From contig JADLSH010000358.1 in assembly GCA_016169945.1 (NCBI GenBank), positions 5,613,001-5,677,000 of the forward strand: a DNA stretch of 64,000 nucleotides. Reading direction: 5' to 3'. Positions 1 to 64,000 of this stretch are shown one piece after another. A program made the translations under genes and the position numbers. The notes below the pieces were generated by a model. That model did not search any database. It saw nothing but the letters and a program-made list of their open reading frames with translations, and was not told the origin of the DNA. Each line of letters begins with the position of its first letter. The first letter of the stretch is position 1. The stretch comes from Trachythela sp. YZ-2020. Lineage: Eukaryota; Cnidaria; Anthozoa; Malacalcyonacea; Clavulariidae.

Positions 1-1120
1 GGTCTTGCTCTTTACTCTTATACTTACTTTAAACTTAAAAAACAATGTAGTATAATAAATGTCTGAGTTTGATGGACGATTGACATGTACTTTCAGCTCG
101 AACAATTCCGCCTAACGTTGCTTCGGTTAAGCGCCGCGTTGTTGTGAATAAGTGCGGCGCTTATTTGAGGATGGCGTCTTTAATATTTTTTTATTCCGGG
201 GGGGGGGCTTAAACGAGTAAATGCGATAGTTGATATCTAACGATAACGTATTGTGCAATAAGGTACAATGTGACATAAATTTGCTTCTAATGCACATCAA
301 AAAACCTCACTAAGGAAGCACGAAAATGTGTATACAAGAAGTTACTGTACAATTTTGACGGTTCATCAAATGGGACAAAAGATATTTGCGTCATGTCACC
401 TAAAGGGCTAAACTAATTCAAAGTGTACTATTACAGCTACAGTATTTTAGTGTAATAAATTAAAAGCATAATCGGATTTTAGTTATCTGATAATAGTACC
501 CTCCTAGCAGAAGTAACAGGGTATGATTACCGAAGACAAAACAAAGCAAATCAATTTGGCCATTCGAACAAGAAAACAAATTTATTTAATATATAGATTT
601 TTATTATTTTTTACCTCCAGCAGGTTCCCATCGTACATCGGTCATACTGTAATCCAGACTCATCTTCCTATTCCTGCCACAAAGGTTGGCCACCTCATAA
701 AACACATTTTTCTGAACAGTCATGATTTTTAGCACTACAGGAAAATAAGGACACAAATTGAAAATACGCAACTTTTGAAAAAGTTTAAATTACTTAAGGT
801 TACAGGGCACCTTCAAATTCCAACGGTAATAATATAGATGAAAAAATTACTCAATTCTGATTGGCTAAGAGCAGTGCAATTATTTTTGAAAGTGCAATTA
901 CAGCAGTGCAAATTAACAAAACAAGATCAGAGCCTGGAAATGAGGTAAGAAAAATCAACATGGCGGCGGATTTAGCAATGTAAATACAACAATTTAAGTT
1001 CAAGGAGCACATAGACTGAAAAAGTTTGCTAGCAAGCAACGAAAACAATGCTTAAACGGCGTAGGTGAGTGCACAAGTGTTATCAAAGCGTGTAATTTTT
1101 TCATGTATATTATTAATAAG
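1..1120. other. No gene recognised
   Basis: AT-rich sequence with only short open frames, none resembling a known protein. A short G-homopolymer lies near 200. Confidence 0.6.
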
Positions 1121-1278
1121 TAATAGTATGGTTTCTCGTGAAATTTGGAAAAACAACACTCGTGAGTTTTCAAAGACGTCAAATTGCACTCGTCCTTCGG
1201 ACTCGTGCAATTTTGATCATCTCTGAAAAACTCACTCGTGCATGTTTTTTCCAAATTGCACTCGAAACCATACTATTA
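1121..1278. mobile_element. Fold-back MITE with TAATAGTATGG ends
   Basis: The ends 1121-1138 and 1261-1278 are inverted copies (TAATAGTATGGTTTC against its complement, with a 2-bp indel). The inside is also inverted: ACTCGTGAGTTTT near 1159 faces AAAACTCACTCGTG near 1228, around a centre CGTCCTTCGGACTCG. The unit is 158 bp, has no coding capacity and would fold into one long hairpin. A decayed relative sharing ACTCGTGAGTTTTTCAA and the following segment lies at about 40497-40620. The TE superfamily cannot be named from this. Confidence 0.7.
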
Positions 1279-2698
1279 CATATACTAAACCATATCTAAT
1301 TTTAGTGTGCAGTGATAACCAATTTGTGCAGTGATAAATTGAAGTATGCAGTGATAACATTTGTTGTGATAAATTCTTAAGTAATAGAACCCACTAAACG
1401 TTTCGAAATTAATTTACAGTACATCATTTATCTAAATGTCCTATCGAGCTCAAAAGATACCAAACAGAGTTTAATGTCTCTCCTCGGAGTTTACATGAAC
1501 GTCGCCCTGGTTTATTTCATTAAAAAAATCCTTGTCATGGATTACTTTTAATGGGCAGGCATGGTCGTATTTTCAGTCACTCTAAAGGGAATCGTCACAA
1601 AAAAAATTCTGGGGGGTATCAGTAGTCTCCGGCGGGCAGATTCCCTATTGCTTATTGAATGTGCAGTGTCATAAAATTAGGTTTGCGGTAAACTTCATAC
1701 GGTGTGCCTTCTAGCGCAATGGGGCACTTAATTATCTTATACTGTAATTAAAAGCCTCTGAGAGAGTTTGGGGCTCTCTGGGGGGAATCGTTATTACTTT
1801 ATCTATAATGAAATTCTTGTGAATATAAACGCATACAACCTGTCCAATAACGCACCCAACCTGTATAGAGGATGATATATGACTTGTGGCATATGATACC
1901 AATACATGATGATAAAACGACATCATGGCTTGACAAACACTTACTCTTTCTTCCAGCTACTGCAATAAAAGACGGCTCTTTTGTTGAAATGTCCATGGCG
2001 GTAATTGGTTCTGTATCAAAAACATTGCAGCCACTGGATTTAAGTGTGCCACCTGACAGGGTAGACCCTAAAGCAAGAAGCAAAAAATAAAACAAATATA
2101 TATAATAGTTAAAGTAATAATGAATTATATATCTTTAATTGTTGTTTTGTTTGCTTGTTGGGTGTTTTTTTTTTGGGGGGGGGGGGTTAGTTCACAGGGG
2201 GGGGTTAGTTCACGTAGCCCACAAATGTGTGCAAATCTTGCTCTGGCATCTTTTGTACAGTTTTTCTGCATAAGAATCTGCTCGCCTTCAGAATGTCGTG
2301 AGATGATTTGCGAATGTGAAATGTGCTAATTTTCTCCCATAAAATCCTAATTATGCAGTTCTGTAGTATGTTTTCTGTGTCGATGCGGCCACTCAGATGA
2401 AGATGCACTGGAGACGGAACAGAAAACCTCCGTTGTCATACGATAAGATCAGTGCATTCATTAATTGCTTCATTAATTCACAATAAAAATAGCATATCAA
2501 AGATATATTATCAGCTTAAACTCAAAATTGTCATATAGGATTCACAGCCTGTGAAGCACAGCACTCTGTACATTCTTATATAATCTCTAGTGCAGTAACG
2601 AATGACCTAGATGAACTCCTATGCGCAGTACTCAGCATTCTGACAATCATAGTACGAATTTCGTGGGAATAGAAAATTTAAGTACTTAATACTACTAA
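1279..2698. other. No gene recognised
   Basis: Contains a G-run around 2176-2200. An open frame of 72 codons at 1872-2090 (+) and an overlapping one on the other strand are not recognisable; neither has a visible motif. Confidence 0.5.
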
Positions 2699-3243
2699 GG
2701 TCCCGTTTACAACATGAGACCGGGAGAAGGTAAGAGCCGGACGATTTCGACGTTTCGTTTCGGCCGTAAACTTCTTTCACGTTTTGTTTGGGGACTATGC
2801 ATATTTTTGTTTATTGCTCAACGAAATGTCGAAATGTTTCAAGACGTACAGTATGGAATTCTCAGTTTTTTCAATTTAATATGGATTTTTTTTAGAAAAA
2901 CAACGCAAAGAATGGGAGGTTTTTAGATTTAGCCCTGGGAGTGTGGAATTTTGAAGCTCGTCCCCCGAGACGTCCTTTGAGACTGGGTTTTACAAGAACT
3001 AAAAACGGTCCAATTATATTCATCCCGCTGGCTGCACCCATGCAACCAAGGTGAACCAACCATATCCAGACTGGTCTGAACTTTGGAATAATGCTGATTG
3101 TAGAATGCGTTCAGTTCGAAATACCTGAAAGAAACTAAAATGAATTTTCGTACTGATCCAATGTAAACATATACTACATACAGCAACTGCATAATTTCCA
3201 CTTGTCCCACTCCGACTTTGTCCGGTCTCATGTAAACGGGGCC
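2699..3243. mobile_element. Non-autonomous DNA transposon, TAA target duplication
   Basis: The terminal inverted repeats read GGTCCCGTTTACA(AC)ATGAGACCGG at 2699 and, on the complement, GGCCCCGTTTACATGAGACCGG ending at 3243. Both ends abut TAA (2696-2698 and 3244-3246), a 3-bp duplication typical of PIF/Harbinger and ISL2EU-type elements. It is 545 bp with no transposase. Short internal open frames have no recognisable product. Confidence 0.75.
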
Positions 3244-3864
3244 TAAGTTCAATGAAACATAATGTTCCACTTATGCAAGGTGCTAATGAGTAATGAGTAT
3301 GTGTCGATAATATGAAACGTAAGAGAATAGTTTTGTTGATACTTGTTTTCGTGTTCACGTCCCTGGAGATAAATATAATTGGACATTATTCATTTGTCAT
3401 CTTTATTAAATAATATAGAATAGATAAAATTAAGATATATAAACATAATATTATTTAACAATTATTCCAGGGACACATCAAGACTGAGACAGTCACAGTA
3501 ATATTAAAATAAATGAAATTATGAAAATTAGATAATATACAATCAGGATTCATACATGTAGTTATGAGTCAAGCACTCTCCGATTGTAAATTTTTATTTT
3601 AGCAAGCATTCAAAAGGTTAGCAATGCGGGAGCATCTGACTATAAGTCTGAAAATTGCTTATATCAAGCACTTCTCAGGAGTGTTAAAACTTTTCCTTAA
3701 AAACTCAGAAGGTGCATGACATTGACCAAATCTATAATATGGGAAATTTCTCCAACTTAACAACTTACTACAGTTTGAGGGGCTATTTAATATGTAGCCT
3801 GGTTGACTTGCATTTATATGGCCACTCCAACTTAGACTTTATTTTCCTGATAATAGGTCACCCG

Positions 3865-4087
3865 CAGTGGCTGACGTACACTTCGCGAAATATTGGGGGT
3901 GCAAACTTAGGTTGCGAACATATAACCACCCTTTTGTTCCTGCAAATATCAGTTCTTAAAACCTTTTTGCTTTACATTTCATCAGTGGCGGACACTTTGC
4001 AGAATATTGGGGGTGCAAACTTAGGGTGATATACTGTAACCACCCTTTCGTTACTGCAAATCGCAGTTCTTAAAACCTTTTTGCCTG
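3865..4087. repeat. Tandem duplication, ~118-bp unit
   Basis: CAGTGGC begins at 3865 and again at 3983. Each is followed by AATATTGGGGGTGCAAACTTAGG, an AACCACCCTTT block and CAGTTCTTAAAACCTTTTTGC. The copies differ by several substitutions, so the duplication is not recent. Confidence 0.75.
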
Positions 4088-4298
4088 CACATTTACTTAA
4101 ATTATAGCCTATCAAGGCTTTCGTGGTTGTAAATTCATTGATACAGCTTTGTTACACAGTTAATTAGCTATCATTCAAGGATTTGAGAAATTATTGGGCC
4201 CCTTGGCCCCCCTAGTGTCCACCACTGGCCACCCGCACGCAATATGGCGGAAGGTGATGATTTGTCGAGCTCAGTTATTCGAGATTTGTCGAGCTCGT

Positions 4299-4716
4299 TT
4301 ATTAGACCTAACCAGGAACAGCTGCGAAAAATGCAACTATAGGTCCCTGCGTATAGAATTTACACTCGATAATTTCCATCTACAAAAACCCTTCAACTAT
4401 TATTCAGTCGAGTGAGATGCCAACAAAATTTAATATTTACCCATAACCTAACATGGCATTACCATCATATATATACATGAACTTGTGGTTAGAGCTCGAC
4501 AGCTGGACTCTGTAGCTCAGTTGGTTAGAGCGCTGCACCGGAATCGCAGGGCCGCAGGTTCAATTCCTGCCAGGGACCTATAGTTGCATTTTTCGCAACT
4601 GTTCCTGCATGGTTACGTCTAATAAACGTATAGAATTTACACTCGATAATTTCCATCTACAAAAACCCTTCAACTATTATTCAATCGAGTGAGATGCCAA
4701 CAAAATTTAATATTTA
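4299..4716. repeat. tRNA-derived SINE with inverted and direct flanking copies
   Basis: A tRNA-like head spans about 4504-4579. It has a D arm GCTC/GAGC and box A (TAGCTCAGTTGGTTAGAGC), plus a perfect 5-bp T stem around TTCAATT (box B GGTTCAATTCC). The anticodon stem has a mismatch, the loop lacks U33 and the acceptor stem pairs poorly, so this is a SINE promoter and not a working tRNA. The tail (4573-4625) is repeated inverted at 4299-4347. An 87-bp segment (4352-4438) recurs directly at 4628-4714. The layout suggests two SINE-related copies joined head to head. Confidence 0.65.
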
Positions 4717-4845
4717 TTTATTAAGGTCTCTTTTTTCAATACACCTTGTATTTTACGCTTCCGTGGATTCAGCATAATATGCTCAGGCATACAAATTATT
4801 ACAATAGGAAAATTTCAAAAGGTATACTTTTTTTCGGGACACCCT

Positions 4846-5071
4846 GTAGAGCAACGCCCAGACAATGGAATAATTTCTGAAACAAAGGCTCATGAATGAA
4901 TGGGTAGTTTACCCCTAATTGAGATGTTCACACAACAACCGTGTAACGAATCTATTACAACAAAGCCCCTAAGGACTGAGAACATAATTGCTAATGATGC
5001 CCTCTACTACGGTAGAGCAACGCCCAGACAATGGAATAAATTCTGAAACAAAGGCTCATGAATGGATGGGT
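4846..5071. repeat. 61-bp direct repeat pair
   Basis: GTAGAGCAACGCCCAGACAATGG begins at 4846-4847 and again at 5012, with matching sequence through to ATGAATGRATGGGTA. About 105 bp of unrelated sequence separates the copies. It lies just upstream of the LINE endonuclease remnant. Confidence 0.7.
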
Positions 5072-5285
5072 ATACATCCCAATAAACGCCCAAATAGAAC
5101 CCATTTGCATCGTTCTCCTTCTCCGAAGCGACGTCGGAAGAAACGTTTGTTACGGCAGCCGTTCCGTCCTTTGAATATGAAGGAATGGCAAGATTATCTC
5201 GACCTTGTAACTCGAACAACGAGAGGTTATTAGCAACTAGTTCATGTCGTGCGATTACAAATAACACGCAGAACAGAATCCCGGT

Positions 5286-6780
5286 GCAAATTACACCTCG
5301 CGTACATTAAATCCAACATTGGGTTACTTTACAACTGTAGACGAACTTAACAATCCTGCATTTGAAGCGCTCTGGTTATATCTTTGCCCAAACAGACTAC
5401 CCCGAGGCTTTTCTTGTTTCATTATCAGGGTACTATACCATCCACCACAAGATGATGATGCTCTTTGTGCGGAATACCTAATTTCGTCATTGGACACGGC
5501 TTTGGTTCAGTTTCCTAACGCGGGAATTTTGTTGGTTTGCGACTTTAACCGCCTGGATTGACGATCCCTCTGCGATCATTTTAACCTACGACAAATTATC
5601 GTTAAAGATCCAACCCGCGGGAATGTAACTCTTTATCTTATTTTTACGAATCTCTCGTGTTATTACAGTGCGCCCAAAATTTTACCCGGCATCGGTTTAA
5701 GTGACCATAATTCCTTAATTACCCGCCCTTCCACAACCGTTCAAAAATATATAGCTGCAAAAGTGCTTAAAAGATCTATGAAACCAAGTTCGAAGACCAG
5801 CTTCGGAAGATGGGTTTCAGGTACAGATTGGGACTTCGTGGAAGTGTTGCCCAACTGTGCAGAAAAACTAAATGCATTCAATTCACTGTTACATTTTGCT
5901 ATTGGTAAGTTCTTCCCTGTACGGAGGTACAAGCAACACCCAACCGATAAACCTTGGATCACTTCCGAATTAAAGAGTCTCATTGAACAACGCCAACAAG
6001 CAATGTTTGAGGACCCATCTACCTTTAAAAGATTAAGGAACAAAGTCAATAAACTAAACAACAGACTTCGGAACTCCTTCTTTGAGAAGAAGGTTAAGAA
6101 TTGTGATAATTCAACCTTGGAACTCTCTGGCCGCCCAACAAATAAGACTTTATCTAGTATGATCGTGTCAGGAAAAGAGGTCCACTCGAAACAACTGGCA
6201 ACGCATATTAACCTCAGTTTCCTTTCTCAGTACCACAAATTCTTTGCCACCTTTACCCGAGCTCAAAAATAACGTAGCCAATGTTATGGATTATAATCTA
6301 AAGAAATACTATATCTCTCCACAAGATGTTTACAAGAAACTATCAAATCGAAAAAGAAGTAAAGCGCCAGGCCCTGATAATATGCCAAGCTGGATCTTAA
6401 AAGCTTTCGAGCTTTCTTCACCAGTTGCCAAATTTTTAACGCATCTATTCTTAGTTCCTGGCCTATGGAAGGAAGCTGAGGTAGTCCCACAGCCTTTCTG
6501 AGCAACCTAACCAGTGCATAAGAATCCTGCTGCTGGATTTTAGCAAAGCATTTGATAGAATAAATAATCATATCCTTATTAGAAAAATGGAAGGAATGGA
6601 AATAGATCCAATCCTCATTGCAGTGGTAAGAAATTTCCTTACTGGCCGGAAGCAGGGAAATTTGTTTCTAGTCTGGAACCAGTACACGGAGGTATTCCTC
6701 AGGGGTCAGTGTTGGGCCCTATTTTGTTTATTATAATGATAAATGATCATTATAAACTAGATCTCATTGATTGCAGTTAA
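5286..6780 (+). pseudogene. Non-LTR (LINE) endonuclease-reverse transcriptase, dead
   Basis: The order is that of an APE-endonuclease/RT retrotransposon. An endonuclease segment at 5319-5560 contains YHPPQDDD and CDFNRLD, where GDFN is the usual form. A linker follows (5561-6272), then the RT finger motif KAPGPDNMPSWILKAF (about 6361-6410), LLLDFSKAFDRIN (about 6529) and QGSVLGPILFIIMIND (about 6701-6750). Stops break the frame at 5559 and 6270, and at least two frameshifts follow 6240. The YxDD motif is lost where a minisatellite begins. The endonuclease-to-RT order and FSKAFDRIN resemble CR1/Jockey-group LINEs. It is related to the antisense RT at 29.5-31.1 kb (same KAPGPD and DFSKAFDRIN blocks). 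Confidence 0.8.
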
Positions 6781-7850
6781 TATTGTAGTATATATGTGGG
6801 CGAGTTTTCGCCCGAATATTTTCTGTAAAGTGATTCCTTCGGCGGGATGGTTCGAAGGTTGATTGCAGTTAATATTGTAGTATATATGTGGGCGAGTATT
6901 TCGCCGGAATTAATATTTTCCGTAAAGTGATTTCTTCGGCGGGATGGTTCGAAGGTTGATTGCAGTTAATATTGTAGTGTTTATGTGGGCGAGTTTGCGC
7001 CAGAATATTTTCTGTAAAGTGATTCCTTCGGCGGAATGGTTCGAACGTTGATTGCAGTTAATATTGTAGTGTTTATGTGGGCGAGTGTGCGCCAGAATAT
7101 TTTCTGTAAAGTGATTCCTTCGACGGGATGGTTCGAAGATTGATTGCAGTTAATATTTTAGACATATGTTCGAGTTTTCGCCAGAATATTTTCTGCAATG
7201 AAGAATGATTCCTTCGGCGGGATGGTTCGAAGGTGATTTCAGTTAATATTGTAGTATATATGTGGGCGAGTATTTCGCCGGAATATTTTCTGTAAAGTGA
7301 TTCCTTCGGCGGGATGGTTCGAAGGTTGATTGCAGTTAATATTGTAGTGTTTATGTGGGCGAGTTTGCGCCAGAATATTTTCTGTAAAGTGATTCCTTCG
7401 ACGGGATGGTTCGAAGATTGATTGCAGTTAATATTGTAGACATGTGGGTGAGTTTTCGCCAGAATATATTCTGTAGAATGATTCCTTCGGCGGGATGGTT
7501 GGAAGGTTGACTGCAGTTAATGTTGTGGTATACATGTGGGCGAGTTTGTCGCCAGAATATTTTCTGTAAAGTGATTCCTTCGGCGGGTGGTTCGAAGGTT
7601 AATTGCAGTAAATATTGTAGTGTATATCACATATGTGGGCGAGTTTGCGCCAGAATATTTTCTGTAAAACGATTCCTTCGACGGGATCGAAGGTTAGTTA
7701 ATATTTTTAGTGCATATAATATATGTGGGCGAGTTTTCGACAGAATACTTTGTGTGTAAAATTGTCCCTTCGGCACAATGGTTCGTAGGTTAATTACAAT
7801 CAATGTGGTTGTGTATATGTGGGGACGCATGCATGTGGGCGAGTTTTCAT
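6768..7850. repeat. Minisatellite, ~91-98-bp unit, about 11-12 copies
   Basis: Units begin GATTGCAGTTAATATTGTAG and end GGGATGGTTCGAAGGTT. Starts are visible at 6768, 6861, 6959, 7050, 7142, about 7235, 7328, 7420, 7509 and 7600, with two more degenerate units. Each contains GTGGGCGAGT and CAGAATATTTTCTGTAAA. Open frames that run through the array are products of the repeat. It separates RT sequence from a LINE C-terminus. Confidence 0.9.
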
Positions 7851-8085
7851 CAGCTACCAGAACAGCTATTTCATCAGAGCTGCCAACGTATGGAACACTA
7901 TTCCTCCTTCTATTAGAGATACAACTAAGTCAATAGCATCATTTAAAGCTTTACTACGGAAACACTATGAAGATCTAATGATCAGTATCTACAACCCTGA
8001 TGACCCGAGAACGTTTAAGTCTGTCTGTGTGAAATGTCACACAACTCGTCCACTACGGTACTTATTATCAAAATCATGTTGTTAG
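7849..8085 (+). pseudogene. LINE C-terminal fragment
   Basis: The frame reads through YFIRAANVWNTIPPSIRDTT, ASFKALLRKHY and a C-x2-C segment (VCVKCHTTRP), ending at TAG in 8085. The pattern RAANVWNxLPxxIR is common at the C-terminus of non-LTR retrotransposon polyproteins. It directly follows the minisatellite, so it may be the tail of the LINE at 5.3-6.8 kb with the array expanded between. It could also come from a different LINE. Confidence 0.55.
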
Positions 8086-9000
8086 CTCAACTGAACTGCA
8101 TATTGGTCACTTCCCTTATTGCGTAGCCGTATGCATCTACCATGATGCTTGCGAATGTTATTCTATTTTATGTATCTACTTCCATCCGAATAGCATCCTG
8201 GTGGTTGTGTTCGGTGTGCATAGTGGGGGGTTGAGCAGCCATTAATCTCTTTTTTATCTTTCTCGATATATGATCAAACTTAATTGCTCCAAATTACTCT
8301 CATTATAATCAGGTCATGAGTTCAGCTTTTCGTTATGAATTAAATTTAGGTTCGAGTTTATATATAGTCAAGTCCGAACCTTCATTAATTAATTTTGTTC
8401 ATATAGCGAGAAAGTGCTAAGAATATGTCGTTTGTTTACTCTTCGTTTGTTGTTTCACTTTGTGGCCTGTTAATTTGTTTGCTTGCTGACTATCTGTCAG
8501 ACTATTGTGTCTAAATTCTGTTATGTCTGTGTAAGTTTATGCTGTCGTCTGCATGTTGTGGAACCCCGTTATTGGAGATTTTATCTCTGTGTGGTCATTC
8601 CAGCCATTGTGTGTCATTCATGTTTAGTTTATATTTACTGTAAATAATGGCAAACTTATAAAATAAAATAGATATGCATGTTACGTCACAAACAGTGTTA
8701 CAAATCCCAGTGACAGGGTCCATAGCTGACTGGCTGAATCATTGCCTTTGGATTTTGAAATGATAAATATTGCCGATTACCAATAATATGACAAATATAT
8801 ACTTTGTCAGTTGAACTTGTGTTTGCTGTTTACTTAGTGTTAATTTGATTTTGCTCGCCGTACCAAACGTTTTTATGTTTCATCATACGCCACTCTTAGC
8901 TATCCCAGAAAATTTACACCATGCCAAACAGTCATTTCTACACATCGTCTATCTGATACGCCAATATGTTTGGCGTAACATACGGTGATTCCACTATGGA
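8086..9000. other. No gene; possible LINE 3' tail
   Basis: T-rich non-coding sequence with no conserved frame. The first several hundred bases may be a LINE 3' untranslated region, judged only from position. Confidence 0.4.
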
Positions 9001-9055
9001 TGACTGAGAGGGTTGTAAATAGAAGACTACTGACATTTCACAACCCTCTCAGTCA
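9001..9055. repeat. 16-bp perfect inverted repeat
   Basis: TGACTGAGAGGGTTGT (9001-9016) faces ACAACCCTCTCAGTCA (9040-9055) across 23 bases. It could form a cruciform or be a tiny fold-back element. No gene is close enough to call it a terminator. Confidence 0.7.
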
Positions 9056-9737
9056 TGCTCAGTTAAATTAAGGTATGGGATAATAGCCATGTGTAAGCCA
9101 TAGCCGGTGTAAGCCAAGCTTGAAAAGCATGGTTTAGGGGTGGTGAAGTTTTACGACCCACGTAAATCAAGAGTGGGCTGGTGGGTGGGTCGTTTTCTTT
9201 TCTCACTTGTCCCCTGGAAAGAAACTGGGCAAAACTAGAGGATTTCCCCAGTATTTATGCCCACTGCAACGTAATATACATGTGTCTGTACTTAATCAAC
9301 CGTTACAGGGTAATTTATGGCTTAATTTTTACATTGCATCTCATAAGGGTTGCGATTGTGAATAGAATACCAACAATACCTTTCTCTACAGCACGCATGG
9401 CCATGTACTGTACTGTTCTGTTCAAGCAAACTTCAGTTAATTTAGTGAGTTCTATCAGTTAATTTAGTGACTTCTATCATTGCAAATGAGCGCATCCATC
9501 GTTAGATTCTTCGTCAAATCATTTTTGTATTTTTCCATTTGTGAATCCATGTTTTGATCATGCTTTTGATCCAAATTTGATCGTCAAGTGTTTTAATTTT
9601 TCTGTTTTGATAGTTTTCTTAACCAATACTTCATGTAAAACAGGTGTTTCGGACTCACGGCAATTCACGGCTTTGGAGTCTGGGATAATCCATAACCGGA
9701 AGTGAATATGATTGGTTGTTGATACGGAATGGAATGT

Positions 9738-9777
9738 AACTTCCAGACGAAGGGCCTTCGCTCGAAACGTCGAAGTT
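9738..9777 (+). ncRNA. Degenerate hammerhead-ribozyme-like motif
   Basis: A 6-bp stem I (AACTTC 9738-9743 with GAAGTT 9772-9777) encloses CAGACGA, a short GC-rich stem II (GGGC...GCTC) and CGAAACGTC ending at the expected cleavage position 9771. The core differs from the CUGANGA consensus (U4 is A), and an extra A precedes stem II, so it is probably inactive. A worse copy with GGACGAAGG and GCTCGAAACG lies at about 16925-16960. Confidence 0.4.
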
Positions 9778-9781
9778 CTCA

Positions 9782-10522
9782 TTGTATTTTTCAGGTAGTT
9801 TTACACAACAGTCAACCGCCGTATTTGCTATACTCTACCCACAATGGCAACGCACGTTCGAGATCGATATTTTCAATGTAGCAATTAACCATTAACCAGG
9901 TAATTTATAGATATGCAATAATGCAAAATGGCTGCCGTTTAGGAGCGTGCGAAAATTGTTTTTTTGTATTTCAGAGTAATTTTAGCAGTGATAATACCAA
10001 AATTCTTTTTAGTAGAGCTGCTAAGACAAAGAATCCTTCAAATTGTGAAACTTGGCACAGATACTCGTTAGGACATTGCGAATATGGAATGACTTAAGCG
10101 TTGCCCAAAACTTGAGCAGGGGAAAGTGCCCATTTCGGCCTTCAAAATGGCCGGCATTCGGTATGCGCCTTGAGGAAAATTATCGCATTTAATCATCGCA
10201 TCTGTGGAAAAATGGACAGTTCTAGTAAAAACACATGCGAGAGAAGGTCTAAGAAAGTTTTTGCACAATATTATATGTTGCATAAATTAAGGAAATTTGA
10301 GGAAAATGGTAGTGCGCATGCGCAGTCGCATTATCCTGAAATTTAAATGTTTTTCCTGGGTATATTTTATCCGGAATATATCATATAAAGGGTAAAATGT
10401 CATATTAAGCTTGCTATCTGTTGGTGCCATTTATTTTGGAAGCAAAAAAGATAATATTTTAGCAACTTACACATGCATACCTCAATTGTGGCCGGTGACA
10501 TTTTGCGAAATGTTGCGGTAGC
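9782..10522. other. No gene recognised
   Basis: AT-rich; a CATGCGCAGTCGCAT patch lies near 10316. No protein match is recognised. Confidence 0.5.
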
Positions 10523-10531
10523 TCCTGCTAC

Positions 10532-10756
10532 CAGCCTCGTACCCAGGCGCTTTTAAGGAAAAGAAAATTTACGCATTCAGCTAATTTATAGAGATCAGTG
10601 GCTAAGCTGAGCGAGCGTGCGGGGGTGCTTGGGGAGGTCGCGAAACGCGGGGCATCTTGGGTATGTCTTGCGCTCGCTCAGCTTAGCCACTGATCTCTAT
10701 AAATTAGCTGAATGCGTAAATTTTCTTTTCCTTAAAAGCGCCTGGGTACGAGGCTG
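10532..10756. mobile_element. MITE, CAGCCTCGTACCC ends, 9-bp target duplication
   Basis: The 225-bp unit has long inverted arms (about 10532-10618 and 10671-10756) starting CAGCCTCGTACCCAGGCGC. It is bracketed by TCCTGCTAC at 10523-10531 and 10757-10765, an exact 9-bp duplication. The 13-bp tip CARCCTCGTACCC and the duplication length are the same as in the 8.7-kb helicase-bearing transposon at 41.7-50.4 kb. That makes this MITE a likely non-autonomous derivative moved by the same transposase. Confidence 0.88.
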
Positions 10757-10765
10757 TCCTGCTAC

Positions 10766-11229
10766 CAAAAACACTCATTGTGCGGTCTCCTTGGTGAAAA
10801 ATAAATCTCGGCAACGCTCACAAACGTATGCGGACCTCACCCACAAATATAAAGGAATTTCAATGTCCCAAAGGTAGGAGCTATATACTCATTTAAAGAT
10901 CAAATTGAAATTCATTTATGTCTGTGAGCGAGGTCAGCATACGTTTGTTAGCGTTGCCATGATCAATCAATTTTTAACCAAGGAGACCGAAGTCACCGAA
11001 CATGAGTGTTTTGGCAGTATCTAACATTTCGCTTGACATCCACACAGCTCTGTACACTTCAACCAACTCGTTTTGCATCTGCATCTACCAACAACACATT
11101 TGGTGCACCCACAACGAATCAGCGCTTCGGTCACTTGGGATCAGTGAACTCCATAAATTTCTAATATCTGGAACGATAACATTCAATCATTCAGGCGGAA
11201 AAAAGTGAAGCCTAAATCCCAGTCCTTTT
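10766..11229. other. No gene; short inverted segments
   Basis: AACGCTCACAAACGTATGCGGACCTC near 10812 has an inverted relative near 10925-10965 (GAGGTCAGCATACGTTTGTTAGCGTTG), flanking an AAATTCATTT core. This is probably another small fold-back repeat. No gene is seen. Confidence 0.5.
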
Positions 11230-11335
11230 ACGCGGTCCGTACGTCAGTTTCAGTCCCTCAAAAGTCAATTTCACGCGGTCCGTACGTCAGTTTCAGTCCC
11301 CCACAACTTACTTACTGCGCGGTCCGTACGTAAAC
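11230..11335. repeat. Three copies of a ~43-bp repeat
   Basis: ACGCGGTCCGTACGTCAGTT begins at 11230 and 11273, and a third partial copy (GCGCGGTCCGTACGTAAA) begins near 11317. The unit also holds TTTCAGTCCC. Confidence 0.75.
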
Positions 11336-11759
11336 TCTATTTTTGTGTTATTTTTTGGAAAAAAAACCCAGTTTTTTTGCAAATCGAAGTAGTTTCTACT
11401 TTGTAACTGGCTAAAAAAGATTACAGAAGGAAAACTAGGAGGAAAACATATCTTTGTCACTGAGTGACTGAAGTAAGTTAGTTTTCTCAGTGTTTTTGTT
11501 CAAACAGCGAAAATATTTTGTTTTTTGTCAGTCGTATAAGGCGTATAAGCTAGTTTGTGCAAAAAGTTTATGAAAGCCATAAAAATATGGGATAAGATAA
11601 GCTATCGTGCAGGTTTTAACAGCTTTCCAAGTTTTTTTTCTATTTTCGTGAACTTATTTTGAACTTGGCCGTTGTGAAATCAATCACGTTTGATGGCGTA
11701 GGCACTGTTATTTTGGCTTCACTTTTCACCGCCAGTTATCGTTCCAGGTAACCAAATTG

Positions 11760-12105
11760 AGTTCACTGCTTGGGATACGTCGGGCATGCGGCTCCAGACT
11801 GGAAATCATCGCCATCCTTCATCCATCCCCAATTTGTTGGTTCCAGTTCGACTCTGGTGGCTTCGAAACAGTTGTACCACTTTCGTGCTTGTAACCCAGA
11901 TCGTTTGACGTGTTCGTTCAATGTCATTCTGCAACTCGAGGGCCGGTCGAACACATCCATAATCTTTGTCTTCCAGATGTTGCGTCAGCGAAGCAGATAT
12001 AGCAGTGCCATGCCACAGATTAAAGATATACAGATATGGAACTCTCGCGGGATCCTGTCCCCACTTTTTCAATGCGCATGCGCGAGCCTCTGGCAAGTGT
12101 CATGA
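11760..12105. repeat. Dispersed repeat, copy A
   Basis: Read on the minus strand, this has an AAAAAGTGGGGACAGG block, then AGTTCCATATCTGTATATCT and TTTAATCTGTGGCATGGC. The same order occurs on the plus strand at 25283-25560. Overlapping open frames exist on both strands, so a worn coding repeat cannot be excluded; no protein family was recognised. Confidence 0.55.
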
Positions 12106-14073
12106 ACATTTTTAATCAGTAAATAGATAGGAAAACCCCGAATTTTGACAATAAAACAGCGATTTAAAGAACAGCTACCGATGGATATTCATTTTGTGGA
12201 TTAATTTTGAAAGAAAACGTTATTCTGTGTCTTTTTAGCGTTAAAGGAATGCACGAATACGGTTCTTCACGACAGAAACGAGGAAAGACAAGAGAAAGGA
12301 GTGCGAATTATCGCAGCATGCTGAAGAATCCATAGGTTCGAACTTCCCATTTTAAAAGTATATATATGCATATACTTTTTTTCATTCTGGAAAATAGGTC
12401 AAGATATTTTGTGAAGTGTTGTGTTGTTTCAAAAGACTGTAGATTAAACAGTTGCCTAGTTTTGATACGTAATGTGTTTATAAATTCATTTAATCATGAA
12501 AGAATTCATGACAAAAAAAGACGATTACTCTTTGAGCTTCGAATCTCTTTTGAAAAGTATGGGAATAACTGGCTGGCTTGACCAACCTACCCCAGTGACC
12601 CAAGAGATTGATCTCAATTTAACTTATATACTGTATAGTTACAAATTCTTTGGGTAAATAATCATTCAATGAGGTCATAAAGAGTATGGTTTTTAATGTT
12701 CTTGCAATTCTTACTCAAATTGGACATTGTCAACCTAATTTATGGGTCGACATTTTAGGAAACATCTAGAATTGTACCACTGAGAAAATCCAAAGAATGT
12801 GAAATCTCTACATATCAATATATAGACAGATAAATATTTATTAATTTAAAGTATGTTCTCTTTTAGTTTGAATTGCTCAGCTGGTGGACATTATTATTGG
12901 TATAGCTTACCACAATGAAGAAAATTTAACAACATCACACTTTATCCAACGAAGTCTCATGGATTTATTGGATTATAACTTCGCTCTTATTAAGGAGTAA
13001 AGGCTAGGGGTGCACAGCCTGGAGACAAATCTTGTAACAGTGTGCACAGGGGTGATGGAAACCCCCCTTAAAATCACCAAGAATACAAAGGTGTCATTAT
13101 TTGCTGCCTAAAATGCTAAATGAACAAAATAGGTTTCTGCATGTTGAATCTTTTCCAAAACATTGAAAATGACATTTCAGAGACTCCAGATTTTCAAATT
13201 TTACCCAGAGTTTGTCTACCACTACCCACACAAACCAATTTCCCATGCTGCCACAAAGTTTGCATTCATGTTAAAAATATGGGTTCTTCAAGGAAATTGC
13301 CTTTAGAATTTTAACAAATTGTATATATAGTGGCATAGGAACTGGGGCACCCCCCCCCCAGTTGTCTTCAAAGTGCCCTTTTCTCTAGTTACACCAATGG
13401 ATTGAGAAATTGCCCTTTTCTAATAGGAAAGGTTCTTTCAAGACAAAGTGCCCCCTCAACTTGAAGTTGCTTCCTATGCTAATGTATATATATATATATT
13501 TTTATGGTTTATATGATGAACACCTGTATTATATAATAACTTGAAGTGATTGGCTAAACTGAAAAGAAGGCATGAATCTTGTATGAATCAAATAAACTAC
13601 CCAGCGGCACATCCACTATCCAACCCGTCTGTCCAGGTACCCCTATCAAAGGCAGATACACACAGTGCTTATTTAATACTAAAAAGTATCCATATTATAA
13701 ACCTGTACTGTATTGAAGAAATCATTCACTGTTTTTGCAAGTATTATAATTAGTGTACATGTACGTACATAAACGGACAGTAATATATCACTGTAGTACT
13801 GTACAAAAAAGGTGTTAAATAATAGGTATACCATTTTATTAAAATGGCAAATTAAATCTTGTACTTGTGTTGATATAACAATCTCTTATATGCATATGAT
13901 GGCGTGTACAAAACTTTGACTTGTCTAGTGATTTCCGAGGTTTTTGTATGTAAACAAAATAATTTCATAGTTTGTTGAAAAAAACTCGGAAAAATACAAA
14001 CGGCGAAGGTTTGAAACCGAAAAAGTGCAAGTATAAAAAATAAGCATAATTGAATTAATGTAATTTGCAAGTC
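12106..14073. other. No gene recognised
   Basis: AT-rich sequence upstream of the P-type transposase, with a C-run at 13351-13360 and short AT repeats near 13485. The P-element terminal inverted repeat, if it survives, should lie here, but it was not identified. Confidence 0.5.
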
Positions 14074-17000
14074 ATGGAAGTTAAAACAATTCAGTCGACG
14101 ACGAAAATACGCAAAAGTGGGACAACTTGGTGCTCAGCTTTTAAGTGCAACAACAACAAAACAAAAAACAAGGATACTTCATTTTTCCGCTTCCCAAAAG
14201 ACCCTAAAAGGTAAGTTAATATGTTTGAAAGGTGAAGCCGTAATGTTGTTAATTTTTTCAGAATCAAAAACCCGATAAGACAATGTTTAAACCAAGTTAT
14301 ATTTCGCGAATTAGGTCAAAAAGATGGGCAATAAATACCAGGCGAAAAGATCTGATTAAGAAAGATGCCGGATATCTTTACAGAAACACAAGATTGTGTA
14401 GCGCCCATTTCGAGGAAGGAATGTTTATAACAACCTCCAAAAAGAGTTTGAAAACAGGGGCTGTGCCAACCTTGTTTGAAGTACCGAATCCTCCTTTGCG
14501 AGTTGGTATGAAACGGAGGCTTTTGAAAAGAGAAGAGACGGAGCACATCACTAGTGAGATATTTCACAAAACATTTTTATCGAAATATTTACAGCATTAT
14601 TAAGTACATATAAATTCATGAAAACAACAATATATATTATGATTTTACGCTACACTTATGTAGATAAGAAAAGGAAAACCAGCAACAATAATACACAACA
14701 GAATTCGTCACAAACAGGTACTGTAATAGGAAATTTGCCTTACCGCGCTTGCGACATTCTGTCAATTATTGTCTTATTAATTCTGTCAATTATTGTCTTA
14801 TTAATTCAATATTATTATTGTTCTAACAATTTTAATAGGTTTTGATATAAATGTGAGCATACCAGTTCCGGCAGCAATGTTCAATATTTTACCAGAGAAC
14901 AATCAAATTAGTACACCACCAGACGAAATGCGAGGTAGAAAAGTTTTTCCAACTATGGTTTTCCAAAACATACAGCCTGATGGGGTGCATAAATTGGATC
15001 ATAATACTCAGACTGCAGGGACTGTCACCACAGAAATATTGCACTAATTATGGTCTTTTAATAGGCCGTAGGATGAGCATCCAAAAGATGCTTAGAAAAC
15101 GGATTCCGTTGCACCCCTCGTGGAACTACATAATTTTCACATGAATCAATAGATAAAAACTTACTTTATCAGAATCCGTTGCTCCCCAAGCAAAACAGGT
15201 GCACAATTGGGAAAAAAATCCCTCCAAAGTTTGCTATTTTCGCGCTTCGAAATATTCGAACCGCCATTGTTTTGGTAGCAAATACGCATGCGCAGTCAGC
15301 AAAACTCGCACTGCGCACGCGCACAAACACGCACATGCTTCGAAGTGGAAACCATTGAACTATAAGTAAACTGGAACGATAACTCCGGAAGTGGAAACCA
15401 AGCAATTGAGTTTTTCTGAGTTTTGAGTTGAAATACTTAACGCCAAAAATTGGTATATCATCAAAAATTGACTATAAGTAATGCAAAAAAATCAAGGCTG
15501 AAGAAATACTTAAAACTTTGAATTTGCCAGTTTTACGCATTTTTAAGTTTTGCTTTGTTTTCGTACTTTTTAAGTTTCTTTTTGCCAAGCTTGAAAGCTA
15601 AATAGTTGAACTTAAAACTCAAATAGAAATCTTTCGGACTGAAATATGAAACTAATTCGAAACACGCTTCCTTACTCATATTATAGGGACTGTTGTATTA
15701 GTTAGCGTTCCAGTTTATTATAGTATACTTCCAGGAACAACATTAGTTATACCAAAACAATCATGGCTGAAGATATTTATAAAACTCGAATATCCTCATG
15801 TTTTATGCATTTTTATGGCGTTACGGAGCAACTTTGCAAAGTTACACGCCAAAGGCTTAGAGATTTCTTGAGTGTAGGTCTAAATAGGCCAAACTTAAAT
15901 GTCAACAAGCTGAAATAGCTAAGAAATCGTACGAGAACATCGATGACGGATCTGTCAATTCATAGAATGGTACAATCATGAAATGCTCGAAGAGATTTTG
16001 TGATGAAGAGAAGATCCGTAGACAACAGAGAAAAGAAGAAAAAGGAGAAGGAACTAGCTCTAAAACTGTAACTTCTACCGAAGAACCACATGTGGAAGTG
16101 GAGCCAAATAGCCAATAGAACCAAGGCGAAAAAGTACACGTCAATCGACTCAATCAGTCGTAGAACCTAATAAGACCCTGCCTAAAAAGAAACGAGCATG
16201 TACTCCCAGAGATAGGTATTAGTTGTGGAAGAGACGCCTCGAGGTTCTCACTAGACAAGGTATGGTCATTTTGACAGGTACATACTACTACTAGCGCAAT
16301 GTGCACAACATTCTCGGGTTTGGTTTTAAAATATCTTGAATTGTGATCAATTAAGTTTATTTAGGGTAAAGTAGTTTCTAATGCTACAAACATCCAACCT
16401 TGTTATTAGCAGATATTTAGTTTAATAATTTTGTTTTACACCAGGTAACTAAGAAGAGAAGAAGAACCCCACTCATGTTGGCAGAAACAATTGATGCTGG
16501 TCTTCTACGTGCAGCTGCCGAGAGTAAAGAATGATGAACGGATACTTGTGCAAATCCAGGGGAAAGACTGTGTGCGCTATCACAAAGTTTGCTACTGCAA
16601 TTATACAAAATTTCTCACCAGAGAGACGAAGAAGCAATCGGAGACTGAAAGATCTACATTAGTTTACGAGAAGTCTTATGATGTCTTCTGTAATGCATCA
16701 GTCAAATCCAAGCGTGCCCATCCCCCGGGCCACCGTGGGGGCATTTGACACTTTGGCTCCTCCCTGGGGTGGGGGATTTGAAAGCTAATGTTAGCCCGGG
16801 GTAGGGCATTAGAAAATTTTCTATTTTGAACCTAGTAAAACCATTTGGCCAAATAGAAAGACTTCGGCTTTGTGGTGCCAGTGTAGGTAAGTTTCGAACC
16901 GGGGGCCCTTTATCTGGAAGCGTAGGCCCTTTGTCTGGAGCGGACGAAGGGTCTCCCGCTCGAAACGTTGTAGTTCTCGTTGCTCAAAGCTTAGACTTAA

Positions 17001-20000
17001 TTTGGCTGCAATGTTCCACATTATTTTGCTCCTAACAAAGCATGGTTTGTTCATACGGACACAATGCCAATTTGATATAGCTTTTTAACATACAGTACAT
17101 GTGTAAAAAATTATTAATATTTGCTATGTAGTTGTTTTGCCTTGTGGAATAAGGTTCCCCGGGGTGGGGAATTTGCCACTGACTTGTGGCCCCACCATGG
17201 GGCATTTTCACTTGTTTGTGACCCCACCGGAAGAATTAGCACCATTTTTACAAAATTTGTCAAATTCCGGGGATGGGCATGCTTGGATTTGACTGATGCG
17301 TAAGAAAGTAATCGAGACAGGGTCATCGGAAATAAGCAAATAAAGTATATGAAAGATTTGCTGGAGAAATTTGTTATCATTGCTAAGGACACTGAGAATG
17401 TGGATGCATCTAAATATAGAGATTTTAAACTCAAGCAACGACTGATGAAAAGTTATCCCCAACTTGTGTTCTGTGTACCGAAAATGAGAAATGTTAGTGA
17501 GATTGTATAATTATGTGGAAAATTTGGATTCTTCTGAATTGATTGAGGAACATATGTCAAATAAGTCTGAAAACAACAATGAAGAGAGCTGTACCATTGA
17601 TGATGATGATCTGAATTCCAACACAGAAACGGAGGGAAATTCTAAATCGTTCCTTGCTATTCTAGATAGTGGCTAAATACCAACTTATGTCACAATATAA
17701 TATATGTAATAGTTCATATACGAGAAGTAGAACTTTACCAGACAAAAGCCAGGACAGCTTATTGTAGAATACATGCAATCTCGTTTTGAGTGTAGGCCCT
17801 TGGCCAGGATCAATAAGTGGGATTTTATTGCACTGATGAAAATCTGGGCTCAAGGATGAAAACATTTCTTTCAATTATAGATAGTTATGATGAAATTATG
17901 GATTTTATATTTCCTCCCAATTGATCTTTTTTATGATGAATTTCGAGTTGGTGCCGGGACATGTTTCTTTCAATTAGAGGTTTTCCTAGGAGTTTATATA
18001 AATATCCCTTAAAGCCCGGGACCAACTGGGAAACATTGTTGCGCAAAGATATTTGTCATATTATTTGTCTTACCAATGTTTCGGTTTGTCATATTGTCCT
18101 ACCAGCGTCGGAAAACGGAGAAAGGGTGTTTCATCAAATGTTTCTGAATTTGGTAGGAAATATTTTTGCTTTCTGGGAAGCAAATTTTGTTTCTGCAATA
18201 AAAGCCAGATGTGGGAGACAGGGAAACATTTGAGCAAATATTGAAAATCACGAATATTTCCGCGACAATGTTTCTTACGTTTGGCCAAGACTTTAGTTTA
18301 GTGAAATATTTAATTTGTTCCTTGATCGTGTGAATTGTATGTATATTTATATATTCTCTGTCCTGTTTGATACAGGTGGGTTTTTTACCTCACACAAATT
18401 TGTATTGAATTAGGATGTTGATAAGTAGAATTACACGTTAAAACGGTATTTTGAAACAACAGCCAATGAATTGAAGTGATTTAGCATATGAGCAAGCAAA
18501 ATGTACAATGTGTTTTAAACAATATTTAATGTGTGTGTATTTATTCGTTAATATTACAAGGTTTGATCTCTATTCCGTGATTTTATTTTGTTGTTTTTAC
18601 GGGGGAAATCGGGGAAAACCCACAGGGAAAATCCATTTTTCTGTCTGCGCGTGCGCAGTGCGAGTTTGGCTGACATGCGCATGCGTATTTGCTACCAAAA
18701 CAATGGCGGTTCGAATATTTCGAAGCGCGAAAATCGCAAACTTTGGAGGGATTTTTTTCCCAATTGTGCACCTGTTTCGCTTGGGGAGCAACGGATTCTG
18801 ATAAAGCAAGTTTTTATCTATTGATTCATGTGAAAATTACGTAGTTCCACGAGGGGTGCAACGGAATTGCATCTTTTGGATGCTCATCCTACGGCCTAAA
18901 TTCTTGATCGTGAGAAGGGCACCTGTCGATTCTTCTCTGACACTATTCAAATTTCTTCACAATAGGTTCTTCTTATAATGAAATAGATCCACATGTCAAT
19001 TGGAGTGATGCAGCAGATCAAGGTCTTGATATATAATTCTAGATAGAAATCATTGAAACATTTAAAGTTAGTTCAATAACATTAAAAAATTAGGATTTCA
19101 CTCATAGTAGAAATTACATGTCTTTTTCAGTGATAGCAGTCATAGTGACATAATAGTCAGACTAAGTTTCATAGATAATATTTTATAAACAGCTGTATTT
19201 GTTTTTGGGGCACCTGTCCATTCTATGACACTCCTCAAATTTCTTCAAAATAGGTTCTTCCAACAATGAAGCAGTCACACAATGTCCACACATCAATGGG
19301 AATGATGCAGCAGACCAAGGTCTTATATCTAGATAAAATTTATTGAAACATAAAAAACAATCAGTGATAATAATCAGTGACATAAGGGACCGGTCATAAA
19401 GTATGTGTACTGGGGGGGGGTGGAGGGTAAGTTGGGGGGGTACAAAACAAATTATCTAACCTTTGGGGGGGTATGAGACGAATTACGACATTTGTGGGGG
19501 GTACGAAACAAAAAAAATGAATTTAATACTATGTCTATGATTAAAACTACAAACTTTAATACTTTAATAAAATTGAGTGTATGTTCTTATAATTAAATTG
19601 CAATGTAGCACAGTAGCGTTTATCGGAAAGTGTCTCGATCGGAACCTATTAGTTTGACATCTCTGCAACCTGAACAGTCTTTGATTACGTAATTTTACCG
19701 TCGGGTAGCTCCCCTACTCGTTTAGAATGATTTAAATATTGAAAAAGATATGAAATACGTCACGACATTCTGTTGATATATCCCATAAATAATGCGCATG
19801 GCCGGGACCTCTCAAAGACTCTATTATTAGGTACGGAAAAGATAGTCAGGCAAGTCCTATTAATGGAATACTGGCAAGCATACAAAAGTACGGATTGGAT
19901 ACATGTGGTGTAAAAGAGCACTATTAAATTTATGGAAATGCTCAAAACTTGGATTAACAATAACAATTTGCAACAGATTATGTTCTTGGCATTTATATTT

Positions 20001-23000
20001 GTTTCATGTTTTTTTTGGGGGAGGGTGATTGGTTGGGTGGGGGGGGGGGGGTAGAAACATTTCATGGGGGTATTAAATATTTTTCGACTCTTTTTGGGGG
20101 GGTACCAAATTTTATGGTAGTATTTTGGAATAACCTCCACCCCCCCAGTACACATACTTTATGACCGGTCCCTAATAGTCATACTAAGTTTAATAGATTT
20201 TGATTTTTGTTCGGCATCTCCTTCGATGAAACTAATAGTTGAGGTTGTTTGTAGATGGAATAATCTACAAACAAATTCCAATATAAGTTTCATAGATAAC
20301 ATTTTAAAAACTACTGCATTGTTTTTTGAAATTCCTGAGAAGAGGAATGACACTATTTTCGGCTCAATTTCAATATTAACCTGTTAGCTGGCAATGCACC
20401 CATATGTGCCCTACTTAGTATTTTACTTTGTCTAACACCAGACAATTTTACTTGTCAGTGGTTGAGTACTTCCAGTTAATGTGAGTAGTTTGAGTACTTT
20501 CAGTTTTTTACAAACTTAATATCATTCCTATTCTCAAACAGTCTGCTATATTCTTCCACACAGGTTCTTCCGACAATCAAACAGATCTACATGTACATGC
20601 CAATATGAATGATGCATCTTATGAAGGTAATCATTTGTATAAAAACTGTTGAAGCAACACATAATTATTATCAACAAGTATTGATAATGGTATCATGCAG
20701 GGAAAAAGCTAACAGCTACTGTATAACCTAACTTCAACTCTAATCCTAACCTTAAACATACAGTAATTCTAACCAGTAATTCTTACCTCAACCTTAATCC
20801 TCAAGTGACAAAATTCCAGTAATATGGAAAGTAAATTTTATTCTCTAACAGTCTGCAATTTTCTTCCAAATAGGTTCTTCCGACAATCAAAAAGATCTGC
20901 CTGTACATGCCAAAAGGAAGGGTGTATCTAATGAAGGTAATAATTTTGTATAAAAACAGTTAAAACATGTAACAAGTTAGTTTATGAACATACATGACAT
21001 TACATGTACACATAACTATTATTGACAGGCATTGTTCATGTAGGGAAAAAGCAACAGAAGAAAGAAGCAAGGCAATACAACATCAATGTAAAGCGATATA
21101 AGATGACAATAGCAAGGCAAAAGAAACAACTGCAGCGTCTTCGACAAGCAATGAATATGAAGAAGAAAAGATCAATCGACAAGCACACCGCACTTGAAAG
21201 CTTACGAACGATGCTGCCAGAAAACATTGTCCATTTTATATCCCTACAAGTCGACATCTGCAAGAAAAAGAATAAAGGACAACGGTATACAAAAGAAATG
21301 AAGTCATTTGCTCTTTCCCTTTTCCATATTAGTGGGAAAGCATACAGGTTAGTCAAGACAAAGTTCGGAAATTTAGCTGGCAATGTGCCAAGCTGCGCCA
21401 TACTTTAGCATTTCACTCTGTCTAACACCAGATGATTTCACATGGCAGTGGCACGGTACTGTCAGTTAATTGATTTAAACTGTTATCTGGTACTGTGTTT
21501 TACAGATTGGTTGCCAAACTGTTCCAATTACCATCAAGAAGCAGTTTGATGAAATGGGTATCAATATTCCCAACATCGTCTGGACTGCCCAAGCACGCAA
21601 AGGAAATGATCGGTTCCAAAGTCAAGTTGATGAATGATGCTGGAAAGCTATGCTCCCTTACGATGGATGAAATATCGTTAAAAGCAAACCTCCAATACGA
21701 CCAAACTAAGGACGAGGTGATAGGTGTGGAAGATTTTGGTGAAGGTGACAGGACAGCAAAGGTGGCAACCGCAGCGTTGGTGTTTATGGCAAGAGGAATC
21801 AAGGAAAATTGGAAACAACCGCTTGGGTATGTTCTTGTGAACGAGGCATGCCCAAGTGAGAGAATAAAGACTCTTCTCTTCAGCATTATTGATGATCTGA
21901 CAACACTCGGTTTGAAGGTAGAAACAATCATTTCAGACTTGGGATCTAATTTCCAAAAACTGTTACGGGAGTTGAACATAACGCCAGAAACACCATGGTT
22001 TTTTCACAATGGCAAAATAATTATCTATCTCTTTGACCCTCCTCACCTTATCAAGGCAGTCAGAAACAATCTTCTGAAATACAACTTTCACTTCACTGAC
22101 AAAGTTGCATCCTGGGATGACATCAAGGTAGTCTACGAGCGGGACAAACAACAAACACTTCGGTGTTGCCCAAAACTAACAGAGAAGCACATGAATCCGA
22201 ATGGCTTCACAAAAATGAAAGTCAAGTATGCGACACAAACAATGAGTCAAACAGTGGCATCTACTATCACAACATATATTTCACTGGGTGCACTGCCTTC
22301 ATCTGCATTAGGAACTGCCGAATTGATCTCCAACTTTGACAATATATTTGACTGTCTGAACATCTCTTCCCTCAATAATCCTAAAATATACAAAAGAGCA
22401 ATATCCAAAGATTCACCACATCATCAACTTATAGTCAAAATGGTACAGTTTATCAACTCAATCAAAGTGATGGACAAACAAGGTGTGACAGATGTAACCT
22501 CACAACTTAAGTGTCTCAAAGGCCTTAGAATGACGTTGAATGGCATCATCGCACTGTGGCATCACCTGAGTGAAGATTGTTCATTGGAATTCCTGCTGAC
22601 AAGACGTCTAAATCAAGACCCGTTGGAAAACTTTTTTGGATTAATCAGGCAGCAAGGCGGGAATTGTGACAATCCCATCCCAATACAGTTCACACGAGCG
22701 TTCCGTAAGTTGTTTGTAGACAACTTTCTTACACCCCTATCATCTGGCAACTGCGCCGAAGATTTTGATGTCTTTTTGATCAACTCTCGTGAGAATTCAA
22801 AAAAATCAACAGTCAGCAACAATCAACCATCAACCACCGCACCAATCGAAACAGTGTATGAGACAGACTTCAAAACGACTGACATTGAAAAAAATTTGGT
22901 CTCAATGAATGCACTGACATATGTAGCAGGATACTTGCTTAAGAAGTGCCTGACCAAGCATGATTGTGAAGTATGCCGTCATACTTTAACAACCAATAGC

Positions 23001-23342
23001 ATTCAAGACAGCAGTCAATTGTTCTGTTTCTTCAAATCATATGAAGGTGTTACCGGACTAACAATTCCACAAGATAACTTTGTTAAACATATATCACAAA
23101 TGGAAAGTGTGTTCATTACAGAATTCAATCGCTGCATTGAAAGGGCCAAGATAGGAAATCACCTACGTTCAATAATGCCCAAGCTACCTACACATATAGC
23201 AACTTGCCAAGCCTTTCCTGGTACATACCTGGTTCAATTGTTCATAAAAATGCGGCTGCATTATGCTCTTAAGTTTGGAAACAGAGAGCTGACGTCTAAA
23301 AAGAAGAAAAACAGAAAATACCTGAAGGTCCAACATTTATGA
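14074..23342 (+). CDS. P-element / THAP9-like transposase, ten exons, open throughout
   Basis: Exons read by splice sites and phase: 14074-14210, 14315-14505, 14664-14717, 14839-14934, 18966-19022, 19254-19319, 20564-20626, 20874-20936, 21029-21347 and 21506-23342. The total is 2883 nt with no internal stop (about 960 aa). Exons 1-2 encode a THAP C2CH zinc finger: [16 protein letters not shown], then [11 protein letters not shown] and [12 protein letters not shown] basic coiled-coil exon (21029) precedes the catalytic exon. That exon has segments typical of P transposases: [43 protein letters not shown] and [20 protein letters not shown], which would supply the RNase-H-fold acidic residues. 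It would bind DNA through THAP and cut and paste in the nucleus. Introns 4 and 6 contain other transposons. The P-type ends were not found, so it could be mobile or host-retained. The GTCTTG donors after the exons at 18966 and 19254 are weak. Confidence 0.85.
16440..17676 (+). pseudogene. Broken gene with Cys/His segment, TE-derived
   Basis: Coding traces on the plus strand: [15 protein letters not shown], then [28 protein letters not shown] (16530-16605), then EKSYDVFCN at 16668-16693. After an inserted 605-bp element the trace resumes with [16 protein letters not shown] and [19 protein letters not shown] (17330-17490), then [14 protein letters not shown]. The KYHKxCYxxFT-type pattern occurs in N-terminal parts of large uncharacterised TE proteins of invertebrates (recognised from memory of the family, not tested). 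Several frame breaks make it non-functional. Confidence 0.55.
16695..17299. mobile_element. 605-bp MITE nested in the pseudogene
   Basis: Inverted ends GCATCAGTCAAATCCAAGC followed by RTGCCCATCCCC (16695) and the complement ending at 17299. Flanks read GTAAT on the left and GTAAG on the right, so a 4-5-bp duplication is possible. It interrupts the frame exactly between DVFCN and the resumed segment, so it arrived after that gene was already in place. Confidence 0.75.
18966..20936 (+). repeat. Four tandem copies of one mini-exon in the P-type gene
   Basis: Copies 18966-19022 (57 nt), 19254-19319 (66 nt), 20564-20626 (63 nt) and 20874-20936 (63 nt) each follow a TTCTTCnnn...TAG or CAG acceptor. 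Each starts GTTCTTC and ends AAG before GT. Their peptides start GSS(Y/N/D)N and share NDA or SDA near the end. All lengths are multiples of three with phase-1 borders, so gain or skipping of any copy keeps the frame. Confidence 0.8.
19386..20172. mobile_element. 787-bp non-autonomous transposon in intron 6, TAA duplication
   Basis: Ends GGGACCGGTCATAAAGTATG and its complement (20153-20172) are flanked by TAA at 19383-19385 and 20173-20175. The interior is rich in G-runs next to each end (GGGGGGGTACAAAAC type). No transposase is seen. The 3-bp duplication points to the PIF/Harbinger group. Confidence 0.85.
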
Positions 23343-23495
23343 CTTGATTTTGACTTACTCTAAAATAGGGGATAATCACATATAATAACTCATATGCCTA
23401 GTTACTATTGTTCTAGTTTGCAAAAAAACAATGAATAGAACAAAGGTAACTAAGCATCAGAACGATGTAAACAGCGTTCGCCAATTGTGTCTATG

Positions 23496-23726
23496 AAGGT
23501 TGTCACAGACAATAGTCAAATATACAATATGAGCGCTAAAATAATGATGGGAATAATCATGGTTTTAAATCAGTTTGATACATCTCTAGCCTCATGGTAA
23601 TTATACAAATATAGTATAAATATACTACATTGTATTACAATAAGGCTAGAGATGTGTTAAACTGATTATTCCCATCATTCTTTTAGCACTAATATTGTAT
23701 ATTTGACTATTGTCTGTGACTACCTT
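23496..23726. mobile_element. 231-bp fold-back MITE downstream of the P-type gene
   Basis: The left arm starts AAGGTTGTCACAGACAATAG (23496). The right arm is its complement ending at 23726, and arms of about 95 bp share CAAATATACAATAT and AATGATGGGAATAATCA. A small extra segment is present in the left arm. No clear target duplication. Confidence 0.75.
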
Positions 23727-25282
23727 AATTGAAATAGCTGTATATTATTATAATAGAACAATACTGTCTATTCATTACCAATTAAATCATAAATATTGAC
23801 TTCAAATTAATAGAGTGTGCAGTCAAGTAATATTTATATCAATGTTAAATAAATTAGCAAGGAGATGTAGTATTTAATTTAACTGACATTGATCCCACAC
23901 CTAAATCTCAAAGGTTGAGGAACTGATGAAGGTACAAGTGACTGATGCAATAATCATGATTAGTATCTGACTATATTCTTGTTATTTTGAATGAGAGAAA
24001 GCTAGTTTAATACTAATTATTTATAGTTACAAAACTTTAAATGAAAATAGATTCATGTTATTAATAACATGCCAATTTGAAATGATGAATTATTCCAAAA
24101 AAATCCACGCCTCTATATGGAAAAAATTAACACCTATCTCCTAGTACACCTTACTATAATCATTGGTGAATTTCCCCCTTTTCCCCTAGTTAGAGACGAA
24201 TTTCTCCCCTTCCCCCTCCAGGCTCCAGCAAAAGATTTTCTCTGTGGCGGATCCATATAAATAATACTTTCCTGAATGACCCAATGCAAACTTTTAAGTA
24301 TACTTTACATTTGCCGATCTGCTTTCGATTTTGTTCAACAAAACATTGCCTATCTGCAGTGGCACCGGCAAGGCGAACTACCCCCCAATAATTTTTAGAT
24401 TGTGATTTAAGATCCATACAATTCGTTTGCGAATTCGCTCCAGAAAACGCCAAAAATGCAGTCCTGGAGCTTCGGAAATTATAAAAAATTTCTGGGGGAG
24501 GACCACCAGGCCCCCCTATTTTTAAACAAGTGTGATGATTGTAATAGACCTTTTCTGACAATATATTGTATGGGAAATCGTTTGTTTGAACGGAAATATT
24601 TCTTATATAAAAAATATTTTGCTCCAAACTGCCTTCACAATTTGCGTATCAGAAAATGCCGTTTCAGAGAAGTGCCCCATTCAAAACAATTTCCTGGTGG
24701 TGAATGTCCCCGAACTTTCCTAGGGATGCGTCGTTACAAGCAAGTAACGTACCGTATATCGCCCCCTCAATAAAAAATCCTTCGGTGCCTTTTCGCTATA
24801 AAATTGCGAGGCTTGCAAAATCCGAGCAAGACCTTCGAAGACCCGTCCTCGTCCTCGATTCGAAATTTCGAATACTACAAGTTTCTTGACTTGCAAATAA
24901 GTGCATTAATCATACTTATCTTTGTTTTGAAACACGCTTTTGTGTCTTTTTGCTGCTTTAAAAGGCAGAAAAACAAACCCCTAGTCTAAATACGTTGTGA
25001 AATGATCGTTTCATTCCTAATACCCTAGCAGTCTTATAGTTTATAGCCCACCATGCGGCCATAGCCATGCATCGTGGTCTTGCCGACAAGTCGATAATTT
25101 GTATTTTCCTTCTTGCATTAAACCGTAACATACAACTTTTTCTAACAAGATATACACTTACCATTTATCTTTAAAATTTATGACCCAAAATAATAATAGC
25201 TTGCGCCAATCTTGTAAAATAGCCATTTATGACCTTCGAAACAGTGTTTCTCCTATACTTTAGTTAGGATATTCGACGAGCG
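23727..25282. other. No gene; TE debris
   Basis: Contains AAAAAATTTCTGGGGGAGGACC near 24482, a motif also seen (AAAAAATTTCCGGGGGAGGAT) inside the hAT-like MITE at 53.4-53.9 kb. It is probably a worn relative. Otherwise non-coding. Confidence 0.45.
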
Positions 25283-25560
25283 ACACTTGCCAGCCACGCA
25301 CCAGAGCAATTTGCGTGGCGCGTGGAATTGCGTCATCGTGGCAGAAAGTGGGGACAACAACATCAAAGGGTTCCGACTAAAGTTCCATATCTGTTAATCT
25401 TTAATCTGTGGCCATGCCAAGAGTCCTGTGCTGTTCTGGAACTGGGGTTATGGTCGATATTGTCCACGGCATGTGTGGTGAAGAAATTACTTCCCAATGA
25501 GACAGGACATACCAATCCATCTTTTTCAAACTGTTTCATAACACTATTTCCCAGTGCCCC
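25283..25560 (+). repeat. Dispersed repeat, copy B
   Basis: AAGTGGGGACAAC, AGTTCCATATCTGTTAATCT and TTTAATCTGTGGCCATGCC occur in the same order as in the inverted copy at 11760-12105. No recognisable product. Confidence 0.5.
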
Positions 25561-25864
25561 AGTGAGTGAAGTCTGTCTACCAGGTCCTTGCTTCTTGTCT
25601 TGGAGTGGATTATATATATGGCTACTGGTTTCATGATCTGCATTGTTACGAAAATCTCCAGGGCCGGTTGTTCAAAAGCCGGTTAACGCTAACCTAGGGT
25701 TAAAATTCCTTAACCCAGGTTTAAATTTTAAACCTGGGTTAATTTGCGTTGCACAAAGCTTGATTAGTTTTAACCCTGGGTTAAAATGGACGAAAATTTT
25801 AACCCACCCAGCTAGGAGGGTTAACTTTTTAACCCTGGGTTAACTGCAAAATATCATTAATATC

Positions 25865-26959
25865 ATGGCGGATATTTTACAATTTGTTGTGCCAATACAG
25901 AATTTCCCACGCAGAGAACGGCGATATCGTCATGATAACTTAAATATTCAAGGTTTAACTGACTCAGATTTGCGAATTCGGTACAGATTTGGTAGCCAAG
26001 CAATAAATTATATTACTAATTTACTATACAATGACCTTGTTCGTGACACTAACAGAAATTTTGCACTAATTCCCGACGTCCAAGTCCTCATCACCCTACA
26101 GGTTATCGGGGACACATTTGGTGTTGACAAGTCCACAGTATCACGAGTAGTACGAGACGTATGTATGGCTCTTTCAAACAAACGAGATCAGTTTATCCGT
26201 TGATGAAGAGAAAGAGAGTATTAAAAATGGGTTTTACAATATGGCCCGTTTCCCAGGCGTTATTGGTTGTATACACTGCACGCATATTCGAATCCAGGCG
26301 CCACATCTCCACGAGAATTTCTATGTGAATCGGAAACGGTATCATTCCATCAATGTTCAAGCAATTTGTGATGATCAAGGTATATATTATACACTGTGTC
26401 CATTTTATTATAATTGCTATGGTAAGAACAAATGCTAAATTGTATATAATATACTTCACAGTCATTTCATTTCTCAATACTAGGAAAGTTCATAAATCTG
26501 GTTGCCAGATGGCCAGGAAGTGTCCATGACAGCCATATATTCCGAACATCTCAGATACAGGAGCATTTAGAGCAGCAGCACACATCACTAGAAGATGGAA
26601 TCATGTTGGGAGATAGTGGTTATGCTTTAAAACCCTACCTTATGACACCCTACTTGAATCCTGCCGCAGCAAAGGAAAGGGCATTTAATCGGTCTTTGAA
26701 GAAAACACGCGTTTTGATCGAGCAAGTATTTGGGCGATGGAAAAGACGGTTCCACCTACTACACTCAGAGATCAGGATGAAACCAGAAAAAGTCTGCTTG
26801 TTGATTGGTGCTTGTGCAATCTTGCAGAATATTGCAATCATGTTTAATGAACCAGAAGAAGATGAGGATATTAATGTGAATGAGCCTGAAGTTGAACCAC
26901 ATGCTGGTCATGACACAGGAAGGCAAATCAGGGCACATATCACAAATAACTTTTTTTAA
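25865..26959 (+). pseudogene. HARBI1-like Harbinger transposase, damaged
   Basis: The start codon follows ATATC at 25865. The N-terminal part contains an HTH-like GVDKSTVSRVVRDV. A short in-frame deletion removes residues before VIGDTFG, and a few bases are missing near 26202, shifting the frame. The second part (26205-26380) reads FPGVIGCIHCTH, where the family has the first catalytic Asp (IDCTH); here it is His. An intron with donor GTATAT near 26381 and acceptor ACTAG near 26484 leads to LVARWPGSVHDSHIF (second Asp) and TRVLIEQVFGRWKRRF (Glu). Frameshift and catalytic loss make it inactive unless another copy acts in trans. Confidence 0.9.
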
Positions 26960-27678
26960 TTAATATGGCATGCATTATAACACCAGACAACAATTGTTAA
27001 TAGCTTACTGAACACTAATAACAGTTTATGCAAAATAATTAGTAAATTACCATAAAATGGATAGAATTGGTCATTTGGGAAATGTGGCCTGGGGAAAATT
27101 GCCTTAGTTCACCACATTCTATAGTAATTTACTACAATTATGCACTTGTCAATTGTAACCCCCCCCCCCAACCTTGGGGTATGGTGGGGACATGGGTTTT
27201 CCTTGTCACCATAATGCTCAATGCCCCCTCCCGCTTAGGTAAAAAGATGACTAATACCCCTACCATGGTGAAAAATTTAACTTTTAATAGCAACACAAAT
27301 AAAATAATTGCCATGAAAATATTTTGAACAATGAAAAATATAAATGATGTATTTTGCTACTAATAAAAATACACAAGTGTGTTACTTTATATCAAATATA
27401 ATAGTATTGACACATTAGTAGCAAGAAAGCTCAAAATAAACCTCAAAATCCCCCTCCCATAATAAACCCCAAAATATTTATTATACTATTTATTATTTAT
27501 ACTATTTATTTATATTATATCATATATATTATATCCCCCTCCCCCATATATATATAATCTCAAAACCCCCCTCCCCCAAAACCCCCCTGTATAAAGCTAA
27601 AAAAGATTATAACTTATAAATAAATAATGTAACATATCAATATTAAAGTAAGGAAAATTTGTTATTAAAATTACAAGT

Positions 27679-28790
27679 TTTCTATGGAAGACATTAAGGA
27701 ATTGCAAGTTGCTTGTCCTTTCAACTGGGCTACCTGCAGCTTTAGTTTCTCATTCTTCAGTAATAGCATTTCCTTTTGCAGCTTCAGAACTTCCAGCTGC
27801 ATTTCCAACACGACTTGTTGTTTTGGGTGTCTGCAGGTAGGGGTGTGGGTGAAGGTTTTCTATGAATAATTGGTGCAAAAGGTGGTGGGGTCATTCTCAG
27901 GTCGTCGTCGCTCTCAAAGCTTTGAGCTTCTTCTGGTACTGGCTGAATGCAACTGCTTTGCCCGGTAGAAACTTCATCGCCCTGTCCTTGTATAAACGTC
28001 GCTGATTCAACTATGCAAAAGGCAAAAATTACTATATTAATATTGACATTATTGTGCACAAAGTTACGAAACTATTTGACAAAAAATGCAAAGTATAATG
28101 GAAACTAAAACTTGTCGGAATGGCACCGCACAATGGACTTTGACAAATTCGGCCAATATTTCGACTTATATTTCGCCTTGGTACATCATGATAAAGAAGC
28201 CCCAATCTTGGAAACTATATTTTTATTATAGTAAAACAAAAATCTTTCTCAGCTTTTTTATTAAGTATGTGATGTCTTTCCGTGTTTATCAAATCAAAAT
28301 TCGGCCATATTTAAATAATATGAAATGATTTCTCGTTGTCATGCGCATGAATTGACCGAAAATTTGGGAGACTGGTTAAGGAAACAAACATGCTTAAACT
28401 CGCCCAAAAGTTGTATTTTAACTTACCGCTCGTTTCAAAACCATTTATTCCGGTGAAAGACGGAGTCTCATGATCTTTTCCGTAGCTTCCTTTGGCTTTT
28501 TACACGGCGGGCCACCAACTGTCTGCCCAAAGCTTCTTTTCTGTCGCGCAAACTCCTTCTTCGCCGTGATTTGTAAGTTTTTCCACTTTTCTTTGATGTC
28601 TCGTACGGAGCGGTGAGCCACCCCAATGGCATTAACTTGCCCGGCAATTTTCGCCCATGTCTCTTGCTTTTTTTGGTTTGTGACAGAATTTGTAAGTTTG
28701 GACTGAATCATTTGAAGGTTTTCTTCCACTAATTCTGTTATTTTATTTATTTCTGACGCTGAAAAATTTAATTTTCGCTTCCTCCGAAAA
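27679..28790 (-). pseudogene. Harbinger SANT/Myb-like DNA-binding protein
   Basis: Read on minus. The first exon (about 28790-28441) carries a Myb/SANT-like trihelix region: WAKIAGQVNAIGVAHRSV then DIKEKWKNLQITAKKEF. A second exon (about 28012-27679) holds an acidic/proline segment and, in a shifted frame, a coiled coil (LEMQLEVLKLQKEMLLLKNE). In this superfamily the Myb-like partner escorts the transposase to the element ends. A duplicated AAATTAAATTTTTC near the start and the shift near 27820 suggest decay, so I call it probably broken. Confidence 0.75.
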
Positions 28791-28996
28791 ATTTAATTTC
28801 CGCCATTTTGTTTTTCGCGCGCTTTTTAACCGTGGGTTAAATGTCTTAACCCAGGGTTAACTAACCGCACCGCTAATCGACCTTTGAGCAACGCCAAATT
28901 AACCCAGGGATAGCTAACCCAGGGTTAAGGATTTTTAACCCTGGGTTAACGCTAATCCTGGGTTAAGTTAACCGGCTTTTGAACAACCGGCCCCAG

Positions 28997-29459
28997 TTGT
29001 TTACCTCTTTTTAGCCGAGTTAAAAGCGAGCAGCTGAGCCAACACTAAGCAATGGACAACTTGGATGAGTCTGCGTCACATGTGCTCTCAAATCCGGTCA
29101 ACATATACATTAAAGACAAGAATACTTATAGTATTTAATAAATATTAATCTGAATAACAGCTAAAAGCTGAAATATACAGGATTAATTACAAATTGTAAG
29201 TACAAATAATAAGAAACTCTTAATAATATATATACTACATGAAAAGTTTTAAATTACATAGTAAAGAAACTATTTAGGAATGTTAAAAACAATGAATGTT
29301 AAATAATACTATCCGAATTATAGAAATCGCTAAAAAGTCAAATTTAATTTAATGAGTCATTATAAGCTAAAATGCTTGAAGGTAAAAATGAATTTCGAAA
29401 TCTATTAGTTTTACAGTCAATTTGATTGACATGATTATTGTTACGAAGGGTATAATTGA
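28997..29459. other. No gene recognised
   Basis: AT-rich spacer between the Harbinger element and the antisense LINE; possibly the LINE 3' end. Confidence 0.5.
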
Positions 29460-31150
29460 CTAAGTTCTCACGTCTGTCAGGAACGAGTTCGTGTAATATG
29501 ATAGATCGGGATATATTATTCGTAAAGCGCGTTTTTGGATTCTTTCAACTTCTTCTTTTAAATAATCTGGAGCAAAAAACACTTGGATCAGAGAATTCTC
29601 TCCAATTCCGCTTCGTTTAAGTACTCGGAGAAAGCAAAGTCTCTTTGATGCTTTTGCTACAATATATTCGATATGCAAGATCCAGCGGAGATCAGACGAG
29701 AAAAAAAGACCAAGGACTTTGCCGATGAAACCCGGGAAATACAATGCTTTCCAACGAAGAGTGGACGAAGGTTTGGTGTATCTTTAGCAAACGAAATGAT
29801 TAACATTTGGCGTGGTTAAGTACCATACGTTCTCTGTACACCATTTCTCTATATCGTCAATAACAGTTTGTAAATTACTTTGTTTACCTTTGATGATTGT
29901 TTCCGAGAGACTAGTGTCGTCAACATATTTCCATCGGTTGTTATGAGTGATGGCTAAATCGTTGACCATAATGAGAAAAAAAAGCGGGCCAAGAATTGTA
30001 CCCTGCGGTACGCCACCATTTATAAATGACCAATCCGATAACATGGGGCCCAACTTCACCCTTTGTCTTCTTTGCATGAGAAAGTCAATCACCCAATTAA
30101 TTAAAGAATTATCAATGCCGAGTAATCGCATCTTATTTATGAGGATTTGATGATTGATTCTATCAAATGCCTTACTAAAATCTAATAGGAAAACACGTAC
30201 AGTTTCGCCATTGCCATCTGTCTCTGAAAACCAACAGTGGAACATGCTAATTAACGCGTCCACAGAAGAACATCCTTTTAATGAACCAAATTGTCTTTGA
30301 TCCAATATCGGATGAATACCATCCATGATCCTTCGAAATTGGAACGATTCAATAATTTTTGATAATGTAGCAGTTAGTGATATAGGTCGAAGATCCGAGG
30401 ATATATCTGTTACTGGAGTTGTCTTTGGGACTGGAATAACATTTGATTCTTTCCACTGCCTTGGGACATATGCCTGTTTAATAAAGCTGTTAAATATAAT
30501 TGTCACAGGTTCAGATAGCTCCATGGAAAACGTATTGAGAATCCAATTCGGTATGCCATCTGGACCAGGTGCTTTGTTGGATTTAATTTTCTTTAGATGG
30601 GATTCAATAGCAAAGTCAGAGATAGTGTAAGGGTCCCTGGATTCTTCAATAGGAATTCTTTCATACTCTGATAGGGGAGGTAGTGGTTGGGTGGCAGCAA
30701 TAAATGCATTGTTAACTGCGGACGCTAGTGCTTTTCCTTGTAAGATGATTCCATTGGCCTCAGCAGAATTGAAAACTGCTTTTGAAGAAGAGCCAGCTAA
30801 ATTTAAGAATGCCGGAGACACTGACTGTTCTTGACATTTATCTCCAAAGTGACCAGTAAACGTTTGTTTTCTGTCCGCTAACTCAGTTTTAATTTTTCTG
30901 GCGAGCCGGCAAAGACCCGGCATAACATCATTAGCTTGAGACCGACTAGCATATTTCAAGGCGGCTGCCATATCATCTTTGTACGAAACATATATTTCCT
31001 TCTTGTCCGGAACAGCTTGCAGGTCACTGTCTAAATCGAGGATCTTATCTTTGAACCGTGTAACATTCACATTCATTTCCTTGCCAACCAGCCTATTTAA
31101 ACTGCTATCATAAAACTTTCTAATGTCTGATAATTTGATTGATGCCGGTA
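29460..31150 (-). pseudogene. Non-LTR reverse transcriptase, 5'-truncated
   Basis: The minus-strand frame is open from about 31150 to 29784. It holds the RT blocks SNKAPGPDGIPNWILNTF, RPISLTATLSKIIE, FLLDFSKAFDRINH (catalytic Asp), GGVPQGTILGPLFFLIM and KYVDDTS (YxDD). The thumb and C-terminal region is in a different frame at 29744-29460 (VLGLFFSSDLRW, QKRALRIIYPDLSY), so a shift or deletion separates them. The endonuclease domain is absent, consistent with the 5' truncation typical of LINE insertion. It is the same family as the dead copy at 5.3-6.8 kb but better preserved. CR1/Jockey group is likely; the clade is not determined. Confidence 0.88.
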
Positions 31151-33120
31151 TGTCAATGTGTCACTCACACTAATGGCCAGAAATACGCGACATCCGATTG
31201 CGCAACACCTTGCAGCTTATCGAATTTACACAATTTGTACATATTAAGATTATATAGGAACACACGTATTTGTTGAAATAGACAAAGTATATGTCTTGTT
31301 TTTTAAAATGCGAAACCAGATCTTAGTAAGGCAAATATTGAAGATCATTATGAGCTAAAAATTGGACGCTGCCGGTAAGTTTTCGGTTGTCCCTACGAAA
31401 ATTAATAAAATGCTGCTAGTTTGTATGGATTTGGATTAGGTTAGTACGAAAAGAACAGCTAGTTAGATATTTAAAACGGATCGTGAAGTCGAAGCATGTA
31501 TATTATCAAACATGCGAAAGTGTAGTTCATATATAGAATGTCTGAGGATTCCTCTTGTAGTGATATAGTTGGCAATTCTCCCTTACGTTTGGCTTGTCCT
31601 TTCTTGTTGTATTTTAGAAAGCGTAATAATGACCAGAAACGACTGGGCTATACACATAGAATCTTTGCGTTTAAGAATTGCCATAACTCTGCGAGATCAC
31701 AGTGAAACCCAAAAACAGATGTCAATGTATCAATAAAATATGAACACGACAAAACAGTACAACAAGTATTTTAACTACAAGACCAAAACTATTGACACAA
31801 GAAAGACAAGTAAAACAGGGTGCACAAAACAGAACACAAAATGGTTATGACAGAACAAGGAGATTATAATACAACATTTTAAGGAAATTTCAAAATTTCA
31901 AAACGCAAATAAACGATTTTGTAACTTTTAAAACGATTTAATTTTGCAAACTCTAAAAACAATCGAAAAACTCATTTATAACTTTTAATAATCAAACAAA
32001 TTTGATTTCTTGCAGTAAAATTGACGAGAGAAAGTCAACGCGATGATAAAAGTTTCTCGATGAAAAAGGTCTACGAGTTATATTATAATTAAAGGAGTAG
32101 AAAACTTTCACGTGTGTTTCTAGCTATAACTGTATAGCAACTTGGAAAATGTTTTCTATTTCTTAAAAAGTAAACAAAATAATAATCACTGTAAAAGAAA
32201 TATTACCATTGCATCTTGTATTATCATACCGACATGATATTTCGAGCTTGTTGAACTTGACTACTTGACAGTGCTTCCACTTTGGTAAAGTAAGATTTCT
32301 CGTTTTTGTCCTTTTTTTTCGCAGAATTTCCTTCCCAAAATCCTAAATTTCCTTCCATTATTCCTTCCAATTTTTTTTAAAATAGTATAATAAATTTTGT
32401 ATTGTACTGTACTCCCGATGTAAATTGAAGGTGTACTGCAGTATTTTTTGCTCTTTTCGCAGCTGCTTTTGGGCCAGGCACTTGTCCTGCACGCTTTCTA
32501 CCCGTTTGCAGTTGACAACTACTTGAAGCTTCATCTTCTGATGAGCTTGACTCAGAAGTTGACTCAATATAAGCCATCATAATTTACAAATTACTTTTTT
32601 TTGGTTTAGAAATTACAGTTTCCCTTTTTTCGACTGTTTGTTTTAGTTTATAAAAACCCGAGAAAAAAATTGAGCCCGCGTTATTTATGTACAAGTACTC
32701 TACTCACCCACTGAAGACCAGTTAAGTCCCAAATTACCCCCATTCATCCTTGATGGTTATGTAAATATTCGATGTATTATTTTTATACATGTTTTTTAAC
32801 TCAAAAGTTCATAATAAAGTGTTTAACCATTATTAAATTACTAGAAATTACTGAAAAAGTTTAAATTGTAAAATTTCCTTCCCTTTTCCTTCGAAATGGC
32901 CAAATTTCCTTCCAATTTCCTTCCAAATCTCATTTCCTCTTATTTTTCCTTCCAAATGCCAAAATATCCTTTTGGAAGGAAATTTCCTTCCGAGTGGAAG
33001 CTCTTAACTTGAGTAAGTTGAGTTGGGACGAGGGATGATTGCGAGCACTCGGGAACGTTTAGGGATATTCGCATCTTCAAAGAACTCAAAATTCAAAATG
33101 GCGCTTATGGCTTTCATCGG
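31151..33120. other. No gene; ATTTCCTTCC-rich stretch
   Basis: Around 32330-32360 and 32875-32995 the sequence is built from imperfect ATTTCCTTCC repeats. A 67-codon minus-strand frame at 32580-32377 starts with a Ser/Glu-rich segment followed by a basic cluster. It resembles the N-terminus of many TE proteins but has no further support. Confidence 0.45.
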
Positions 33121-33122
33121 TC

Positions 33123-33308
33123 GCCACTTGTTTCCATCTACCAAGTAAAGTTTGTAACTGACCCTAACCCTAAAACATACCCTTACCCCTAACCCAAAAT
33201 CTAACCCTAACCTTACCCTAACCAATTTGATGAAGAAAAATCAAGAAATGCAAATCTTTGAAAATCGGGAAAATTGCGTAACGTCAGTTTGATAGATGGA
33301 AACAAGTG
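33123..33308. repeat. Degenerate telomere-like tract between inverted repeats
   Basis: CCCTAACCCTAAA and related CCTAACCCTAACC units (33161-33222) resemble the animal telomere repeat TTAGGG. They sit between CACTTGTTTCCATCTACCAA (33125) and its near complement ending at 33308. The inverted flanks suggest a transposable element carrying the tract. A relic telomere end is less likely. Confidence 0.6.
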
Positions 33309-34482
33309 AAAACCGCTTTGCATCATGGCTATCGATACAAATATCTTTATATGGCATTAGAAACGTCAAATAAACGCTTTTAGTACTCAGGCTACGCTTT
33401 TAGTTATAAGATGGGCAAACGATTTTATCAATACCAAGGTACGTTAAAGAATTGTGTTTTTTTCTCGAATCAGATGATAGATACTACATATCAGTGTGAA
33501 ATTCGAACATTGTTCGAATTTATTATTGGTTACACAATTACATACATGTATTTTTTATGTAGCTATTATTTGATGTATTTTCGCATATTTTTTTGTCCAT
33601 CGAGACTGTACAATATAAAAGCAAAGTAAAAAATAGGTACGCTAAGCGTACATGTATCTGCTCATGGCGATGCCACAACCACAGTTGCCCATGAAGGAGT
33701 AATATTGAATAATTCAACAATAGGCAATTTCGCAATTACGGACGCCATTTAGCAAAGTGTCAACGGGAGCAAACACAATAAAGTAACAATAGCATGACTC
33801 TAGGGACAAGTATTCCCATTGGGACGAGGTGTATATAGTTACTATGGCTGGCAGAGCAAAGTCGACGTCGTGGCTTGTTTGGGGTGTCACAAACTTGCAC
33901 TTCCACAGTCACCCAAGTAACCCGCACAAAACGCATGTAATTTTCTTGTGCGCATCTTAGAATAATTGTGCATTTTGAGTTAGGTACTTGTATTTAATTA
34001 GTTAACCAGATCAATAACGTATCAAGGAAACAATACGATAAATACAAGTGCAATACGAACGAGAAACGTACAAATCTTGCTGATATTCGTCACGCACTGT
34101 GTAAAATATTCGACATACTTCAGTGAGTCTATATGAGGGATATTATATTTCCAACAACAACATTGCGCCTTCAAGACTTGAAGATCGTAAAGCGCATCGC
34201 TCTAAAACATCTATATTCTACAATAGTTTTAGCGTACCATACGTGGGTATTTATTTGTATTTGTGGAAAACTAAAGAGAAACTAGAATGTCTAGGAATCA
34301 GTGTTGAATATAATTCAGGCATAAACGCGCAATAACGAGCTCTATTTATTAGAGTTCAAGCAAGGGTCAGCTGTCACATATTCTTGATAATTATTACGGG
34401 TTATATGCCGTGTAAGACATCACCAGCTACGTCACCAGTGGTATGCTCTCGACGGTTAGGTTCCGTATTGAATAACACCAGT

Positions 34483-35213
34483 GTCGACATGTCGACAGGT
34501 TTCGACTTCGAGTTTGCTTGGTTTCGACTTTCGAGTTTGCTTTTGGATAACTAAACTCTGTGTCGACAGGTCGACAGGTTTCGACTTCGAGTTTTCTTTT
34601 GGATAACTAAACTCTGTGTCGACATGTCGACAGGTTTCGACTTCGAGTTTGCTTTTGGATAACTAAACTCTGTGTCGACATGTCGACAGGTTTCGAGTTT
34701 CGAGTTTGCTTTTGGATAACTAAACTCTGTGTCGACATGTTGACAGGTTTCGACTTTCGAGTTTGCTTTTGGATAACTAAACTCTGTGTCGACATGTCGA
34801 CAGGTTTCGACTTTCGAGTTTGCTTTTGGATAACTAAACCCTGTGTCGACATGTCGACAGGTTTAAATTTTGTGTAACAATGAACTGAATGTCGACATGT
34901 CGACATGTTCAAATTTTGTTCGTATAATCAAACTCAATGTCGACATGTCGACAGGTTTCAAGTTTTGCCGTATGACTGAATTAATTCATGTCGACAAGTC
35001 GACAGGTTTCAATTTTGTATATAAACAAATAAAATCAGTGTCGGCATGTCGACAGGTTTAAATTTCGTAACTTTGACTCAGCGTCGACGTACATGTCGAC
35101 AGGTTTCACTTTCACGTTTTGTGCGGTATATAACTATATATAAACTCAATGTCGACATGTCGACAGGTTTAAATTTTGTAACTTTGACTCAGCTTCGACA
35201 TGTCGACAGGTTT
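34483..35213. repeat. Left array of GTCGACATGTCGAC palindromes
   Basis: About 14 units, spaced roughly 43-75 bp, each containing the 14-bp palindrome GTCGACATGTCGAC or a one- to few-base variant followed by AGGTTT. The outer units have the spacer TTTCGAGTTTGC, the inner ones AAATTTTGT. Spacer order mirrors that of the right array, showing a common origin as inverted ends. Open frames here are repeat artefacts. Confidence 0.92.
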
Positions 35214-37329
35214 CAAGGTTTCAGGTTCTTTGTTAACTTTATATATAAAATTTATCATAAAGTAGAATATCTTTGACGTTCGAATTTAGCATTAATTAGT
35301 TTACTGGTAATGGCATCATTCGGTTCGCTTCACGCCTTGGCCCTTGGCCCTTGGCCCTTGGCCGTTGGCCTGGGATAGTGCATGCCAGAGTAAGTTTTGC
35401 CTATACGAGTAACGAGTAACGACGTGCTTCAAACAGGGAAAGCAAATGCATTGCCATTGATCATAACTCCGATATTTTTAGGTATTCAGTATTTATGACT
35501 TTCCATGCAACTTAAGTTTCGGAGATTATTGTTGAAATGTGTCAATATCACAATATGGATATAAATAATTTAATAAGTCGTGCAATCTGCATGCATGTTT
35601 TCCTTGCAGAATCCAGAGTTGACTATTAGTGTTAAAAAATGATGGATTTGTCTATTGGTGTGGACGTAATGATTGTAAAGTCATGGTCTACCCACACATA
35701 TCTGTTTGTAAATATAACATGCCCACAAACGCACGTCATATACATAAGCTGATTATAAAATTTAGCGACCTTGATTCGTCAACAAATACTTGTTGCGACT
35801 TGATATATTATAGAATATAGGACGTGAGTCCTAAGTATAGATATACTAATAATTTCTACCTTGATTTCGATCTTCAATGCTATAGTTATTTGTTCTTATT
35901 TTATTTATTATTATTATCATAGTTTTTTTTATTTTAGACAGGCCTATGTTTCCTTCGTCATGCATGCGTTCTAGATAGATTTAATCAAGTGTAGGTGTAT
36001 TTTTTTTTGGACGTGATTATGGAGAATGTGGCCTGTTATAAAATACTTGAGCGAATAACGTAAAATCGTTTCCTGCCTTATTCTAACTATCTTGTTTATT
36101 AGTCAGCAAAATACATTTTGGTAAATATTACCTTGGTCATAAGTTCTAGAAAAATAGGCGTGCACAAGACTGTGGTTAACCCGTTGGCACAGTGCTATTT
36201 CCTCAATAGTTTTCTATTTCCTAATTTGCATATTGTCCGCTACGATATCACAAATTTTACATAAATTGAGTCGATATCGCGATATTTTTATTCCAATTTC
36301 AATTGTGCAGCCTTACAGTCAAGAGCAAGACTACGTCAACGAGTATTGAACGCCACTTTCAACTTAAAGATTTCCTTTGGAACGTCAATTTTTAATCGTA
36401 TCGTAAAATATTTTGACAGCTAAAAGATTGATCTTTATTGGCATGTAAAATAAATCTATAAACTAAGACTAAGTAATAAACGCACGACAAAATGGTAAAC
36501 TTGGATTACTTTTTTTTATACACCCTGTATATTTCTATGTTAGGAAAATGAGATAATCAATGTTATAGACACGTTTGCTTGTTGTGTGGTATTTGCGAAA
36601 GTTTTCGTAATTTTCTCTTTATATTTGTCTATTTGTCAACCTGCAAGTATAATTGCTAGAACTTTTTTGTTGTAATTTATTAATATTCCTAGCACCACTC
36701 AACATTACCTGCGTACCATTCACTAATTACTATTAAGATATAAGTGTTTATCTTAATCCGATATAATTTGGAAAGTCTATACAGCATAATTAAGTGCGGT
36801 ATCAAAATACTTCCATGATTATCGTATTGTACGTGGTTATGACTTATATCAGCTTAGTCTTAGAGTCTGTAAAAATATGATTCCGGGTTTCTAAGACAAA
36901 TACCCTACGAAAGACAAGACTGGAAAACTGGATTACACCACATGCAGATCATATATGAATTATGATTCTCAAATTTCATTCATACGCACGTTTTCATCTG
37001 CCTCCTCGATAGGCTCTGACATCATAAATCAGTGGCCAACTCCCCCCCCCTGGAAATCAGGTCGCGCCCTTGAATTTACTTCAAGCGACTGGGGACGAGG
37101 TAGCATTTTCATCACTATTGCCTAGGCCTTTGTGTCAATACATATAATCAACTGTGATTTAATATATATAAATTAGGCAAAACACAATTAATTGGAGCCA
37201 TTGAAGGCAGTATGCATGTTATATATTAAAATATATATGATTGTCAGTATCGTCAAACATATTCTATGTCGTACTTATACCACGCCTGTGTACGGAACAT
37301 TTACCGAGTTTACACATGCCATATTATCT
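35214..37329. other. Non-coding left arm of the large transposon
   Basis: Starts with a short CTTGGCCC tandem run (35336-35370). The rest is AT-rich without a recognised gene. A lone TATACACCCTGTATA, a possible MITE tip, lies at about 36518. Confidence 0.5.
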
Positions 37330-37947
37330 ATACAAGGTGTATCGGGAAAAAGTAGTTTTCAACAAAATTCCGCAACTTTTGTGAAAATTTGTGTCATTAT
37401 TTATTCACTTTTTTTCTAAACATTAATGATCGCGAGTGCAAAAGAGCTGCCAACCATACGGCTTAAAGTAAAAATGTGACTTGGGTTGATGAGGGTCAAG
37501 TTTGGAATGTGCTGTATGAACTATCTAAGCAAAAAACAATTAGGTATGCTTTAAGAATCCGCCCGTGCGCTAAACCTGAAGTATTAATTTGCTTATATGA
37601 ATCGTGCATGAAGTGGTCATGTCGCAAAATAGTGCAAGTTTTAGACTTGGCCAGTCCGGGAAGGACTTTAATGTTGAGGACATCTTTTCCCCTTCAACTG
37701 TCCTGAAACCACATTTCAAGCTTGCCCCCTATGAACCCTTTATATTTCTGCGCAACTCATTTTTGTGTAATGTGCGGAAACAGCCATTTTGCTTTCAGAA
37801 ATATAAATAAATATTGGCAGACGTTTTCGTGTTAAAGAAATCAGAGGATCATTAACAACCAAAATGCAACTGTTGCCAGCACTCCTTAACTTTTCAGTTT
37901 AGAGGCTATTTGAAAATTGTCTACCTTTTTATACACCCTGTATATTT
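37330..37947. mobile_element. Probable mariner-like MITE with TATACARGGTGTA ends
   Basis: TATACAAGGTGTATCGGGAAAAAG near 37330 faces the complement of TATACAGGGTGTATAAAAAGG ending near 37947. Terminal TATA may be TA duplications. The interior has no complete gene. Ends are imperfect, so limits are approximate. Confidence 0.5.
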
Positions 37948-39240
37948 AACGAAACTATTAAGCTTCATTTCCGCTCTATGCGTTTGATACCTAACTGTTA
38001 GTATGCTTGCGTTTGATTTGTCTGGCCCACCTGAGCATTAGTTTTTCATATATAGAAGTCTCGCAAAGACGTGCAGGCTTAAATATTATTGCGATTAACA
38101 ACTTGACGGATTTCAGAGCACACCACAGAAGCAAAACAAACAAAATTTCGCGCCACTCGCCCGTGCAGGGTAAATGTTTAGTCTTCAATTCGAATTTTGA
38201 CAGTTCACAGGTTCTTAGTTGAATATTAATATGTGTAACATGCAGTAAGAGCTGATCGAGAGGTCTCAAAATAAGGGTGGAGCCGGAGGTTTTGTCACTT
38301 TCAAAACCTTTAACCATATATTAATTTTAACCTTCGCGTCCCAATTTTAAACTGCACCCCCTCCCTCTCCTCCCTCTCGTGTTGGGGAAACCATTTCTTT
38401 TGCACCCCTCCCCATGGAATTGTCAAAGAAATTAAGCCTCAACCCCCTTGAAATTCCAATAAAATTCATGTCAGACCGCTTTGAATTGCATGTTATCTCC
38501 TCTGGAAATACGCAAATATGCCCCCCCACCCAATAGAAATTTCACAAAACTCGAAATTTTTCTATGACCCTTCGGATGCACGAGGCGGGGAGGGCAGCTT
38601 CCCCCTAGTAAAATTGAAAGATCGACAAGTTGGGCAAATTTTCAACCCATGTCGGGAAAAAAATATGGGGAAAATAAATGGAAAAGCAATCTAGTCTCTA
38701 TGTAATGTGGCAATATAAGTATTATTGAACAACTAGGAACTTATGTCGGGAGGAGAGGGGTCAGTGTCAATTGGGGAAAATGTTCTCTGCCCCCCTCCTA
38801 AAAATTTGGACACGTACGCCTATGCAGATGGAAATTCCAAAACTATGTTTAACCCTCTTCCCTCTTGGAATTCCAAGGTTTCCTCAACAAGTGGGATATG
38901 GATTAAAATTGGATTAGCGCACTGAGTGTCTGTTGGGTAATTTACAGAACTTTACAATATTTCTTATGCAATTCTTTGGAAAATACGAGGGGATCGAAAA
39001 GCCATTCGATAATTACGTCACGAAAACTTTCTTGGCGCGGGAGCCTCGCTCTCATGAATCAACACGAAAGGCAATTCGCTCACGATTCATGAAAATTAGG
39101 CTCCCGATCCAAGGAAGAAACAATAATTTTGCACACGATAGCGATAGTGTATGTTCTAAAATTGGTTACAATGGCAAAGATAATTAAGAATATTCATTTT
39201 CAACATCTAAAATCGGTTCTTTTTTATAAATCAGATGTCA
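37948..39240. other. Non-coding; C-rich and hairpin sequence
   Basis: C-run-rich blocks lie at 38350-38870. An imperfect hairpin at about 39034-39105 pairs GGGAGCCT and CATGAATC with GATTCATG and AGGCTCCC. The hairpin may be another small element. Confidence 0.45.
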
Positions 39241-40312
39241 CAAACACCAGCTCCTAAACGAGTAAAGCGTTCACCGGAAGCAGCTGTCGATGATATATAC
39301 TGCCGAGCGAAGAGAATCCGTTTCTATGGAATGAGGCGGCACCAAATAATTTTGTCATTTGGCTGGAAAAATTTTCCAGGGCAAGAAATGTCGTAAAAGA
39401 ATTCGTGATTTGGCCATTGCTCAGTGCCATTTCCGCCCTAATCTCGCCGATAACCAAGGTCAAGACTTCGAGCCTTTACCCAGAGTCGGTGAATATTTAT
39501 ACCTTGTTCCTGGCCGAATCTGGTTCAAACAAGTCTAGCACCATTAGCCTTGCCGTGGACCCAATAATTGAGTATGTGGAGGAAAAACAAGAAACAGTAG
39601 TTGTAATCGAAGATTGTTCGAGAAGTGGCTTGTATGAACATCTATCATGCAATGGTCGCGATAATGGTAAAGAATTAAACAGTGAAATTCTTTGCAAGTT
39701 TCACGATGGAAAGCCGTGGCTAATGACAAAAGGAAGGCAAGGGAAACGAGATGGCCCGAAGGCAACCGGCGTTGCATTCTGTGGAGCAAGCCAACCACGC
39801 TCTTTCCTAAGCAAAGGAGTCTTTATAAGAATGGCGAAAGCAGGGATGGTCTTTTGGAAAGAATAATAATGGCAGCATCAATGCCAAACCTTCTTCCACC
39901 ACGAGAGGTTCAACAATATATAGAACAGTTAGAAACAACTGGAGTAAAGGAACTGTCTCGAGTCTTTGATGGCATATTTACGCAACATCAAAGCGGAGAA
40001 GCCAGGATATACGAACTGTCGGTCACTGCTAAAATCGTGTACAACGAGTACTGCAGCCAGGTGGTTGAAGAACAGAACGCAAGATTCCAAGGGGGCTCAG
40101 CTGAATCTGTACAAAGTACCTCGTCATCGAAAGGCACAAAGCATGTGTTACGACGTTTGGTCCTTCGGCATGTTCTCTTCCACGCCATTGACAAGGCACT
40201 GGGGATTATACCACCGGCATCAATACTGTCGTTACATATATCCAAAGAAAACGTCCATAGAGCAATCGACATCAATGAATATTCAGTTGATGTGAAATCA
40301 ATTTTGAAAGAG
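39241..40312 (+). pseudogene. DUF3987-like ATPase segment of the large transposon
   Basis: The best continuous reading begins near 39300 with EAAPNNFVIWLEKF and WPLLSAISALISP. It then has a degenerate P-loop ESGSNKSSTISL (about 39515-39550), VVVIEDCSRSGLYEHL and VAFCGASQPRSFL. A one-base loss near 39846 shifts the frame to DGLLERIIMAASMPNLLPP and onward. The pattern of P-loop, FCGxSQP and DGLLER matches DUF3987 proteins, P-loop ATPases found with primase/helicase functions. An ATG at 39241 is in a different frame, implying another shift near 39295. The exon ends at GAG before GTAAGA (40313) and continues at 41037 in phase 0. Confidence 0.7.
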
Positions 40313-41036
40313 GTAAGACAGAAGCTTGTTGTACATATTTCGCTAAATATTGCATCTTGAATTTCACGACTCACTAGCCAGCAACATAACTGGCTGCGAC
40401 AATCGTATTAAATATTTTTAGTCGAAGCATTTTTATGAAAGATTGTCTGCCATATATTATGTGAACACTTTTTCACATAATTATATACTATCTCGAACAA
40501 TTTGGAAAACACATACTCGTGAGTTTTTCAATACCTCACATTGCAACCCTTCCTCTCACTTGTGCAATTTTGAAAGTCTTTAAAAAAGTCACGAATATAA
40601 TGGACTGCTTTCAGTCAAACCATGCTGTTTTCTTTACTTATTAATTAAGCCATCATATTTATACTGATGTACTAATTGGAAATCTATTTATATATCCATG
40701 CTATGAATCCTAGTAGCAAATAGTATGGAAACGGCAATTAGCATGAAAAATATACAAATTCCGTACTAATAGCCATTTTCATACTATCAAAATGCTATGG
40801 AATAGAAACTTCCCGAATTTGCTTGAGTGCACATTAAACAATAGCTTGAAATCGAGGCGGATAATCCATTGTTAAATAAGCAGTTTTCATTGCCAGAAAG
40901 CAAATTCGGGAAGTATCTCTTCGCTTTTTGAATTCGGAAGTATTAGCAATCAATTTTTTCCCGCTGCTTTTGGGTGTTAGTAACGCATTAATAATTATTT
41001 ATAGATAAATTAATTAATCCATTCTTCTAAACTAAG
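40313..41036. other. Intron of the large transposon's gene, with MITE debris
   Basis: Donor GTAAGA at 40313 and acceptor ACTAAG ending at 41036. It includes a decayed relative (about 40497-40620) of the fold-back MITE at 1.1 kb and an AATTCGGGAAG inverted pair near 40815 and 40905. Confidence 0.6.
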
Positions 41037-41736
41037 GTTTGTGAAATGGATTCATCCAGTTTGGATACGGCAAAAGTGTTCAAGAAGATTCTTCTTCATC
41101 CTGGACAGTTTGTCTTGCCACGGCGCATCTACAGAGATTGTCGTAGTTTAGATTCAGATGGAACTTTAGCGAGGATGAATGAACTGGTTGAAGAAGGTCT
41201 TGGTACACTAGTCCAAAGAACGCAACAACAAATGGTTTTCTATAAGGCATTGCCGGTGTTTGACATTGAAGATACTTTACGGAGCTACGGAATAACCTTG
41301 GACGACTACCGCGGAAAATTCTTTGAAGTGGACTACAAAGTTATCGAAAGCCACAGAAGGGCCATTCACAATGTTAATCATGAGAGAGATCTTATTCCTC
41401 TGCTTAACGAAGACGATGAACGTGAAGAGGAAGGCTACATCAGTGATGCGGAAAGGGATGCGAGAGAGAGAAGTAGAAGAAGAAGAGAAGAGAAGAAGAA
41501 GAATGTCAATTGGGGCTATGCTCTGTTCAGCCACCTGTTACCTCTATTTTTCTGGTAATAAAGTGATAAATGTAAGAACAAGGAGAAGAATGACGAAGAA
41601 GAGGAAGATATTATACCCGTCAGATATTGGTCCAAGCAGAATGGATTACACTCCTCCGGCAGCCATGCTGGAAAATGTTAACAAGTTTTTGAAGAAATGG
41701 AAACATCAGAAACACGAAGAAGACCACGTTCTGCCT
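41037..41736 (+). pseudogene. Large transposon gene, middle part, cut by insertion
   Basis: Continues from the ATPase exon: VFKKILLHPGQFVLPRRIY, then IEDTLRSYGITLDDY and a long acidic/basic low-complexity stretch (EEEGYISDAERDARERSRRR). The first frame stops at 41558. The frame that reaches the insertion site ends with FLKKWKHQKHEEDHVLP, and its last codons are the left copy of the 9-bp duplication. The same frame resumes at 50427 beyond the inserted element, so this and the OTU part were one gene. How the first frame connects to the second (splice or shift) is not resolved. Confidence 0.65.
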
Positions 41737-41817
41737 CAACCTCGTACCCAGGGTTCTCTTAGGTCGGCCGCGCGTGGGAGAAGAGAACCCTGGCAAACAC
41801 TGCGCACGTGGCGACAA
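41737..41817 (+). repeat. Left 81-bp TIR with internal hairpin
   Basis: Begins CAACCTCGTACCC and ends GTGGCGACAA. Within it CCAGGGTTCTCTT (41748-41760) pairs with AAGAGAACCCTGG (41781-41793) across a GC-rich loop (GGTCGGCCGCGCG), so each element end can form a hairpin. Confidence 0.93.
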
Positions 41818-43109
41818 GAATTACGTACTCGCCGTATCTGTCCCGGGGGGTTACCAACATCAAGACACAGATCAAGAAGAGCCTGTTCGCAGGCTACTAT
41901 CAAGTGAATTCCGATTATGAAATTTTTTATGATTTATAAAACCGATTTAACAGACGTTTAAAAAAGGCACAATTTTATCAAATAAATGCAGACGTTGGTT
42001 AAAATGTTCCTATGAAATGGGGTTGAATGCTCAAAGGATTGGACATCTCAAATTTATGTTCAAGACTTGTATTTAATGGAACATGACTGGAAGCAGTGAG
42101 TGTTCTACATTCATCAAGTCTCATGGCTTTATTAAAGTGAGTGAATTTATATAAATACATTAGTCATTACTATCCTACATTTATACTGTTCTAATTTTTT
42201 TTGGGTCCTTGTTGATGTACTGTAAGAAATCAGAGGTATGAAATATGCACAATTCATTTCAAGAGGGTTTGAGTACACATATATTACACATGACAATTAA
42301 TATATATAAATCATATTGATGACCCAGTGGCCCTAGTATAAAATGTATAATTTAATAGTGTATTATGAATCAAAGTTCACATTTGGGTACAAGTGATGAC
42401 AAGACCAGGATATTACAGATTATAATAAATGATCAAAGTTAATAAGTTATACTGTTTTGCTTTTGGTTAAAGTTATTTACATAATGTGTTCTTATTACTT
42501 CATTTATTGTACTGACAAACATGTATGTCAACCAGGCATTATGTTGAGGTGTTGTACAAAGACAATGTGCATTGCAAGTTCTTCTATTATGATGCTCTTT
42601 GTTAAGAAGCCAAAATTAGTATTAGGCCCATTGAGGCGTGGGGCTAACCACTGAGATTTATAAACAATTATCTTACTCACTTGGGCTGGGAATTCTACAC
42701 TGACAGTTATTCCAGCAAAAGAAATTTGATAGTACTCAATGTGAGGATTCACGATATTGGTAGAACTTTTTCAGTAATCATGCCTGTCCTTCTTGCCCTT
42801 TTCTGGGGTTCATTGACTGTTATTGCATGAGTATACAAGTAAACTGGTACCAAGTGTGTCCAGGTGTGGAAACTATTTTGTTTTGCTAGGTTCAACTCCT
42901 AGTGCACACTGACAGTATGGTGCTGTTTCTACCAACTATTTTATATTTTCGATATATGCAGTAGGTATACATACCTAATTAATCATGAACTGCTATTGTA
43001 TAATGTACAGTGCTATAATTAGTGCATTTTCTCAAAATTAACAGCTGTATATCAGTTATTTTAATATTTTTACACATAGTTATATACTGTAGCTGTACTT
43101 GTAATGCAA
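41818..43109. other. Left non-coding arm of the inner transposon
   Basis: AT-rich sequence between the left TIR and the 3' end of the helicase gene. No coding frame is recognised; it should hold the helicase terminator and poly(A) signal. Confidence 0.6.
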
Positions 43110-44888
43110 TTAAGTAGCACAAACATCACTGATAATTTTGAAAAAAGCTTGTGCATGTGTGATTTCCCATATTTCAAATTCAGCAAACAATTCTGTAGCC
43201 GACTTGATCTTGTCACAATTTGAAACAATTAAGTCTATAAGTTCTAATGTTACCCCAGTACTTATGTCAATTCCTCCAAAGTTTGCACCAGATGTGCCTA
43301 ACTCAATCCTATACTTTCTTAGTAATGTCTGGATTCTTGCTCGCTGCTCATCTGTAACAACACGAATTGGCTGGTGTTCAGGTACTTGGCATGGCTTTGT
43401 ATCACTATCAGGTTGTATTTGTAACTTCTTACTTGTTGAGCAAGTCAAGCATTGGCAAATCTTTGAGCAGTTACTGCAACAACAGTGTCTGTCATAATTA
43501 ATTTCACTTCCATTGGATGCAGATCCCAAAAAAAACATAAGTTCCTTTCTCAAACAATTGGTTTCTTGTAAACAAAAATTTCGCATTGCAGTTGTCATCC
43601 CTGGTTTGTTGCTGGAAATATCCTGACCATTAAAGAACAAAGAGGCTTTTGCTGGTTTCTTATCTCGTCCAGCTCGGCCAATTTCTTGGTAATAAGATTC
43701 CATGGTCCTTGGCACACCAATATGTATGACATGTCTGACTTCAGGAATGTTAACCCCAATTCCAATCGCAATTGTTGCAAAAACTACACGAATGATCCTA
43801 TCTTCATTATTTCCCATTAGCTGTTTCATAATCTCGCGCTTCATGCTGTCAGTCTGTGGTGAGTGAAATTGTGCAAAGAGACAATTTTCTGGGCTTTTTT
43901 CCGTCTTGTCAGATGAGGGGAAATAGCTTGCCTCCCCAAGTTCGTCCATGAATAGCTTAAAAGCGTAGCCACACCACTTCAATGGGAGATATATTAACGT
44001 AAGAGGATATGCTGTTAAACTTTTTTTCAAATCTTTTGCAATTGGATGAAGTATTGCTTTATAGCTCTCCTCTCCTGTAGACGATGGCTTTCGTTTCTCT
44101 TTATTAAAGTAAATGTTTGGACGATCTAGGTTCGCTACCACCACGAGAGGATCGTCGAGAAGAAGAGAACTCATTAATGATTCTCTTACATATTTTGGAG
44201 CAGTTGCAGTAAGTACTAAGAATGGAGCGGAAGGGAAAATAGAGCCTAACTGCGAAAGTTTTCCAAAATCAGGTCGAAAATCAAAACCCCATTCTTCGAT
44301 AAGGTGTCCTTCGTCAACGACACAAGCAACAACACGCATTTGTAGGACTTCTGAAAGTAGTATTTGTCTACCTTCTCTACAAGAAATAAATGCCTCAGGG
44401 TGAGCATAAATTAGTTTAAACTTTCCGCCTGTAATGTTCCTCTCTGTTATATTATCAAGTGATAATATGTTCAATTCTCTAATTCCTTCTTCCCTTTCGC
44501 TGTCAATGTATTTTTCTATTTCGTCTTCATCTTCATCTACACCGACTATGTTATGTTTCTTAACTGTATTTAGAACTACAGCTTCGATTCCATGACTCTT
44601 TAGAATGGATAACTGATTTTCAATCAATGCATTCAGTGGTGTGATCACCAAAACGATAGACTCGTTCTTCACATTCGTGTGCTTGGCGTTACGGTAGTCG
44701 AATATGAAGGGAAGCAAATGAAATATGACAGATTTTCCATAACCTGTTGGAAGGACTCCGATTGTGTCCCTTCCTAAAAATAACGACTCGAGTACTTTGT
44801 ATTGTTTGACTTTTAGAAATAAATTTTGATAATTTGATACATCCAAAGCGTACCGAACAGCGTTTAAAAAAGTATTTAGCGAGTACAT
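43110..44888 (-). CDS. RecQ-like superfamily 2 DNA helicase of the inner transposon
   Basis: A single-exon frame of 592 aa. Helicase motifs in order: Walker A GVLPTGYGKS (44-53), VITPLNALI (81-89), motif II VVDEGHLIEEW (190-200, DEGH instead of the usual DEAH/DECH), motif III LTATA (226-230), motif V ATIAIGIGVNIPE (371-383) and motif VI QEIGRAGRD (401-409). A Cys-rich zinc-binding-like knuckle (CCCSNCSKICQCLTC) lies near 469-483, as in RecQ. RQC and HRDC domains are not seen. It would unwind DNA during excision, gap repair or copying of the transposon in the nucleus. It is transcribed away from the DUF6589 gene with 138 bp between the start codons. No frame damage is seen. Confidence 0.93.
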   Translation of the reverse strand: MYSLNTFLNAVRYALDVSNYQNLFLKVKQYKVLESLFLGRDTIGVLPTGYGKSVIFHLLPFIFDYRNAKHTNVKNESIVLVITPLNALIENQLSILKSHGIEAVVLNTVKKHNIVGVDEDEDEIEKYIDSEREEGIRELNILSLDNITERNITGGKFKLIYAHPEAFISCREGRQILLSEVLQMRVVACVVDEGHLIEEWGFDFRPDFGKLSQLGSIFPSAPFLVLTATAPKYVRESLMSSLLLDDPLVVVANLDRPNIYFNKEKRKPSSTGEESYKAILHPIAKDLKKSLTAYPLTLIYLPLKWCGYAFKLFMDELGEASYFPSSDKTEKSPENCLFAQFHSPQTDSMKREIMKQLMGNNEDRIIRVVFATIAIGIGVNIPEVRHVIHIGVPRTMESYYQEIGRAGRDKKPAKASLFFNGQDISSNKPGMTTAMRNFCLQETNCLRKELMFFLGSASNGSEINYDRHCCCSNCSKICQCLTCSTSKKLQIQPDSDTKPCQVPEHQPIRVVTDEQRARIQTLLRKYRIELGTSGANFGGIDISTGVTLELIDLIVSNCDKIKSATELFAEFEIWEITHAQAFFKIISDVCAT

Positions 44889-45026
44889 GTTCGTACTAGT
44901 GATTTTGTTTATCTGACAATAACGTTAAAAGGCGAACGCGGGAAAAGTGTACGTAATGTTACATGTCAGGGGAAACGCATTATTGAAGGGAAAAACCCCA
45001 TTTAATGGCGGGAAAATCATAAAATC
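44889..45026. promoter_or_regulatory. Divergent promoter with two E2F-like sites
   Basis: These 138 bp lie between the start codons of the helicase (minus) and the DUF6589 protein (plus). GCGGGAAAA (44938-44946) and GGCGGGAAAA (45007-45016) match the E2F/DP consensus TTTCCCGC on the complement. No clear TATA box is seen. If real, both genes would be switched on in S phase. Site function is inference from sequence only. Confidence 0.55.
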
Positions 45027-48000
45027 ATGTCGTCGAACGAACGAACACCTCGCAAGAGTCATTACTCAGGAAATAAAAACCTTTGTTGTCTTTGTGGAAA
45101 CGACAAACATAGTGGAAAGTTCACAGACGTATTTAGCAACGTGGGTAAAGCAAAACGGCTAGCAGAAACAATTCAGGACGTCTTGGGTTTAGTATTCGAT
45201 GACATTGACGGACAGCCAACCAAAGTCTGTCGAAGTTGTCATACAAAAATCGACGGGTTCTCTAAATTTAAGGCTTCAGCTTTAACCGTACGCAAAACAA
45301 TTCTTGGTCAAGTGACTTCCAAGAGATGCCTTGTGTTTTCTCTGTGCGAGTCTGGTCCGAATCCGAAAGCCAGTTGCACATCCGCCCTGTCTGATGTGGG
45401 GTCTGAAACGAATGCTGACCCAATTAATGAAGTATGTAATTATGACTTTGAATTGTATCATAGTTACACAACAGATAGCTGTTCGATATTGCTTAGTCTT
45501 GTTTTGTTTTGTTTCAGCTAGGAAAGTGTATTAAATGTTTACTTTAGCTGAGAAATATCAGCGAGACTATAGTAAAACAAACTGACATCATTCATATTAC
45601 CATTCATTTTCATTCAGGTTGTACAGCCACCTGGAAGTTCCCTGAGTGACCAAGATTTAGCCAGTCTTTCGAAAGCTATCGAATCTGGGTCACCATTGGT
45701 GATTGCAAGCACGGTAGCTGACATTAATGCAATAAGACAGCAGTTCATTGATAAACTTTTATACGAACTCAGGCAACGGTGTATAGACCTATGCGCCAGA
45801 TCATCACCATCCGTACTGAGAAAAAACGACTTTTCTGGTATGACTAAATTTGACTGGCAGAGTTTGGTATCAGAGATGTCAACTAATTGTCCATTACTGC
45901 TCGATGTTATGCTGGCTGTTATGAAGAATGCACCAAATAAAACAATCAACGATATCGCTCCTAGAATTGGCTTGTGCTATGCTATCATGATGCAAACCAG
46001 AAATCAAGAGCTAAGCTTGGTACAGCGATTGAATACAATCCTGTTGACTGAAGGAAATGCCAAAAAGAAGGTTAGTATACTGTGGTTCTATTTGTCAGTG
46101 TAGGTTACTTGTATTTTCCCAGCCGGAAATACATCAGGGAAACGCTCTTGGACACTGATTTGTCCATGCATGTGGTACCTTGACAGATTCCTGGGTACGA
46201 GGTTGAATAATACTGTGTATTTGGGTGTCTCACCTAAATGTAATTTAATCAACCTACTGACTATGTAACGTTCGTAACGTTTCTTCTTCTGATTCTTTGA
46301 TATCCGTTTCACAAATAAAAAATTGACATTCGTTCTGCAAACAGGTACAATACGTACTGACATTTTCACTGCTTATTATTTGTTCACCCATTGCACATCA
46401 TGTACAAAAGCTCTTTGACACCTAATGAGACTGTAATAGCAACTAGAAACAAATAAACAAATCAGTGAAAAAAATCATTAATTGATTATTTATATATTCG
46501 CATAAAGCGTCAAGCTTCCAACATATCAACCCAACATATTGGGAAAGATCTGTGTGTCAATTTGATTTATAAATATGACGTTTTTACAGCTTTTCAGGCA
46601 ATGCCAGAAAATGGGCTTCTCGTTGTCGCATCAGAGCAAAACAAATCTCTTGGACGTCGTAGGCAATCATTTTGCTGATGCCTTGATTGATGAAATCAAA
46701 GCTGGCAAAAAATTGCAGGGCACTGGTGACAACTGGGACCTACGAATTCATGTTCATGAGATGCAGACGTCTAATCAAAATGTTGATTTGCATTATTTTG
46801 CATCAAGCTTGATTGTTGAAAGAGTACCGTGCAAAAACCTCTCGACTATTGCGCCTCGGAAAGACGTGCGAACTCTTCCTAACTCAGCATTTATTCTGAA
46901 CAATTGTGAATCAATTAAGCTTAGAGAAGATTTCAAGGTGTTAGTTGGACGAGTTCTAATGGAAAATATACCAGATCTGTCCTTCATGAAGAGCATCATC
47001 CCATCGCATATTCCACAGGATTACCAGCGAGAAATGGCCTTGAAATCAACCATTGTTCCGTTGTCAATGCAATTAAAAGACGAGAAGAAATACGATGAAG
47101 TTGTGGATATTCTCGACTATTATGAGCAAGAATTGGAAGACATTTATGCTAAGGCAGGTGTCATTCAAAAGCCAGCAGCAACAAAAGAAGTGCAAAAACC
47201 CAAATCAATTGTAGGGCTAACTTCAGCAGCTGACCAGCCAGGAGCACACTTTAACAAGACGCACGAAAACGATCACATGAACGCCATCGCAGTGCCATTC
47301 GGAGGAGATCAGATGACTCGAGTCAGGTTTGCTGGTGCAAAAGATTTGCGATCCGGAGCACACACTGCAAAAGAACGACTCGACCACTGTAGTCCATTTT
47401 TCTCATCACCATTTCACACAAAAATGGCTTTTGTACAGGTATAGTACAGAATATATTCAGTCTTCAATCAACTATAGATTTCAAATCGAATCACAAACTC
47501 CATCTTGGTAATTCCTATGTTGGGAATACGAAACAATTTAAGATGCATGATGGAAATAACAAAAGATCAGTCGTGTACATACCATCCACATTTTGTCAAG
47601 GATTTCTACCCATTACCGTCACAACACACCAAAACGCAACTAATTATAAAATACATTAGTAAGATATATTACGTACAATCAGTGAATTTTTTCGTTAAAA
47701 CACTTGATAGTAAGTTACACAACATTAAAAAAGGGGTAGGGGAAATTATAAGGGTTGAAGTACCTGTCGTTGTATCGTTTTATCAACGGAATGTAATATG
47801 AGCGCTATCGATCCACTAGAACCGCAAAATATGTAGGATCGAACAAAGCAGGCTTACGATTCTGCGAATTTTAACAATATCAACTTATATTTAAAATATT
47901 TAGTTCATCTACAGTTTACTTCATAAGCCCGGGTCTGTAAGAGAAGTTGGAACGCTGAAGTTCTTCCGCGAGAAATATAACCGCAGAAATGTGACACCAG

Positions 48001-49603
48001 AAAAGGTAACCAAATCGTACGAAGGGTCAGAGGATTTCCTTCTGAGTGTTGGCAAAGCTTACCTTCTAGAAGCGGCAATGGTGTTTTGGGGAATGGAAAA
48101 GCTCGATGATCACCCAACAGAGTATGTACCACCAGCTGGAATTGTCCACATGACCAAGGAGAAGAAGAAAGAATATTTCGATCTGGTTGTCGGAAAATTT
48201 GTGGACGAGTTTGTGATACCAGATCCTGACAAAGAAAATGAGAAACAAAGAAAGAGTGCTGAAACAAGCTCATTTGAAGCAGACAGAGTGAGGTAAGACT
48301 TACACAAAACAATTATTAAGATCAATATACATAATATATTGTGGAAAATACCATGATTATTTACAAATTGTATCTAGTTATTTATTTATTTTTTACTGAT
48401 GAAGATTATGGATCGATAATTTTGATAAATAAATAATCATAGTACTTTCTACATCAGTCAAATTAATTAAAATAATTATTGTCAAATAACGGCAATGAGG
48501 TAGCATAAACTATAATAAATTTCTGGATATTGGTAGGCCTCCAATGTCAGAACAATAATGTCCACATGCACATCATAGCATCGGATGGTATCCATAATTG
48601 ATAATGATACTAATATACTGTGTGTTTGACAGATTCTATGGATTGAACATGCTTGACCTTTATGTATTCCTAATGCAATTGATTGACACAACTAAAGAAG
48701 GTAACACTTGTATTTAATTTGAGAAATGCAGTTTGTTTTCAAAATGAAACCATGCAGTCAACTATATAAATAACCTGTACATAACATATCCACTGGCTAG
48801 AGCTAGCTGAGACCCGGACTCCTGATTGAATATGATAAAATTGCTCTACAGTATTTAATAATAAAACAAAAAATAAAACTGACAGGTAATTATTTATTCG
48901 ACATGACAAAAATAAAACAATGTCATGGTAAAATGTTACTGTAAATTTATGATGCAATCCCTCTTTTACTTTGGATGTACTAGCGGCATGTTATAGAATC
49001 ATAATACCGTACATTGTATGTCATTTTCAAGGTGATGGGAAAAGGAATAACATTAACAAAAAGCGACTCTTAATGTATTTCAAGTCGTCAAGTTCTTGCC
49101 AGAACTACTCTGTTGAAATGTTCACCAGCATCGCCCAAGTTGAAGCTATGTTGTCTGAAGAGATGGCCCACAGACTGACATGGGGTCAGTTTGTAAACTG
49201 GAACGGTGGTCAAGGCAAAAATATAGCTTGCGATATGGCCCAGGAGATATGCAACAGGGTGAGCAAGGATGTTGTGAAAGGAATGGGGGCAAACAAGACC
49301 ACTAAAGCAATGGTAAGGGCATCAAGGGCTGCTGCAGGTGTCCGACAAATCGTGCAGGCAATGGACGAGGCATCAAACGTAAAGCAAATGTCCAAGAAGC
49401 ACAGCCATAAAAAGTCAAATGAAGATGAGTTGCTGATGTTCCAAGACTTGAGAAAGCTGAAGCCCTTCGCCATTACAACTGGTCGATATCACCACCATTT
49501 TCCTGATATTGCTCTTTCCCCAACAAATAACATCAACATGAGTAATTTCTTCGCATGGCTACAAAAGCACAAGAAACAAATTTCAATGGGATGTAAAAAA
49601 TAG
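45027..49603 (+). CDS. DUF6589 protein, likely transposase, six exons
   Basis: Exons: 45027-45431, 45618-46070, 46590-47438, 47904-48292, 48633-48700 and 49032-49603. All junctions are GT-AG, phases agree and 2736 nt give 911 aa with no stop. Exon 1 has a ZAD-like zinc knuckle (CCLCGNDKHSGKF ... KVCRSCH). Exon 2 carries a helical RIGLCYAIMMQTRNQELS block. Exon 3 has GTGDNWDLRIHVHEM and DLHYFASSLIVERV, characteristic of DUF6589, then GGDQMTRVR. Exon 4 has KPGSVREVGTLKFF and FRE..NRRNVTPEKV. The C-terminus is basic. DUF6589 proteins are widespread, repetitive and uncharacterised in invertebrates and fungi. The Asp residues in GDNWD and GGDQ are candidate metal ligands of an RNase-H-type transposase (inference). 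It pairs divergently with the helicase. Confidence 0.88.
46190..46205 (-). repeat. Solo transposon tip in intron 2
   Basis: CCTGGGTACGAGGTTG is the complement of the inner element's own terminus (CAACCTCGTACCCAGG). It occurs once inside intron 2 with no partner end nearby, so it is probably the remnant of a related short element. Confidence 0.6.
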
Positions 49604-50336
49604 GTAATTACCTAACTTGAAAATCATTGACCAAATTCATTGCCATGACACAGAATGTTTGTTTTGAACTTTTTTACTAAAGGCTGATTAGCATTTATAT
49701 GCAGCAACTTCTGGCTAAGTTTAAACAATCAATTAAACACTGTTATTTTACACTGTACTGTATGCTATGTTGATATCAATTTATAGTTGTTTAAGACATA
49801 TAAAACTCATGCATTGAGCATATCAGATGCACATATAAAAATGTGAATTGTAATATATATTGTAATATATTTGTAATAATTGTAATATATATTTATGTTA
49901 AATATATTTCAGTTTGGCAATAAATATATATTGTAAAACAATGAGTGTAGAAAAAGGAGAAAACTATGTCGCTACAGATATATTAGGCAGAATCTTAGAC
50001 AGATTTTAAAACATAATTTATAAGCTTATGGCCAACGACAAAATCCAATAAGATAAGACAGATACCTTTTCTCACGAACTCACACAGTTAAACACTAACA
50101 CACGCTACATGATCCAAAACAGTTCACATATGAGATAATATACTCTTCTCTGATGCTCATGTTGTGGCTTTTTATCCATTTGTACCGACCAAAAAGCAAA
50201 AATATTATAAAAATATACACAATAATTCTATCAACATATCGAAAGTATTGCAAAACAACTTCTGTCGATGCGGTACAAACGCCCCCCCTGCGCATATAAA
50301 TCACGTGACAAAATAATCCAGAAATCTTGGATTATT
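49604..50336. other. Right non-coding arm of the inner transposon
   Basis: AT-rich 3' region of the DUF6589 gene. A 14-bp perfect hairpin, GACAAAATAATCCA (50307-50320) with TGGATTATTTTGTC (50328-50341), abuts and overlaps the inner edge of the right TIR. Confidence 0.65.
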
Positions 50337-50417
50337 TTGTCGCCACGTGCGCAGTGTTTGCCAGGGTTCTCTTCTCCCACGCGCGGCCGACCTAAGAGAA
50401 CCCTGGGTACGAGGTTG
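50337..50417 (-). repeat. Right 81-bp TIR, identical to the left
   Basis: Exact complement of 41737-41817, including the internal hairpin CCAGGGTTCTCTT / AAGAGAACCCTGG. It ends ACGAGGTTG directly against the 9-bp duplication at 50418. Confidence 0.93.
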
Positions 50418-51644
50418 GTTCTGCCTAGTCAAGCTGTCGAAGAGTTAAATAAGTTAAAAACACATATAAAAAAAGGATGCTTATCAGACATTCCACCTTC
50501 AGGAGGAACAAACAGAAACGAAGCATTGCACAAAATATTACGCAAAAATATTTCTAGGCAAAGGATTGGTGTGCAGTTGGCACTGGCACTGCTTGGAATA
50601 TCATTTTATATTTGGAATGAGAAGAGAAGAAATTCAGAAACTAAAAAAGTCAATCGTTCTATTCAGACTTACTATTCATCTTTTCTAGCCACTTCTAATA
50701 CATCCACAACTGAAAGATTTGGAATCTCGGCTTCAGAGAAGAGCGAAACGACGAGTGAAAATCAGGGACTGGGATATTGTTACGACTATTCTGGTGATCT
50801 CGATGAAGTTTTTAACAATGAAAATCAGGAGAATGACAACAAAGAGAGTGAAAGTGATGCTGATAGCGATGCTGAGTGTCTTCTTCATCAAACCATTTCA
50901 GCTGCGTCTTCTATTTTGAATACAGTGTTTCTGAAAATGCATGTTGTTTTAGACCAATCCAAAAAGACGAACAGTAACCCGCAGAATTTAGCCAAAGACA
51001 TACATTTTATGAAAAGTGCGTTGTTGCTCTTAAGTAATTCAAAATTTACGCCACGTGAAAACACTAGTGTTAAAGTGGATGCAGTTTTAAAAGCATATGG
51101 TCTTGAACGTGTGTCGGTTGCCAAAGACGGGAACTGCTTATTTGCATCAGTGTCGTTTTCCCTCCTGCAGTTCCTAGCAGGTGATGGTTGTTCCGTAGAA
51201 TTGCGAGAGCATCTAAATTCTGTTGGTATATTAGGTGGCAAGCCCTTGCCTGAACTTATTGCATTACTAAGAAAGCTAGTTGTTAATGAATTCCTCAGTT
51301 GCAACCTTGAAGAATACTCCTCCTTTCTCTTATCAGCTGAACATTCCTCGTGCGAAGAGACTGCGAAAAATTTTAATCAAGTTAGGAAACGCGGTTATTT
51401 TGGCTCTGTCCAATATACTTCGCACTGGTTTCGTCGTACCTCCCTTGAAAACTATCCAATCATTACAATAGTTCCCAAAAATGAGCCTGTATCTAACGTC
51501 CCTCTTTACCTGGCATTTGAGCAAATCGGGCCTGGTCATTACGATGGTGTTACTGAAAGTAGAACAAAAGAAGAATGCGTCAATGATAGAGAAACCAAAC
51601 TGAGACGGAAACATCTACAGAAAATATTCAAACAAACCGTTTAG
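50418..51644 (+). pseudogene. Large transposon gene, distal part: GTNRNE block and OTU protease
   Basis: Resumes the interrupted frame with VLPSQAVEELNKLKTH (the first residues are encoded by the duplicated 9 bp). GGTNRNEALHKILRK and GVQLALALLGISFYIWNEKR follow. The N-E block resembles the C-terminal acidic helix region of RNase-H transposases (inference). After an acidic spacer comes an OTU cysteine-protease domain: VAKDGNCLFASVSF (catalytic Asp-Gly-Asn-Cys, about 51120-51160), RGYFGSVQYTSHWF and GPGHYDGVT (catalytic His, about 51530). OTU domains deubiquitinate proteins and occur in several eukaryotic mobile elements. This part is open, but the gene as a whole is split by the inner insertion. 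The upstream part of this open frame (50268-50417) belongs to the inserted element. Confidence 0.75.
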
Positions 51645-52270
51645 AGAAAACTGTTTGTCGATGCGGTCAGGGAGGGGCGAAAAATAAGCTAACAAGAAAA
51701 TTTTGCTCAGAATACAAATCTGGTTGTAAATGCTATCAGAATTTGAAGGGTTGCACTTCCGACTGTGGGTGTTACAACTGTGCAAATACGTATGGTTCTC
51801 GAGTAGAATCTTCTGCCGAAAGCCGTCCAGGTAATCCTCAGCCCAGAAAAAGGCGAAAACATGGTTTAGGGAAAGAAACCGGGAGAGAATTCATGATTGG
51901 AAGGGGAGAAAACATAGCGGCTTCTCGTTGGACTTTATTTGAAAAGCTTCTATGCATGGAATGTGTCCATAACATGGAAAATAGTGATGACCTTGACAGA
52001 CTAACCGAGTGTTACAATAACATAATAATTTCTTTGAAAAATGGAGCTTTGAAATGCTCTGATGAATTTTTAGCTGTTGTTGGTCTTCAGGCGATTGAAA
52101 CAAAGGAAAGCAAGTCTGTTGAAAGCCTTCTTAAACGATTCTGTGATGAGAACATGGCGTTTAATGAAGCAATGAAACAACAAATAGAATTGAACGTCCT
52201 GTTACTGCAGACAGTGACAAAATGTTTTAACACAACAGATAGTCAAGTCAGTAACTATATCAAGCAGTAA
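51627..52270 (+). pseudogene. CXC (tesmin-like) cysteine-rich C-terminus, frameshifted from OTU
   Basis: The frame opens at NRLEKTVCRCGQG, +1 relative to the OTU frame, which stops at 51644. It has FCSEYKSGCKCYQN and GCTSDCGCYNCAN (about 51700-51785), the spacing of CXC/CRC zinc-binding domains that bind DNA. A helical acidic tail follows, ending at TAA 52270. The overlap with the OTU frame without a stop, and with no initiator upstream of the Cys-rich block, argues that a small indel separated one protein into two. A start at 51743 would lose the first half of the cysteines. Confidence 0.7.
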
Positions 52271-52403
52271 CTGTTAGGTCAAGTAAAAATAAATATACTT
52301 GTTTGTCGTCCGAACTTTTCAAAAAAAGAGGATGCGCGAGATGAAATGACTTCACGCTATATATATAAGGTCAAGTAAAAAAAAGATACTTGATAAGTTG
52401 TTT

Positions 52404-52441
52404 ATCGCTCCCGCCCGCATCCATATGCGGGCGGGAGCGAT
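52404..52441. repeat. 17-bp GC-rich perfect hairpin
   Basis: ATCGCTCCCGCCCGCAT (52404-52420) faces ATGCGGGCGGGAGCGAT (52425-52441) across four bases. Directly upstream of the first hammerhead ribozyme. Confidence 0.85.
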
Positions 52442-52456
52442 AGACTGCGTTACAAG

Positions 52457-52500
52457 CTGCACTGACGAGCCGTTGAACGGCGAAACATGCATGTCTGCAG
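52457..52500 (+). ncRNA. Type I hammerhead ribozyme
   Basis: All conserved parts are present. Stem I is CTGCA (52457-52461) with TGCAG (52496-52500). The core CTGACGA is at 52462-52468. Stem II is GCCGT/ACGGC closed by a TGA loop. GAAA is at 52482-52485. A short stem III (ACAT/ATGT with a 2-base loop) is followed by the cleavage triplet GTC, with the cut after 52495. Such short-stem-III type I hammerheads are known from Penelope-like retroelements and animal retrozymes, which use them to process tandem RNAs. An (AT)n run follows at 52508-52546. Confidence 0.82.
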
Positions 52501-52504
52501 ATTT

Positions 52505-52548
<44 letters not shown>

Positions 52549-52616
52549 CAGAAGGAGGGTTATATTTGTGTGTCGAGAGTGCTCGATACCATTTAGTAGA
52601 GCAGATATAAATTAAG

Positions 52617-52715
52617 ATGACACGGTGAGTCTTTTGACTTTCGGTTATCCACTGACGAGTGCAGGTTTGCCCTGTACGAAACAGAGCTGTATGTAATAAA
52701 GTCTCACCGTGTCAT
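52617..52715 (+). ncRNA. Second type I hammerhead ribozyme
   Basis: An outer stem I of 13 perfect pairs (52617-52629 with 52703-52715) encloses an internal loop, CTGACGA (52652-52658) and stem II GTGCAGG/CCTGTAC (one G-U pair). GAAA and a 4-bp stem III (ACAG/CTGT) follow, with the cut site after GTA (A at 52691). It lies about 190 bp after the first hammerhead, a spacing suggestive of a tandem retrozyme or Penelope terminal unit, though the two stems II and III differ in sequence. Confidence 0.75.
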
Positions 52716-52999
52716 CATAATTTATATATATATAAAACGTCTTGTTTTATAGTATTATAAGTTATAACTTTTGATTAAGAGTGTTAATACTGTTATTCAT
52801 GCACAATTATTATTTATTATTATTTAATATTATTTTAAAACGGTAACTCTTCACGGCCCTACGCACCTTTTTTCAAGAGGCCGTTTGATAGTAAAAAAAA
52901 TACACATAACATAAAGTTTACAATACAAGTTACACTCAAGCCGATTACTTACTTATATAGGAAAACTATTTACAATAATATAAATAGTTACACAATACT

Positions 53000-53402
53000 T
53001 GAAACCTGTCGACATGTCGACACTGATTTTATTGTTTATATACAAAATTGAAACCTGTCGACTTGTCGACATGAATTAGTTCAGTCATACGGCAAAACTT
53101 GAAACCTGTCGACATTGAGTTTGACCATACGAACAAAATTTGAACCTGTCGACATGTCGACATTCAGTTCATTGCTACACAAAATTTAAACCTGTCGACA
53201 TGTCGACACAGAGTTTAGTTATCCAAAAGCAAACTCGAAGTCGAAACCTGTCGACATGTCGACACAGAGTTTAGTTATCCAAAAGTAAACTCGAAAGTCG
53301 AAACCTGTCGACATGTCGACACAGAGTTTAGTTATCCAAAAGCAAACTCGAAAGTCGAAACCAAGCAAACTCGAAGTCGAAACCTGTCGACATGTCGACA
53401 CT
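53000..53402. repeat. Right array of GTCGACATGTCGAC palindromes
   Basis: About eight units in inverted orientation to the left array, with matching spacers in mirrored order (ACTTGAAACCTGTCGAC..., AAACTCGAAGTCGAAACC). One unit is halved (53113). Fewer copies than at the left end suggest array contraction. Confidence 0.9.
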
Positions 53403-53420
53403 GGTGTTATTCAATACGGA

Positions 53421-53877
53421 CAGGGGCGCCGGAGCCACGGGGGCAGCGGGGGCAGCTGCCCCCGCTGCCCTTATAGTACGGGGGCACGCGGGGGCAACTG
53501 GTTGCCCTTTTTCTTAACAATAAAGTGCATTGAAATGAATAAATTATTATTATTGTGACCGGGCTAGCCCTCGTAGGTTTATATAAATTGGAAATATACA
53601 GTTCCTATATAGGTTTATATGAACTGGAAATCTGAATGTATGATTTATATGTGTATCATCTTAAAAATGTGTAGACTTTCATCCTTTTGTGTATTTTATA
53701 TTGCGTTTTATAATATCAGAATTATGTAAAATCTCCACTCAAAATGCAGGAAATGGCATTTCAGAGTGTAGATTCAAAAAATTTCCGGGGGAGGATATCC
53801 CCGGACACCCCTACAAATTTCTCGCGCCCTTTTCATGGGGCTGCCCCCGCCGCTTCGGCTTCCTTCCGGCGCCCCTG
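53421..53877. mobile_element. 457-bp hAT-like MITE
   Basis: Ends CAGGGGCGCCGGA and complement, flanked by AATACGGA at 53413-53420 and 53878-53885. An 8-bp duplication with CAGGG-type tips is the hAT signature. It has G-rich GGGGGCAG repeats next to the ends, no transposase. It split the right inverted end of the large transposon: the left end has the uninterrupted sequence GGTTCCGTATTGAATAACACC. Confidence 0.92.
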
Positions 53878-53957
53878 AATACGGAACCTAACCGTCGAGA
53901 GCATACCACTGGTGACGTAGCTGGTGATGTCTTACACGGCACATAAGCCATTATTAC

Positions 53958-54362
53958 ACTGCAAACGGGTCAAGTTTTTACAAGAAAACCGAAGAGCTTA
54001 GTTCTCCCTACGTCTTGCAATATTTTAAGATGATCCTATAGCTCCTCATTATTATACATCGATTTGACCCAAACGCTTGAACAGACTCGATATAAGTATT
54101 AAGCGAGACGCATTCCTCACGATAACAGTGCAATACGCAAGACATTTAATCGCGCGCACGGCGCACGTAACGGTCAAACGTTGGCAGACCCATTCAAATT
54201 AGTAACAAATATATATACCCATTCATATTAGTAACAAATATATATATATATATATACGTGTAGGTTTAGGTCTACGAAACGCAAACAGTGCTCGACAACA
54301 TATAGTTAGAGCAAATTATAGATTTTCGCTTACCTCAAAACTTGTCTGCTTTGAGGTAAGCG

Positions 54363-54406
<44 letters not shown>

Positions 54407-55408
54407 ATATTAGGATAGTTATGAGTAGCAAAATTTAAACTCTATAGGTTTTAGAACAATATGCTACTTGCTAGTTCTTACCTTGCCTCCTGACTCAAAT
54501 GTTATTGATATTCAGCAGGTCATGTCATGTTTGCTCTGTTCAAAATAGTACAGAACATAAAGATGCTGTTGTTTGATGCATAATTTTCATCGTAAAATTC
54601 AAACTTCCTCATGTTTACAAACAATGCTCGCCCTTCAGTAATCAAAAGAAGTAAACAAATATAACCACTGAATGTGGAAGATCTAGGCTGCGAACAGGCA
54701 AAACTTTTACTCGAAATTCCTCTCGTATTCTTCTATCCTTGCGATATAAAAGTTGGCCAGATCAGACATGAATTGAAGGCAAAAATTCACGTAACCGTAA
54801 AGAAGTACGTTTTACATGGATTCCATCAATGCGCGAAGGACAAAAATCGTTCAAATCAGGACAGCTCGTGCGAATTTTGCTAGGCCTTTTCGCTTCGGCG
54901 CTTCCTGCCCCACCCCAGTCTCCCATGCTTCTGAACTGAATCCCGGTCAACCTGAAATCCCCGACAAACTACCACCCTAGAATAGTCATGCGGAAGCGAA
55001 AAGGCCAAGGACATAGAATATGGAGACGAACCAGAAGGGACACTCCTTTGATGTTAGGCGGTCGCGCCGACAGTTGCCTCATACACCCGCGAGCGAACGT
55101 CGGCCATGTTCTGGGGTAGTAAAGTCAGAGAATTTTACTATAAACAATATGGCGAAAACCGCACTATGATTAATAAAACTGCTCCTTTTGGAATGTAAGT
55201 GGACTATTTTCGTCGGTTTAAAAGTCTGGTAACGTAAAAAAAAATTTTCTGGTACAATTTAGCTGCGATAGTATTCACTCATCATCTTAGGTAATTAGTA
55301 TGACATCATAGGGTGTGGACACAAAGGGGTGTGCGTACTAAGGGGGTGTTCGTATTATGTGCGTACTAAGAGGTGTGCGCACAAGGGTGACGTCATCAGC
55401 GTACGTAC
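53958..55408. other. No gene; AT microsatellites and possible third hammerhead relic
   Basis: (TA)n runs lie at 54236-54254 and 54367-54402. Between them, GTAGGTTTAGGTCTACGAAAC (about 54260-54282) looks like the stem II-GAAA half of a hammerhead with the CTGANGA half missing. It is followed by CAGTGCTCGACAACATATAGTTAGAGCA, which matches the sequence 5' of the second ribozyme (AGTGCTCGATACCATTTAGTAGAGCA). A 70-codon frame at 54674-54883 has no recognised product. Confidence 0.5.
54323..54366. repeat. 17-bp perfect hairpin at microsatellite edge
   Basis: TTTTCGCTTACCTCAAA (54323-54339) faces TTTGAGGTAAGCGAAAA (54350-54366) across 10 bases, directly before a (TA)n run. Confidence 0.85.
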
Positions 55409-55412
55409 GTAC

Positions 55413-55480
55413 AGAGCGTACGTACAGAGCATACGTACAGAGCGTACGTACAGAGCATACGTACAAGCGTACGTACAGTT
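55413..55480. repeat. Short tandem repeat ACAGAGCRTACGT
   Basis: Five to six near-identical 13-15-bp units built on GTACGTACAGAGC. It precedes the first polymerase-related frame and could lie in the terminal region of the Polinton-like element; not proven. Confidence 0.75.
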
Positions 55481-55779
55481 GAGAGTATAAACTGTGGATA
55501 TAGATATATGCTGCTCGGCATATTGTTTACACAGCTTTCACAGAGAGAACATTGCTGGATATATTTCTTGTGAAAAGACTTGTTTTGGTATATTGTAGAC
55601 ACAACTTTCACAGAAAAAACTTTACTGGATATTTGACGTTTCGCGAGACTTGCTTTCAATTTTAAAAGACTTGATTTCAACTCTAAAGGGTAAGTGTCTA
55701 GATTTGTTTGACAAACTTTGCGTGAACTTTATCGTATGTGAACAGATAAGCTTACGCAAAACTTTTTTCTGTTTAGACA

Positions 55780-57000
55780 TGGATTTGGCTGCTAAGATTG
55801 CCGAATGTCAAACTATTGCAGAACTCGCTGCGTTGGAAAACCAATATATGCTGAACGAGTTTGAAAAGAGTCTTGCTTTTGAGAATAAAGTGGAAATTAT
55901 TACCCGTGTACTGGAATGGAGGGCGGAAAACGAGCGACTTGGGTTGACAGCGAACCTTATGGATTCCTGGACACCAAAGAACAAAGGCAGCAGTTTTTGC
56001 TTGAATGGCAAGATGACGAACCTTTTCAACAAATGTATGAGGATTTAACTCGTCAATGTTCGCCCGAAGAGAACTTTTGTCATGACGAACTGATGATTCA
56101 AACTGGTCGTGGACAGAAAAGATCTATCCACGACGTAGACGACGGGGCAGGGACATCTGATCAGGTTAGCGATAATAACTATTTTACTGTAACAGATGTT
56201 AAATTAAACAAGTTCGAGTGAAAAAGTTCCGAACAACTGGTATCGATTACACTGTACAGTTTACGGACACGTTTGCTCATTTGGAACTTTCTCAGTATCA
56301 TAATCAACTACATGAGATATTTGAAAGTTTATTGAATACCGTCACTGAAGATATTCCTGAGCACGATCAAGTCCGTTTTGTGTTCCATTCCTTCCTCTTC
56401 ACCAACTTACAACCGAACGCGTTTTAGCTCAATTTGAGCGCGTTATTCAATCCAATCAGGAATTTCGATTAAATGATTCTGTACATGTGAATTTGATTCA
56501 TGTAGAAATGCCCAATGGTGGTACCGCAACAAAACGTTCTGTAATTAATTTAGAAAAGCATTTGATCAATAAAATATCTATTGTTCGCATTCAAAACAAA
56601 GATGAAATTTGTTAAGCTAGGGCACTAGTTGTTTCGATCGCCAAAATTGAAAATGATAGTCGGTATGATCACATAAGAAATCATTGGAGACCACTTCAAA
56701 CACGTTTAGCTCATGAATTACACGAAAAAGCCGGAATTCCTATAGGTTCTTGTGGTTTAGACGAAGTCAAACAATTTCAAACGTATTTGTCTGATTGCCA
56801 AATTAATATTGTTTCGAAAGAGCACCAAAACTCTATAATTTTTCCGGACCTGTAGAACAAGAAAAAAGGATTTATTTGTTTTTGCCTGACAGCCACTATG
56901 ATGTGATTAGTAGTATGCCGGCCTTTTTTGTTCGTAAAAGGTATTGACGCACCTGTAAAAAAGCATATGAGAACGTTACGGAGCATTTATGTCCTAATGT
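55780..57000 (+). pseudogene. DNA polymerase B, N-terminal region, frameshifted
   Basis: Begins with ATG at 55780. The first frame (55780-56048) and a second overlapping frame (55916-56220, LEWQDDEPFQQMYEDL) appear to be parts of one upstream coding region separated by an indel near 55915; this region may be a separate small gene. After 56221 come DYTVQFTDTFAHLEL, HVNLIHVEMPNGG, RPLQTRLAHELHEKAG and SCGLDEVKQFQTYLS in changing frames with an in-frame stop near 56614. These blocks are typical of the N-terminal part of cnidarian Polinton polymerases (recognised from family memory). A Cys-rich segment follows at 56950-57090. Confidence 0.6.
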
Positions 57001-59425
57001 ATGTAAATCGTGTCGTTTTCCTAATTGTCCAATTGTTGCGTGGACTCCTCGTACTGATTGTAATCGTATTTTTAAAAGTCAAGATTGTTTCGATCGACAT
57101 AAGCAACTTCTCTTGTTTTATTTCGAATGCCGTCAAGAGAACGGAAACCACGAACCTAACTTTTGTGTGATTCAGAACGAGGCCGGTGACGAATGGGTGT
57201 TTCAAGGAGATAATACGAGAAACGAGTTTTGTGAATGGCTCTTTACGAAAGAACACAAGGGTTGTATTGTACTGGCACACAACTTCCAAGGCTACGACAG
57301 TTATTTCATTCAACAACACTTACACGAAAACAACGACTCTTTGAGTTTCATACCGATGAGACTGGCTGATTTTCCCAAAACCTTTGGCATCAACGAACTC
57401 GCAAAAGGCTATTTCCCTCACCTATTCAACAAAAAAGAAAACGAGAATTATGTTGGACCTATACCACCTAGTCCATATTATAATCCTGATGGAATGAGTC
57501 CTGATGAGAAGAAAAGTTTTTACAATGGCATAACGGTTTGAAAGAGAACAATTACGTGTTCGACTTCCAACAAGAAATCCTCACTTACTGTCGTTCGCAT
57601 GTTGATATTTTACGTCGTTGTTGCCTTGAATTTCGCGAACTATTCCGTGATATCACTGATATTGACCTGTTCGAGAAGTGTCTTACCATTGCATCGGAAT
57701 GCAATCTCGTGTTTCCGACGAATTTCCTCGAAGAGAATACCATCGCTATCTTCCGTCCTCACGGTTACCATCCGGAAATCAAACAATCCATCATTTCCCT
57801 GAAATGGTTATCTTACACTGCAGAAAAGAATGACATTTACATTCAACATAAACAGAATGGTGGAGAGAAGAGTGTTGGCAAATATTTCCTGGATGGATAT
57901 CACGAAGGAACCAATACAGCTTATGAATTCCAAGGATGTTTCTGGCAGGGTAAGTTATGGTTTTTTCATTTAATATTTCCCTGAATAAACGCTTCTCTCA
58001 AGTGAACGACGCTGTATTAAATATTTTTTTGCAGGTTGTAGGAATTGCTATGCTAGGAATACAGTCAATGGTGTCAGCAAAACCATGCACGACTTACATC
58101 AAGCCACCGTGGAGAAGACTTTGTACCTTAAAGATCGTGGTTTCAACGTGGTCGAAATATGGGAGTGTGATATAAAGAAAGAATTGGAACGTGATGACAT
58201 TATGAAACAGTACTTTGACAATTACGTTCTGATTGATCCGTTGGAACCTCGTGATGGTTTCTATGGTGTACGACCTAACGCTGCCAGACCTATCCACGAG
58301 TGTAAAGATGGTGAGAATAGATCTAACCGATCTACAGCGAGAATAGATCTAAGAACGAGTCTAATTATGACGTCATTTTTTCCAGGTACGTAGATTTCAC
58401 CTCGTTGTATCCCTGGTGCAATAAGATGACAAAAACAATCGTTGGTTGTCCTCGTGTTATCACCGAAAACTTCGACGACATTTCTGCCCATTTCGGATTA
58501 ATCAAAAGCACGGTACTACCACCTCGAGCTATCCAAGGAACCTGGTGCAACGTGGAGTTGGAGAAAGCCCTGGAGAAAGGTTACCAAATCCTACAAATGC
58601 ATGAGGTATGGCATTTTCCCGAAACCTCCGACGAGTTGTTCAAAGATTATGTCAACACCTTCCTCAAGATCAAGCAGGAGGCGAGTGGTTATCCTAAGAA
58701 TTGTACCACGGAAGAACAAAAACAGCAATATGCTGAGGGCATACAACTAGATCGAGGGAAGATTGAGTACAATCCTGGGTTATGTGCATTGGCCAAGTTG
58801 ATGTTGAACTCATTTTGGGGTAAGTACGCTCTAAACACTTCGTCACAGCATATTTTATCTTTTCTAGGCAAGTTCGTACAAAGACCGAGTGGAAATGGTT
58901 AATAATGTTCAATCGTACTTTGAAACCAATGAGAATTTCATCGTTCACGTAGCGCTGTTTCTGTCCGTTTCTTTTGAAAGAACAGGAACAACGTTAAGTG
59001 GACGAATGAAGGGTATTCAGCTGGATCGAAGCAATATTGAACACAATTCATTTATGCAATCTCCTTAGTTAGCGCTACACCAATTAATGTTGAATTTCAG
59101 ATACTTAATTTTTTTCGTATCTTTTCTAGGTAAATTTGCGCAACGTTCCAATATGACCAAAGTGGAATTGATCAGTTGCGTGCAAACCTACTTCGACTAT
59201 TTGACCTCGGATGAAATCAACGTTCTCGACGCGAGATTCGTGAGTGATGAAATGATCAAACTTCACTATGAAAACAACGAGAATTTCATCGAGCCAGATC
59301 CCAAAACCAATGTGATCATCGCTGCTTTCACCACAGCCTATGCTCGTCGCATGAAGCTGTACGATGTATTGGATCAACTACAAGAAAGACCTACGATACC
59401 GATTCTGTCATATTCGCACCGTTAA
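57001..59425 (+). pseudogene. Protein-primed DNA polymerase B, exonuclease and palm, with introns
   Basis: An exonuclease segment (57113-57541) has FYFECRQENG where an ExoI DxE motif is expected, and ExoII HNFQGYDSYF. A stop at 57539 separates the next part. GCFWQG ends at a clean donor GTAAGT (57950), and an 85-bp intron to 58034 keeps the codon. Palm motif A VDFTSLYPWCNK is near 58391; a 75-bp insertion with a repeated AGAATAGATCTAA precedes it. Motif B KLMLNSFWGK spans a 48-bp intron (58820-58867). Motif C reads YDTDS near 59393-59407 but in a frame shifted from the preceding one. A degenerate duplicate of the motif-B region lies at 58990-59130. Confidence 0.85.
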
Positions 59426-59602
59426 ACCAGTTAATGTTTCTAATATGACTTGCGTTAACAAAATTGAATGTAACGTCGAGTTATCTATAAACGTTGTTGG
59501 TATCATATTCGCTTGTACCAAATATCGTAGCAAATCCAAGATTGCCAGTTGGTTACAATATCCCTCCAAGACATACTGAATATGGACTATTCTCACTGCC
59601 TA

Positions 59603-59851
59603 TAGAATAACTTTCATCTTTTCAAGAAACTTTCCCATTACATCATAATCTTCAGAAATATATCCGTGACTAATACATGCGTACCAAACCTTTTCAATAA
59701 ACTCTTTGTTATTAAATGTTTTATAATCGTCAAAAAAAGGAACCCATTTCTCTGGCAACTCATTCAAGATTATATTCTCAAAATTAGAACAACACATATT
59801 GACACGAAGCACAAGTTGATTCTCAGCCAGGAACAGCATGTCGATAGCCAT
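59603..59851 (-). CDS. Small antisense ORF in the Polinton, unknown
   Basis: A minus-strand frame of 83 codons from ATG at 59851. It contains LPEKWVPFFDDYKTF and FIEKVWYACISHGYISEDYD with no family recognised. It is opposite in strand to all other genes in the element. A second minus frame (60109-59924) precedes it and could be the upstream exon or a separate gene. Confidence 0.45.
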
Positions 59852-59923
59852 GTTGCGTGCACAAACTGATCAAAATCGAAGGTGATACAGTGTTTTATAG
59901 GGATTGTTACACTTCCTGTTCAG

Positions 59924-60109
59924 TTACAACAACTTAAAGATCTCTTGTTTTACCACCCGTCTCTGATCTGTACAAAAGACAGATTTCCAATCATAACATG
60001 CATACTTGAGCATTTCAAGGCCATTCACTCTAGGCTTAATACGTTTCTGACGATGATGAAGAACTAATTCTTTATTGTCAATGTCGAAATGTTTAGACGA
60101 ACGAGACAT
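59924..60109 (-). CDS. Small antisense ORF in the Polinton, unknown
   Basis: 61 codons from ATG at 60109, with a basic stretch (HHRQKRIKPRVNG) and YACYDWKSVFCTDQRR. No family recognised. Together with the ORF at 59603-59851 it forms the only minus-strand block of the element. Confidence 0.4.
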   Translation of the reverse strand: MSRSSKHFDIDNKELVLHHRQKRIKPRVNGLEMLKYACYDWKSVFCTDQRRVVKQEIFKLL

Positions 60110-60290
60110 GATTAGCTCTTTACTTGACGAATATCAGAGAATGTTTGACAGTTTTTCGTAAGTTGAAGTTAGACGTCTTATACGATTAATTTTGATTACG
60201 TAATATCAAAAACCACACATACAAGTCTGGTATCTTCAGAGTAAAGTAGAAGCCACCGTGTAAACATGGGTCACTCATAACAAACAGAAA

Positions 60291-60479
60291 ATGTTTAGAA
60301 TAGGTATAAGTGTTGGTCGCAATTATCTTAATCTGGAGGGACATTTACAGATGGGATACAACAGTAAAACTATCAAAAATTATAAGCCTGTTGAAAACGA
60401 TGCTTTGACAAATGATGAACCCACTAACAGTATTCAAAATGTCGAACACACTAACAGTATTGAAAATGTCCAAGAATAA
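60291..60479 (+). CDS. Small ORF before the integrase, unknown
   Basis: 62 codons from ATG at 60291. The C-terminal half has a short repeat (TNSIQNVEHTNSIENVQE). No domain recognised; may not be a gene. Confidence 0.3.
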   Translation: MFRIGISVGRNYLNLEGHLQMGYNSKTIKNYKPVENDALTNDEPTNSIQNVEHTNSIENVQE

Positions 60480-60540
60480 AACAGTTAATATTTTGGGATG
60501 TTCATTTATTACATGCGAGACAGCAGTGCGTGAACACGGA

Positions 60541-61240
60541 CGACTACCTGTCTAGCGTTTATTACAATCCAAAACGTTCAGGAGGATTTGGTGGTGTAGA
60601 TCGTTTGTATGATGACGTAAAAAAGGAGGGGAAATTTGATATTAGCCGTAAGAATATTAAAGAATGGTTGATGAAACAATATGCATACACTTTACATAAA
60701 CCGATCCGTCGCAATTTTAAAAGATCGTGGGTGGCATCGATCAGCAATGGCAAATGGATTTAGCGGATACGCAGTCCATCCAAAAGTTTAATTATGGGTA
60801 TCGATATCTGCTCGTTTGCATTGACGTGTTTTCAAAATATGCCTGGGTAGTTCCATTGAAAAATAAAACAGGTCCTTCTCTGGTTGACTTTCAAAATCAT
60901 TTTGTCTTCTGGACGCAAGCCTGAAAAGATCATGACTGATCAAGGAACAGAGTTTTTAAACATTTTCGAGCGTTGGTGAAGGAAGAAGACATAGAACTGT
61001 ACAACACGTATAATGAAACGAAAGCCTCTATCGTGGAACGTTTGATCTGTACTCTGAAGACGAAGATGTGGCGATACTTCACAGCGAAGAAAACTATGAG
61101 ATACATTGACATGTTGCCTGATTTAGTGTATTCTTACAATCATAGTGTTCATCGTAGTATCAAAACAAAACCAGCAAATGTTACTGTTGAAAACAAAAGA
61201 AAGTATGGCACACTTTGTATGATGATCATAATGCTCTGAA
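60541..61240 (+). pseudogene. Retroviral-type (rve) integrase, frameshifted
   Basis: Starts with the Polinton integrase N-terminal pattern SVYYNPKRSGGFGGVDRLY and IKEWLMKQYAYTLHKP. The catalytic core then continues in a shifted frame: QMDLADTQ (first Asp), YLLVCIDVFSKYAWVVPL, a further shift, MTDQGTEFLN (second Asp) and ASIVERL (Glu), then YNHSVHRSIKTKPANVT. All three DDE acids are still encoded, but in three different frames, so no functional protein is made. The first reading frame lacks a convincing ATG close to its beginning. The C-terminal chromodomain sometimes found is not visible. Confidence 0.88.
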
Positions 61241-61405
61241 AATGTAGAGTAGAAATTTTGAAGAAAACGTGACAGAGGCAACAATGTACAATATCTTGGT
61301 TAGGGTACCCAAATAAGTTTAATTCGTGGGTACCTGCTTCTGAAATAAATAAGATTTAAACCGTTGAAAGTGTAGTTTCTTTGTTATTTCCATTTGTAAA
61401 TCACA

Positions 61406-62144
61406 ATGAGCGAAACACATTTTTATCTTACGCTTCCTAGCAATGCATCCCTAAATATCTTTCGCGATAACAAAACGACCGGTTATCTTGTAAAATTACC
61501 ACAAACAATTGATTTGAATGGCGATTGGGAAGTTGGTTTGTACTCCATATCTTACCCTAACACATGGTATACCCTACAGAAGAGCGATACGCACATATAC
61601 TACAGTGATGACGGCGTTCTTTTCTTAGTCGCTCTTATGGATTACGGCTACTACGAGACAATGCAAGATCTTATCAAAGACGCCAATAAAGCCTTGGCGA
61701 AAGATGTTAACGAAAACATTCAGTTATCGTTTAATGCTCTAACTGGAAAAGTGACAGCAACTTTAAAAGGAAATCGTCAGCTAGCTTTAGCCAGACGACT
61801 GTCGATTGTACTTGGGTTTGGAGGAAAAGACACAAGAATTACAAAAACGACCGAAAGCCCTTACGTGGCAGACTTGTTTGACAATCTACATTTATTGCAA
61901 TATTGTTCAGCCGCAGATCGTCGGAGATACAAACGCCCAACTACCCAGAAGCATTCCCGTTGAGGGAAAGTCTGGTGACGTCATTACTAAAACTTTCCCA
62001 AACATACAGTATGTGCCCGTCCAAACTAAATCATTCGAAGACATGGAAATTATTTTAAGGGATGACACAGGCGATCCTGTGCCATTTGAATACGGGAAGG
62101 TGGTGACAACACTGCATTTCAGACAGCATACTTATTTTACCTAA
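61406..62144 (+). pseudogene. Capsid-region protein, frameshifted near the middle
   Basis: ATG at 61406 gives FYLTLPSNASLNIFRDN and LNGDWEVGLYSISYPNTWY, an N-terminal pattern seen in a family encoded next to integrase and capsid genes in animal Polintons; a minor capsid or penton-like role is plausible but not shown. The first frame ends at 61963. The conserved continuation (YIYCNIVQPQIVGDTNAQ, FPNIQYVPVQTKSFEDMEI) is in another frame from about 61875 to TAA 62144, so a one- or two-base indel near 61875 broke it. It starts a run of tightly spaced plus-strand genes. Confidence 0.7.
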
Positions 62145-62146
62145 AG

Positions 62147-62731
62147 ATGAATAATCCATACGTACGTTATTACCTTGATCAACAGCAAGGACGTGGGATG
62201 CCTGTTTTCAGAGGCAGTCCATGGCAGGTGGCTCATGGGAAAATGGGCTATGGACTTGGTGGCCTGTTTCGTAGCGTTGCAAGAGCAGTCATGCCCATGG
62301 TTAAAAGTGGAGCAAAAGCTATCGGTAAAATTGCTTTGAATGCTGGAGCTGATGTGCTAGGAGACATTGCTTCTGGAAGAAATCTAAAAGAAGCAGTAAA
62401 AACCCGAGGGAAAGAATCTGTAAACGTCGCAAAGGGAAAAGCTTCAATCGACTTCAAACTTATGCTCAAACAGGAAGTGGAAAACGTGGTGCAAAACAGT
62501 CAGCAAAGCAAACAGCTAAAAAGAGAAAGGCATCTGCGTCTGCTACCAGAAGCAATCAGACCAAGAAGCGGAAAACAACACCTGACATATTCGGATAAAC
62601 ATGAATTTCGTACATTTCAAATCGCAAGAATACACAAAGACCGAACTCGATATATTCTCTGTACACAAGTCAGTTTGGAAAACGGCATGCGCCGCAGCCA
62701 ATCTTGGTCTCAAGGCAAGATATGCGTTTAG
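62147..62731 (+). CDS. Basic glycine-rich protein, pX/pVI-like
   Basis: ATG 62147, two bases after the preceding stop. Residues 14-40 are GRGMPVFRGSPWQVAHGK and a glycine-rich hydrophobic segment (YGLGGLFRSVARAVMP), followed by a helix-rich basic region (KSGAKAIGKIALNAGADVLG). This arrangement resembles adenovirus-type core or membrane-lytic minor capsid proteins found in adintoviruses and Polintons. The last third (from about residue 125) overlaps the next gene in another frame and is probably out of frame, because the natural end would be a basic KRK-rich tail. Confidence 0.55.
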   Translation: MNNPYVRYYLDQQQGRGMPVFRGSPWQVAHGKMGYGLGGLFRSVARAVMPMVKSGAKAIGKIALNAGADVLGDIASGRNLKEAVKTRGKESVNVAKGKASIDFKLMLKQEVENVVQNSQQSKQLKRERHLRLLPEAIRPRSGKQHLTYSDKHEFRTFQIARIHKDRTRYILCTQVSLENGMRRSQSWSQGKICV

Positions 62732-63299
62732 CAAAGAAAGTGGAATTGTTGAAATGACTGGACCTATATTCAGCGACGTATTTTTCACCGAACGTCTCCT
62801 GCTAAGTTTTGTCGATCTGAAAGCTATTCTGAATCGCAATAGCAAAGAGTTCTGTCTTGATGGCTGATCGATGCCTATCTCAAGATACGTAAGGTGAAAG
62901 TTAGCCCAAGCATTTCCGTGGCTCATGAAATTGCATTGAAAAAAGGACCGGCTATCTATCCTATTCATTGCGTTGAGTGCAAGAGTTTCATTACTCCAAC
63001 AGGAAATCCCTCCCTGAGAAAAGATAACATCTTTAACGAACTTGTACCGAAATCGTTTGTCTTTGCATTGGTCGATAGCGAAGCGTTTAATGGCGCATAC
63101 AAGAAGAATCCGTGCAACTTTCAGCATTTAATTTTAACGTGCCATCCAATGGAATAACCGTGAATGGAGAAGATGTGCAGTTGACATCAAGTTCTCTGCT
63201 GCACCAACAACAGTTGCGAGTCTCGTCTGTTACGGGGAATTTGAAAACCTGATTCAAATTGATTCTGAGAGAAACGTCATTTACGATTACTCTGGCTAG
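62601..63299 (+). pseudogene. Capsid-region protein, F54H12.2-like family, broken
   Basis: ATG 62601. The opening KTELDIFSVHKSVW resembles the start of the repetitive metazoan protein family annotated F54H12.2-like. A large part is missing after residue 30; a stop occurs at 62865, and another frame resumes with KVRKVKVSPSISVAHE, IHCVECKSFITPTGNPSL and FVFALVDSEAFNGAYKKN. The end is shifted again after 63118. Role probably structural in the virion (inference from position). Confidence 0.65.
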
Positions 63300-63827
63300 A
63301 TGAACACTGCTCAGATAACTCATGCACTACAACAAGATCCTGTAACAAGCAAGAAGTTTTGCGGCGTGTTTCCTAGTGATAAGCTACCTCAGACTGTCGA
63401 TAAATATCCGTGTGGATTCGTCGCCAACACAGATCCAAGCAGTGAACCTGGAACACATTGGGTGGCCTGTTACTTTCCATCAGAAGAGAAAGGAGAATTT
63501 CTCGACAGTTATGGACAACCACCAGATTACTACAGGAATTCGTTTGGAGACTTTTTAGAGTCTTATGAATGGAAATTTAACACTCGTAAACTGCAAAGTG
63601 CTTGGTCAGATGTGTGCGGCCAGTATTGCATATTTTACCTTAGCCATAGAGCACGAGGACAAAGCATGAATAAAATCGTGCAGTTATTCAATAACAATAC
63701 TATGTTAAATGACGCGAAAGTGTATCAGTTTGTTAAGAGTCATTTTAAAATATTGTTAAATCGTTCAAGTGTTAACCTTAGTCAATTTAATTTAGTAAAA
63801 AGATGTTTCAATAAATATTTGTTGTAA
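63300..63827 (+). CDS. Adenain-like cysteine protease, intact frame
   Basis: 175 aa with ATG at 63300 directly after the previous coding region. The order of adenovirus-type (C5) protease residues is visible: GTHWVACYF (His, about residue 56), an acidic residue in EFLDSYGQPPDYY (about 69) and SDVCGQYCIFYLSHRA (nucleophile Cys, about 107). In adenoviruses and Polintons this enzyme matures capsid proteins. It is the only longer gene of the element without a frame break. The length is slightly below the approximately 200 aa of adenain. Confidence 0.88.
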   Translation: MNTAQITHALQQDPVTSKKFCGVFPSDKLPQTVDKYPCGFVANTDPSSEPGTHWVACYFPSEEKGEFLDSYGQPPDYYRNSFGDFLESYEWKFNTRKLQSAWSDVCGQYCIFYLSHRARGQSMNKIVQLFNNNTMLNDAKVYQFVKSHFKILLNRSSVNLSQFNLVKRCFNKYLL

Positions 63828-64000
63828 AATCATGTGTGTGTCTTAATCTGTACTGCCCCCAAAACGCAAAAATGACACGAGGAATTTCTGGCAGAAAAAA
63901 CATGGAATTTCTGGCAGGATTTTCAAGGGTACTTATGGAAAGAATTACAGATCACATAAACAGTGTCGCCGTTTTTGGTATCAGCGCGGATTTTTATATC
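63828..64000. other. Window edge, no gene recognised
   Basis: GGAATTTCTGGCAG occurs twice (63879-63892 and 63904-63917), a short direct repeat. No further Polinton gene starts before the edge. Confidence 0.5.

Follow-up and report, generated by a model that had tools for sequence, protein, structure and literature searches.

The question that this locus raises is whether a RecQ-type helicase gene and a DUF6589 gene that lie between identical inverted ends form a complete mobile element and, if so, to which class it belongs and which of the two proteins moves it. A search of the window, i.e., the whole stretch of 64,000 nucleotides that was analysed, delimited a transposon of 8,681 bp (41737-50417). 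Its 81-bp inverted ends show zero differences, with the identity spanning exactly 81 bp, and it is bordered by GTTCTGCCT, which was found in the window at 41728-41736 and 50418-50426 only, its reverse complement being absent throughout the window. Both the perfect terminal repeats and the exact 9-bp duplication that had been claimed in the preliminary description were recovered. The features of the element are listed below together with the type of evidence.

41728..41736, no strand: left target-site duplication GTTCTGCCT (sequence search)
41737..41817, plus strand: left 81-bp terminal inverted repeat, tip CAACCTCGTACCC (sequence comparison, genome matches)
41748..41793, plus strand: inverted repeat within the left terminal repeat, 13-bp arms CCAGGGTTCTCTT / AAGAGAACCCTGG (repeat search, DNA fold)
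43113..44888, minus strand: RecQ-type helicase, 592 aa, open (ORF, Pfam, structure relatives, NCBIfam)
45027..45431, plus strand: exon 1 of the putative DUF6589 transposase gene, ZAD zinc domain (Pfam, splice model)
45618..46070, plus strand: exon 2 of the same gene (splice model)
46190..46205, minus strand: lone copy of the tip CAACCTCGTACCCAGG, within intron 2 (tip search in the window)
46590..47438, plus strand: exon 3, candidate catalytic D333 and D526 (Pfam, splice model, alignment)
47904..48292, plus strand: exon 4 (Pfam, splice model)
48633..48700, plus strand: exon 5 (splice model)
49032..49603, plus strand: exon 6, candidate catalytic E793, includes the stop (Pfam, splice model, alignment)
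50307..50341, no strand: right subterminal hairpin, 14-bp arms GACAAAATAATCCA / TGGATTATTTTGTC (repeat search)
50337..50417, minus strand: right 81-bp terminal inverted repeat, identical to the left copy (sequence comparison)
50418..50426, no strand: right target-site duplication GTTCTGCCT (sequence search)

The helicase frame extends from stop to stop over 43113-44924, and its first ATG at 44888 gives 592 codons. Pfam recognised the DEAD (1.7e-14) and Helicase_C (2.5e-12) domains, so that the open RecQ-like helicase of 592 aa proposed earlier was reproduced; its nearest solved structures were RecQ and WRN, followed by RECQ1 and BLM, and its score against the NCBIfam recQ_fam model (219.1) was slightly below the cut-off (219.8). 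The DUF6589 gene is divergent from it, with 138 bp separating the two start codons. The model that had been claimed for this gene, which consists of six exons and 911 codons with all of the introns being GT-AG, could also be rebuilt, but its exon borders remain predicted because 32 splice combinations leave the frame open if the first three donor sites are kept constant. Pfam placed zf-AD on exon 1 (9.4e-12) and DUF6589 on exons 3 (5.3e-11) and 6 (9e-16); the DUF6589 match on exon 4 (0.0032) was under Pfam's cut-off, and nothing was found by Pfam on exon 2. The encoded protein is therefore laid out as an N-terminal ZAD zinc domain followed by DUF6589.

The genome-wide search for additional copies that have CARCCTCGTACCC tips and a 9-bp duplication, which had been suggested as a check, was productive. 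The terminal repeat had 43 matches across the 578-Mb genome; 32 of them could be grouped by position and orientation into 16 end pairs, including that of the window, and the remaining 11, at eight places, were nearly all partial. Exact 9-bp duplications were present at 12 of the 15 end pairs outside the window, and none matched over 10 to 12 bases; one, two and five mismatches were found at C195, C82c and C277, respectively. The 13 exact duplications (the window included) are all distinct in sequence and therefore represent separate insertions, which speaks against a chance origin of the duplications and also against their being a piece of a larger segmental repeat. No strong target motif, a TTAA consensus included, was visible among them. 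C277 was entered in the count as a pair, yet has no duplication and a right end that aligns poorly (34.8% difference).

One internal deletion (1578/6547) is common to 11 of the 15 other copies, and a different one (1794/6676) was found in C384; C195, C82b and C82c retain more of the element, but are interrupted. In the shortened copies, parts of exons 5 and 6 are left, which are stop-free in several of them, and the front of both genes is missing. An intermediate copy of 7,134 bp was observed at C110:4079641-4086974, in which the common deletion is present and the side of this deletion contains some 3.5 kb of other sequence. A helicase search of the genome yielded at least 79 matches (74 of the 1,556 candidates were scored), among which the window copy is the only one of its family with a complete open helicase. 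The simplest reading of these observations is that a few complete elements mobilise, in trans, a young family of shortened ones. The same solitary helicase would also suit a dead relic, i.e., a window copy that is intact by chance and has no movement of its own today, as would its 1.0% difference from the nearest copy, C320, over the terminal 600 bp and two residues of its DUF6589 protein that depart from near-invariant columns (E548, where 27 of 28 sequences have D, and E467, where 26 of 27 have W). We regard a relic as rather unlikely, however, since the 81-bp ends and the duplication of the window element are identical, and C390 and C320, if gaps are ignored, are each identical to C158 across some 585 terminal bases, from which it follows that members of the family moved recently. 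The window element is real, well delimited, young and apparently complete, and the delimited, young mobile unit of the preliminary description is supported by the borders, the duplications and the further copies.

Regarding the protein that moves the element, 27 related proteins were obtained with residues 200-911 as the query (8,000 candidates were scored); all 27 contain DUF6589 and three additionally contain zf-AD. A profile search matched 191 proteins, 120 of which were listed. Among the matches listed, the minority with organism names came from the cnidarians Montipora, Dendronephthya, Desmophyllum, Hydractinia and Clytia and from one lancelet, which suggests a cnidarian host. The matches listed also held the EukProt entries gene16282 (DUF6589, P0202) and gene16284 (helicase, P0106), whose almost consecutive numbers, provided that they have one common source, hint at a helicase and DUF6589 pair elsewhere. 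Exon 6 had zero matches among plasmids and phages, and an NCBIfam scan of two DUF6589 relatives returned nothing. Computational fold prediction for two DUF6589 relatives yielded matches, with middling Z scores, to Hermes and RAG1, which are DDE transposases that carry a helical insertion. D333, D526 and E793 of the window protein occupy D-D-E positions that are conserved among the relatives and likely form the candidate catalytic triad. The predicted fold and the conserved candidate residues, which respond to the earlier suggestion to look for an RNase-H fold and an acidic triad, speak for DUF6589 as the putative transposase of the element, as had been proposed.

The resemblance to Hermes (hAT) and RAG1/Transib concerns the predicted RNase-H core and the helical insertion ahead of the last acidic residue; it is unaccompanied by a sequence match, as the DUF6589 profile, when compared with the solved structures at E up to 1, found two ZAD domains only (7po9, 2.1e-6; 1pzw, 0.05). 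The duplications are 8 bp long in hAT and 5 bp in RAG1/Transib, and hAT membership was rejected in view of the nine bases that are duplicated at 12 of the 15 other pairs. The conserved H552 and H562 come after D526, and their spacing, as judged by eye, is unlike that of the hAT motif C/DxxH, which, according to an excerpt of PMC10045372, sits between the second D and the last E. A different division of labour, in which the helicase mobilises the element by a rolling-circle or peel-off type of mechanism and DUF6589 is accessory, could appeal to the encoded helicase and the hairpins at the element ends. Helitrons pair a helicase with an end hairpin. This is nevertheless barely credible, because identical terminal inverted repeats and duplications of fixed length are marks of a DDE enzyme, the predicted folds of the DUF6589 relatives resemble DDE transposases, and no Rep/HUH domain was found by Pfam in the six translated pieces.

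With respect to its class, it had been stated that a helicase partner recalls Academ, but that a 9-bp duplication does not fit this superfamily. The latter was wrong: in an excerpt of PMC10045372, AcademH is described with 9- or 10-bp duplications and AcademX with 3- or 4-bp ones, a distinction that is linked to a helicase versus a nuclease, and the combination in the window is therefore the described one. The length of 9 bp at the window, at 12 of the 15 other end pairs and in a second family lies inside the AcademH range, and a RecQ-type helicase beside DUF6589, both in the window and at eight of nine other loci, agrees with the helicase that AcademH encodes next to its DDD/E transposase, a class to which DUF6589 belongs by prediction. 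AcademX shares the superfamily name, but differs in its shorter duplications and its nuclease; no nuclease domain was found by Pfam in the six translated pieces scanned. KolobokH, which as excerpted from PMC9587614 combines a DDD/E transposase with a RecQ helicase and is reportedly confined to fungi, resembles the window element in its gene pair, but does not fit because its superfamily makes 4-bp TTAA duplications. The assignment to the AcademH type agrees with the excerpted sources, as a comparison by description (helicase and duplication length) and not by transposase sequence.

The element could instead represent a separate, undescribed superfamily with another transposase that came to resemble AcademH by convergence in its helicase and long duplication. 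RecQ helicases do recur in KolobokH (PMC9587614, in part), and our literature search found no paper that ties DUF6589 to Academ. We consider such convergence improbable, given that both the helicase and the duplication length match AcademH as described in the excerpt of PMC10045372, and that a title cited in the reference lists of PMC10045372 and PMC10799480 places AcademH in animals and fungi; the excerpt of the latter names it among the sources of fungal helicases. The literature search also found no paper that mentions DUF6589 and none on the Academ superfamily in cnidarians, and the identity of DUF6589 as the AcademH transposase may hence be unstated in print. Kojima 2020 (Mob DNA 11:15) is said to be the paper on AcademH, the helicase lineage of the Academ superfamily; this paper, Repbase or InterPro might already state that identity.

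The sequence around nine further loci that had been selected by a helicase match was examined. DUF6589 exons adjoin the helicase at eight of them, C110b being without such exons within its 10 kb. Six loci (C123, C164, C224, C241, C390b and C82d) have the divergent gene order of the window. A tail-to-tail order was found in a family that is more distant (helicase about 32-35% identical) and comprises C156, C334 and another set in C241; this argues against divergence as a general mark. An open helicase frame of 594 aa that is 64% identical to that of the window was observed at C241:439505-441277 with DUF6589 exons adjoining; no counterpart of exons 5 and 6 was found there beyond the helicase/DUF6589 exons in the 20 kb examined. 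When the nine loci were searched blindly for long inverted repeats bordered by duplications of 8 to 11 bp, no repeat with a duplication was revealed. The tip CAACCTCGAACCCAGGG is common to C241, C390b and C110b, where it lies 1.7, 1.7 and 2.9 kb past the end of the helicase, respectively. At one of these three, C390:643370-656730 (13,361 bp), both ends were reached and match, the 9-bp duplication GTCTACTCT is exact and both genes are recognisable; this element, which represents the second family, is not intact because its helicase, in two pieces that are 58 and 66% identical to that of the window, has stops. The gene pair, the tip type and the duplication length thus travel together in two families.

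In our assessment, the element is very probably a complete DNA transposon of the AcademH type in which DUF6589 is the DDE transposase and the RecQ-type helicase is accessory. The DUF6589 protein, with a predicted RNase-H fold, a helical insertion and the candidate triad D333, D526 and E793, would bind the terminal repeats, where its N-terminal ZAD probably helps it to assemble into a dimer or a larger complex. It would then excise the element, by cut-and-paste rather than copy-out, and join the ends to the two target strands at a distance of nine bases, so that repair would leave the 9-bp duplication; the divergent helicase may unwind either the element ends or the product of the joining step.

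The ends themselves carry potential secondary structure. The inverted repeat with the 13-bp arms CCAGGGTTCTCTT / AAGAGAACCCTGG is also present within the right terminal repeat, and the DNA fold of the 81 bp is only slightly better than that of shuffled sequences (z -1.94; 7 of 200 shuffles were equally good). The right subterminal hairpin has its 14-bp arms in 14 of the 16 family elements (the window counted) and 13-bp arms in C277, its place being taken by another palindrome in C195. As the copies within one family are related by descent, the sole separate support for the hairpin comes from the second family, in which an 11-bp version retains the core AAATAATCC. The tip CARCCTCGTACCCAGG occurs 2,795 times in the genome (1,399 forward and 1,396 reverse), and its reversed control has zero occurrences genome-wide. 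A foldback element of 225 bp that has the tips CAGCCTCGTACCCAGG and is bordered by the exact 9-bp duplications TCCTGCTAC was observed in the window at 10532-10756 (region 10523-10765), and another of 178 bp with the exact 9-bp duplication GGTCGCACC is nested in C390:643370-656730. Most of the 2,795 tips may belong to short foldback-type elements that were moved by the transposase of the window or a sister one. A more specific role of the helicase, namely that it acts on the end hairpins, that an unwound or hairpin-extruded end sets the 9-bp stagger and that the thousands of short elements with the same tip are served too, is conceivable, but we hold it to be unlikely.

Given AcademH, the element is ordinary in kind, and its interest lies in what it suggests about the function of DUF6589, in the ZAD domain and in the end hairpins together with its own helicase. 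Pfam lists DUF6589 as being "of unknown function". By placing it next to a helicase within measured borders, this element connects the family to a likely function as a DDE transposase. Gene models of animals that bear the names "uncharacterized protein" or "ATP-dependent DNA helicase Q1-like" can accordingly be screened for genes that may belong to transposons. With an open gene pair and 2,795 tips in one genome, a helicase role in DDE transposition would become testable. As to its insertion site, the window element is situated within another coding repeat or gene. Open frames flank both copies of GTTCTGCCT (39405-41736 and 50427-52270); the right one has a weak otubain-like match (0.0089, under the cut-off) and a CxC-like stretch, CTSDCGCYNC, and the left one matches DUF3987 (1.4e-10).
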